Origin: an uncultured Gordonibacter sp. | Lineage (GTDB): Bacteria > Actinomycetota > Coriobacteriia > Coriobacteriales > Eggerthellaceae | DNA length: 43,866 bases | Direction: 5' to 3' | Assembly (NCBI GenBank): GCA_904420575.1 | Contig: CAJFVW010000040.1 | Span: 1 to 43,866, forward strand | Shown: in pieces, positions 1 to 43,866 of the stretch | Layout of the letters: each line of letters starts with the position of its first letter | How positions within the stretch are numbered: the first letter of the stretch is position 1 | Notes under the pieces: generated by a model | What the model was told of the DNA's origin: nothing | The model's database searches: none | Seen by the model: the letters and a program-made list of their open reading frames with translations, nothing else | Program-made: the position numbers and the translations under genes

Positions 1-86
1 AGAAGGTGGAGGACGACCCGTCCGACCCCCGCGTCATCCAGACCGTCTGGGGCATCGGCTACCGCCTGGAACCGGAGGCGTGCTAG
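1..86 (+). CDS. Response regulator, C-terminal end (partial)
   Basis: Only the last 27 codons are inside the window, read from base 3 to the TAG at 84-86. The visible peptide ends with VIQTVWGIGYRLE, the terminal beta-hairpin of an OmpR/PhoB winged-helix DNA-binding domain. The gene therefore encodes a cytoplasmic two-component transcription factor. Its receiver domain and any partner kinase lie upstream and cannot be seen. The family call rests on this one well-conserved motif. Confidence 0.8.
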   Translation, partial: KVEDDPSDPRVIQTVWGIGYRLEPEAC

Positions 87-148
87 GACGGCAGACCGAA
101 GGACCGCGACCGGCACCCCGCCCTCTAAAGGCCCTGTCCCCTCGTCAA

Positions 149-193
149 CTGCCGCAGCGCGAGATGGCTTAACCGCCAAGCGCATTGCGGCAG
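149..193. other. Imperfect hairpin between response regulator and luxR gene
   Basis: CTGCCGCA at 149-156 pairs with TGCGGCAG at 186-193, with a further GCGC/GCGC match inside. No T-run follows. It could end the upstream transcript or be a regulator site ahead of the LuxR gene; the sequence does not decide. Confidence 0.3.
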
Positions 194-285
194 AATCGCG
201 CAAACGGGCCTTCGCCACTGGGCGCGAGGCAGGTGTGCTAGTATTGCCTTCTAGGGTTTCCGATCTGTCCGGGAGGGGCAATCAC

Positions 286-1815
286 GTGACGACGCTCGAA
301 CCGCAGGTGCCGAGGGGGAACGCGCTCGTCCCCTTCCGCTGGGACCTTTTGGGGTTCGGGCTGTGCCGTGCCTGGGTGACGAGCCTGCTCGCCTTTTCCG
401 GGAACGAGATCTGGGGCGGGGGGCTCTCCCTCAGCCTGCAGATAGTCCTGTACTTCGCGGCCGCCTTGGTGGCCGGGGCCCTGGCGCTTGCCTCCAAACC
501 GGCCGCTTTGGCGCGCATGGCCCGTCGCGAGAAGCCGTTCGCACTGGTCAGTGCAGGCATTGGCCTGCTTGGTATGGTCTGCATCATTCTGGGGAAGCTC
601 GACCACGTGGACGCGCTGTTCCTTGCAGGGCTGGTCCTTGCAGGATCGTGCGGCGGCTACTTCGAAACCGTCTGGGGAAGCAAGTTCGTGAACCTGTCGT
701 CGGACGGCATCCAGGTGTACACGTTCTTCGCCATGGCGGTCTCGTCGCTCTTCGGCATTGCGGCAGGCTTTTTGCCCTCGACGGCCTTCTATCTGGCTTC
801 CACCATCATGCTGGGGGCGATGACCGCGCTTTTCCTGGCGCAGCCTTTCCGCACGGCCGACAAGGACGCCCCCTTGCCCGAGAACGCCGCCCCCATGCCT
901 GACCGGCCGCGTCCCGAAGCCGAGGCCTCCCCGAGCCTGCCAGAGCCGTCCGTCGGCCAGCCGGCCGAGAGGCAGGGCAGGCGCGCGCTTGCGAACCTCC
1001 TGCTGAGCTGCCTTTTGTTCTCGCTCATCTACAACCTCATCGTCACGGTTGCATACGACTCCCTGCCTTCGGAAACGGCCTCCCAGATTCGGTTTTGGGC
1101 GAACCTGCTTGCCGCCCTCATACTGCTCTGCACGTTTTTGCTGGTCAAACCGCTTAGCGCCACGACGCTGTTCCGCCTGGTCCTGCCCATCACGGCGGTT
1201 GGTTTCGTGCTGTACCTGGTGTCTCCCAGCGTGCTCAGCGAACCCGCCCTGGCGCTTTCGAGCATGGGGCGCAAGTTCTTCGACATACTGACGTGGATCC
1301 TGGTCGCCAAGGCGGTGCAGGAGTTCTCCCTGCCGCCGACGCGCTACTTCGGCCTGTTGGTGGCCGGCAAGAACCTCGGCTACGCAGGAGGGTCCCTTCT
1401 TGCCACCATGGCCCTGGACGCGCTCGACGCCGCCGTCATCCAGCTGGCCACGCTCGTCCCCATCCTGATGCTCGCCCTGATCGTCTGCTTCTTCTGGCTG
1501 CTTCCCGAACGGACCATCGACCACCTGTTCAACGCCGCCCCCTCGCTCGTGCGCCAAAGGGCGCGCGAGCGCACCACTGCCGAAGCGGCCGAGGCGCTGG
1601 CTTCCCGGTTCGGCCTGACGCCACGCGAAACCGAGGTGCTCGTCTACATGGCGAAGGGACGCAACCTGTCGGTCATAGCCGCGAAGCTGACCATTTCCAA
1701 AGGCACGGCCCACACGCACATGATCCACATCTACCAGAAACTCGGCGTCCACCAACAGCAAGAGCTCATCGAGATGGTCGAGCGGCTCCGCCTGCAAGAG
1801 GACGACCCGCGCTGA
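286..1815 (+). CDS. Membrane-bound LuxR-family transcriptional regulator
   Basis: About 509 residues. The first ~430 form roughly 10-12 hydrophobic helices resembling an MFS-like membrane sensor. The last ~70 are a LuxR/GerE helix-turn-helix with the hallmark LTPRETEVLVYMAKG and a downstream HIYQKLGVH recognition region. It probably senses a small molecule in or outside the membrane and controls the adjacent exported reductase gene. I chose GTG 286 because GGGAGGGG (271-278) lies at good spacing; the in-frame GTG at 235 has no such site. A Pro/Glu/Ala-rich stretch near residues 200-240 sits in a loop between helix groups. This architecture is frequent in Eggerthellaceae beside fumarate reductase-like genes, and the window holds a second example at 35172-36608. 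The inducing ligand is unknown. Confidence 0.85.
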   Translation: MTTLEPQVPRGNALVPFRWDLLGFGLCRAWVTSLLAFSGNEIWGGGLSLSLQIVLYFAAALVAGALALASKPAALARMARREKPFALVSAGIGLLGMVCIILGKLDHVDALFLAGLVLAGSCGGYFETVWGSKFVNLSSDGIQVYTFFAMAVSSLFGIAAGFLPSTAFYLASTIMLGAMTALFLAQPFRTADKDAPLPENAAPMPDRPRPEAEASPSLPEPSVGQPAERQGRRALANLLLSCLLFSLIYNLIVTVAYDSLPSETASQIRFWANLLAALILLCTFLLVKPLSATTLFRLVLPITAVGFVLYLVSPSVLSEPALALSSMGRKFFDILTWILVAKAVQEFSLPPTRYFGLLVAGKNLGYAGGSLLATMALDALDAAVIQLATLVPILMLALIVCFFWLLPERTIDHLFNAAPSLVRQRARERTTAEAAEALASRFGLTPRETEVLVYMAKGRNLSVIAAKLTISKGTAHTHMIHIYQKLGVHQQQELIEMVERLRLQEDDPR

Positions 1816-2140
1816 CCCCGCGCGGCAGGGGCAAGACCCCCGGCCCTCGTTCGACGCCGATGCTTTTGCCCGCGGCCCGCGGCCCCTCATTCGGCCGCCC
1901 CCAGCCGAAACGTGCTGTTCGGTTGCAGGACGCAGGGAGCGAGAGCCGCAACCGCAAGAAAAGGGCCGCCCCGTTGGCTAGGTGGCGTAACGCCTGGCGA
2001 AGCCCGCGTATAGACCTCACCGGTAGAGCTTTTCCCCTTCCTTGGAAACGCAAGATCCACGAGGCGGGTCGATGCGCCCAGCCTTCCGCCGCCCTATGGT
2101 TTCCCTGGTTCGCATCGGACATACGATCAAGGAGGGAACC
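1816..2140 (+). promoter_or_regulatory. Intergenic region upstream of the Tat flavoprotein, with small palindrome
   Basis: No gene is visible here. GGCGTAACGCC at 1984-1994 is an 11-base palindrome, and TATAGA at 2009-2014 is a possible -10 hexamer without a convincing -35. An activator such as the upstream LuxR protein could bind at the palindrome, but this is inference. The stretch ends with the strong ribosome binding site AAGGAGGG just before ATG 2141. Confidence 0.3.
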
Positions 2141-4633
2141 ATGCACGAAACCAACAACGGCCTGTCAAGACGCTCGTTCCTCAAAGGCACGGCTGCCGGC
2201 ATCATGGGCGCTGGCGCACTCGGCATGGGCGCGTTCTCGCTCGTCGGCTGCAGCGGCGGCGAAGGCGCAGGCAGAGGCGGCGCCTCGGGCCCCGTCACGG
2301 CATCGGCCACGGCGCCTGGATACGGAGGCGACGTCACGGTGGAGCTGACCGTCGACACCGGCAGCGGCGCCGTGCAGGATGCCGCCATCGAAGGCGCCTT
2401 GGAGACCCCCAGCCGCGGCGGGCGGGCCATCACGACCATGCAGCAGGAAATGCTGGACGCAGGAAGCATCCAGGTGGACGCCGTGTCGGGAGCCACGGTG
2501 ACGTCCACGGCCATCCAGGACGCCTCGGCTGCTGCGTACAACGAGGCGATGGGCGCTTCGACCAACCTGGAAGTGCGCATGGCCCCGGGCAAGTACACCG
2601 GAAAGGCCAAGGGCTATTGGCAGATATGGGACCTTCCCGTCACCATCACGGTCAACGAGACGTCCATACTGAAGATCGACGTTCCCACCGACCGCTTCGA
2701 GCATGGGGAGACGGAGGTCATCCTTCAAAGCGTGAAGGACTCGCTTTTCCCCCGCATCATCGAGAACCAGTCCATCGCTGTCGACGCCGTTTCGGGCGCC
2801 ACGGTGACGAGCAACGCGGTGAAGACGGCCATCAAGCAGGCCTTGCAGGAAGCCTTGGTTGCCGGAGGCTCGAACGCAGGCGCAGTGAGCATGTTCCAGA
2901 TCGCGCCGGAACGCGTCCAGGAAGAGCCCGAAGAGCGCAGCGTCGACGTCCTGGTGGTGGGCATGGGCACGGGCGGCATCATCGCCATGAAGAGCGCCTG
3001 CGAGACCATCCAGGCACTCAACGGCGACGGCCGGGTAAGCCTTTTGGCCATCGACCGCGCAGGGAAATACGGCGGCAAGTCGGCCCTCACCCACGAGGGA
3101 TGCGCCGTGAATCCCCCGCAGTACCAGGCCGACAAGAACGGCGGCAAGCCGTTCGTGGACGCCGAGGCCTTCAAACAGACATGGAAGCAGTTCACGACGA
3201 CCGAGGGCAAGCAACATGCGAAGGAAGACGTTCTGGACACCTACTTCGCGGAATCCGGCAAGACGATAGACTGGCTGTACGAGACCGGCTGGATTTTCGG
3301 CGACATGGGCAAGGAGAACCGCTTCACCGGGGGTTTGACCAGCTACAACGTTGCACTCACGTCGAACGTGGACACGGGAACCTACGAAGACCGTCGCAAG
3401 ATCCTCAATTCCTACTATCAACAGATGGTCGCGGAAGTGGCCGCCCAGGGCGGAGAGTACCTGCTCGAGACCGAAGGGTACGCGTTCTTGACCGAAGGCG
3501 ACAAGGTCGTGGGGGTCAAGGCCCGCAACCGCCTCACGGGAAAGGAATACACCATCCACGCCAAGGCGGTCATCATGAACACGGGCGGGTTCAGCGCCAA
3601 TCCCGACATGGTGGACGCCTTGCTTGACGAACGCTGGCGCGGCGAACGCAAGCGCATCGGCACCGACCAGGACACCGGCCTCATGATCCAGGCAGCGCTC
3701 GACATCGGCGCGGGCACCTACAACATCGGCATGAGCCCCAACGTCATGCACGTCAGCATCGACCACTGGCTGCACCAGTTCCCCATCAATTTCTACGACG
3801 ACGTGCTTGACGGCCGCACGGGCCGCTACAAGGTGTGGACGCTGAACAACATCCCTCTGGCCTGCGGCATTTCGGCCAACACGGTGGCCGTCAACAAAGA
3901 GGGCAAGCGCTACATGAACGAGGCCAAGTACGAAAGCTTCTCGGACGATCCCGAGCACGAGTCGTGGCCCTGCTTCGCTGCGGGCAACTACTACTACACG
4001 ATCATTTCCGACGACGTCCTCCAGGGCATCGCGAACGAAGGGTTCAACAACATCTACAAGTGGGAAGGTTACTGCGCGCAGGGCGACATTCCGGCCGACC
4101 TGCCCGTTCCCGAAGTGTACGAAGGCCTTGGCTACGCCATTGACGAAGGCATGGCCTGGAAAGGCGAAACGCTTTCCGAACTCGCGGAACAGATAGGCAT
4201 CGAAGGAAGCGTGCTGGAGGCCACCATAGACGAGTACAACAAGCTGTGCGACGCCGGCGAGGACACGGCCTTCGGCAAAGACCCGAAATACCTCGCCAAG
4301 TTCACGAGCGGCCCGTACTACGCAGTCCAGATTTTTACCACCTCGTTCTCCACCTGCGGCGGGCTTGACGTGGACCCGAGCATCCGCGTGCTCAAGGACG
4401 ACCATCAGACCCCCATCGAAGGCCTGTACGCCATCGGCGTAGACTCCATGGGCGTGCTTTTGAACCCCAACCGGAACTACGTCGGGTTCGGCGGCGTCGC
4501 CCAGGGATGGCTGTGGACAAGCGGGCGTTTGGCAGGCATCAACGCAGCCACCTACGTCAAGGACGCCTACGGCGAGTTCACCTACGTCAGCCCGGCGCTG
4601 GTGGACGTGGAGGCGCAGTCCTCCGCTCGTTAG
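2141..4633 (+). CDS. Tat-exported flavoprotein reductase with two FMN-binding domains (fumarate reductase/urocanate reductase family)
   Basis: 830 residues. The N-terminus has a Tat motif (SRRSFLKG) and a lipobox LVGC (Cys37), so it should be an exported lipoprotein. Two FMN-binding domains follow, each with the flavinylation motif DAVSGAT (threonines near 119 and 221). FMN is normally attached covalently there by ApbE; no apbE gene is in the window. From about residue 267 an FAD_binding_2 module starts with VVGMGTGG, followed by the long fumarate reductase/UrdA-type catalytic region ending in NPNRNYVGFGG and SGRLAG. No heme (CxxCH) domain is present, so electrons would pass through the FMNs. 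The substrate cannot be read from sequence; fumarate, urocanate, acrylates or other enoates are family precedents. ATG 2141 follows AAGGAGGG. The preceding membrane LuxR gene is the likely regulator. Confidence 0.88.
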   Translation: MHETNNGLSRRSFLKGTAAGIMGAGALGMGAFSLVGCSGGEGAGRGGASGPVTASATAPGYGGDVTVELTVDTGSGAVQDAAIEGALETPSRGGRAITTMQQEMLDAGSIQVDAVSGATVTSTAIQDASAAAYNEAMGASTNLEVRMAPGKYTGKAKGYWQIWDLPVTITVNETSILKIDVPTDRFEHGETEVILQSVKDSLFPRIIENQSIAVDAVSGATVTSNAVKTAIKQALQEALVAGGSNAGAVSMFQIAPERVQEEPEERSVDVLVVGMGTGGIIAMKSACETIQALNGDGRVSLLAIDRAGKYGGKSALTHEGCAVNPPQYQADKNGGKPFVDAEAFKQTWKQFTTTEGKQHAKEDVLDTYFAESGKTIDWLYETGWIFGDMGKENRFTGGLTSYNVALTSNVDTGTYEDRRKILNSYYQQMVAEVAAQGGEYLLETEGYAFLTEGDKVVGVKARNRLTGKEYTIHAKAVIMNTGGFSANPDMVDALLDERWRGERKRIGTDQDTGLMIQAALDIGAGTYNIGMSPNVMHVSIDHWLHQFPINFYDDVLDGRTGRYKVWTLNNIPLACGISANTVAVNKEGKRYMNEAKYESFSDDPEHESWPCFAAGNYYYTIISDDVLQGIANEGFNNIYKWEGYCAQGDIPADLPVPEVYEGLGYAIDEGMAWKGETLSELAEQIGIEGSVLEATIDEYNKLCDAGEDTAFGKDPKYLAKFTSGPYYAVQIFTTSFSTCGGLDVDPSIRVLKDDHQTPIEGLYAIGVDSMGVLLNPNRNYVGFGGVAQGWLWTSGRLAGINAATYVKDAYGEFTYVSPALVDVEAQSSAR

Positions 4634-4643
4634 CACGGCAGCG

Positions 4644-4676
4644 GGCCCGCCACGGCATGTGTGGCCGTGGCGGGCC
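4644..4676 (+). terminator. Hairpin terminator after the flavoprotein gene
   Basis: GGCCCGCCACGGC (4644-4656) and its exact complement (4664-4676) form a 13-bp stem with a 7-base loop, 10 bases after the stop codon. The run GTTGTCT follows, so it is a moderately typical intrinsic terminator. Confidence 0.7.
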
Positions 4677-4741
4677 GTTGTCTCGGGAACGGCGCGTGCG
4701 GCGCGGCAAGCGCCTGCCAAGCGTGCCGCCACAACAAAAGG

Positions 4742-4770
4742 TTGCGCGTGGCGCACGTTACGGATACAAT
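4742..4770 (+). promoter_or_regulatory. Sigma-70-type promoter of the riboflavin transporter operon
   Basis: TTGCGC at 4742-4747 and TACAAT at 4765-4770 are separated by 17 bases. Transcription would start about 10 bases ahead of the FMN riboswitch aptamer, which fits a riboswitch leader. Confidence 0.75.
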
Positions 4771-4783
4771 ACGCCCCAGATGA

Positions 4784-5010
4784 ATTCTGTTTCAGGGCGA
4801 GGTGGAAATCCTCACTGGCGGTAAGCGGGAACCCGGCACGGCCGGCACCCCGCGAGTCCGCGACCCTGATGCTTGTCGTCGTCCCGGCCGGCAGCGTTTG
4901 GCGGACGGGTCGCGCAGGCCGCACGAGCGGCCCGCGCGCGGCGAGGGCATGAGGCTGATCCGGTGAAATTCCGGAACCAACGGTCACAGTCCGGATGGAA
5001 GAGGCAGAGT
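4784..5010 (+). ncRNA. FMN riboswitch (RFN element)
   Basis: Conserved RFN blocks appear in order: CAGGGCGAGGTGGAAATC, CACTGGCGGTAAG, GAGTCCGCGA, then CTGATCCGGTGAAATTCCG, ACGGTCACAGTCCGGATGG. The closing P1 helix is ten base pairs (including G-U) between 4784-4793 and 5001-5010. One internal arm (about 4870-4945) is long and GC-rich, as is often seen at this variable position. It binds FMN and, with the downstream terminator, should switch off ribU-ecfA1-ecfA2-ecfT when flavin is plentiful. Confidence 0.95.
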
Positions 5011-5054
5011 TCGCATGGGAAGCGGGGCCGCAGGCGCCGCCGATCCTGCGAATC

Positions 5055-5096
5055 ACAAGCCCGTATAGAAGGAATTCATACGGGCTTGTTTCTTTT
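5055..5096 (+). terminator. Riboswitch expression-platform terminator
   Basis: ACAAGCCCGTAT (5055-5066) pairs perfectly over 12 bp with 5078-5089, with an 11-base loop and then TTCTTTT. It lies 45 bases after the aptamer and 57 before ribU, exactly where an attenuator controlled by FMN binding is expected. Confidence 0.9.
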
Positions 5097-5152
5097 CTGC
5101 GAGGCAAGGAGCAACCCGCACGGAAACGCCTCGCGAAAGGAAGGTGGACATC

Positions 5153-5851
5153 ATGTCCGAAACCATCCGCGCCAATGCGGACGACGCCATCGTCGCCGCC
5201 GAGGCCGCCGAAGCCGACGTGCCTGCGGACAGCCCGGCCGACTCCCCCGTTGCCGCACGCGCGGCCGACGACGGGCGGAACGTGGACTTCACGAACACGA
5301 ACCGCTGGGACACCCGACAGCTGGTCACCATGGCGCTCATGTGCGCCATCGGGGTGCTGCTGTCGTTCATCGAGTTCCCCCTGCTGCCGGGCGTGACGTG
5401 GCTCAAGTACGACGCCTCGGCCATGCCGGCCATGGTGAGCGGGTTCGCGTTCGGGCCGGCCGCCGGACTTGCGGTGGGCGTCGTGGGCGCCGTCATCCAC
5501 GGCATTCTCATGGCCGACTTCTCGGGCGCCGTCATGAACATCCTCGTCGTCTTCGGCTTCGTGTGGCCCGCCGCCTTCCTCTATGCCAAGCGCCACACCT
5601 TCAAGGGCGCCGTCGCGGGCCTGGCCGTGAGCGTGGTGGCCGCCACCGTCATGGCCATCGTGGGCAACCTGCTCGTCACGCCCGCATGGCTCGGCGTGCC
5701 CCTGCAGGCGGTCATCGACATGATCGTGCCCATTCTGACGCCGTTCAACCTGATCAAGGCCGTGTTGAACGCAGTTTTGACCCTGGTGGTGTACAAGAGC
5801 ATCTCCAATCTGGTGACTCCCAAGAAAAAGCGGGTGAAAGGGCGGAAATGA
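5153..5851 (+). CDS. ribU: Riboflavin ECF transporter S component RibU
   Basis: 232 residues. After a soluble, Asp/Ala-rich N-terminal extension of about 55 residues come roughly six membrane helices. The RibU-like block LKYDASAMPAMVSGFAFGP is clear, followed by VGAVIHGILMADFSGAVMN. It binds riboflavin at the outer face and works with the EcfA1-EcfA2-EcfT energising module encoded immediately downstream. The FMN riboswitch directly upstream supports riboflavin as substrate. ATG 5153 follows AAAGGAAGG; GTG 5144 is an alternative three codons upstream. Its TGA overlaps the ecfA1 ATG (ATGA), so the genes are translationally coupled. The N-terminal extension is unusual for RibU. Confidence 0.9.
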   Translation: MSETIRANADDAIVAAEAAEADVPADSPADSPVAARAADDGRNVDFTNTNRWDTRQLVTMALMCAIGVLLSFIEFPLLPGVTWLKYDASAMPAMVSGFAFGPAAGLAVGVVGAVIHGILMADFSGAVMNILVVFGFVWPAAFLYAKRHTFKGAVAGLAVSVVAATVMAIVGNLLVTPAWLGVPLQAVIDMIVPILTPFNLIKAVLNAVLTLVVYKSISNLVTPKKKRVKGRK

Positions 5852-6840
5852 CATCGGATCCAGTCGCAGGCCTGTCAAAGACAGCGGAGGGCTCCCCCGC
5901 GCCCGAGGTTCGCGGGATCGCGGAGACTGCGCGTACCGAGGTGCGCGAGCCTTCGGGACCGAACGGAGATCGGATGCGAGGGGAAGCCGCAGCGGCAACC
6001 CGTCTCGATGACCGCCAGGTCGTCGAATTCAAGGGCGCCGGGTTCACGTACGACGGCGAGACGTTCGTGTTCGAAGGGCTCGACCTGAACGTGAGGCAGG
6101 GGCAGTTCGTCTGCCTGCTAGGCGGCAACGGGTCGGGCAAGTCGACGCTCGCCAAGCACGTGAACGCCCTGCTCACACCCGACGAGGGAAGCGTGCATGT
6201 GCTGGAACGCGACACGCGCGACCCGCACGCGACGTACTTCATCCGCAGCAACGCGGGCATGGTGTTCCAGAACCCCGACGACCAGCTGGTGGCAAGCTTG
6301 GTGGAAAACGACGTGGCCTTCGGCCCGGAGAACCTGGGCGTGCCCACCTCGCAGCTGGCGACGCTCGTGAAGCGCTCGCTCGCCGAAGTGGGGCTGCAGG
6401 GATACGATGCGCGCGAGACGAACGCGCTTTCCGGCGGCCAGAAGCAGCGGGTGGCCATTGCCGGCGTGCTGGCCATGAATCCGCAGATACTCGTGCTTGA
6501 CGAGGCGTCGGCCATGCTGGACCCGCGTGGACGGGCGGGGCTCCTGCGCGTCTGCCAGGAACTGCACGAGCGGGGCATGACCATCGTCATGATCACCCAC
6601 TTCATGGAAGAGGCGGCGCTCGCCGACCGCGTGGTCGTGCTCGATGGCGGACGCGTGCGCCTGGACGGCACCCCCGAGGAGGTGCTCACGCAGGGCGAGC
6701 TGCTGGAGAGCCTGAACCTGGACATGCCGTTCGCCTGCCGCCTGTCCTTGCAGCTGCAGCGCCGCGGCGTGCCCGTGAAGGCCTGCGTGACCGACGCCGA
6801 GTTGGAGGAGGAACTGTGCCGATTGTTTTCGACCAGGTAA
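5848..6840 (+). CDS. ecfA1: ECF transporter ATPase EcfA1
   Basis: 330 residues. Walker A GGNGSGKST (about 92-100), Q-loop FQNPDDQLVA, signature LSGGQKQR, Walker B LVLDEASAMLD and the H-loop MITHFMEEA mark an ABC ATPase of the EcfA/CbiO type. It powers riboflavin uptake with EcfA2 and EcfT. ATG 5848 overlaps the ribU stop. This start gives a ~55-residue disordered extension before the first beta-strand (VVEFKGAGFTY); ATG 5974 would give a more usual length, so the true start is uncertain. The frame stays open upstream through ribU, but that is a GC-driven shadow. The gene overlaps ecfA2 by 25 bases. Confidence 0.92.
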   Translation: MTSDPVAGLSKTAEGSPAPEVRGIAETARTEVREPSGPNGDRMRGEAAAATRLDDRQVVEFKGAGFTYDGETFVFEGLDLNVRQGQFVCLLGGNGSGKSTLAKHVNALLTPDEGSVHVLERDTRDPHATYFIRSNAGMVFQNPDDQLVASLVENDVAFGPENLGVPTSQLATLVKRSLAEVGLQGYDARETNALSGGQKQRVAIAGVLAMNPQILVLDEASAMLDPRGRAGLLRVCQELHERGMTIVMITHFMEEAALADRVVVLDGGRVRLDGTPEEVLTQGELLESLNLDMPFACRLSLQLQRRGVPVKACVTDAELEEELCRLFSTR

Positions 6841-7952
6841 GCTTCACCTACGAAGATCCCGATCGCGCAGAGAAGCAGCGCCGCCGCGAGAAGAGGCGCC
6901 TGCGTGCCGCGCAGCGCGCGGCGCGGAAGGCCGCGACGCAGGGGCAGGCCGAAGCCGGGGCCGGGCCCGCGTCCGATGCCACAGCTGCGGCCCCCATCGG
7001 CGGCTGCGCACCTTCCAACCCAGGATCCGTACCGGCGCCTTCCGACCCGGGAGTTTCCTCTGCGTCTTCCACCGCCGACGCCGCGTTCTCCCTGTTGGAA
7101 GATGTCGAAGAGAAGCCGGCCTGGGGCACGGCGCCCGACGCGGTGTGGGCGCTGCGCGGCATCGACTTCACGCTGGAGGACGGCGAGTTCTTCGGCATCG
7201 CGGGGCACACGGGCAGCGGCAAGAGCACGCTCATCCAGCATATGAACGGACTCGTGCATCCCACCTGCGGGCGCGTGCTCGTGGGCGGGCAGGACCTGGC
7301 CGACAAGAAGGCCGCGCAGGCCTTGCGCGGGCGCATCGGCATCGTGTTCCAGTATCCCGAATACCAGCTGTTCGCCGCCACGGTGTACGACGACGTGGCG
7401 TTCGGCCCCCGCAACCTGGGACTGGACGCCCCGGAAGTGGACCGGCGCGTGCGGCGCGCCCTGGAAAGCGTGCGGCTGGACTTCGACGCGCTGCAGGCCA
7501 AAAGCCCCTTCGAGCTTTCCGGCGGACAGCAGCGGCGCGTCGCGTTCGCGGGCGTGCTGGCCATGAACCCCGAGGTGCTGGTGCTCGACGAGCCCGTGGC
7601 CGGCCTGGACCCGCAGGCGCGGACCGAGTTCCTGCAGCTCATAGCCGAACTCCACGCCCAGGGCATCACGGTGGTCATGGTGTCGCACAGCATGGACGAC
7701 CTGGCGCTTCTGTGCGACCGCATCCTGGTGCTGAAAGAGGGCGAGCAGTTCGCGCTGGGAACGCCTGCCGAGGTGTTCGCCCATGCCGAAGAGCTGCGCG
7801 CCATCGGGCTGGGCGTGCCTGCCGCCCAGAAGCTGGCGAACGACCTGCGCAACGCAGGGTTCGCGCTGCCCGCCGCCCTGTACGACGCCGACACGCTCGC
7901 GGACGACCTGGCGGCGCTCTACCAGGCGCATCAGGAGGGCTCCCATGCCTGA
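6816..7952 (+). CDS. ecfA2: ECF transporter ATPase EcfA2 with inserted linker
   Basis: 378 residues, about 90 longer than usual. The first strand (MPIVFDQVSFTYE) is normal, but residues ~14-108 are an Arg/Lys-rich then Ala/Pro/Ser-rich insertion. The ATPase fold then resumes at WALRGIDFTLEDGE. Walker A GHTGSGKST (130-138), Q-loop FQYPEYQLFA, LSGGQQRR, Walker B LVLDEPVAGLD and the switch histidine in VSHSMDDLA are all intact. It is the second ATPase of the riboflavin ECF module. The start is GTG 6816 after GGAGGAGG. The insertion sits between the first and second strands of the nucleotide-binding domain, a surface position where extra sequence may be tolerated. Confidence 0.92.
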   Translation: MPIVFDQVSFTYEDPDRAEKQRRREKRRLRAAQRAARKAATQGQAEAGAGPASDATAAAPIGGCAPSNPGSVPAPSDPGVSSASSTADAAFSLLEDVEEKPAWGTAPDAVWALRGIDFTLEDGEFFGIAGHTGSGKSTLIQHMNGLVHPTCGRVLVGGQDLADKKAAQALRGRIGIVFQYPEYQLFAATVYDDVAFGPRNLGLDAPEVDRRVRRALESVRLDFDALQAKSPFELSGGQQRRVAFAGVLAMNPEVLVLDEPVAGLDPQARTEFLQLIAELHAQGITVVMVSHSMDDLALLCDRILVLKEGEQFALGTPAEVFAHAEELRAIGLGVPAAQKLANDLRNAGFALPAALYDADTLADDLAALYQAHQEGSHA

Positions 7953-8748
7953 CAAGGCCATGTTCGGGCGGTTTTGGCCGGGCACCAGCCCCGTCCACCG
8001 CATGGACCCGCGCGCGAAGCTATTGCTGTCGCTGGCCCTCATGGTGGCGACCTTCTGCGCCCAGAACTACGGGGGGCTGGCGGTGTGCGCCGCGTTCGTC
8101 GTCGGCTTCTACGCCGTGGCCGGCATACCGCTCGGGCAAGCGCTTCGCTCCATTGGCCCGCTGCTGTTCATCGTGGTGGTCACGGCGCTTCTGAACGTGT
8201 TCTTCGTGCAGGGCGGCACCGTGTACTTCCAGTGGTGGGTCTTCTGCATCAGCGAGGCGGGGGTCGCCTCTGCGGCGTTCGTCGCGTGCCGCCTGTTGTT
8301 GCTGCTTCTGGGCGTGAGCCTGCTCACGCTCACCACCACGGCGCTCGACATCACCGACGCGTTCGAGTACCTGCTCAAACCCTTCGCACGCATCGGCCTG
8401 CCGGCGCACGAGCTTGCCATGATGATGGGCATCGCCCTGCGGTTTTTGCCGCAGTTCGCCTTCGAGCTGACCACGGTCTACCGCGCGCAGATCAGCCGCG
8501 GCGCCACGTTCACAGGCTCGCTCAAAGGCCGCGCACGCATGCTCAGCTCCATGATGGTCCCGCTGTTCACGAGCGCGTTCCGCCATGCGGAGACGCTGTC
8601 GGCAGCCATGGAGGCGCGCTGCTACCATGGGGGGTCCGGACGCACGCGGCTGCGCCCCCTGGCGTACTCCCGGCGCGACATGGGCGGCGTGGCGGTCATG
8701 GCGGCGCTGTTCGCCCTCGTCGTCGCCACGAACTTCCTGCCACTGTGA
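7945..8748 (+). CDS. ecfT: ECF transporter transmembrane component EcfT
   Basis: 267 residues with about five to six membrane helices. The coupling-helix region YRAQISRGATF ... AMEARCYHGG corresponds to the two Ala-Arg-Gly-type motifs that dock EcfT onto the two ATPases. ATG 7945 lies inside the end of ecfA2 (8-base overlap) and is preceded by AGGAGGG. Together with the preceding three genes it makes a complete transporter, presumably able to serve other S components encoded elsewhere. Confidence 0.9.
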   Translation: MPDKAMFGRFWPGTSPVHRMDPRAKLLLSLALMVATFCAQNYGGLAVCAAFVVGFYAVAGIPLGQALRSIGPLLFIVVVTALLNVFFVQGGTVYFQWWVFCISEAGVASAAFVACRLLLLLLGVSLLTLTTTALDITDAFEYLLKPFARIGLPAHELAMMMGIALRFLPQFAFELTTVYRAQISRGATFTGSLKGRARMLSSMMVPLFTSAFRHAETLSAAMEARCYHGGSGRTRLRPLAYSRRDMGGVAVMAALFALVVATNFLPL

Positions 8749-8750
8749 GC

Positions 8751-8990
8751 GGGCGCGACAACAGAGGCCGGAGCGCGGCAGGCGCCTGCCGAAGGCAGCA
8801 CGGCCAAGGCGCGCCGCCGGCGCCTGCCGAGCGACAGCACGACCGGGACGCGGCGGAAGCGCCCGCAAAAGAAACCGAAGGACGGAACGCGGCAGGCGCC
8901 TGCCGAGGCACAACATGCATGACCGGGGCGCAAGCGCCCGCCGAGAAACCATAGGACCAGGGCGCGACAGAAGCGCCCGCCGACAGAAAG
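8751..8990 (+). repeat. Degenerate GC-rich tandem repeat tract
   Basis: Six or seven units of about 36-42 bases share the core GCGGCAGGCGCCTGCCGA or GCGACAGAAGCGCCCGCCGA, separated by spacers such as ACCGGGAC and AGGACGG. The 16-base perfect palindrome CGGCAGGCGCCTGCCG occurs exactly at 8776-8791 and 8890-8905. Related sequence lies near 4700-4730. The tract fills the gap between ecfT and the PNPOx-like gene and contains no convincing ORF. Confidence 0.75.
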
Positions 8991-8998
8991 GCTCACCC

Positions 8999-9421
8999 AT
9001 GGAACAGACCGGAACCCAGACCATCGTCGACTACCTGACGAGCGTGCCCGCGTGGTACCTGGCCACCTGCGAAGGCGACCAGCCCCACGTGCGTCCCTTC
9101 AGCTTCGCCGCCGAACAGGACGGGCGCATCTGGTTCTGCACCGCCACCACCAAGGACGTGTACCGCGAGCTTGCGGCCAACCCCAAGTTCGAGCTGACGG
9201 CCTGGAAGCCGGGCAGCGGCTGGGTCATCCTGCGCGGCAAGGCCGACCTGCAAGACCAGGCGAACGACGACGTGCGGCACGCCGGCTTCGAGCATCTGGT
9301 GGCGCTTGGCGAAAGCTACGACGGCCCGGACGATGAGACGCTCACGTTCTTCTCGGTCACCGAGCCTCAGGCGTGGATCTGCGACATCGACGGCAGCTGG
9401 AATCCCGTCCTCCTGCCCTAA
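8999..9421 (+). CDS. Pyridoxamine 5'-phosphate oxidase-like flavoprotein
   Basis: 140 residues, the usual size for the small PNPOx-like split-barrel family. The N-terminal half VPAWYLATCEGDQPHVRPF, then RIWFCTATTKDVYREL, is the typical FMN-binding strand pattern, and the C-terminus ends in a conserved acidic WICDIDG segment. It probably binds FMN as a dimer; members act on small electrophiles, F420 or flavin-linked redox reactions, and the specific substrate is not deducible. ATG 8999 follows GAAAGG at 8986-8991. Its position behind the riboflavin transporter is suggestive, but the repeat tract separates them. Confidence 0.8.
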   Translation: MEQTGTQTIVDYLTSVPAWYLATCEGDQPHVRPFSFAAEQDGRIWFCTATTKDVYRELAANPKFELTAWKPGSGWVILRGKADLQDQANDDVRHAGFEHLVALGESYDGPDDETLTFFSVTEPQAWICDIDGSWNPVLLP

Positions 9422-10028
9422 ACCCCTTTTCCACCAGCTGCGTTCCCGCCTGACGCGCCAGGCGCGGGTGCATCCCCGCCTGGCGCGTTCGCCGCGGGCA
9501 CGTCTCCGCCGAACGCGATCCCCTCAGGCGCCGCCGAAACCTCTCGCCCGGATGTCCTCGGCGGGCGCGTCTGCCGCCGGAGCGCGCGGCCGGCAGCCTT
9601 CCTCCCCTGCTGCGCTTGCCAGCCACGCTCCCAGCCACACAGCCGGCGACCCCCCCCCATGCGCATGGTGGGGCTGGCGCTCCTCCCTCCCTGCCATGCG
9701 TGGCCTCTTCCCCAGCCACATGCACCACCCGAACGGCAGCCCGCCCCATCACATGCGTCGCGCGGCCTCTTCCTCCGCCGCGTGCGTCCAATCGCCCGCA
9801 CGCGGCGGATTGCGTTTTACATGGAAAATGTGCCTCATCCAAAAAGGCTCGGTATCACCCAAGGGGAAAGCGTAAACTATAAGCGACCGGGAAGGGCAGA
9901 TTCCGCGACCTTCCTCATCATCGTTTGCGCAGGACAGGCTGCGCGCTTGGGAGAGGCCACGGCAAGGGAGCCGCAGAGGATCGGGCAATCGCCTGGTCCG
10001 TGCAATTGGGAAAGCAGGGGTTGTCGAA
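9422..10028 (+). other. Long intergenic region with hairpin and AT-richer leader
   Basis: No gene is supported in these 607 bases. The first ~370 are GC-rich and repetitive. From about 9805 the composition becomes less GC-rich and contains TAAACTATAA near 9873, a possible -10 region. The following ~150 bases contain short self-complementary stretches such as TGCGCAG/CTGCGCG and may be the 5' leader of the small gene at 10029. I do not recognise a known riboswitch in it. Confidence 0.4.
9453..9488. repeat. Strong GC hairpin after the PNPOx-like gene
   Basis: ACGCGCCAGGCG (9453-9464) and CGCCTGGCGCGT (9477-9488) are perfect complements with a 12-base loop that can pair further (GGG/CCC). No T-run follows. 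It may act as a terminator or be part of the intergenic GC repeat family. Confidence 0.6.
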
Positions 10029-10223
10029 ATGGACATGGTTGCATACGCGCAGCGCATGGAGGCGATCAAGCAGGCTGCTGCACGCATGTTCGAGCTGGCA
10101 GGTACCGAGGACGAAGTGTGCCAACTCGAACAGGCCATAGGCCGCGAGGTCATGTACTTGGCCGCCATTGCCCAATCGGAACTGGTGAAGCCTCCTGAAG
10201 GCTGGGATCCGTTCGGCCGTTAG
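10029..10223 (+). CDS. Small hypothetical protein
   Basis: 64 residues, MDMVAYAQRMEAIKQAAARM at the start, acidic and predicted mostly helical, with no membrane segment or recognised motif. GCAGGGG lies 7-12 bases ahead of ATG 10029 and could serve as a ribosome binding site. An AT-richer leader precedes the gene and a good terminator follows it, which supports a real gene. Function unknown. Confidence 0.6.
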   Translation: MDMVAYAQRMEAIKQAAARMFELAGTEDEVCQLEQAIGREVMYLAAIAQSELVKPPEGWDPFGR

Positions 10224-10243
10224 CCCTCGACGGGCAGCAAGCG

Positions 10244-10289
10244 GAGAAAGGCGCCACAGCGGGATCCGCGCGCGGCGCCCTTCTCTTTT
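10244..10289 (+). terminator. Intrinsic terminator after the small ORF
   Basis: GAGAAAGGCGCC (10244-10255) pairs with GGCGCCCTTCTC (10274-10285, one mismatch), followed by TTTT. It lies between two convergent genes and is best formed for the plus strand. Confidence 0.75.
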
Positions 10290-10315
10290 CGGATCGCGGA
10301 GAGGCGCCGCCGGTC

Positions 10316-10639
10316 TCAGTCGGAAAAGTCGTAGAGGTCCTTCGTGGCCTCGCGGAAGACCTCGTAAGCCTCCGTCGCTATGGATTCGTCCTCCACCAGC
10401 TCGAAAGCGGCCGGCTGATCGTCTTCGTCCAGCTCGGTCACCTCCAACACCACGATCTCTCCCGACGACCCCGCCGGGGCGTCCTCCGACACCGGGAAGA
10501 AGAAGCCGTAGCGGCGGTCCTGGTGGATGATGAGGCCCAGGAACTCGAGTTCGGACTGTTCGCCCTGTTCGTCTTCGAAGACGATGGTCAGGCCCTCCTC
10601 CACCGGAGGACAGAAGTTCGGAGCGCTCCCTTGACGCAT
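10316..10639 (-). CDS. DUF1292 family protein
   Basis: 107 residues, strongly acidic. The pattern EGLTIVFEDEQGEQSELEF, then RRYGFFFPVSED, then EIVVLEVTELDEDDQPAAFE is the characteristic beta-rich DUF1292 arrangement, a small cytoplasmic family of unknown function common in Gram-positive bacteria. The start at 10639 is supported by GAGGAAGGA immediately upstream on the minus strand; the frame is open another 46 codons but that part lacks family similarity. It converges with the small gene at 10029. Confidence 0.75.
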   Translation of the reverse strand: MRQGSAPNFCPPVEEGLTIVFEDEQGEQSELEFLGLIIHQDRRYGFFFPVSEDAPAGSSGEIVVLEVTELDEDDQPAAFELVEDESIATEAYEVFREATKDLYDFSD

Positions 10640-10759
10640 GACGATCCTTCCTCGAACGGTTGCAGATGCTGGTAGCGTACCACACTGCCCTGCGTCCAAT
10701 CGGCCCGACCGGCCCTTTTTCACCAAGTCGATGGTCTTTGCCGACAGCGTTTTTGCGGG

Positions 10760-10900
10760 TGGACAAAAATGCGCCAATTCTTTATTACCGTATGCGAATA
10801 ATTTTGCCCACGCTCATTTAAGCAGGCTTTATTGGGGCAGGGACCGAAGAAGGCGGCTCCGCATTCTCTCAAATCCAAAGAATGGAGCCCTTTTTGTCCA
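10760..10900. repeat. 141-bp element with inverted ends, left copy
   Basis: The left end reads TGGACAAAAATGCGCCAATT and CTTTAT (10760-10785). The right end, read on the minus strand from 10900, begins TGGACAAAAAGGGCTCC and continues ATTCTTTGG. The two ends are thus imperfect inverted repeats of about 27 bases bounding 141 bp. A related element of 140 bp lies at 12051-12190 on the other side of the nuclease-like gene. No ORF lies inside. Confidence 0.75.
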
Positions 10901-11096
10901 CGATGCTAGGGCTTGTGCTAGGATGAGTCCGCGAAACCCTCTTTCCTCCTGCACGCGTTAGGATGAGACGACGACCCTGTTCATCTCGCATACCACAGCA
11001 GCGGAATGCTGGCGATCGGGACGGTTCGATGCGCTGCTTGGCGGACCCTCGATCACTCCGAAGTATCGGCCGGCCGGCTCCGCCACCGTCGGAAGG

Positions 11097-12086
11097 ATGG
11101 CCAGCCTGCTCGCGTTCGATCGCCTGGGGACCACCTGCAAAGAAGCGCTGCTCTTCGACGGCGGCAACCCCGTCGGAGCTGCCGCTAACAAGCCGTACGC
11201 GCATGAAGTCCGAGAGGCAAGGGCGGGCGCGCTCGCCTTCGCTTCCAGCCCCTTGCATGTGATGGTAGCCGGCAAGTCGCTGGTGAATCCCGTCCGGGAT
11301 TCCGTTTGCCACCTCTGTTCCACCGGACTGCCCTCGGGTTCTTTCGTTCGCGTTAGCGACGGCTTGCTCCTATGCTCTCCCGAACTGTGCTTCCTGCAGA
11401 TGGCTGCTCTCATCCCCTTTCACGCGCTCGTGAAACTGGGCTTCGAGCTTTGCGGGCTCTATACGTTGCAGCCCGACGGTCGCGCAGAATACCAGCGAGT
11501 GCTGCCCCCGACAACGGTGAGCGCGCTCTCGGCATACCTCGAGCGACGGCCAAGGGCCACCGGCGTGGCAACAGCCCGCAAAGCGCTCCGTTACGTGGCC
11601 GTCGCTTCAGGATCCCCCATGGAAACCGCGATGGCCGTCATACTTTGCCTTCCGCTGCGCCTCGGCGGTTACGGCCTGCCTCTTCCTCGCATGAACTACC
11701 GCATCGACGCGCCGAGGAGCAAAGGCCATGGCTGGGAGAAAAGTTACTACCTTTGCGACCTCTATTGGCCCGATGCCCACATAGGCGTCGAATACGACAG
11801 CGACCTGGAACACACCGGCCCGATCCGCATCGCCGAAGATGCGCGGCGGCGCAACGACCTCGCAAGCCGTGGAATCACGACCATCACCGCGACGCGCGAG
11901 CAGGTCATGGACGGAGAGGGATTCGACCGAATCGCCCGCCAGCTCGCGAAAAGGCTGAACGTGCGCATCAGAAGCGAACGGGGATGGAACCTTGACGCAC
12001 GGCAGCAGCTTTTCCGTTCGCTCGTCACCATGAAAGACGTCGAGGCAAGTTGGACAAAAACGCGCCGATTCTTTATATGCAAGTAA
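11097..12086 (+). CDS. Predicted PD-(D/E)xK nuclease-fold protein (DUF559-like C-terminus)
   Basis: 329 residues from ATG 11097; no good ribosome binding site is visible, so the start is uncertain. The N-terminal ~160 residues include a SSPLHVMV segment and the block SGSFVRVSDGLLLCSPELCF. From ~172 the pattern SPMETAMAVIL, then YLCDLYWPDAHIGVEYDSD, then RNDLASRGITTITATREQV resembles the MTES_1575/DUF559 (Vsr-like) nuclease fold, with Glu176, Asp221, Glu232 and Asp234 as candidate catalytic residues. I recall related proteins as a multi-copy Eggerthellaceae family of unknown role, but cannot verify that here. The last codons (WTKTRRFFICK) lie inside the right-hand inverted-repeat element. The N-terminal layout might suggest an AbiEi-like antitoxin or restriction role, which is speculation. 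Confidence 0.65.
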   Translation: MASLLAFDRLGTTCKEALLFDGGNPVGAAANKPYAHEVREARAGALAFASSPLHVMVAGKSLVNPVRDSVCHLCSTGLPSGSFVRVSDGLLLCSPELCFLQMAALIPFHALVKLGFELCGLYTLQPDGRAEYQRVLPPTTVSALSAYLERRPRATGVATARKALRYVAVASGSPMETAMAVILCLPLRLGGYGLPLPRMNYRIDAPRSKGHGWEKSYYLCDLYWPDAHIGVEYDSDLEHTGPIRIAEDARRRNDLASRGITTITATREQVMDGEGFDRIARQLAKRLNVRIRSERGWNLDARQQLFRSLVTMKDVEASWTKTRRFFICK

Positions 12087-12190
12087 AAATAATCATGGTC
12101 GCTCTTTGATGACCAGGCCTTTCTGAAAACAGTGTGCGGGCAACGCTTCCTGCAGCGTGAAAATCTACGGAATCGCGCCATTTTTGGCCA
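12051..12190. repeat. 140-bp element with inverted ends, right copy
   Basis: The left end TGGACAAAAACGCGCCGATT, then CTTTAT (12051-12076), differs from the left element's end by two bases over 26. The right end on the minus strand starts TGGCCAAAAATGGCGCGATT. Interiors of the two elements are diverged but share blocks in the same order (ATAAT, GCTC, CAGGC-TT). The left end contributes the final codons and stop of the nuclease-like gene. It also resembles a -35/-10 pair (TTGGAC, 16 bases, TTTATA). Confidence 0.75.
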
Positions 12191-12491
12191 CAACGATATC
12201 GTTCGAGCGAGAATCCGGGCTCTCGCAGGCACAAAGCTGCCCCGGCGCGAGTCGGGGCAGCGAGCGCCTTCTTCGCAACCGGGGCTGCGGGCGCTTCATC
12301 CCGGCATGCACGGGGTCCGCGGGCGCTTTCGTTCGCGAGCTGCACCAGGATGGGGGGCGCTTCCATTTACCGGCATGTACAGGGGCCGCGGACGCCAACT
12401 TCCTTTCCTCGTGGACCGAGGCAGGAGAGGTTCTCAAGCTGGCACATGGATCGGCAATGCTCCTTCCGGACGTGCACCAGAGCTGGAGGGG
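12191..12491 (+). repeat. Degenerate GC-rich repeats downstream of secDF
   Basis: No gene is supported. Units resembling GGGGTCCGCGGGCGCTTTC and GGGGCCGCGGACGCC alternate with CGGCATGCAC/CGGCATGTACA, a degenerate tandem arrangement like the tract at 8751-8990. Short open frames here are all low-complexity. Confidence 0.5.
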
Positions 12492-15362
12492 TCATTTCCT
12501 TTTCGAACGCTTCCCGCGTGGGGCCTTTGAATGCTTGGAGGGCTCGGGCGCGGTGCGCTTGGCCGCAGCCGGCGTGGAAGGCTGGGGCTCGCCCGGATCG
12601 GAGGCTGCCGAACCGGGAACCGTCGAACCGGACGCGCCCTCCCCGTCCGTCGCCGCCGCGTCCTGCTTGCCGACCGCCGCCGCGTCCTGCTTGCCGGCCG
12701 CCGTCGGTTCCTGCTTGCCGACCGCCGCCGCAGCCAGAACCTGCATGCCCGCGGCCTTGCCGCTTGCGCCCTTCCCGCCGGAAGCCTTCGCGGCCGGCGC
12801 CTTCCCGCGTGCCTTCGCGGCCGGCGCCTTGCCCACGGGAGCCGCCGCCGGATGGGCGAACTCGAAGCGGCCGATCTCCGGGCCGTACTTCCTCGCCAGC
12901 TTGGCATAGCGCGGCTCGCGCGTCTTCCACATGGAATACAGGGGAACCGCTATGGCGATGGACGAGTACGAGCCGCACACCAGGCCGATGGCCATGGCGA
13001 ACGCGAAGTCCTTGAGGGTCTCGCCGCCGAAGAACAACATGGCGAGCACGGGGATGAGCGAGGTGAGCGTGGTGTTGATGGTGCGCACGAGCACCTGGTT
13101 GATGGAGTGGTTCGCCATGGTCATGAAGGTGCACTTGATGTCTTCGCCCTTCATGTTGTCGTTGATGCGGTGGAACACGACCACCGTGTCGTAGAGCGAA
13201 TAGCCCAGAATGGTGAGCAGCGCGGCGATGGTGTTGGGGTTCACCTCGCGGCCCACGAGCGCGTACACGCCCATGACCAGGACAAGGTCGTGCAGGAGCG
13301 CCACGATGGCCATGATGCCCATCTTGTATTCGAAGCGGATGGCAATGTAGACGATGATGAGCACGATGGACACCAGGAACGCGATGAGCGACGACTGGAT
13401 GACCGAGGCGCCCCAGTCCGGCCCGATGGTGGTCACCTCGAAGCTGTCCGTGGAAAGGCCCAGGTCGTCGGCCACTTGGTTCGCTCGCGCCGTGGCTTCT
13501 TCTGCGCTCGTCGTGGTCGTGCGCACCAGGAAGCCCTCTTCGCCGCTCGCGTCGGTCGTCTGGATGACGGCGTCCGGCTCGCCCGCCTGGTCGAAAGCGG
13601 TGCGCATCTGCTCGGTAGTCACGTCCTCCGTCCCATGGAACGCCACGGACGTGCCGCCCACGAACTCGATGCCGAAGTTCAAGCCCCGCACTCCCACCAC
13701 TACGAACGAGGCGGCAACGAGCACGGCCGCCACGCCCAGGAACACGCGCCGGTGCCCCAGGAAGTTGATGTCGTGCTTGATGAACTTGCCCCGCACATGC
13801 CGCGCGCGCTGCGCAGCCTCTTCGCCGGCCTGCCCGTCCTTCGCCTCGGCCACCCGCTCGCTCTCGACGGAATCCATGGCCAGGCCCACTTCGGCCTCGG
13901 CCGTGGTGGTCCCTTCGGCCACGGCAAGCGCCTCGTAGTCCTTGGCCGCCTCAAGGCTGTCGCGCACGCCCCAGAAGCCGGGGTGCTTGGCGATGGAGCG
14001 CGGGGCGAGCAAGCGGATGAGGGGCGCCTTGAACAGCAGCATCATGACGATGTCGCACACGATGCCGAGCGCAAGCGTCAGGCCGAAACCCTTCACGGAG
14101 GCCGACGCCAGGAAGAACAGCGAGAGCGCGCTCACAAGCGTCACCAGGTCGGCGTCGACCGACGTCACGATGGCGTGCTTGACGCCCGTGATGGACGCGG
14201 CCCGCACGCTGCGGCCCATGCGTATCTCCTCCCGGAAGCGCTCCATGGTGAGGATGGACGAGTCCGCCGCCATGCCGATGGTGAGCACGATGCCCGCGAT
14301 GCCGGCGAGCGAAAGGCTGAACAGCCCGAACGCCGAAAGCGCCGCCAGGATGCCCAGGTACAGCACGGCGAACACCGCCATGGCAGCAGCCGTGACCAGG
14401 CCCAGGCCCTGATAGAACACCAGCAGGTAGAGCATGACCACCGCAAGGCCGATGCCGGCCACCACGACGCCGGAAGCCAGCGCGTCCTGGCCAAGCGTGG
14501 GACCCACCACCTGGCTTTGCGCGTATTCGAAGCTCACGGGCAAAGAGCCGCTTTCCAGCACGGTCTGCAGCGACTTCGCCTCTTCGAGCGTGTAGTTGCC
14601 CGTGATGGAGACGTCGCCGTCCAGGATCTCCGACTGCACGGCGGGGGCGAACTGCACCTCGTCGTCCAGGATGATGACGATCTTGCCCTTCGTGGACACC
14701 AGGTCGGTGGTGGCCTCGGCGAACGCCGCCGTCCCTTCCGCATCCAGCCGCACGTTCACGGCGTAGTCGGTAGACGTGTCCTTGGGCTTGCCGATGGTGA
14801 CGTTCGTGATGTTCTCGCCGGTGACCAGCGGCGTGTAGGTGCCCTCGGCCACTTCGAGATGGACGGTCTTGCCCGAAGGGAACTTGTTGCCGAACTCGTC
14901 GGTGATGGTGCCCTCTTCACCGAACTGGCCGTTCTCGATCTGGCTCTTCACCTCTTCGTCGGTGAACGAGTCGAGCCGCGCGAACGTGAGCTTGCCGGTC
15001 TTGCCGATGGTCTCGAGCGCCTTCTCGGGGTCGGACAGACCGGGGATCTGCACAAGGATCTGGTTCGTGCCCTGCACCTGCACGACCGCCTCGGACGCAC
15101 CGAGGGCGTTGACGCGGCTTTCGATGATGGCGCGGCTTTTCTCCATGTCCTCGGTCGACACGGCCGCGCCGTCCTCGCCCTTCGCAGTGAGCACCACCGA
15201 AAGGCCACCTTGGATGTCGAGGCCTTGGTTGATCCTCTCCGCCGGCGGGGTGAAAAGAAACACCGAGCCGATGACGAGCAACGTGGTGAGGACGAGCAGC
15301 CACAGGTTGCGGCGGTCGGCCGAGCGATTGGCCTTTTTCTTCTTCTGCGGGGCAGCAGCCAT
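12492..15362 (-). CDS. secDF: Protein translocase SecD-SecF fusion
   Basis: 956 residues. The SecD part (1 to ~500) has the first membrane helix near 20-38, the motif GLDIQGGLSVVL, the large external P1 domain and five further helices. The SecF part starts near 528 with a helix after FIKHDINFLGHRR, the motif GIEFVGGTSV, and five more helices. SecDF uses the proton gradient to pull exported proteins through SecYEG. The last ~130 residues are an Ala/Gly/Lys/Pro-rich cytoplasmic tail with a tandem AAAVGKQD-type repeat, absent from typical SecDF. ATG 15362 is preceded by GAAGGAGAAGG. MFS gene 15476-16897 lies 113 bases upstream on the same strand. Confidence 0.95.
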   Translation of the reverse strand: MAAAPQKKKKANRSADRRNLWLLVLTTLLVIGSVFLFTPPAERINQGLDIQGGLSVVLTAKGEDGAAVSTEDMEKSRAIIESRVNALGASEAVVQVQGTNQILVQIPGLSDPEKALETIGKTGKLTFARLDSFTDEEVKSQIENGQFGEEGTITDEFGNKFPSGKTVHLEVAEGTYTPLVTGENITNVTIGKPKDTSTDYAVNVRLDAEGTAAFAEATTDLVSTKGKIVIILDDEVQFAPAVQSEILDGDVSITGNYTLEEAKSLQTVLESGSLPVSFEYAQSQVVGPTLGQDALASGVVVAGIGLAVVMLYLLVFYQGLGLVTAAAMAVFAVLYLGILAALSAFGLFSLSLAGIAGIVLTIGMAADSSILTMERFREEIRMGRSVRAASITGVKHAIVTSVDADLVTLVSALSLFFLASASVKGFGLTLALGIVCDIVMMLLFKAPLIRLLAPRSIAKHPGFWGVRDSLEAAKDYEALAVAEGTTTAEAEVGLAMDSVESERVAEAKDGQAGEEAAQRARHVRGKFIKHDINFLGHRRVFLGVAAVLVAASFVVVGVRGLNFGIEFVGGTSVAFHGTEDVTTEQMRTAFDQAGEPDAVIQTTDASGEEGFLVRTTTTSAEEATARANQVADDLGLSTDSFEVTTIGPDWGASVIQSSLIAFLVSIVLIIVYIAIRFEYKMGIMAIVALLHDLVLVMGVYALVGREVNPNTIAALLTILGYSLYDTVVVFHRINDNMKGEDIKCTFMTMANHSINQVLVRTINTTLTSLIPVLAMLFFGGETLKDFAFAMAIGLVCGSYSSIAIAVPLYSMWKTREPRYAKLARKYGPEIGRFEFAHPAAAPVGKAPAAKARGKAPAAKASGGKGASGKAAGMQVLAAAAVGKQEPTAAGKQDAAAVGKQDAAATDGEGASGSTVPGSAASDPGEPQPSTPAAAKRTAPEPSKHSKAPRGKRSKRK
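12652..12723 (-). repeat. 24-bp tandem repeat coding for the SecDF tail
   Basis: Three 24-base units starting at 12652, 12676 and 12700 (core GTCCTGCTTGCCG, part of a fourth unit following) encode the repeated GKQDAAAV peptide. A second 27-base-period repeat, GCCTTCGCGGCCGGCGCCTT, occurs at 12784-12803 and 12811-12830 and encodes the KAPAAKA repeats. Confidence 0.85.
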
Positions 15363-15475
15363 GGACGGAACCTTCTCCTTCTCGGCGCTTCGGGTGCCTC
15401 GCCGGCACCTTGCGTGGCGCGATCTCGTGAACCGTCCTATTGTGCCACAAACGTCCGTCTAGCGAAAGCGCATGC

Positions 15476-16897
15476 TCAAACCTTTTTGTTCTTGGGCAAG
15501 GAGGGTTTGCGCATGGCGCGGGCGTACAGGAAGCCTACCACCAGACCGACGGCGACGATCCCCATGGCTATGGCCAGGGTATGGGCGAACCCGTCGGCGT
15601 AGGCCTGCGTCTTCGCGAGGCCGGCGGCGGTACCGCGCAGCACGTCGGCCGAAAGCACGCCGACGAACAGCGACGAGCCGATGGACGAAGCCACCTGCAC
15701 GAGCGTGGAGTTGATGGACGCCCCGTGCGGATACAGGTCGGGCGGCAGCTGGCGCAAGGCGGTGGTCTTCGAAGGCGTGTAGGCGAGCCCCTGTCCCACG
15801 TAGATCAGGGCGGCGGAAAGCACCACCAGGCCGACCAGCAAATGTTCCGAAAGGAAGAACAACGCCACCTGCCCCGCAACCACCAGCGTCAAACCCGCCG
15901 GGATGAGCGGCCACGCGCCCACGCGATCGTACAGCTTGCCGCCCGCGAAGGACGATGCGGCATTCACCAGCACCGGCCCCAGCAGCAACAGGCCTGCCGC
16001 GAAAGCCGTGCTGCCGTTGGCCCCTTCGAAGAAGAGCGGCAGCAGCACGCTGAGCGAGTACGACGCCATGGTGCCCACCATCACGAGAACCATGCCCACC
16101 GCGAAGCGCGGATGCACGAGCGGATGCAGGTCGAGCAGCGGGCTCTTCAACGCGAACTGGCGCCGTACGAACAGCGCAAGCACGGCAGCACCCGCCACCA
16201 GGGCCACGAGGGACGGCATGATCAGATGGGTGATCTCGCTCAATCCGAACACGAGCGCCCCCAGGCCCACCAGCCCCAGCCCGACGCTCGGAAGGTCGAC
16301 CGCGCCCGCACGGCGCGCGCCGATGTCGCGCACCAGGAAGAACCCGCCTGCCATCAGGGCGACGGACAAGGCAAGGGGAGCCGCGAACAGGGCCTTCCAC
16401 CCCACGTACGTGAGCACCAGGCCAGAGACCAGGGGCGACACCGCCAGCCCCACGGCGATGGCGCCGCTGTTCAGCGCCAGGTGCACGCCGACGTCCTTCT
16501 TAGCCGACACGGTCATGATCACGCCCGTCACGGTGGGATAGAAAAGCCCCGTGCCCACGGCCTGCACCAACCGGCAGCCGAGCAGCGTGAGGAAGTCGGG
16601 CGCCACGAACGCGAACGCGCTTCCCGCAACCAAAGCGCCGGCAGCCACGAGGAAGAGCCGCCGCAGCCCCAGACGGCCCAGCAGGAACGCCGCCATCATG
16701 ATGGCCGTGGCGGCCACCACGGTGTACCCGATGATCAGCCAGTTCGCTACCGACAGCGTGACCCCGAACCGCTCGGAGGCCTGAGGCAGCGCGATGTTCA
16801 TCATGTTCTGCACGAACGATGCAGAAAACGAGCACGCCAGAAGCACCGGCAGCATCGTCGTGCGGCCGTTCGCCGCCTTGCCTGCCCGTGCGTTCAT
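15476..16897 (-). CDS. MFS drug exporter (DHA2/EmrB-QacA type)
   Basis: 473 residues with about 14 membrane helices, fitting the DHA2 family of proton-driven multidrug exporters. Family features include the N-terminal FVQNMMNIALPQASERFGV helix-1 region and the motif-A-like LLGRLGLRRLFL between helices 2 and 3. ATG 16897 follows GAAGGGCGG on the minus strand; the longer open frame upstream is a GC artefact. No regulator is adjacent, and the substrate is unknown. Confidence 0.85.
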   Translation of the reverse strand: MNARAGKAANGRTTMLPVLLACSFSASFVQNMMNIALPQASERFGVTLSVANWLIIGYTVVAATAIMMAAFLLGRLGLRRLFLVAAGALVAGSAFAFVAPDFLTLLGCRLVQAVGTGLFYPTVTGVIMTVSAKKDVGVHLALNSGAIAVGLAVSPLVSGLVLTYVGWKALFAAPLALSVALMAGGFFLVRDIGARRAGAVDLPSVGLGLVGLGALVFGLSEITHLIMPSLVALVAGAAVLALFVRRQFALKSPLLDLHPLVHPRFAVGMVLVMVGTMASYSLSVLLPLFFEGANGSTAFAAGLLLLGPVLVNAASSFAGGKLYDRVGAWPLIPAGLTLVVAGQVALFFLSEHLLVGLVVLSAALIYVGQGLAYTPSKTTALRQLPPDLYPHGASINSTLVQVASSIGSSLFVGVLSADVLRGTAAGLAKTQAYADGFAHTLAIAMGIVAVGLVVGFLYARAMRKPSLPKNKKV

Positions 16898-17089
16898 GTG
16901 TCCGCCCTTCCCGTCCGTGCCGCTGCTGGCCGCTTCGTTGCGCCGCGCCCGAAAGCGGCATGCGCAAGCCCCACAGTCTAGCGGACGGACGGGCAGGCGG
17001 ACGCAGCGCCCCACAGATGCAACGGACCGGTCACCTGGACGAGTCCCCGCGGTGACGCCGCGCCCGAAAAGTCGGCCGGCAGCGGGCCG

Positions 17090-17296
17090 TCAGGCCACCT
17101 GCGCCTCGTAGCCCGCTTCCTCCACGGCTGCGACGAGCGCCTGGCCGGGCACGTCGGCCGACAGCAAAGCCTTGGCAGTGCCCGCGTCAAGGTCGACGAC
17201 GGCTTCCTCCACGCCCTCCACGCCTTCGAGCGCTCTCTTCACGTGCGCCACGCAATGCTGGCACATCATGCCTTCCACCTTGAGCGTCTTTTCCAT
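17090..17296 (-). CDS. copZ: Nested CopZ-like copper chaperone (possible internal translation start)
   Basis: This 68-residue frame lies entirely inside the 3' end of copA and in the same reading frame. It starts MEKTLKVEGMMCQHC and has the exact size of free-standing CopZ chaperones. GGAAAGGAG lies about six bases ahead of the ATG at 17296 on the minus strand, a better ribosome binding site than most genes here have. It may be made both as the tail of CopA and as a separate chaperone, or be a former copZ fused by loss of an intervening stop. Which applies cannot be told from DNA alone. Confidence 0.55.
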   Translation of the reverse strand: MEKTLKVEGMMCQHCVAHVKRALEGVEGVEEAVVDLDAGTAKALLSADVPGQALVAAVEEAGYEAQVA

Positions 17297-19870
17297 GACC
17301 CGCTCCTTTCCGTTCTGGTTGACTGGCTGTTCATGTCCGCTCGCGCCAGAGGCCCCTTCGGCAGGGATCGCAGGCGCGGAAAGCGCCGGCTGGCCGCAGG
17401 CGTCCTCGACGGACTTGGAGGCCTCGGGCACGCTGGCAGAGTCGGCGGCCTCGGGCGCGTCGGCGGGGTCGGGCGCGCCAGCGGCTTCGGGCATGCTGGC
17501 AGCCTCGGGCGCGTCGGCGGGGCCGTCCGCGCCGGCAGGGTCCTGCGCAGCACGAACGGGCTTCCAGCGACGCAGGCGCAGGGCGTTGCCCACCACGCAC
17601 ACCGAGCTTGCCGACATGGCCGCCGCCGCGATCATGGGGTTCAGGTCGACGCCGAGGCCCGCCAGCACGCCTGCCGCCACCGGGATGCACACGGCGTTGT
17701 AGACGAGCGCCCAGAAGAGGTTCTGCTTGATGTTGCGCAGCGTGGCGCGCGACAGCGCGATCGCGGCCGGCACGTCGGCCAGGTCGCTGTGCATGAGCAC
17801 GATGTCGGCGCTCTCGATGGCTATGTCGGTGCCCGCGCCGATGGCGATGCCCACGTCGGCGCGTGCGAGCGCCGGCGCGTCGTTGATGCCGTCGCCCACC
17901 ATGGCGACCGCGCCCTGCCGGGCGAGCTCGCGCACGGCGCGCTCCTTGTCCTCGGGCAGCACGCCGGCGATCACCTCGTCCACGCCCACGCGGCGCTGGA
18001 TGGCCTGCGCGGTGCGCTCGTTGTCGCCCGTGAGCATGACGGTGGAGACGCCCATGGCGCGCAGCTGCGCGATGGCGCCCGCGCTCGACGGCTTCACGAC
18101 GTCCGCCACGGCCACCATGCCCGCAAGCGCCCCGTCGCGAGCGAAGTAGAGCACGGTCTTGCCGTCGTCGGCCAGGGCGGCCGCACGCTCGCGGCAGGCC
18201 GACACGTCCACGCCGGCCGCCTCCATCATGCGCGCGTTGCCGGCAAGGCACGTCGCTCCCGCCACGCGGCCCCGCAGCCCCTGGCCCGGCACCTGCTCGA
18301 AGCCCTCCACGTCCCGAGGCGAAACGCCGGCATCTTCCGCGCGCTCCACGACGGCGCGCGCAAGCGGGTGTTCCGACTTCTTTTCCAGGGACAGCGCAAG
18401 CGACAGGAGCCCGTCGCGCGCAGCCGGCCCGTCACCCTGGCCTTCCGCCACCACCACGTCGGTCACCTGCGGCCTGCCCTGCGTGATGGTGCCCGTCTTG
18501 TCGAGCACCACCGTGTGCACGCCCTGCGCAATCTCCAATGCCTCGGCCGACTTCACCAGGATGCCGTTGGCCGCGCCACGCCCCGTCCCCACCATGATGG
18601 CCGTGGGCGTGGCCAGCCCCAACGCGCAGGGGCACGAGATCACCAACACCGAGATGGCGTGCGACAGGGCCCAGGCCAAAGACCCGCCGAGCGCCATCCA
18701 CACGACGAACGTCGCCACGGCGACGGCGATGACCGCCGGCACGAACACGCCGCTGATCCTGTCGGCTATCTTCTCGATGGGCGCCTTGGAGCTGGTGGCA
18801 TCGTCCACCAGGCGGATGATGCCCGCCAAGGTGGTGTCGGCGCCCACCCGCTCCGCACGCATGGTGAACCAGCCCGACCCGTTCACCGTGGCTCCCGTGA
18901 CCGCGCTGCCCGGCCCCTTCTCGACCGGCACGCTCTCCCCCGTGACGACCGACTCGTCGACCACGCCGACGCCGTCGAGCACCGTCCCGTCCACTGGCAC
19001 GGCTTCTCCGGCGCGCACCACCAGGACGTCGCCCGGACGCACAAGGGTCGCCGGCACCGTTTCCTCCACGTCGCCGACCAGCCTCGTGGCGGTCTTGGGA
19101 GAAAGGTCCATGAGCTTGGTGATGGCGTCGGTGGTCTTGCCCTTCGCACGCGCCTCGAAGTACTTGCCCAAGGTGATGAGCGTGAGGATCATGGCCGCCG
19201 ACTCGAAGTACAGATCCATCGCCGCCACATGCGCCGAAGTCAGATCGCCTGCCCCCAGCGCGAGCGCGATGCGGTAGAGCGCGTACACGCCGTACACGGT
19301 GGACGCGGCGGATCCCAACGCGATGAGCGAGTCCATGTTCGGAGAGCGGTGGGCGAGCGCCTTGAAGCCCACGCGGAAGAACCTGAAGTTCACGAAGATC
19401 ACGGGCAGCAACAGCAGGAACTGCGTCAGCGCGAACGCCATGACGTTCGCATGGTCGGTCAGAAAGGCCGGCAGCGGCCAGCCGAACATGTGCCCCATGG
19501 ATATATAGAAGAGCGGGATGGTGAACGCGAAGGACACCGCCAGCCGGGTGCGCACCGCCTTCGCCTCTTTGGCCGCCGCGCCCGCCGGGCCTGCCGGCGC
19601 GCCGGAACCCCCGCCGGGCATGCTGCCGGAAGCGCCACCGGCCGGCGCCGAGCCTTGCGGCATGCGCGGAGACGCGCCGTAGCCCGCCTTGTCGATGGCG
19701 GCGCACAGGGCGGCCGCCGTGTCGGGCGAGCCGTCGTAGTCCACCTCCATGGAGTTCTTGAGCAGGTTCACCACGGCCGCATTTACCCCGGGAACCGCGT
19801 TCGCCGTCTTTTCCACCCGTGACGAGCAGGCCGCACAGGTCATGCCCGTCACGTCGAACGTCTGCTTCAT
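17090..19870 (-). CDS. copA: Copper-translocating P1B-type ATPase with C-terminal CopZ-like domain
   Basis: 926 residues. An N-terminal HMA domain (GMTCAAC, 9-15) is followed by a Gly/Ala/Pro-rich linker, the membrane region with the ion-binding CPC motif (ISCPCALGLATP), the phosphorylation motif DKTGTITQG, and GDGINDAP. This is a Cu(I) exporter of the plasma membrane. After the last helices comes an ~85-residue Ala/Pro/Glu linker and then a second HMA domain (GMMCQHC) matching a complete CopZ chaperone. That domain begins at an in-frame ATG (residue 859) with its own AAAGGAG sequence. A C-terminal HMA is unusual for CopA. It lies downstream of csoR (198-base gap, same strand) and is presumably copper-induced. 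Confidence 0.95.
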   Translation of the reverse strand: MKQTFDVTGMTCAACSSRVEKTANAVPGVNAAVVNLLKNSMEVDYDGSPDTAAALCAAIDKAGYGASPRMPQGSAPAGGASGSMPGGGSGAPAGPAGAAAKEAKAVRTRLAVSFAFTIPLFYISMGHMFGWPLPAFLTDHANVMAFALTQFLLLLPVIFVNFRFFRVGFKALAHRSPNMDSLIALGSAASTVYGVYALYRIALALGAGDLTSAHVAAMDLYFESAAMILTLITLGKYFEARAKGKTTDAITKLMDLSPKTATRLVGDVEETVPATLVRPGDVLVVRAGEAVPVDGTVLDGVGVVDESVVTGESVPVEKGPGSAVTGATVNGSGWFTMRAERVGADTTLAGIIRLVDDATSSKAPIEKIADRISGVFVPAVIAVAVATFVVWMALGGSLAWALSHAISVLVISCPCALGLATPTAIMVGTGRGAANGILVKSAEALEIAQGVHTVVLDKTGTITQGRPQVTDVVVAEGQGDGPAARDGLLSLALSLEKKSEHPLARAVVERAEDAGVSPRDVEGFEQVPGQGLRGRVAGATCLAGNARMMEAAGVDVSACRERAAALADDGKTVLYFARDGALAGMVAVADVVKPSSAGAIAQLRAMGVSTVMLTGDNERTAQAIQRRVGVDEVIAGVLPEDKERAVRELARQGAVAMVGDGINDAPALARADVGIAIGAGTDIAIESADIVLMHSDLADVPAAIALSRATLRNIKQNLFWALVYNAVCIPVAAGVLAGLGVDLNPMIAAAAMSASSVCVVGNALRLRRWKPVRAAQDPAGADGPADAPEAASMPEAAGAPDPADAPEAADSASVPEASKSVEDACGQPALSAPAIPAEGASGASGHEQPVNQNGKERVMEKTLKVEGMMCQHCVAHVKRALEGVEGVEEAVVDLDAGTAKALLSADVPGQALVAAVEEAGYEAQVA
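17448..17522 (-). repeat. Direct repeat in the CopA-CopZ linker
   Basis: The 21-base sequence beginning GCCTCGGGCGCGTCGGCG occurs exactly at 17448-17468 and 17502-17522, 54 bases (18 codons) apart, with further degenerate copies around it. It encodes the Ala/Pro/Glu/Asp linker and suggests growth by slippage or recombination. Confidence 0.8.
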
Positions 19871-20068
19871 GTCGTCTACTTCCTGTTCTCGCGCGCCGCG
19901 CCCCGCCTGGGCGGCGGAGCGGGCGGTGCCTTCATGCGGCGCCCTCCCGCCGGAGCGGCGCCTGCCCCCGTTCGCCGACCTGTCGGCGGCTTGCGCCCGC
20001 CCGCCGCGAGCTGGCGGGCCCGCGCCTGCCAGCTGGGGGCGGACAAGTTGCCTGCCTGCGCCCGCCGG

Positions 20069-20494
20069 TCAGCGCGAGAACCGCTTGACCAGCTGCACGA
20101 CTTCCTCCACCACTTCGTCGTTGCCACGCCGGATCTGCTCGACCACGCACGTTTCCAGGTGGTCCTGCAGCAGCATGCCCGACACGCTGCGGATGGCGCT
20201 TTCGGCGGCGGCCAGCTGCGTGAGCACGTCGCCGCAGTAGCGGTTGTCGTCGAGCATGCCCTTCACGCCGTTCAGCTGGCCGATGGCGCGGTTGAGACGC
20301 CGCTGCAGGTCGGCCTGGAACTGCGCGCTGCGCGGCGTCTCCTTGTGGTGGCAGCATGCCGCGGTTTCTGTCTGGGCTGCGCCAGGGGCGCCGTCGCCTT
20401 GTGCGGCGTACGCGCCCTTGCGCTGTGCGGCGGACGCGGCCTCGGCGCCTGCATGCTCGCCCGTCAAAGCAGCCTGCTCGTCTTCTCTGCCCAT
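20069..20494 (-). CDS. csoR: CsoR-family copper-sensing repressor
   Basis: 141 residues. The C-terminal ~90 form the four-helix CsoR fold with the Cu(I)-binding triad Cys87 (NRYCGD), His112 and Cys116 (DHLETC). The first ~55 residues are an Ala/Gly-rich extension ending in CCHH, which could also touch metal; typical CsoR proteins lack it. It should repress itself and copA when copper is low and release DNA on binding Cu(I). The start at 20494 follows GGAAGGAA. Two GC-rich palindromes in its promoter are likely operators. Confidence 0.92.
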   Translation of the reverse strand: MGREDEQAALTGEHAGAEAASAAQRKGAYAAQGDGAPGAAQTETAACCHHKETPRSAQFQADLQRRLNRAIGQLNGVKGMLDDNRYCGDVLTQLAAAESAIRSVSGMLLQDHLETCVVEQIRRGNDEVVEEVVQLVKRFSR

Positions 20495-20509
20495 CGCAAG
20501 TTCCTTCCC

Positions 20510-20566
20510 ATGCCCCCAGGGGGTATTTTTATGCGCCTAGTATATACCCCCACTCGGTATTGTCAA
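20510..20566 (-). promoter_or_regulatory. csoR-copA promoter with two CsoR-type operators
   Basis: On the minus strand TTGACA (20566-20561) and TATACT (20544-20539) are 16 bases apart, a near-consensus promoter. A pseudo-palindrome ATACC...GGTAT lies within the spacer (about 20544-20560). A second palindrome, ATGCCCCC-A-GGGGGTAT, covers 20510-20526 just ahead of the csoR ribosome binding site. Both match the G/C-tract operators of CsoR and would block RNA polymerase. Confidence 0.8.
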
Positions 20567-20876
20567 GAGCGAATGCATGGACAGCCCTTCCCAGCATGCA
20601 CGGCCTCGCGGATCGACTTTCCCCTCAGGGTAATGGATGCGTGCCAAAATCAGGCATGCGCGCCCGGCGGTGCTATCATCGGCGCGAAAACGCACTGCAG
20701 GCGGGCGGTGCCGCGCCGGCTGCGCGGCAGTTCGCGGCGCCGGTCGCCACACGCCGCCGGTCGCGTGCCCGCCAGCGCCGTCGGCCGCATGCCTGCCGGC
20801 GCCGCGCCGCCGGCGCGGCCGCGTTTTCCCGATGATCCGCCGCCCGCCTTCGCCCTTCGACCAGGAAAGCCTGCAC
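20567..20876 (+). other. Intergenic leader of the YhgE/Pip operon
   Basis: No gene is supported. TATCAT at 20674-20679 is a plausible -10 with no clear -35. From about 20690 the leader is GC-rich and self-complementary (repeated CCGGCGCCG-like blocks), resembling the intergenic repeats elsewhere in the window. Confidence 0.35.
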
Positions 20877-23582
20877 ATGAAGACCGTCTTCGCCCTCTTC
20901 GCCCGCGACGTGCGCCGCCTGGCGCGCAACCCCGTGGCCCTCGTCATCCTCGTCGGCGCGCTCGTGCTGCCATCGCTGTACGCGTGGTACTGCATCGCCG
21001 CCAACTGGGACCCTTACCAGAACACCGCCGGCATCCGCGTGGCCGTGGCGAACGAGGACCAGGGGGCGCAAAGCGGCGTGGCGGGGCACTTGGACGTGGG
21101 CGCCCAGGTGGTGGACGAGCTCAAGGACAACCACCAGCTGGGATGGGAGTTCGTGCCCGAAAGCGAGGCGCTGCGCGGCGTGGAGTCGGGCGACTACTAC
21201 GCCGCCATCGTCATCCCCGCCGACTTCAGCGCCTCATTCGCCAGCCTGCTCACCGCGCACCACGAACGGCCGCGCATCGACTACTACGTCAACGAGGAGA
21301 TGAACGCCGTGGCCGTCAAGGTGACCGACACGGGCGCGAACACGGTCGACGACCAGATCAACGACACCTTCGCCGCCACTGTGGCCAAAGCGGCCACGGA
21401 CGCGCTGAAAGGCTTCGCCGGCCAGGTGAAGGCCGGCGCCGACGAGGCCGGCGGCTCCGTCGCCCGCGAGGTGGCGCAGGCGGCGCAGGCCATTGAAGGG
21501 GTGCGTCGTTCGCTCGACGGCGTGGGCGCGCAGGTGGACTCGTCGCTGGCCGCCGCCGATGCGGCCCAGCAGACGCTCGACGAGATCGAGGCGCAGCTGC
21601 CTTCCGTCCGGCAGGCCCTGGACGAAGCCTCGTCGGCCCTGCAGGACGCGCGCCGGGAAGCAACCGGCCTGTCCTCGGGCCTTTCGCAGGCGGTCGGACA
21701 GGCCACGTCCTCGTTGGGCCGCGCGGCGGCGCAGGCCCATGCCACAATCGGCACGGTGGCCGGAGACATCCTCCAGGTGCAGGGACAGGTGGACGGCATG
21801 CTGTCCGACGCCGAGGCGCTCGAGGCGCAAAACGAGGCGCTCGTCGAGGACCTGAAGGGACTCGAGGACCAGTATCCGCAGATCGCCGACGCCGTGGCGC
21901 TGCTGGAGACGCAGAACGCGCAGCATCGGCAGACGATTGCCGATCTGCGGCGGACGAGCGAGGGCGTGAAGGACGCCGCCGACAAGGCGATCTCGGCTTC
22001 CGATTCGGTCAACGCGGCGACGCAGGACGCGCTTGCGGCCATCGACCAGGCGCAGCGGGACATCGCCGCAGGTGCCCTGCCCGACCTGTCGAGCGGGCTG
22101 GACGCCTTCTCTTCAGCGGCCGCCCAGATGGCAGGCGCCGTGGCCGGCCTGGAACCCGCCCTCGAACAGGCCCAAGGGCTGCTGGACGCCCTGAGGGGCA
22201 CGCTGTGCGAAGCGAAGGGCACGGCCGCTTCCGCCAGCAGCGCGCTGGAATCCACGCAGGACGGCCTGACGACCACCGTCACCGACCTGGAGGCCTTGAA
22301 CGACTCCGCCACCATCGAGAAACTGTCGACGCTGTGGGGCATCGAGCCCGCCAACGTGGCCGACTTCATGGCCTCGCCCGTGAAGATCGACACGCGGACG
22401 GTGTACGCCGTGGACAACTACGGGTCGGGCGTGGCGCCTTTCTACACCAACCTGGCGCTGTGGGTCGGCGGCTTCGTGCTCATCGCCATCATCAAGCTGG
22501 AGGTTGATCCCCGCGGCATGCGCCCCTTCGGGCCGACGCAGGGGTATCTGGGCCGCTGGCTTCTGTTCGTCGTGCTGGGCGCGGTGCAGGCCCTCGTCGT
22601 GTGCGCGGGCGACCTGGTCATGGGCATGCAGTGCGTGAGCCCGGTGGCGTTCGTGGCGGCCGGCGCGTTCACGTCGTTCGTGTACGTGAGCCTCATCTAC
22701 GCCTTGGCGGCCACGTTCAAGCACATCGGCAAGGCCCTGGCCGTGGTGCTGCTGATCATGCAGATACCCGGTTCGGCGGGGATGTACCCCATCGAGATGA
22801 TGCCCCCGGCGTTCCAGATGGTGCATCCGTTCTTGCCTTTCACGTACGGCATCGAGGCCATGCGCGAGACCATCGCCGGCATGTACGACGCGCATTACTT
22901 CATCGATCTGGGGCGCCTTGCCCTGTTTCTGCCCTTCGCCTTCCTCGTCGGTCTGGTGGCGCGGCCCTACCTGCTGAACCTCAACCTGCTGTTCGACCGC
23001 AAACTCGCCAAGACCGACGTGATGGTCAGCGAAGAGGGCGAGGCGCCCCGCGTGCGCTATCGCCTGCGCACCGTGATACAGGCGCTACTGGACACCGAGG
23101 CGTACCGCGCGAAGCTGGTGGGCCGTTTCGAACGATTCGAGCGCCGCTATCCCGCGCTGCGCCGGCTGGCCATCGCGCTTCTGGCCACGCTTCCCGTGCT
23201 GCTGCTGGCGGTCATGTCGGTGCTGCCTGTGGACGTGAACGGCAAGATCGTCGCCTTGTGCGTGTTCGTGCTCGTGCTGGTGGCGGTCTGCTTCTACCTG
23301 ATCGTCATCGAGTACGCCCACGACAACCTGGCCCACCAGATGCAGCTGGCCGCTCTCGACGCTTCCGAGCTGGAAGACCGGATGCGCCAACACGTGCCCC
23401 GCTGCCTCCCGCACGAAAGGAGCAGGCGGGACGGGCGCGAAGGGAAGGACGCCCCGCGCGAAAGGGGCAGCGGGGAAAGCGGAGGCGCAGCCCACGCGAA
23501 CGAGGACGGCGCGACCGTCTGCGACGACGGCCATGCCAGCGGGGACGCCCCGCGCGAAGGCGGCGAAGGGAGGCCGTCGTGA
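20877..23582 (+). CDS. YhgE/Pip family membrane protein, first of tandem pair
   Basis: 901 residues. One N-terminal membrane helix (LVILVGALVLPSLYAWYCIA) is followed by NWDPYQNTAGIRVAVANEDQG, a hallmark of YhgE/Pip proteins. A ~450-residue external coiled-coil region rich in Ala, Asp and Gln comes next, then an ABC-2-like set of about five to six C-terminal helices. Two further helices near 755-810 and a charged low-complexity tail make it longer than its partner. Family members include the Lactococcus phage infection protein Pip and type VII secretion-associated YueB/EsaA-like proteins; the role here is unknown. ATG 20877 follows AGGAAAG. Its TGA overlaps the GTG of the next gene. Confidence 0.85.
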   Translation: MKTVFALFARDVRRLARNPVALVILVGALVLPSLYAWYCIAANWDPYQNTAGIRVAVANEDQGAQSGVAGHLDVGAQVVDELKDNHQLGWEFVPESEALRGVESGDYYAAIVIPADFSASFASLLTAHHERPRIDYYVNEEMNAVAVKVTDTGANTVDDQINDTFAATVAKAATDALKGFAGQVKAGADEAGGSVAREVAQAAQAIEGVRRSLDGVGAQVDSSLAAADAAQQTLDEIEAQLPSVRQALDEASSALQDARREATGLSSGLSQAVGQATSSLGRAAAQAHATIGTVAGDILQVQGQVDGMLSDAEALEAQNEALVEDLKGLEDQYPQIADAVALLETQNAQHRQTIADLRRTSEGVKDAADKAISASDSVNAATQDALAAIDQAQRDIAAGALPDLSSGLDAFSSAAAQMAGAVAGLEPALEQAQGLLDALRGTLCEAKGTAASASSALESTQDGLTTTVTDLEALNDSATIEKLSTLWGIEPANVADFMASPVKIDTRTVYAVDNYGSGVAPFYTNLALWVGGFVLIAIIKLEVDPRGMRPFGPTQGYLGRWLLFVVLGAVQALVVCAGDLVMGMQCVSPVAFVAAGAFTSFVYVSLIYALAATFKHIGKALAVVLLIMQIPGSAGMYPIEMMPPAFQMVHPFLPFTYGIEAMRETIAGMYDAHYFIDLGRLALFLPFAFLVGLVARPYLLNLNLLFDRKLAKTDVMVSEEGEAPRVRYRLRTVIQALLDTEAYRAKLVGRFERFERRYPALRRLAIALLATLPVLLLAVMSVLPVDVNGKIVALCVFVLVLVAVCFYLIVIEYAHDNLAHQMQLAALDASELEDRMRQHVPRCLPHERSRRDGREGKDAPRERGSGESGGAAHANEDGATVCDDGHASGDAPREGGEGRPS

Positions 23583-25747
23583 GGAACGCCTGGCGCATCT
23601 TCAAGGGCGACGTCAGGCTGGTGGCCGCCAACGCCATCGGGCTCATGGTCGCCATCGGCCTGGTGGTGGTGCCCGCCCTGTACGCCTGGTTCAACATCGC
23701 GGGCACGTGGGACCCCTACGAGAACACGGGCGGGCTCAAGGTGGCGGTGGCGAACGAGGATGTCGGCTACACGAGCAGCCTTCTGCCCACCGACGTGAAC
23801 GTCGGCAAGTCGGTGGTGGCAGCCCTGCACGAGAACGACCAGTTCGACTGGGTGTTCGTCGACGAAGGCCAGGCGGTCGAGGGCGTCAGGTCAGGCGAGT
23901 ACTACGCCGCGCTCGTCATTCCGGAACGCTTCAGCGCCGACATGATGACGCTGTTCTCCCCCGACATCGAGCACGCGAGCATCACCTATTACACCAACGA
24001 GAAGGAGAACGCCATCGCCCCTCACGTCACCGAGCAGGGCGCCGACGCCGTGCAGAACAAGATCGACCGGACCTTCGCCGAAATCGTGGACGAGACCGGC
24101 CTCAAGACGGCGGTCAACCTCATCGACTTCATGAACGGCGACGGCGTGGGGACCTACGCCGCGGTGCTGAGCCGCAGCCTCGAGCAGTCCATCGAGGGCG
24201 TGCGCGAAGCGGCCGACCAGGCGGCGGCGTTCTCGTCCCTCGTGGGATCCACCGCCTCGCTGGTGGATGCCACCTCGGGCCTGATGCGCGGCACGGACGG
24301 CATGCCGGGAGATGCGCAGGACGCCCTGTCCTCGGCCCAGGCAGGCACGATGGACCTCGGAAGCGCCCTCGAGCAGGCAACCGACGCCATCGGGCAGGCG
24401 CTCGCGCAGGCCGGCGCCGGCCTTGACGGCGTGTCCGACAGCGTCGACGCCGCCTTCGACGCGCTTGCGGGAAGTTCCGAGGACGCCGTGGCGGACCTGC
24501 ACGACGCGGCAGGCGAGGTGCAGGGCCTCGTCGACGGCTACACGGCCGTACGCGACGCGCTCGCCCCGCTTGCCGGGAGCGATCCGGCCATCCAGCAGGC
24601 CGTGGACCAGCTGGATCGCGCCATCGCCGTGCAGGAGTCGCTCAAGGAGCGCATCGACCAGACGGCCGAGCGCCTGTCGCAGGCAGACGCCGACGCCGAG
24701 CAGCAGCACCAGCAGATCAAAGACGACATCGCGCAGGCCAAGGCCAGCATCGACGGCATCGACGCGAACCTGGCGGCCGGCCTGTCCGGTCAGATGGACC
24801 GGCTGGCGGCCGCGCTCGGGTCGGCGTCCTCGTCGGCCGCCGCCCTTTCCGACAGCCTGCAGGCGGCCCTGTCGCGTCTGGCCGACGCGTCGGGCTCGCT
24901 GGTCGGGCAACTCGCTTCGGCGCAGGAGGCCCTGGACGGCGCCGCAGAGGCGCTTGCCCATTCGGCCGACCGGCTGCAGTCCGTCAAGGACCGGCTGGAC
25001 GAAGCGCTCAAGGGCGGGGACGTGGAACGCATTCGGGAGATCGTCGGGTCCGATCCCGCGAGCATGGCCGAGCTGCTGGCCGCGCCGGTGAAGCTGGACC
25101 GCCATGCCGTCTTCCCCATCGCCAACAACGGGTCGTCCATGGCGTCGTTCTACACCGTCCTGTGCCTGTGGGTGGGCTGCGTCATCCTGGCCGCCCTGAT
25201 GAAAGTGGGCGTGTCCGACCGGCGCGTGCGCGAACTGCACGACGCTCGGCCATGGCAGCTCTACCTGGGCCGCTTCGGTCTGTTCGCCATCCTGGCGCTG
25301 TTGCAGGCCACGCTCGCGTGCCTGGGAGACCTGTTCTTCCTGAAGATACAGTGCGTGCACCCGTGGCTCTTCCTGCTGGCCGGCTGGGTGACGGGCTTCG
25401 TGTTCTGCAACCTGGTGTACACGCTGGTGGCGTCGTTCGGCGACGTGGGCAAGGCCATCGCCGTGGTGTTGCTGGTCATGCAGGTGGCGGGGTCGGGAGG
25501 CATCTTCCCCATCCAGATGAGCGCCGGCTTCTTCCAGGAGGTCTACCCGTTTCTGCCCTTCACGCACGCCATCGCGGCCCTGCACGGCTGCGTGGGCGGC
25601 TTCTTCGGGAACGACTACTGGGTGTCGCTCGGCAAGCTCGCGCTGTTCCTAGTCCCGTCGCTCGCATTGGGCCTGGGCCTGCGCAACCCCGTCATCCGGC
25701 TGAACCGGTACGTCATGGACAAGCTGGAAGAGACGAAGGTCATGTGA
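23579..25747 (+). CDS. YhgE/Pip family membrane protein, second of tandem pair
   Basis: 722 residues, a clear paralogue of the preceding protein: N-terminal helix with VPALYAWFNIAGTWDPYENT, GGLKVAVANEDVGY, a long Ala/Asp/Gln coiled-coil middle with many potential heptads, and about six C-terminal helices (from FPIANNGSSMASFYTVLCLW). GTG 23579 overlaps the upstream TGA (GTGA) and follows AAGGGAGG, so the two are translationally coupled and probably form a heteromer. No ABC ATPase lies next to them, so ABC-type transport is not supported. Confidence 0.85.
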   Translation: MRNAWRIFKGDVRLVAANAIGLMVAIGLVVVPALYAWFNIAGTWDPYENTGGLKVAVANEDVGYTSSLLPTDVNVGKSVVAALHENDQFDWVFVDEGQAVEGVRSGEYYAALVIPERFSADMMTLFSPDIEHASITYYTNEKENAIAPHVTEQGADAVQNKIDRTFAEIVDETGLKTAVNLIDFMNGDGVGTYAAVLSRSLEQSIEGVREAADQAAAFSSLVGSTASLVDATSGLMRGTDGMPGDAQDALSSAQAGTMDLGSALEQATDAIGQALAQAGAGLDGVSDSVDAAFDALAGSSEDAVADLHDAAGEVQGLVDGYTAVRDALAPLAGSDPAIQQAVDQLDRAIAVQESLKERIDQTAERLSQADADAEQQHQQIKDDIAQAKASIDGIDANLAAGLSGQMDRLAAALGSASSSAAALSDSLQAALSRLADASGSLVGQLASAQEALDGAAEALAHSADRLQSVKDRLDEALKGGDVERIREIVGSDPASMAELLAAPVKLDRHAVFPIANNGSSMASFYTVLCLWVGCVILAALMKVGVSDRRVRELHDARPWQLYLGRFGLFAILALLQATLACLGDLFFLKIQCVHPWLFLLAGWVTGFVFCNLVYTLVASFGDVGKAIAVVLLVMQVAGSGGIFPIQMSAGFFQEVYPFLPFTHAIAALHGCVGGFFGNDYWVSLGKLALFLVPSLALGLGLRNPVIRLNRYVMDKLEETKVM

Positions 25748-25840
25748 CGGCCGGCCGCGCGCCCCCGCAAGCAACGCCGCCGCAAGCGCCTTCGCGCCCC
25801 CGCAAGCGCGCTGCGCGCAAGCCGCGCCATCCCCTTGCCG

Positions 25841-25880
25841 CCCGAAACGGTGGCTTTTGCGGAAAAACGACCGTTTCGGG
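25841..25880. terminator. Bidirectional terminator between convergent genes
   Basis: CCCGAAACGGT (25841-25851) pairs perfectly with ACCGTTTCGGG (25870-25880). Inside the 18-base loop CTTTT faces AAAAAC, allowing further pairing. It lies between the stops of the second YhgE gene and the minus-strand gene at 25906. T-runs outside the stem are absent. Confidence 0.65.
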
Positions 25881-25905
25881 GAACGATGCCGGGGCGTCCG
25901 GCTGG

Positions 25906-26898
25906 TCAGTGCCTCCGGATCAACGCGGCGGCCAGGGCGGCCACCACGCCTGCCGTCAGCACCGTGCCTGCCAGCATGCCCGTGCGCACCGATCCGACCG
26001 AGAACGCGCGCAGGCCGCCGAAGTCCACCGCATGGGCCGCGCGGGCCAGCTCGCGTTCGGACGCATAGCCGCTGGCGCGCCCCGGGCTGTCGGAGAGGAC
26101 GTGCTGGGCGAACGGGAAGCAGGCCAGCTTGGCCGGCCGCGAGACCAGCAGGTCCGCATGCCACGTGAGGCATTCCAGGTTCAGGCCGTCCAGGGGAACG
26201 TCGAGCGCGCAGGCCATCTCTTCGGGAAGGAAGGTGAGCGAGAACACGTCCGCCTCGTCGGCGGACAGGGGGCGCCCGTAGCCGACCGACAGGTTGCCTT
26301 CCACCCAGAAGCGCCTGTCGAGCGGCCGCATCTCAGCGCCTTCCAGCGGCACGTCGAACGCGGCGCGCGCCGGGCTTTCCGCGTCCTGCACGTCCACCAG
26401 CACGCGTCCGTCGCAGGTGGTCGTGACCACGGAACGCGGCGCGGAGGGCGCACGCAGACCGTGCGCCCGGTCGTAGCTGATGGTATCGCTCAGGTAATCG
26501 ACGATGACCCAGCTGAGAAGCCCCGTCCGCATGTCTTCGGCCATCAGGTAGCATTCGGCGCGGGCTCCCCAGAACGCGCTCGTGTGCACCCGGAAGAAGC
26601 CGAACACGGCGTAGACCGCCGGCCGGTCGCCCTCGAAGACGCTCGCCTTGCACAGCCGGAAGCCTTCGGGAAGCAGCGCCGCAGCACGCTGCTGGTCGGC
26701 GACCTCGTAGAACAAGAAGAACGCATAGGGCTCCACGACGAAGCCCATGTACGGCGACGCTTCCGACGACCGCGTCAGCAGCGAGCGCTGCACGCCTCGC
26801 GGCACAAGCCCGACAAACTGTTGCAGGAAATGGATGGAACCCACCGTGACGGGGTCCACCAGCCTTTCCGTGCCTTTGGCGAAACGGTCGGTGTCCAT
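25906..26898 (-). CDS. Hypothetical protein with C-terminal membrane anchor
   Basis: 330 residues, not recognised. The N-terminal two thirds are soluble and strand-rich, with blocks LLPEGFRLCKASVFEGDRPA, then AVFGFFRVHTSAFWGARAEC. They vaguely recall acetoacetate decarboxylase-like or DUF2071 barrels, but catalytic residues of those families are not identifiable. The last ~25 residues form one hydrophobic helix (TGMLAGTVLTAGVVAALAAAL) ending in RRH, so it is probably tail-anchored with the domain in the cytoplasm. ATG 26898 follows AAGGAG. It is transcribed towards the YhgE operon and away from the metal operon. Confidence 0.7.
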   Translation of the reverse strand: MDTDRFAKGTERLVDPVTVGSIHFLQQFVGLVPRGVQRSLLTRSSEASPYMGFVVEPYAFFLFYEVADQQRAAALLPEGFRLCKASVFEGDRPAVYAVFGFFRVHTSAFWGARAECYLMAEDMRTGLLSWVIVDYLSDTISYDRAHGLRAPSAPRSVVTTTCDGRVLVDVQDAESPARAAFDVPLEGAEMRPLDRRFWVEGNLSVGYGRPLSADEADVFSLTFLPEEMACALDVPLDGLNLECLTWHADLLVSRPAKLACFPFAQHVLSDSPGRASGYASERELARAAHAVDFGGLRAFSVGSVRTGMLAGTVLTAGVVAALAAALIRRH

Positions 26899-27389
26899 GG
26901 CGGCTCCTTGGTCGGTAGGGTGACGGATAGGCCGGCCCACGGTCTCCCGAAGACGCACGACTTCAAGGGCATGCCGCCGTCAGGGCGCGCAGCCAGGGAG
27001 GTGCGCCGCAAGGACGCAGGCAGCGGCATCATGCCCACCATGGTAGCGAGAGCAGGTCGCCAGGCGGGATTCTGCAAGCGAGCCGGCACCCGCCCGTCAA
27101 CCTCCCGCCATCACGCCGCAGGCGCACCGAAAGCCGGCGGGTGAGACCAGGCGCGCGGAAGCGCGACGCGCCGACGGCGGCAGAAGCGTCGGCGGCGGCA
27201 ATGCCGGAGCCCGCCGTGCCGCCGACGCCCACGCCGCCGCCACCCTGCCCGCGCCCTGCCCGCGCCCGGGTCGCGCCTAAGCCCGCGACGCGTTGCCCCA
27301 GACGCGCGTCATGCATTCCGGGACGCACTTTCGGATCGACAGCCGAACAGGAGACGGCAGAATCTTCGCCACAAAATTTCTCTCCCCCC
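26899..27389 (+). other. GC-rich intergenic region without supported genes
   Basis: This stretch holds only low-complexity Arg/Ala/Gly frames on either strand, typical of shadow ORFs in high-GC DNA. It includes repeated GCCGGCGG and CGCGCC blocks. The promoter of the following repressor gene begins at its right end. Confidence 0.5.
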
Positions 27390-27435
27390 TTGACAGGTCG
27401 GCTTCACTGCCTATACTTATGAACAGTTGCTCATA
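27390..27435 (+). promoter_or_regulatory. Promoter and SmtB/ArsR-type operator of the metal efflux operon
   Basis: TTGACA (27390-27395) and TATACT (27412-27417) are 16 bases apart. The imperfect inverted repeat TATGAACAGTTGCTCATA (27418-27435) follows directly and matches the TGAACA-centred operators bound by SmtB/CadC repressors. Bound repressor would cover the transcription start. Confidence 0.85.
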
Positions 27436-27465
27436 TGTTTGATTGATATGACAAAGGGAGCTGCC

Positions 27466-27963
27466 ATGGAGAAGGAAGCCAAGAGCGCGGAACCGGACAT
27501 GGGCGCGGGGCCGGGCGCCAAGTCGGGCGCGGGCGCCGAGCCGAAAGCGGACGCAAGGGCAGGCGGCGAAATGGAAGTTGGCGCGGGAGCGCGAACGGCC
27601 GCCGAATCGGGAGCAGGCGCAGGAGCGCCCTCTCCCCACGGCAACGCGCACCGCGCCGCCAACGTCGCGCCCGATCCCATGCCCGACGAGGAAATGCTGT
27701 ACGACCTGGCCGACCTGTTCAAGGTTTTCGGCGACACCACCCGCATCAAGATCCTGTACGCCCTCATGGGCACGGAGCTGTGCGTGGCAGACATCGCCGA
27801 CCTCGTCGGCGCCACGCAAAGCGCCGTGTCGCACCAGCTGCGCACGCTCAAGCAGGCGCGCCTGGTGAAGTTCCAACGCGACGGCAAGAACGTCATCTAC
27901 GCGCTGTCGGACGACCACGTGTACACCATGCTCGCCCAGGGCATGACCCACATCTGCGAATAG
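27466..27963 (+). CDS. ArsR/SmtB-family metal-responsive repressor
   Basis: 165 residues. Residues 75-165 form the winged-helix dimer. Two metal-site signatures are visible: ELCVAD (104-109, Cys106), the alpha-3 motif of CadC/SmtB, and a perfect alpha-5 motif D-x-H-x10-H-x2-E formed by Asp149, His151, His162 and Glu165, the Zn/Co-sensing site of CzrA/SmtB. It should repress the downstream ATPase operon until Zn, Cd, Pb or similar ions bind. The first ~70 residues are a Gly/Ala/Glu-rich extension not usual in the family. ATG 27466 follows AAAGGGAG; an open frame further upstream overlaps the operator and is not used. Confidence 0.92.
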   Translation: MEKEAKSAEPDMGAGPGAKSGAGAEPKADARAGGEMEVGAGARTAAESGAGAGAPSPHGNAHRAANVAPDPMPDEEMLYDLADLFKVFGDTTRIKILYALMGTELCVADIADLVGATQSAVSHQLRTLKQARLVKFQRDGKNVIYALSDDHVYTMLAQGMTHICE

Positions 27964-28005
27964 CGGCAACCCCGCCACAAAGACGAACCGGAAAGGACAC
28001 GCATC

Positions 28006-28224
28006 ATGCGCAAGGCATTCAAACTCCAAGACCTCGACTGCGCGAACTGCGCCGCCAAGATGGAGAACGGCATCAAGAACATCGACGGCGTGCGCAGCGC
28101 CACCGTCAGCTTCATGACGCAGAAGCTGGTGCTGGAGGCCGACGACGACCGCTTCGACGCCGTGCTGGACGAGGCCGAACGCGTCTGCCGCAAGATAGAG
28201 CCCGACTGCACCATCCTGCGCTGA
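28006..28224 (+). CDS. Small HMA-domain metal-binding protein
   Basis: 72 residues with the ferredoxin-like HMA fold and the binding motif LDCANC near the N-terminus in place of GMTCxxC. An acidic C-terminal half ends RKIEPDCTILR. It probably delivers or buffers a divalent metal for the following ATPase, which lacks its own N-terminal HMA domain. GAAAGGAC precedes ATG 28006. It lies 42 bases after the repressor gene and 103 before the ATPase, all in one apparent operon. Confidence 0.85.
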   Translation: MRKAFKLQDLDCANCAAKMENGIKNIDGVRSATVSFMTQKLVLEADDDRFDAVLDEAERVCRKIEPDCTILR

Positions 28225-28327
28225 GCGACCAGCCCCCACCTCTGCGGAAGACAAAAAGGGCAGCCGGGCACGCTTCGACCCGCCGAACGAAAATCTCCGA
28301 ACCGACCATCGAAGGATCCCCAGAAAC

Positions 28328-30250
<1,923 letters not shown>

Positions 30251-30302
30251 CGCGGCGGAAACCGCCGACGGCGTGAGCGCCGCAAAGAGAAGCAGCGCAA
30301 CG

Positions 30303-30336
30303 AGCGCCGCCCCCTGGGGGCGGCGCTTTCTTGTTT
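30303..30336 (+). terminator. Intrinsic terminator of the metal efflux operon
   Basis: AGCGCCGCCCCC and GGGGGCGGCGCT (30303-30314/30316-30327) form a long GC stem with a minimal loop, followed by TTCTTGTTT. It lies 53 bases after the ATPase stop. Confidence 0.85.
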
Positions 30337-30547
30337 GGCAGCCGCGCATACGTGGTGCCGAATATCGGGACGGCGCTTTTCCGCTTCTTGGCGTTGCCCT
30401 CCGCTTGACGAGAACGACCGACGAAACGACCCGACGAACAGGGGTGCTGCACCATGCAAGGTTTCTGCTGTATTCCTGCTTGCTTTCCGCTTGAACAGCG
30501 ACGGAATGCCGCTGGAAGCGGGTTGGAAAAAGGCTGCGCTTCGTGGA

Positions 30548-30576
30548 TTGTTCCGTTGGGCGAAGGGCTTTATACT
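30548..30576 (+). promoter_or_regulatory. Promoter of the VapD module
   Basis: TTGTTC (30548-30553) and TATACT (30571-30576) are separated by 17 bases, and the gene starts 26 bases later. The ~210 bases between the preceding terminator and this promoter contain no supported gene. Confidence 0.65.
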
Positions 30577-30602
30577 GCAACCAGCAAATGGAAGGAGCCG
30601 AC

Positions 30603-30932
30603 GTGAAAAAGATGCAGATCGTCCTTGACGAAGAGAAGATCCGCCGGGAAGGGGCGTACGATCCGGCCTCCTTGCAAACCGCCGTGGACGATCTTCTGGT
30701 GGGTCGCTACGCCCTGGTGAAGGGCGACGACGGCTTCTATTACGAAAACGACCGGGAAGACGGGTTCTTCGGCTTCATGAGCTCGGCATTGATCTTGAAA
30801 GACCGCGATTGGTTCTTGGACAACGTCGACACCTGGCTCTGGTACAACAGCGACGACATGCCAGAACCCGACATGTTTTCGGTCGAGGATGCCAAAGAGT
30901 TCTTTTTGAGCAAGCGAGCGGAAGCCGTCTAA
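30603..30932 (+). CDS. Hypothetical protein, candidate antitoxin of VapD
   Basis: 109 residues, acidic, starting VKKMQIVLDEEKIRREGAYD with the block YALVKGDDGFYYENDREDGF and a WFLDNVDTWLWYN segment near residue 75. It matches no family I recognise. GTG 30603 follows GAAGGAG with five bases between; ATG 30612 is a possible alternative. Its stop is one base before the start of a VapD-like gene, the spacing typical of toxin-antitoxin pairs, so an antitoxin role is inferred from position and size. Base composition is less GC-rich than the surroundings, which suggests acquisition. Confidence 0.65.
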   Translation: MKKMQIVLDEEKIRREGAYDPASLQTAVDDLLVGRYALVKGDDGFYYENDREDGFFGFMSSALILKDRDWFLDNVDTWLWYNSDDMPEPDMFSVEDAKEFFLSKRAEAV

Positions 30933-30933
30933 A

Positions 30934-31266
30934 ATGGCTCGCGAGATCAAAGCTGTCAGACGGTTCAAAGCCGTCAACTTCGACCTGGATACCCAAAGCC
31001 TTCGAGAGCGATTCGGTGAGCAAAGCCGGCCGAAAGCTTACCGAACGATAGGCCGGTATCTCATGGATCGAGGTTTTGTGCATCGGCAAGGATCGGGATA
31101 TCGGTCGACCGTCAAGCTATCCGATTTCGAGATAACCCTTATCGTCTCGCTCATGTATAAAGAACTGGCTTGGCTCCCAGATTGTGTTCGCACGCTCGAC
31201 GTCACGAACATAGGCCAAGATTACGACATGGACTCAATAGCAAGGGAAAAGCTCGGTGACGTTTAG
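30934..31266 (+). CDS. vapD: VapD-like endoribonuclease (Cas2-like fold)
   Basis: 110 residues. The N-terminal FKAVNFDLDTQSLRERFG carries the conserved Asp of VapD/Cas2-type proteins (FDLDT), followed by the AYRTIGRYLMDRGFVHRQGS strand-helix region with a QGSGYRS turn, and a C-terminal WLPDCVRTLDVTNIG strand. VapD proteins are purine-preferring mRNases linked to persistence and virulence in Helicobacter and Haemophilus. The extended N-terminus (MAREIKAVRR) is slightly longer than usual. The upstream gene at 30603 is the presumed antitoxin. Composition is roughly balanced GC, unlike neighbours. Confidence 0.8.
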   Translation: MAREIKAVRRFKAVNFDLDTQSLRERFGEQSRPKAYRTIGRYLMDRGFVHRQGSGYRSTVKLSDFEITLIVSLMYKELAWLPDCVRTLDVTNIGQDYDMDSIAREKLGDV

Positions 31267-31328
31267 CTGCAAAGAAGCCTCGCTGGAGGACCACCTGCGG
31301 CCATGATCGACGGACGCGTCATTCCGTT

Positions 31329-32420
31329 TCAGCAAGACCTCAGCACAAGTTCGAAGGTCAGCCAGCAGGCGCCGTCACGGTCTTCTGCGTGCGCTCCCAA
31401 GGTGCCGCCCATGCGCTCGGCGAGCGAGCGGGCAATGGCCAGGCCCAAGCCGGAACTCTCGTGCGAGCGGGAGGCGTCCACGGTGTAGAACGGGTCGAAC
31501 AGCCGGGCCACCTGCAAGGCCGAAAGCGACGCGGCATCGTTCGAAAACGTCACGGCCACGCAGTCGCCGCGACCGACGCCCCCGCCGACCGACGCTTCTC
31601 CCCCGCCCGGCTGCGCTCCCTCGCCCAGCCCCACGCCCGACTTTTCCCTATCCGCTTCGCAGCCACGCATTCCGCAGCCGCCCGCCTGCCCGCCTCGTTG
31701 TTCGCCACCTCCCGCTTCGCACCGTACGGCCACCGTCACCTCCAGCGTCGTCCGCGCGTACTTGCCGGCGTTGTGCAACAGGTTTTCCAACACGCGCTCG
31801 AGCGCGGCCGCGTCGGCAAGGGCGCACACCGGACGTTCGGGCACGGCCACGCGCACGTCCAGGCCACGCTCCTCCAACAGGCGGTAATGTTCGGCCACCG
31901 CTTCTCGCGCGAAACGGCCCACGTCCACAGACGCAGGCTCCAGCCGCTCGTCGTCGCCGCGCAGCCGGGAAAGCTCGTAGAACTGCGCCACCAGCCGCTG
32001 AAGGGAGTCGGCCTTGCGCCGCACGACGACGAGCGATTCCCGCGTTTCCGCATCCAGCGCGCTTTCGTCCACCAAGGCAAGATAGCCGCAGATGGACGTG
32101 AGCGGCGTGCGCAGGTCGTGGCTGATGTGCTCTATCTGCGCCTTCAGTTCGGCTTCGCGGCGAGAGTAGGCCACCGCCTGCCGCCGGATGCCCTCGAGCG
32201 CCCGGTTCACGGTTCCCAGCAGCGCTTCCAGATCGGCGTCGGGCCGCGGCAGCTTCACGATGCGGTTGTCTTCCAGATGCCCCACGATTTCCCGCAGCTC
32301 GCGATCGACCTGCCGCAGAGAGCGCCTGAGCAGCAGGTAGCGCACGGCAAACCACGTTGCGACGGCCAGCGCCAAAACGGCCACCAGCAGCAATGCCCAC
32401 GTCGCTTCCGTCTCCGCCAT
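31329..32420 (-). CDS. Sensor histidine kinase
   Basis: 363 residues. One N-terminal membrane helix (~8-30), no large external domain, then a dimerisation region with the phosphorylated His101 in HISHDLRTPLTS. The N-box is ENLLHNAGKYA (212-222) and the G-box SGLGLAIARSLAERMGG (323-339). Between them residues ~235-285 are a Gly/Glu-rich insertion absent from normal HATPase domains. It is the last gene of a minus-strand operon after a response regulator, ABC ATPase and permease, an arrangement typical of peptide-antibiotic (bacitracin, lantibiotic) resistance modules with intramembrane-sensing kinases. ATG 32420 follows GGGAAGGGAAGG. Confidence 0.92.
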   Translation of the reverse strand: MAETEATWALLLVAVLALAVATWFAVRYLLLRRSLRQVDRELREIVGHLEDNRIVKLPRPDADLEALLGTVNRALEGIRRQAVAYSRREAELKAQIEHISHDLRTPLTSICGYLALVDESALDAETRESLVVVRRKADSLQRLVAQFYELSRLRGDDERLEPASVDVGRFAREAVAEHYRLLEERGLDVRVAVPERPVCALADAAALERVLENLLHNAGKYARTTLEVTVAVRCEAGGGEQRGGQAGGCGMRGCEADREKSGVGLGEGAQPGGGEASVGGGVGRGDCVAVTFSNDAASLSALQVARLFDPFYTVDASRSHESSGLGLAIARSLAERMGGTLGAHAEDRDGACWLTFELVLRSC

Positions 32421-32444
32421 GCGCCTTCCCTTCCCTGCCCCGTC

Positions 32445-33221
32445 CTACAGTTCGACCTTGTCCGCACGCCACAGGCCGACGCCAGCGAACGCCGCGATGC
32501 CGACGAATCCGGCGATCAGGCATTTCGCCAAGCCTGCCGGGGTGTCCCACAGGAAGGCGGCCAGCCCCGCCTGGTTGACGAACACCTCGTTCGCGAAGAA
32601 GTTCCATGGCAGCCAGCTGGCGAGCGCGGCCACTGGCTGGACGGCTTGCCCTATGAGCAGGAACACCTGGGGAACGAGCACCACCACGGCGAACCACGCA
32701 AAGAACGCATGGATCGTCCTCGGAAGGACCGCGAACACGGCCACCGCCAGAACGACGCACGCCACCGTGAACGGCAGCGCCGACGCCACGCCCCGCAGCA
32801 AGTAGCCCACCGACTCGGCCGCAGGGCCTTCCAGCAGCAACATGGCGCTGCCGATGTACACCGCTAGCACGACGGCCATGCTGGTCAGGCCGAGCACCAC
32901 GGACACGATGCACTTCCCCACGAACAGCCCGCGGCGGGAAAGGCCGTACGCAAGCGCGTTCTTGAACGTGCCGTTCGCGCGGTCGTCGCCGAACAGCACC
33001 CACACGAGCAGCCCTGCCATGAGGAACAGCAGCCCCATCATGGAGACGAGGTTGCTGAGCGAGAACCGCACCGTCGAGTAGCGGAAGTTCGGCACATCCG
33101 CCATGGCCCACAAAATCACGTTGGCCGCCAGCACGATGGCGCAGAGCACGCCGGTGAACAGGTATATCTCGCGGCCATGCAGAATGCGGTACCATTCGCT
33201 TCTCAGATAGTTCAGCATCAT
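32445..33221 (-). CDS. ABC-2 type permease
   Basis: 258 residues with six predicted membrane helices; begins MMLNYLRSEWYRILHGREIY, a typical BcrB/LanE-G-like permease N-terminus, and shows RANGTFKNALAYGLSRRGL in the first cytoplasmic segment. It would form the membrane part of an exporter with the ATPase encoded just upstream; the two genes overlap by four bases (ATGA). The likely role is export or removal of antimicrobial peptides or lipids, inferred from neighbours. Confidence 0.87.
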   Translation of the reverse strand: MMLNYLRSEWYRILHGREIYLFTGVLCAIVLAANVILWAMADVPNFRYSTVRFSLSNLVSMMGLLFLMAGLLVWVLFGDDRANGTFKNALAYGLSRRGLFVGKCIVSVVLGLTSMAVVLAVYIGSAMLLLEGPAAESVGYLLRGVASALPFTVACVVLAVAVFAVLPRTIHAFFAWFAVVVLVPQVFLLIGQAVQPVAALASWLPWNFFANEVFVNQAGLAAFLWDTPAGLAKCLIAGFVGIAAFAGVGLWRADKVEL

Positions 33222-34135
33222 GCCTCCCCCCTTTCTTTCAGCTCGAAATAGTACTGCTCGAGCGACATGCGGCGCAGCTCCAGCTTGCCGACGCCCAGGC
33301 CGTGCGCGCTCGCCAGGCCGCTGTACGCCTGGGCGTCATGCTGTGGGTCGAAGATGCGCACGCATCCGTCGGGAAGCACCTGGTAGCGTTCGTGTCCCAG
33401 TTCGCGCTCGAGCAAGGCCGTGTAGACGGCCACGTCCGACACGGCTATGTCCAGGCAGTCCTGGCACCGTTTCTGCAGCTCTTCGGCGCTCACCTGCTCC
33501 ACCAGCCGGCCCCGGCGCAAGAACGCGTACTGGGTGGCAAGCTGCTCCAGTTCGGCCAGATGATGGCTGGAAAGCACGATGGTGATGCCCTTCTCGCGGT
33601 TGATCTGCTGCAGCAGCGTCCGCATCTCCACGATGCCGCTGGGGTCGAGGCCGCTCGCCGGCTCGTCCAGCACCAGGACCTCGGGCTCGCCCATGAGCGC
33701 CATCGCCAGGCCCAGACGCTGCTTCATGCCCATCGAGAGGTGCTTGCACGGACGGTTCTTCGCAGAGGCCAGGCCCACCGTGTCCAGCAGCTTCGGCACG
33801 GCGTCTTTTCCCGGCACCCCTTTCTGGATGCGGCAGCATTCGAGGTTCTTCTCCACGCTGAGGTTCGGGTAGAAGCCCGGCTGCTCGATGATGGCGCCCA
33901 TGCGCGACCGCCGCCGCTCCAAGCCGCGCCGGTCGTGCGCATCGAACAGCCGCAGCTCGCCTTCCGTGGGGAAAGCAAGCCCGCACAGCAGCTTGAACAG
34001 GGTCGACTTCCCTGCCCCGTTGTCGCCCACCAGGCCGAACACGTCGCCGCGGCGCACCGTGAGGTTCACGTCGTCCAGCGCGGTCACGTCGCCATAGCGC
34101 TTCGCCAGCCCCCTTGTCTCTATCACCACGTCCAT
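33218..34135 (-). CDS. ABC transporter ATPase (BcrA-like)
   Basis: 305 residues. Walker A GDNGAGKST (37-45), a Q-loop IIEQPGFYPNLS, signature LSMGMKQR, Walker B LVLDEPASGLD and switch His in LSSHHLAELEQLA define a BcrA/CcmA-type ATPase; the family-specific C-terminal part (~220-305) is present. It should power the adjacent permease. The start at 34135 is preceded by AAAGGAAG at a longish distance. The 115-base gap to the response regulator gene contains a direct repeat that may be a regulator site. Confidence 0.92.
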   Translation of the reverse strand: MDVVIETRGLAKRYGDVTALDDVNLTVRRGDVFGLVGDNGAGKSTLFKLLCGLAFPTEGELRLFDAHDRRGLERRRSRMGAIIEQPGFYPNLSVEKNLECCRIQKGVPGKDAVPKLLDTVGLASAKNRPCKHLSMGMKQRLGLAMALMGEPEVLVLDEPASGLDPSGIVEMRTLLQQINREKGITIVLSSHHLAELEQLATQYAFLRRGRLVEQVSAEELQKRCQDCLDIAVSDVAVYTALLERELGHERYQVLPDGCVRIFDPQHDAQAYSGLASAHGLGVGKLELRRMSLEQYYFELKERGEA

Positions 34136-34211
34136 CGGATGGTTGCTTCCTTTCTCTTGAAGGACGGCCTGTCGGCAGGAAACGATACCGAAAAGCCCCG
34201 AAAGAAGTCCT

Positions 34212-34231
34212 CAAGGAAGGTTAAGGAAAGT
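34212..34231 (-). promoter_or_regulatory. Candidate response-regulator binding site (10-bp direct repeat)
   Basis: CAAGGAAGGT (34212-34221) and TAAGGAAAGT (34222-34231) are adjacent direct repeats with eight of ten bases identical, in the gap between the response regulator and ABC ATPase genes. OmpR-type regulators bind tandem half-sites with this period. No clear promoter hexamers accompany it. Confidence 0.4.
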
Positions 34232-34250
34232 CTAAAGATGCCGCGGCGCA

Positions 34251-34958
34251 TCATGCCAGCTTGAAGCCGATGCCCCAGACGGTCTTGACGTACTCGTCCT
34301 GGGCGCCTGCGGCCGCCAGCTTCTTGCGGATGTTGCTCATATGCACGTTGACGGCGTTCTCCTCGCCGTAATAGCCGCTTTTCCACACGAGCTCGTAAAG
34401 CCGCTCGCGCGAGAACACCTTGTCGGGCTCGCGTATGAGGACGTGCAGGATGTCGAACTCGTGCGCGGTCAGCGCCACCTCCGCGTCCCCCAGCGTCACG
34501 CGACGTCGTGCGACGTCCAGCCGCAGGTCGCGATGGGCGTAGGTTTCGTCGAGGTCGGACGAGGAGGCGGCGGGCCCTGGGGAAGCTGAGCCCGCGCGCC
34601 GCAGCACCGCATGGATGCGCGCCGCCACTTCGTCGGGGTCGAACGGCTTGGTCACGTAGTCGTCGGCCCCCAGCTTGAGCATGTCCACCTTGTCCGAGGT
34701 GGACGCCTTCGCGGACACCACGACGATGGGCGTCCGCACGCCGCGTTCGCGCACCTGCCCCACGAACCCAGGGCCGTCCATGCCCGGCAGCATCATGTCG
34801 AGCAGAACCAGGTCGAACGTCGCGCGCTCCACCTGCAGGAGGGCCTCGGTGCCCGAGAACGCCGGCACGGCCTGGAACCCCTCGCGCGCGACGATCTTCG
34901 TCAGCAGCGCGTTGATGTCAGGATCGTCCTCCACGACCAGGATGGTTCCCGCACCCAC
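34251..34958 (-). CDS. OmpR/PhoB-family response regulator
   Basis: 235 residues. The receiver domain has the acidic pair Asp11-Asp12, phosphoacceptor Asp54 (LVLLDMMLPGMDG), Ser82 and Lys104 (DYVTKPF). A short Ser/Pro linker leads to a winged-helix domain with VALTAHEFDILHVLIREPDK and the terminal VKTVWGIGYKLA-like hairpin (here GIGFKLA). It is the partner of the kinase at 31329 and probably controls the ABC genes. The start codon is GTG at 34958 after GGGGAAGGGG. Confidence 0.93.
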   Translation of the reverse strand: MGAGTILVVEDDPDINALLTKIVAREGFQAVPAFSGTEALLQVERATFDLVLLDMMLPGMDGPGFVGQVRERGVRTPIVVVSAKASTSDKVDMLKLGADDYVTKPFDPDEVAARIHAVLRRAGSASPGPAASSSDLDETYAHRDLRLDVARRRVTLGDAEVALTAHEFDILHVLIREPDKVFSRERLYELVWKSGYYGEENAVNVHMSNIRKKLAAAGAQDEYVKTVWGIGFKLA

Positions 34959-35171
34959 GTTCGCCCCTTCCCCAAGCGCACCGTTCGCGCCTGCGTCACC
35001 GTCGCCGCCGTCCTGCCCATGATATCATTCCCCGACCAACCGATGCTTCGACGCCGTGCCCGAAACCGCAGGGCGCACGGAAAGAGAAGCCTGGGGGCCC
35101 GCAGGAGCCACCTTGGTCAATGCGCTTTCCGGGCATCGCCCGAGGAAGGATGGGTGGCTCGGCGAGACGTC

Positions 35172-36608
35172 CTACGAATCGAACTCCTGCACGAGGGTGA
35201 TCATGTCTTGGCGGTTGCTCACTCCGAGCTTCTGGTAGATGCGGGAGGTATGGGTCTTCACGGTCCCTTCGGCAAGGAACAGGGTGTTCTGGATATACGT
35301 TCGATTCCTTCCCTGTGCCAACAGGACGAACACCTCGGTTTCGCGAGGCGACAGCCCATAGCTTTCGGCTATGCGGCAGAACAGCTCTTCCCCGCTCGAG
35401 GCATCCTGCGGCTTGCGGTCGGGCGCCTTCGGCTCGCCCGCCCTCCCCGAACGGAAGAGCAGCATCATGACCACAATGAAGAAGTACATTGCCAGCACGA
35501 TCAGGATGCTGCTCAATTCCACCTTGTCCTGCAGAAGAAGCGCATAGGCGATCGAGAACACCCCGTACACCGAGTAGCCAATGCCCACCACCCGGTATGG
35601 ATGGATGTTGAGGCTGCGGATGGAAAGCGCGATGAGTGCCCAATGGAACAGCTGAGAAAAAAGCTCGACGAACGTCGTGAGGATGTAGCTGGTCCATTCG
35701 GTGAGTCCCATCAGATGCCCAACCTGGGGGTCAAGAAGGAAGAAGCCGCCGAGTATCACCAGGAAGGGAGGCAGGAAGCGCGTGATCATGTCATCGCCCT
35801 GCTCCTCGACCAGCGTGATCCGCGCAAAGAAGATCATGAGCGCGATCACGACGAGGAACCCCAGGCCGTCGATGATGTTTTCCACCTCGTATTCGCTTCC
35901 CCAATAACCCATCTTGCTCAGGCCCCGCACGAGCGCGCGCAGCACCGGAAGCAGAATAAGGAGCACCAGCAGCACGCGGCGGTCGGGCTCGGGGACCTTC
36001 GGCAGCTCGGCCAGGTCAAGCGTTTCAGAAGACCGGTCGAGCGCCCGCTGCCCGACCGCGACCATCGCGAAACAGACGATCGGCGACGCAACCGCCACCG
36101 CCACATGCGCGGAAGCGGGTCCATACATATTGACAAGGCTGGTCAGAATGGTCTTGGCAACAAGGCTGGCGGCCAATATCATGACCACCGTCACATAGTC
36201 GTCTTCATAGGCGACCTCGCACACAAGATGGACGGCCAGCCAGCCATATCCCACCCCGATCAGGAACAGGCAGCCTGCACACAGGTAGCTGACCGGCAAG
36301 AACGGGACGGCTTCCGGAAAGGAGAACAGAACGGTCGCCACAATGGACACCGTCGCAACGCCCCCTCCGACCATCCTGTCGAAACGCTTGAGCACTCGGG
36401 GCAGGGCCATGTAGAAGGCCGTGGACAGCGTCAGTCCCGCAAGGAACAGCACGCGGGCGTTCGCGATCTCCTGAACGGCATCCGCGCTGGCGAAGAACCC
36501 CGACCCATGGCCCACCAAGTCAGACCATACGCTCAACAGCGCAAGTCCCGTCACCGTGCAGACGGGAAGCGTCCAATCCCGTATCTTCATGTCTCTGCGT
36601 TGCGCCAT
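35172..36608 (-). CDS. Membrane-bound LuxR-family transcriptional regulator
   Basis: 478 residues. About 12 hydrophobic helices occupy residues 10-390. A C-terminal LuxR helix-turn-helix (YGLSPRETEVFVLLAQGRN, then EGTVKTHTSRIYQKLGVSN) ends the protein. It is the second regulator of this design here and stands divergently from the exported flavoprotein gene at 36827, which it most likely controls. ATG 36608 follows GGGGAGG on the minus strand; the upstream extension of the frame runs into the shared promoter region. The signal sensed is unknown. Confidence 0.87.
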   Translation of the reverse strand: MAQRRDMKIRDWTLPVCTVTGLALLSVWSDLVGHGSGFFASADAVQEIANARVLFLAGLTLSTAFYMALPRVLKRFDRMVGGGVATVSIVATVLFSFPEAVPFLPVSYLCAGCLFLIGVGYGWLAVHLVCEVAYEDDYVTVVMILAASLVAKTILTSLVNMYGPASAHVAVAVASPIVCFAMVAVGQRALDRSSETLDLAELPKVPEPDRRVLLVLLILLPVLRALVRGLSKMGYWGSEYEVENIIDGLGFLVVIALMIFFARITLVEEQGDDMITRFLPPFLVILGGFFLLDPQVGHLMGLTEWTSYILTTFVELFSQLFHWALIALSIRSLNIHPYRVVGIGYSVYGVFSIAYALLLQDKVELSSILIVLAMYFFIVVMMLLFRSGRAGEPKAPDRKPQDASSGEELFCRIAESYGLSPRETEVFVLLAQGRNRTYIQNTLFLAEGTVKTHTSRIYQKLGVSNRQDMITLVQEFDS

Positions 36609-36826
36609 GCGCCTCCCCTTGCATCGATCGCAGAATAGCACAATGCCCGCAGCAGGCGGTGGCGACGAAGCCGGAATATGCACGGTTCAGGACACAATCA
36701 TCCTTTTCGGGCACACGGATCGGCCGGTTTTAAGGCGTTTCGGGAGACGCTGCCGGAACACGCCTCGCCCTATGATCGGCACGATCCGTCATTCGGGATC
36801 CCGATGGAAACGATGAAAGGGGAACC

Positions 36827-38416
36827 ATGGAACAGAAGACGAAACTCACGCGCCGTTCGTTCATTGGGGGCGCCGCTGCGCTCGCTGCCGGAGCGGCAGC
36901 GGGGCTCGCGGGCTGTGCCGCGAACGGGCAACAGGCCACCGAAGGGAAGGCAGGCACAACGGAAAGCTGGGACGAAGAGTTCGACGTCGTCGTGTGCGGC
37001 GCAGGGATCGCCGGACTTGCGGCGGCCATCACGGTGGCTGTCGAAGGCGACGGGGCATCGTGCCTGCTGATGGAGAAGGAGCCGTCGCCGAACGGCAACA
37101 GCCCGTTCTGTGCAGGCAGCATGCTCTACTGCGATGACGCGGACGCATTCATGACCTACCTGGACGCGATGATTGGAGACAGCACGCCCGACGACGTCAA
37201 GCGTGCCTTCGCCGAAGAACTCACCCACAACCTCACATGGCTCTACGATCTGGGAGCCAAGGAGGAATGGCTGGAGGTGGGCCCGCCCGACGACGTCAAA
37301 CTTGGCGAGTGGCCTGAACTCCCCAACGACAACACCTATGGCCGCATCAAGTTCAAGACCGATGGCGACGGCCCGAAGCACGTGTTCCAGTTCTTCCTGG
37401 ACACCATGCAGAGCCATGCCGACGCCGTGACCTACCGCACCTCGACGGCCATGGAGTCGCTTGTCCAAGACCCGCAGACGAAGACCATTCTGGGCGTCGT
37501 CGACACCGACGGCAAACGCTACAAGGCGAACAAGGGCGTCATCGTGTGCACCGGCGGATTCGAAAGCGACGCGGATATGCTGTACAACTACACGGGCGTG
37601 AAAGGCGTGTTCCCCTACGCCGGCAAGGCGAACACAGGCGACGGACATAGGGCCTGCATGAAGGTGGGCGCCGACTTCTGGCACATGGCCGGCGGAGCCC
37701 AGTACTGGATGGCCCTGCGCGACCTCGAGAACACGGAATTCGTCTCCACCGTGTGGAACTTCACCACGAAACAGCACGGCATCACCGTCGGCGTCAACGG
37801 GCGGAGGTTCTATCAGGACTACGACGCCTGCTCGTGCCCGACGACCCCCTATGCCGAGGCCGACTCCGACCCGAAGCTCAACGTGGGGTATCGCCATGGC
37901 ATCACGCAGTTCGGCGGGAACTGGACGCATCTGCCCTTCCCCGAGAAGGCCTGGTTCGTGTTCGACGCGGAGGGCCTGGCCGCAGGGGCGTTTCCCGAAG
38001 ACAAGTCGGCCGACCCCGTAGCCGACGGATGGGCTTTGAGCGCCGCCAGCATAGAAGAGCTTGCCGAAGCCATCGAAGTGCCGTCCGACGAGCTTGCCAA
38101 GACGGTCGGCCAATGGAACGACTATTGCGAACGCGGCGAGGACCTGGCATTCTACCGTCCTGCAGACACGCTGCAGCCGGTCAAGACGCCACCGTTCTAC
38201 GCGATGGTCTGCGTGCCGGCCATGCTTAACACCGACGGAGGGCCGGTACGTGGCCCACACGCGGAAGTGCTCGATCCCTTTGGCGAGCCCATTCCCCATC
38301 TGTACACCGCCGGCGAGTTCGGATCGGTGTGGGGACACCTCTATCAGGGAACCGGCAACGTCGGCGAGTGCGCGGCGTTCGGTCGCATCTCGGCGCGAAG
38401 CGCCTTGGCCAACTAG
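36827..38416 (+). CDS. Tat-exported FAD-dependent reductase (fumarate reductase flavoprotein family)
   Basis: 529 residues. N-terminal Tat motif LTRRSFIGG and lipobox LAGC (Cys30) predict an exported lipoprotein. The FAD-binding Rossmann motif VVVCGAGIAGLAAAI (residues ~54-68) starts an FAD_binding_2/fumarate reductase-like domain extending to the end; the terminal STGTGNVGECAAF-like block reads YQGTGNVGECAAFGR. There is no FMN-binding or heme domain, so an external electron carrier is needed. The substrate is unknown; Eggerthellaceae paralogues act on diverse dietary, drug and steroid-like unsaturated compounds. ATG 36827 follows GAAAGGGG. Divergent membrane LuxR gene 35172-36608 is the likely regulator. 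Confidence 0.87.
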   Translation: MEQKTKLTRRSFIGGAAALAAGAAAGLAGCAANGQQATEGKAGTTESWDEEFDVVVCGAGIAGLAAAITVAVEGDGASCLLMEKEPSPNGNSPFCAGSMLYCDDADAFMTYLDAMIGDSTPDDVKRAFAEELTHNLTWLYDLGAKEEWLEVGPPDDVKLGEWPELPNDNTYGRIKFKTDGDGPKHVFQFFLDTMQSHADAVTYRTSTAMESLVQDPQTKTILGVVDTDGKRYKANKGVIVCTGGFESDADMLYNYTGVKGVFPYAGKANTGDGHRACMKVGADFWHMAGGAQYWMALRDLENTEFVSTVWNFTTKQHGITVGVNGRRFYQDYDACSCPTTPYAEADSDPKLNVGYRHGITQFGGNWTHLPFPEKAWFVFDAEGLAAGAFPEDKSADPVADGWALSAASIEELAEAIEVPSDELAKTVGQWNDYCERGEDLAFYRPADTLQPVKTPPFYAMVCVPAMLNTDGGPVRGPHAEVLDPFGEPIPHLYTAGEFGSVWGHLYQGTGNVGECAAFGRISARSALAN

Positions 38417-38438
38417 CACAGGCCGAGAACTGGCGCTG

Positions 38439-38471
38439 CAAGGGGCGGCCCAATTTCCCGGCCGCCCCTTG
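38439..38471. terminator. Hairpin between convergent genes
   Basis: CAAGGGGCGGCC (38439-38450) and GGCCGCCCCTTG (38460-38471) make a perfect 12-bp stem with a nine-base loop, 22 bases after the flavoprotein stop. It lacks a T-run but sits where transcripts from both sides should end. Confidence 0.65.
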
Positions 38472-38551
38472 GCTTCGATGGCGGCACGCTGTCTGTTCCA
38501 TACGCGACGGCGCCTTCGTGTTGAAATGGATGATCCCTTTGCCGCCTGTGG

Positions 38552-39550
38552 CTACTTCCCCCGCTCGGACAGCAGCAGACCGGCGATGGTCAGAAGCACG
38601 CCCAGCACCACCAGGGGCGTGAGCGGCTCGCCGAGCACGGCGGCGGACGCCAGCACGGTGAGCGCCGGCACCAGATAGATGTAGAGGCTCGTCCTTACCG
38701 GACCCAGTTCGCGCACGGCCACGTTCCACGTGACGAAGCAGAGCGCACTGGCGCCGAGTCCCAGAAACGCCAGGTTGCCCCATACTTCAGGCAAGGCAAG
38801 CGCGACCCAGTCGGGCGAGAAGCCCAGGACGGGCAGCGCCGGCAGCATGAACAGCAGGCCCCAGACGAACGTGCGGCGCGTCACCAGGATGCTGTCGTAG
38901 CCGAAGCCGGAGAGCTTCTTCGTGACCAGCGAGTACACCGCCCACGTGGCCGCCGCCGCCAGCGCCAGCCCCACGCCCGCCAAGCCGGCGCCGCCGAGCA
39001 GGCCCGCATCCGCGTCTGCCGCACCGCCGGCGAACGTGACCAGGCACACTCCTGCCATGGCCACCACGAAACCGACGAAGAAGGGCGCATGCAGGCGCTC
39101 CTTCAGCACGATGGCCGACGCCAGGCCGGTGAACAGCGGCGCCGCCGCCACGACCACGCCCACGATGGAGGCCGTGGTGAACGTGAGCGCGATGTTCTCC
39201 AGCAGGTAGTACAGCGTGATGCCCGTCGCGCCCGCCAGCATGAACCAGCGTTCTTCCGCGAACCCGCGCACGTGCAGGCGGCGCGGCCTCAGCGCGGCCA
39301 ACGCCACAAAGCCTATCACGAAGCGGAAGAACAGTATCTCCACTGGCGCGAAATGCACCAGCAGCACCTTCGTGGACACGAACGTGACCGCCCACACCAA
39401 CACGGTGACCAGCGCAACCACGTGTCCGCGCACCAGCGGGCGGCGTCCTGCCGCGGCCGCGTCAACGAGCGCGTCCACGGCCGCATCTCCGAGCGCTTCC
39501 CCACCCGTGCCTGCCCCCGTTTCCGCGCCCGTTTCTCCAACGACTTCCAT
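38552..39550 (-). CDS. EamA/DMT-superfamily transporter
   Basis: 332 residues. After a ~40-residue Gly/Glu/Ala-rich N-terminal extension come ten membrane helices in two EamA repeats (first begins HVVALVTVLVWAVTFVSTKV, second GLALAAAATWAVYSLVTKKL). Such proteins export metabolites or amino acids. ATG 39550 follows GGAGG. It is 27 bases downstream of the threonine aldolase gene on the same strand, so the two are probably co-transcribed and may deal with related amino acids (inference). Confidence 0.85.
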   Translation of the reverse strand: MEVVGETGAETGAGTGGEALGDAAVDALVDAAAAGRRPLVRGHVVALVTVLVWAVTFVSTKVLLVHFAPVEILFFRFVIGFVALAALRPRRLHVRGFAEERWFMLAGATGITLYYLLENIALTFTTASIVGVVVAAAPLFTGLASAIVLKERLHAPFFVGFVVAMAGVCLVTFAGGAADADAGLLGGAGLAGVGLALAAAATWAVYSLVTKKLSGFGYDSILVTRRTFVWGLLFMLPALPVLGFSPDWVALALPEVWGNLAFLGLGASALCFVTWNVAVRELGPVRTSLYIYLVPALTVLASAAVLGEPLTPLVVLGVLLTIAGLLLSERGK

Positions 39551-39577
39551 CAGTTCGCGTCCTCCATTGGCGCGCCC

Positions 39578-40705
39578 TCAGGCGAGCTTGCCCGCCCGAG
39601 CCAGCGCCTCGATGTCGGCCACCAGGGCGTCGACGTCTTCCGGCTTCGTGCTCCAGCTGGTGCAGAACCGCACACAGCTGTGCGCGCCGTCGATGCGCTG
39701 CTCGTATTCGAACACGTACTTCTTCGCCAGGTCGTCCAGCACGCGGTCGGGCATGACGACGAACTGCTGGTTCGTCGGGCTCTCGATGAAGAACGGCACG
39801 CCGGCCTGGGCGAACGCCGCCTTGATGCGCAGCGCCTGTTCGTCGGCTTGGCGGGCGATGGCCAGGTAGAGGGGCTCTTGGGCCGGGGCTTCCGAGGCAC
39901 GCCCGTCGGTTGCCGGCGTGGGTTCGCCGGTGCTTTCGCCATTAGCCGGCTCGAACAGCGTCGCGAACTGCAGGCCCAGAAGCCAGCCTTTCGCCAGCAT
40001 CGCGCCGTTCTGCTTCATGTTGCTGCGGAAGCCCTCGTGCAGGGCAGGGTTCGTGAGCACGATCGCTTCGCCGAAAAGCGCGCCGCACTTCGTGCCGCCC
40101 ACGGTGAACGCGTCGGTCAGACGCGCAAGGTCGGCCATCGTCACGTCGGACTCCGGCGCGGCCAGGCCGTAGCTGAGGCGGGCGCCGTCCACGAACAGGT
40201 ACAGCCCGTGTTCCCGGCACACGGCGGACAGGTCTTCCAGCTCGCGCTTCGAATACAGCGTGCCGAACTCGGAGGTGTAGGACAGGTAGACCATCTTGGG
40301 CTGCACGATGTGTTCGGGCACGGTGCTGGTCTCGAAGTCGCGCGCCACTTCTTCCACCTGCGCGGCCGCGATCTTGCCGTCGGTGCCGGGCAAAGCCTGG
40401 ATCTTGTGGCCGACGTGCTCCACCGCGCCCGTCTCGTGTTCGTTGATGTGCCCCGTATCGGCACTGATGACACTCTGGTACGGTCGCAACGCCGAAGCGA
40501 TCACCAGGAAGTTCGCCTGCGTGCCGCCCACCACGAAATGCACGGCGGCCTCCGGGGCTTCCGCCTGCGCGCGGATGGCCTGCGCCCCGCGCTCGCACCA
40601 AGCGTCCAGCCCGTAGCCGGGATGGCTCTCCGCGTTCGTCGCCACCAGCGCCTCGATGACGCGCGGGTGCGCCCCGCAGTTGTAGTCGTTGTTGAACCGT
40701 ATCAA
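39578..40705 (-). CDS. Threonine aldolase-family PLP enzyme
   Basis: 375 residues, fold type I PLP enzyme. The Schiff-base lysine is Lys206 in TVGGTKCGALFG; other landmarks are GGTQANFLVIA (60-70), HINEHETGA with the PLP-stacking His, and the Asp173 region FVDGARLSYGL. It cleaves L-threonine or L-allo-threonine to glycine and acetaldehyde, or related beta-hydroxy amino acids. A ~25-residue Gly/Glu/Pro/Thr-rich insertion near 252-278 interrupts the C-terminal part. The start is TTG at 40705, preceded by GAGGAGG; no ATG or GTG fits better. Confidence 0.88.
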   Translation of the reverse strand: MIRFNNDYNCGAHPRVIEALVATNAESHPGYGLDAWCERGAQAIRAQAEAPEAAVHFVVGGTQANFLVIASALRPYQSVISADTGHINEHETGAVEHVGHKIQALPGTDGKIAAAQVEEVARDFETSTVPEHIVQPKMVYLSYTSEFGTLYSKRELEDLSAVCREHGLYLFVDGARLSYGLAAPESDVTMADLARLTDAFTVGGTKCGALFGEAIVLTNPALHEGFRSNMKQNGAMLAKGWLLGLQFATLFEPANGESTGEPTPATDGRASEAPAQEPLYLAIARQADEQALRIKAAFAQAGVPFFIESPTNQQFVVMPDRVLDDLAKKYVFEYEQRIDGAHSCVRFCTSWSTKPEDVDALVADIEALARAGKLA

Positions 40706-40979
40706 CGTGCCGCCTCCTCAAACCTGCTTTCTCGACCGTTCGTATGGTACCCGAAAACCGGCCTGGGGAAAGGAAGGTTCGCAAGGATTGCGGAAGCCGC
40801 CATGCAAACGGAAGCGGCGCATTCGGAAGCCGCGGTCGCGGCGGCGGAGTGCCGACGACAGAGGCCGCAGGCAAAAGGGGACGCGCGGCGAGGCGGGCAC
40901 CTCACCGCCAGGCAACGGATGGATGCCCGGCCGGCGCCATGGCGCGCGGCGGCGCAGCGCCCGTGGTACCGTGTCTCCC

Positions 40980-41411
40980 ATGAGCAAGAAACGCCGAAAC
41001 AACCAGCAGGCCGCCTCCGGCAACGCCACTTCCCCAACGCCCTCCAAGGCGAGGAAGGCCGTCGTCGTCGGCCGTTGGGGCATAGCGGTCGCCTTGGCCG
41101 TCGTGGTGGTGGCGGCGTCCGGCCTTGGCGGCCTGTCCGCCTTCGCGCGCGGCGTCGCCTGTGCGGCGCTGGCATTTTTGCTCGCCAACGCGCTCTGGCA
41201 GCACATGTCGTTGGAACGGGCAGGCGCGCTGGCCTTCGTATGCGCCGTTGCCGTGGGAATAGTCAGCGTGCTGGTGGGCCAGGCGGCCTTGCGGTCGGGC
41301 TTTTCCCCGTTCGACTGGGCGGCCGTCGTGGCGGGAGCCGCCATAGGGACCCTTGTCGCGCGTCCGATGCTCCGCAAGATCGACCGCCTCTCGAAATCCG
41401 CCGTGCCCTGA
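40980..41411 (+). CDS. Small hypothetical membrane protein
   Basis: 143 residues. A basic, Gln/Ser-rich N-terminus (MSKKRRNNQQAASGNATS) is followed by four predicted membrane helices and a short basic tail. No family is recognised. It is divergent from the aldolase gene with 274 bases between them, a region with no other supported gene. The ribosome binding site is weak, but the hydrophobic periodicity argues for a real protein. Confidence 0.65.
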   Translation: MSKKRRNNQQAASGNATSPTPSKARKAVVVGRWGIAVALAVVVVAASGLGGLSAFARGVACAALAFLLANALWQHMSLERAGALAFVCAVAVGIVSVLVGQAALRSGFSPFDWAAVVAGAAIGTLVARPMLRKIDRLSKSAVP

Positions 41412-41460
41412 GCCGCCCTCTCCCTCGCGTCACGCGCGGCGCTTCGCCGCCTCCCGCACG

Positions 41461-41949
41461 TCACGCGCGGCGCGCACCCTTCCTCCGCGACGAGAAGGCA
41501 AGCCCGGCGGCGATGGCCGCGACCACGACCAGGCTCGTCCCCACCGCACAGACGCTTTGCAGGTGGAACAGCGGGATGCCCACCAGCATGCCGATGACGT
41601 ACGGAACGAGCCATACCAGCCACACGACGGTGCTGAACCGATGGAACGCCGTGCGAGCCCGACCCGACCCTCGCACGTACACCCAGGTCGCCCACGTGGC
41701 ATGCACGAGCATGAGGGCGATGGCCAGCATTCCCGAAATGCCGTGGATTCCGAATCCCGCCGCCTGCCCCCCAGCGGCCATGTTCGTCATGAGGGCCGTG
41801 CCCGTGGTGTCGAACACGAGCCCGCACCAGAAGCAAGCCAGATGGGATCGTCTGAGCGATCCGCTCTTCCGTTCGGAGAAGACTCCCACCGTGTAGAAAA
41901 CCAATGCCAGCGTGATCGCCGCACTTGCCGCAACCAGTTCGATGTCCAT
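41461..41949 (-). CDS. HsmA/TIGR03987-like membrane protein
   Basis: 162 residues with four to five membrane helices. The sequence ITLALVFYTVGVFSERKSG, then HLACFWCGLVFDTTGTALM, then HGISGMLAIALMLVHATWAT and FHRFSTVVWLVWLVPYVIGM matches the TIGR03987/HsmA family of small bacterial membrane proteins, whose function is poorly defined. ATG 41949 follows AAAGGAAG. It is divergent from the TetR gene, with a 42-bp palindrome between them, so it is probably the regulated target. Confidence 0.75.
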   Translation of the reverse strand: MDIELVAASAAITLALVFYTVGVFSERKSGSLRRSHLACFWCGLVFDTTGTALMTNMAAGGQAAGFGIHGISGMLAIALMLVHATWATWVYVRGSGRARTAFHRFSTVVWLVWLVPYVIGMLVGIPLFHLQSVCAVGTSLVVVAAIAAGLAFSSRRKGARRA

Positions 41950-42087
41950 GATGCTTCCTTTCTTGGCGCCTCTCCGGCACCGAGTCGTATTTCGCGGCGC
42001 TTTCCCCAGCGCCCCACCCCGCGTCCGCCTGGCGCCCGTCGGCACCACGGTGCGTCCTGTGCTTGCCTTGTCGCTGAATCCATTGTC

Positions 42088-42129
42088 CCTATGATGAACA
42101 TTGTTCATATGAACAATGTTCATCATAGG
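42088..42129. promoter_or_regulatory. 42-bp perfect palindrome, likely TetR operator
   Basis: The sequence is perfectly self-complementary about 42108/42109. Each half contains its own 13-base inverted repeat, TGAACATTGTTCA (left) and TGAACAATGTTCA (right), so it may hold two adjacent dimer sites. It lies in the divergent hsmA-like/tetR intergenic region. Confidence 0.85.
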
Positions 42130-42203
42130 CGGGCACGAAAGGACCGGCAAGGAGATTTCTCGCTCTTCACATCCTCTTCACCAACGCGCCTTCTTCCCGC
42201 CTT

Positions 42204-42222
42204 TACAATGAATGGTGTTCAT
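42204..42222 (+). promoter_or_regulatory. Third TetR-type half-palindrome overlapping a -10 box
   Basis: ATGAATGGTGTTCAT (42208-42222) repeats the TGAA...TTCA pattern of the large palindrome and overlaps TACAAT (42204-42209), a probable -10 of the tetR gene. This suggests autoregulation. Confidence 0.6.
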
Positions 42223-42266
42223 GCGGGCTTGGCGCTATTTGGGCGCCTGCTCTGGGAAGGATTCTC

Positions 42267-42836
42267 ATGGGAAGCGAAGCGACCATCAGCAAACAGCGCA
42301 TTCTCGACGCGGCGTTCGCCTTGGCCATGAGCAAGGGGCTTGCGTCCTTGAGCATCCGTGCCGTCGCAGGCGCCTGCTCGGTGGCCGTTGGGACCATCTA
42401 CAACTACTATCCGGCAAAGGGCGACCTGATTGCAGACGTGGTGGAACGATTCTGGAAGCAGGCCGTCACGGACGAGCTCATGCGGCCCTTCCCCGGCGAA
42501 GGCTTCGTCGAATTCTGCGAGCGTCTGTCCCACGAGCTTCACGGCATTTTCGGCGGATTCCGCGACACCTGGCTCGTCCAGATGGCCATGATGGACCGCC
42601 CGAGCCTGGAGGAAAGCCGCAGGAAGGAAGCGGCCTATTTCGAGCACGTGCGCGCGGGCCTCGAGGCCGTCCTCGCAAGCGACGCGCGCGTCGATCCGGG
42701 CGTGTTCGACGCCCAATTCACGCGCAGCGGCCTGTGCGCCTTCGTGTGGGAGTCGATCGTGGCCTCGCTTCGCCACGAAGAAGACCAGCAGAGCGCATTG
42801 TTTGCGCTGCTTCGGCACACGTTGTACCGCGCGTGA
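42267..42836 (+). CDS. TetR-family transcriptional regulator
   Basis: 189 residues. The N-terminal helix-turn-helix is typical: ISKQRILDAAFALAMSKGLA, then SIRAVAGACSVAVGTIYNYY and PAKGDLI. The C-terminal ligand-binding helices are diverged, with no recognisable ligand. ATG 42267 is 45 bases after a TGAA...TTCA site and 138 after the 42-bp palindrome. It most likely represses itself and the divergent HsmA-like gene. Confidence 0.92.
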   Translation: MGSEATISKQRILDAAFALAMSKGLASLSIRAVAGACSVAVGTIYNYYPAKGDLIADVVERFWKQAVTDELMRPFPGEGFVEFCERLSHELHGIFGGFRDTWLVQMAMMDRPSLEESRRKEAAYFEHVRAGLEAVLASDARVDPGVFDAQFTRSGLCAFVWESIVASLRHEEDQQSALFALLRHTLYRA

Positions 42837-42857
42837 GCAAACCGCGCCGCCATTCGT

Positions 42858-42863
42858 TATAAT
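42858..42863 (+). promoter_or_regulatory. Consensus -10 box ahead of the GMP synthase gene
   Basis: TATAAT at 42858-42863 lies 59 bases before ATG 42922, directly after the tetR stop. The -35 position (42835-42840, GAGCAA) is weak. Confidence 0.6.
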
Positions 42864-42921
42864 TTCGCTCATCGTCTTTCAAGCGTCACGAGAACGACCA
42901 CGGAAAAGAAGGAGCAGCCCC

Positions 42922-43866
42922 ATGGATCCCAACAAGCGTCCCGACGACATGGTTCGCATCACCACCCCCGAACTGGCGCAGGCGTTCATCGACGAGCAGG
43001 TCGAGGCCATCCGCGCGCAGATCGGCGACAGACAGGTGCTTCTAGCCCTGTCCGGCGGCGTGGACTCGTCCGTGGTGGCCGCGCTGCTGATCAAGGCCAT
43101 CGGCAAGCAGCTCATCTGCGTGCATGTGAACCACGGCCTCATGCGCAAGGGCGAAAGCGAGCAGGTGGTGGACGTGTTCCAGAACCAGATGGACGCGAAC
43201 CTGGTGTACGTGGACGCGGTGGATCGCTTCCTCGACCTGCTTGACGGCGTGGCCGAGCCCGAGGCCAAGCGCAAGATCATCGGCGCCGAGTTCATCCGCG
43301 TGTTCGAGGAGGAGGCCCGCAAGGTCGGCGACGAGGTGAGCTTCCTCGCGCAGGGCACCATCTACCCCGACATCCTGGAATCCGACGGCGTGAAGGCGCA
43401 CCACAACGTGGGCGGCCTGCCGGACGACCTGCAGTTCGAGCTGTGCGAGCCCGTGAAGCTGCTGTACAAGGACGAGGTGCGCGTCGTCGGGCGAGAGCTG
43501 GGGCTGCCCGAGTCCATGGTCGAGCGCCAGCCCTTCCCCGGCCCGGGACTCGGCGTGCGTTGCCTCGGCGCCATCACGCGTGACCGCCTGGAGGCGCTGC
43601 GCGAGGCCGACGCCATCCTGCGCGAGGAGTTCGCCGCGGCGGGCCTCGAAGGCAAGGTGTGGCAATACTTCGTGACCGTCCCCGATTTCCGCGCCACCGG
43701 CGTCCGCGACGGCGTGCGAGCCTTCGAGTGGCCCGCGATCATCCGCGCCGTGAACACCGTCGACGCCATGACCGCCGAGGTCCCCGAGCTCGAGTGGCCC
43801 CTGCTGAAGAAGATCACGGCCCGCATTTTGGCAGAGGTGCCGGGGATTTGCAGAGTGTGCTACGAC
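42922..43866 (+). CDS. guaA: GMP synthase, ATP pyrophosphatase subunit (partial at window end)
   Basis: 315 codons are visible and only the last few residues are missing. The P-loop of N-type ATP pyrophosphatases, LALSGGVDSS (41-50), is followed by VHVNHGLMRKGE, AQGTIYPDILES, HHNVGGLPDDL, and the C-terminal GMPS domain QPFPGPGLGVRCLG. The enzyme converts XMP to GMP using ATP and ammonia. Most bacterial GuaA proteins begin with a ~200-residue class I glutaminase domain; here only ~35 residues precede the P-loop region. ATG 42922 follows AAGGAG (42909-42914), and tetR ends just 85 bases upstream, so no glutaminase domain is hidden there. A separate glutaminase subunit, as in archaea, would be required, or free ammonia used. 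Confidence 0.92.
   Translation, partial: MDPNKRPDDMVRITTPELAQAFIDEQVEAIRAQIGDRQVLLALSGGVDSSVVAALLIKAIGKQLICVHVNHGLMRKGESEQVVDVFQNQMDANLVYVDAVDRFLDLLDGVAEPEAKRKIIGAEFIRVFEEEARKVGDEVSFLAQGTIYPDILESDGVKAHHNVGGLPDDLQFELCEPVKLLYKDEVRVVGRELGLPESMVERQPFPGPGLGVRCLGAITRDRLEALREADAILREEFAAAGLEGKVWQYFVTVPDFRATGVRDGVRAFEWPAIIRAVNTVDAMTAEVPELEWPLLKKITARILAEVPGICRVCYD

Follow-up and report, generated by a model that had tools for sequence, protein, structure and literature searches.

A putative Vsr/DUF559-type nuclease gene of Coriobacteriia bordered by private, dispersed elements with inverted arms

The window analyzed in this study is a stretch of 43,866 nucleotides from an uncultured Gordonibacter sp. 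It contains an open reading frame (ORF) of 329 aa (11097-12086, plus strand) that encodes a putative nuclease of the Vsr/DUF559/EDxHD type, as judged from family profiles, conserved residues and structural models. On either side, the ORF is bordered by a short element with inverted arms, to which no strand is assigned. The left element (10760-10900) is 141 bp long and comprises an outer-left arm TGGACAAAAATGCGCCAATTCTTT (10760-10783, plus strand), an inverted arm that reads TGGACAAAAAGGGCTCCATTCTTT on the minus strand (10877-10900) and a central motif AGCAGGCTTTATT (10821-10833, plus strand), a degenerate version of the family consensus GACCWGG-N-GTTT. The right element (12051-12190) is 140 bp long, with a left arm TGGACAAAAACGCGCCGATTCTTT (12051-12074, plus strand), an inverted arm TGGCCAAAAATGGCGCGATTCCGT as read on the minus strand (12167-12190) and the central motif GACCAGG (12111-12117, plus strand), a 7-mer enriched across element families. 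All four arms were located by pattern matching, and the left arms of both elements share 92% identity over 26 nt. The first-pass annotation of this DNA had described four motif copies arranged as two inverted pairs, forming two homologous elements of almost equal length around the ORF, and our pattern search confirms this arrangement. An inner ATTCTTT, which it also considered conserved, is retained as ATTC, while the remainder reads TTT or CGT.

The motif TGGACAAAAA, with at most one mismatch, occurs four times in the window, all at these two elements (expected 0.98; one of 100 shuffles reached four). In the 2.96-Mb genome of the window, the 24-nt arm pattern with up to three mismatches gives six matches and the reversed pattern none. 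We rejected chance repeats as the source of the arms on such pattern counts and on the controls given below. The element family of the window comprises six complete copies in this genome (G000), two beside the gene and four on their own (C98:5909, C129:10287, C37:20516 and C60:13645, full pairs of 140, 140, 140 and 141 bp, respectively), so that all copies are 140 or 141 bp long. A GACCAGG-related central motif was read by eye in all six copies, on either strand. Identity within the family falls to 69%, as might be expected if it were old and perhaps no longer active. The window elements fold modestly better than shuffles (z between -0.9 and -2.7), and Rfam returned no RNA family match in six loci at E 0.1. 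Elsewhere in the window, an FMN riboswitch scores above the Rfam gathering score (4784-5010), and a 48-nt repeat with three copies at 24-nt spacing (12633-12728) lies in the C-terminal tail of a neighboring SecDF-like ORF.

The ORF runs into the right element, the first 36 bp of which provide its final 11 codons and the stop codon, as the first-pass annotation had noted in more general terms. This overlap looks incidental, as many homologues stop near there or slightly earlier and the tail of the window protein (residues 314-329) is predicted to be disordered (pLDDT < 50). At the other end of the gene, a homologous N-terminus ('TLFISHTTAAECW') extends upstream in frame from 10977 without an ATG, GTG or TTG, and an ATG at 10963 lies in a different frame from this N-terminus. 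Judged from sequence, the start in the region 10963-11097 may be of an unusual kind, or a frameshift or an error in the assembly may be present there, and the window copy of the gene may be damaged at its start.

For the window protein alone, Pfam returned nothing at E below 0.1. A Pfam search with 30 family members detected MTES_1575 in 23 and DUF559 in 15 of them (best E 1.7e-7), and a family profile search matches the EDxHD homing endonuclease I-Bth0305I (PDB 3r3p, E=0.001). AlphaFold2 models were obtained for the window protein (pLDDT 82, pTM 0.84) and for a homologue with 37% identity (pLDDT 93, pTM 0.91). Foldseek matches to solved structures are non-significant by E-value (best 0.2, with a probability of 0.82-0.85 for I-Bth0305I), and the fold call thus rests on sequence profiles and conserved residues. 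Against viral models, the homologue model has a very-short-patch-repair endonuclease, DUF559 proteins and a homing endonuclease as top matches (E about 0.001-0.005, probability 1.0). Five residues (E176, D221, E232, H239 and D248, with codons in 11622-11840, plus strand) are invariant in all 30 members. Four of them, E176, D221, H239 and D248, fit by their order, without structural superposition, the Vsr-type set of E, D, H and D residues reported for VsrA (PMC12907096). Conservation is lower in the N-terminal half (mean pairwise identity of 27% versus 37%), as would be expected of a specificity region. The profile, structural and residue matches support an assignment of the family to putative endonucleases of the Vsr/DUF559/EDxHD type with an extra N-terminal region, and they uphold the DUF559-like nuclease proposed in the first-pass annotation.

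Members of this family are present in 29 of 41 related genomes, with up to 14 per genome, and are annotated as ‘hypothetical protein’ in public records where checked. The named relatives are nearly all from Coriobacteriia, apart from one record titled Clostridiales and one titled Actinomycetes. A survey of 397 genomes from the phylum places the strongest matches (E down to 1e-124) in Coriobacteriales only, and the best matches outside Coriobacteriia are partial (E 2e-25 at best). With the queries used, no relatives were found in phage records or viral contigs, and a phage origin of the family was rejected on this basis.

For most members, one flank or both flanks carry an inverted-pair element of about 85-240 bp. 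An inverted pair spanning 80-230 bp is present in at least one flank of 60% of the family genes versus 4.7% of control intervals taken from the same loci, and a repeat common to the upstream and downstream flanks is found for 37.5% of the genes versus 2.1% of the controls. When mismatches were scored more loosely, a flanking inverted pair was found for 103 of 138 genes; elements were detected by ungapped scoring, which probably misses some. In the complete genome G004, an element lies beside all 11 genes examined. Most of the other five family genes in the genome of the window have elements as well, some of them multicopy, and a genome of the same genus (G001) contains none of the elements of the window genome. 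The unit of element, gene and element without a transposase, as seen in the first-pass annotation, is therefore real and recurs across Coriobacteriia. Beyond the reach of that annotation were the private arm of each gene, the dispersed multicopy elements and the common central motif. The arm sequence agrees between both flanks of one gene and differs among genes, even inside one genome: for 12 genes with elements on both sides, the upstream and downstream arms score 15-32 against each other, compared to a median of 7 and a maximum of 13 between different genes. Arm and protein similarity are weakly correlated overall (rho 0.22, reached in none of 2000 permutations), and the correlation is clear only among close homologues. 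In four loci of Coriobacteriaceae/Atopobiaceae (L137, L141, L143 and L144), each arm is itself palindromic and thus closer to the REP form; several elements there are shorter, about 92-94 bp, and that of L137 is longer.

We used eleven elements of the complete G004 chromosome as queries and found further copies for several families. One 26-nt arm pattern has 34 sites in this chromosome, which form 17 pairs of 130 bp, except for one of 129 bp, with no solo arms and no control matches. Two of these pairs are located at the gene and fifteen elsewhere. In Paraeggerthella, a 142-bp family has many copies in the genomes of each of two species. The copies occupy many unrelated intergenic sites, as judged from open frames rather than annotation, and no obvious target-site duplication was seen in the flanks viewed, which were read without statistical scoring. 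The G004 chromosome also carries 126 scattered palindromes TGTTTCACGTGAAACA (the ParB site parS, at most one mismatch), often paired at a distance of 34-35 bp, compared to 5-14 in three relatives. Five of the 17 copies of one G004 element family (L182, L185, L186, L218 and L220) have such a palindrome 20 bp past the same end.

An alignment of 34 Paraeggerthella copies of the same length resolves the arms into TGTCAAAACG-nnn-GAGTTTTGC around an asymmetric core that holds TGACCWGG. The two most variable arm positions are paired in 17/34 and 15/34 copies, about half the time, and the arms hence look like duplex binding sites and not like a hairpin that is kept. Hairpin selection as the main constraint is unsupported in the family tested, given these non-compensatory changes and the modest folding scores. 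Across families, ACCWGG occurs in 31 of 96 element centers (4.8 expected) and GACCWGG in 20 of 96 (1.4 expected). Since CCWGG was first spotted by eye, an unguided ranking of 7-mers in the centers is the fairer test, and GACCAGG and GACCTGG lead this ranking. CCWGG is also the Dcm/Vsr context of E. coli (PMC12907096), a likeness that may be a coincidence.

The gene locus is syntenic between two Paraeggerthella species, with 92% identity over 11 kb, and we take the gene to be stationary on this ground. The comparison of empty and filled element sites that the first-pass annotation had suggested was run between these two species and yielded no clean empty site: some ten sites checked in the sister species carried an element, and of about 25 Paraeggerthella sites the majority were occupied, rearranged or at the end of a contig. 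The few Paraeggerthella loci that differ are not cleanly alignable. Without a clean empty site, no movement was seen, and the syntenic gene locus together with the mostly filled sites in the sister species points to slow spread. At two loci, one species has one element family and the other species a different one in the orthologous intergenic region (L228 1425-1720 versus L343 200-640, and L252 versus L351), which shows turnover without revealing its mechanism. An apparent collapsed remnant of the other element family is present at an orthologous intergenic region in G041. At one further element site (L249 versus L240), the flanks are 99.7-99.9% identical between two species, while their other flanks are about 88-97% identical.

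We consider it somewhat probable that the stationary nuclease gene mobilizes, or once mobilized, its private elements in trans. The locus would then be the ‘master’ gene of a private family of miniature dispersed elements, with a Vsr/DUF559/EDxHD-type endonuclease gene that stays in place and is bordered by copies of an element whose two inverted arms, specific to that gene, enclose an asymmetric core with a GACCWGG-like center. This computational analysis shows the flanking elements, their private arms, their dispersal as intact pairs, the common center, the invariant catalytic-type residues and the synteny of the gene between two species, whereas binding, cleavage, the cleavage site and dispersal driven by the protein are steps that we infer. 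The protein, probably as a dimer, would bind its own element as duplex DNA at both arms and nick or cut it, perhaps near the CCWGG-like center, upon which host repair or replication would place a copy of the entire pair at another intergenic site.

The protein might instead be mainly a DNA-binding regulator or a chromosome-organizing factor, with the elements as operators or anchor sites and a nuclease core that is rarely used or vestigial. AbiEi-type antitoxins do bind inverted repeats and regulate themselves (PMC7319586), and the fold weakly resembles that of Rv2827c (1zel, probability 0.18). The non-compensatory spacer changes by which the arms behave as duplex sites, the maintenance of element sites between species and the position of some G004 copies 20 bp from a ParB-type palindrome would also agree with such a role. 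However, the catalytic-type residues do not vary among the 30 members, and what is copied is an entire 130-bp pair, conserved core included, which goes beyond the needs of an operator. The elements also lie on both sides of the gene and in tens of copies with no obvious regulon in an informal look, so that we regard this explanation as unlikely.

Three further explanations are much less probable. MITEs typically have inverted ends and occur as small copies scattered over a genome, and the elements could be MITEs moved by an ordinary insertion-sequence (IS) transposase, with the nuclease gene adjacent by chance or hitchhiking. In G004, however, every one of the 34 arm sites falls within a 129-130-bp pair, leaving no longer element with such ends; a MITE of an IS is thus rejected for this chromosome. 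About a dozen genes per genome would each require their own lost IS, and the association with the nuclease family is far above control, all of which renders a MITE origin highly improbable. Nuclease-based defense or discrimination, in which the elements would mark self DNA or serve as decoys, seems very improbable too, if by a trace less so. Vsr/PD-(D/E)xK relatives include restriction-type enzymes and PADLOC gave matches to mREase_II and HEase, but these are marginal (E about 0.001), neither a methyltransferase gene nor another partner adjoins the gene within the window, and the search described above found no relatives in phage records or viral contigs. We know of no role of gene-specific dispersed element families in defense, and we found no evidence for the defense-related system suggested in the first-pass annotation. 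Lowest in probability is a homing-like spread, in which the nuclease would cut element-free sites and break repair would copy the element, as for free-standing homing endonucleases. The best solved relative is indeed the EDxHD homing endonuclease I-Bth0305I, which dimerizes on a long target (PMC3943268), but the copies are found at many unrelated intergenic sites and not at one allelic site, and it is the element that multiplies and not the gene.

Mobilization in trans by a stationary gene, the reading we prefer, has its closest parallel in REPIN-RAYT systems, in which a gene is bordered by inverted copies of a repeat private to that gene and inverted doublets are dispersed mostly outside genes (PMC2817692, PMC3116915). 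The likeness lies in the fixed gene flanked by inverted repeat copies, the private dispersed family and the dispersal as inverted doublets (17/17 pairs in G004). The differences are that the enzyme is of the Vsr/DUF559/EDxHD type (Y1_Tnp Pfam matches in 0/30 members), that the arms begin with TGG, TGTC, TGCA and others instead of a GTAG/GGAG-type head, that they are longer, bipartite and, in Paraeggerthella, non-compensatory, that a GACCWGG-like center is common to elements of different genes and that up to 14 gene copies occur per genome, most with their own element. Membership fails because there is no HUH transposase and no GTAG-type head and the arm changes are non-compensatory. With Vsr endonucleases, including the DUF559 VsrA of Caulobacter, the family shares the nuclease core and the E, D, H, D residues (PMC12907096), and the CCWGG-like element center resembles the CCWGG Dcm/Vsr context; in contrast to them, it has an extra N-terminal region, is multicopy and tied to dispersed repeats, and no linked cytosine methyltransferase was seen in the window. 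Among solved structures, I-Bth0305I matches the catalytic domain most closely in both sequence and fold, whereas the family gene is free-standing and not in an intron or intein. Like MITEs, the elements are short, non-coding and dispersed and have inverted ends, but no IS or transposase with these ends was found at the G004 arm sites and the nuclease gene is their constant neighbor. The genome-level design is of a known kind, REPIN-RAYT-like, while the machinery differs. With the terms used, a search of the open-access literature found no prior description of the system.

Tentatively, and with slightly less than even confidence, we suggest that the REPIN-RAYT problem was solved a second time and independently: Vsr-like nicking nucleases would spread private miniature elements in trans by nicking at a CCWGG-like center, and a dozen such pairs would evolve next to each other in one chromosome. 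If true, a nuclease family annotated as hypothetical would be linked to how dispersed repeats came about in an entire class of gut bacteria. The REPIN-RAYT lifestyle, with a fixed gene and private moving repeats, would then have arisen more than once with unrelated enzymes. The many private gene-element pairs per genome form a natural series for reading how such proteins recognize their arms, and the system points to an undescribed route for the spread of small DNA elements.
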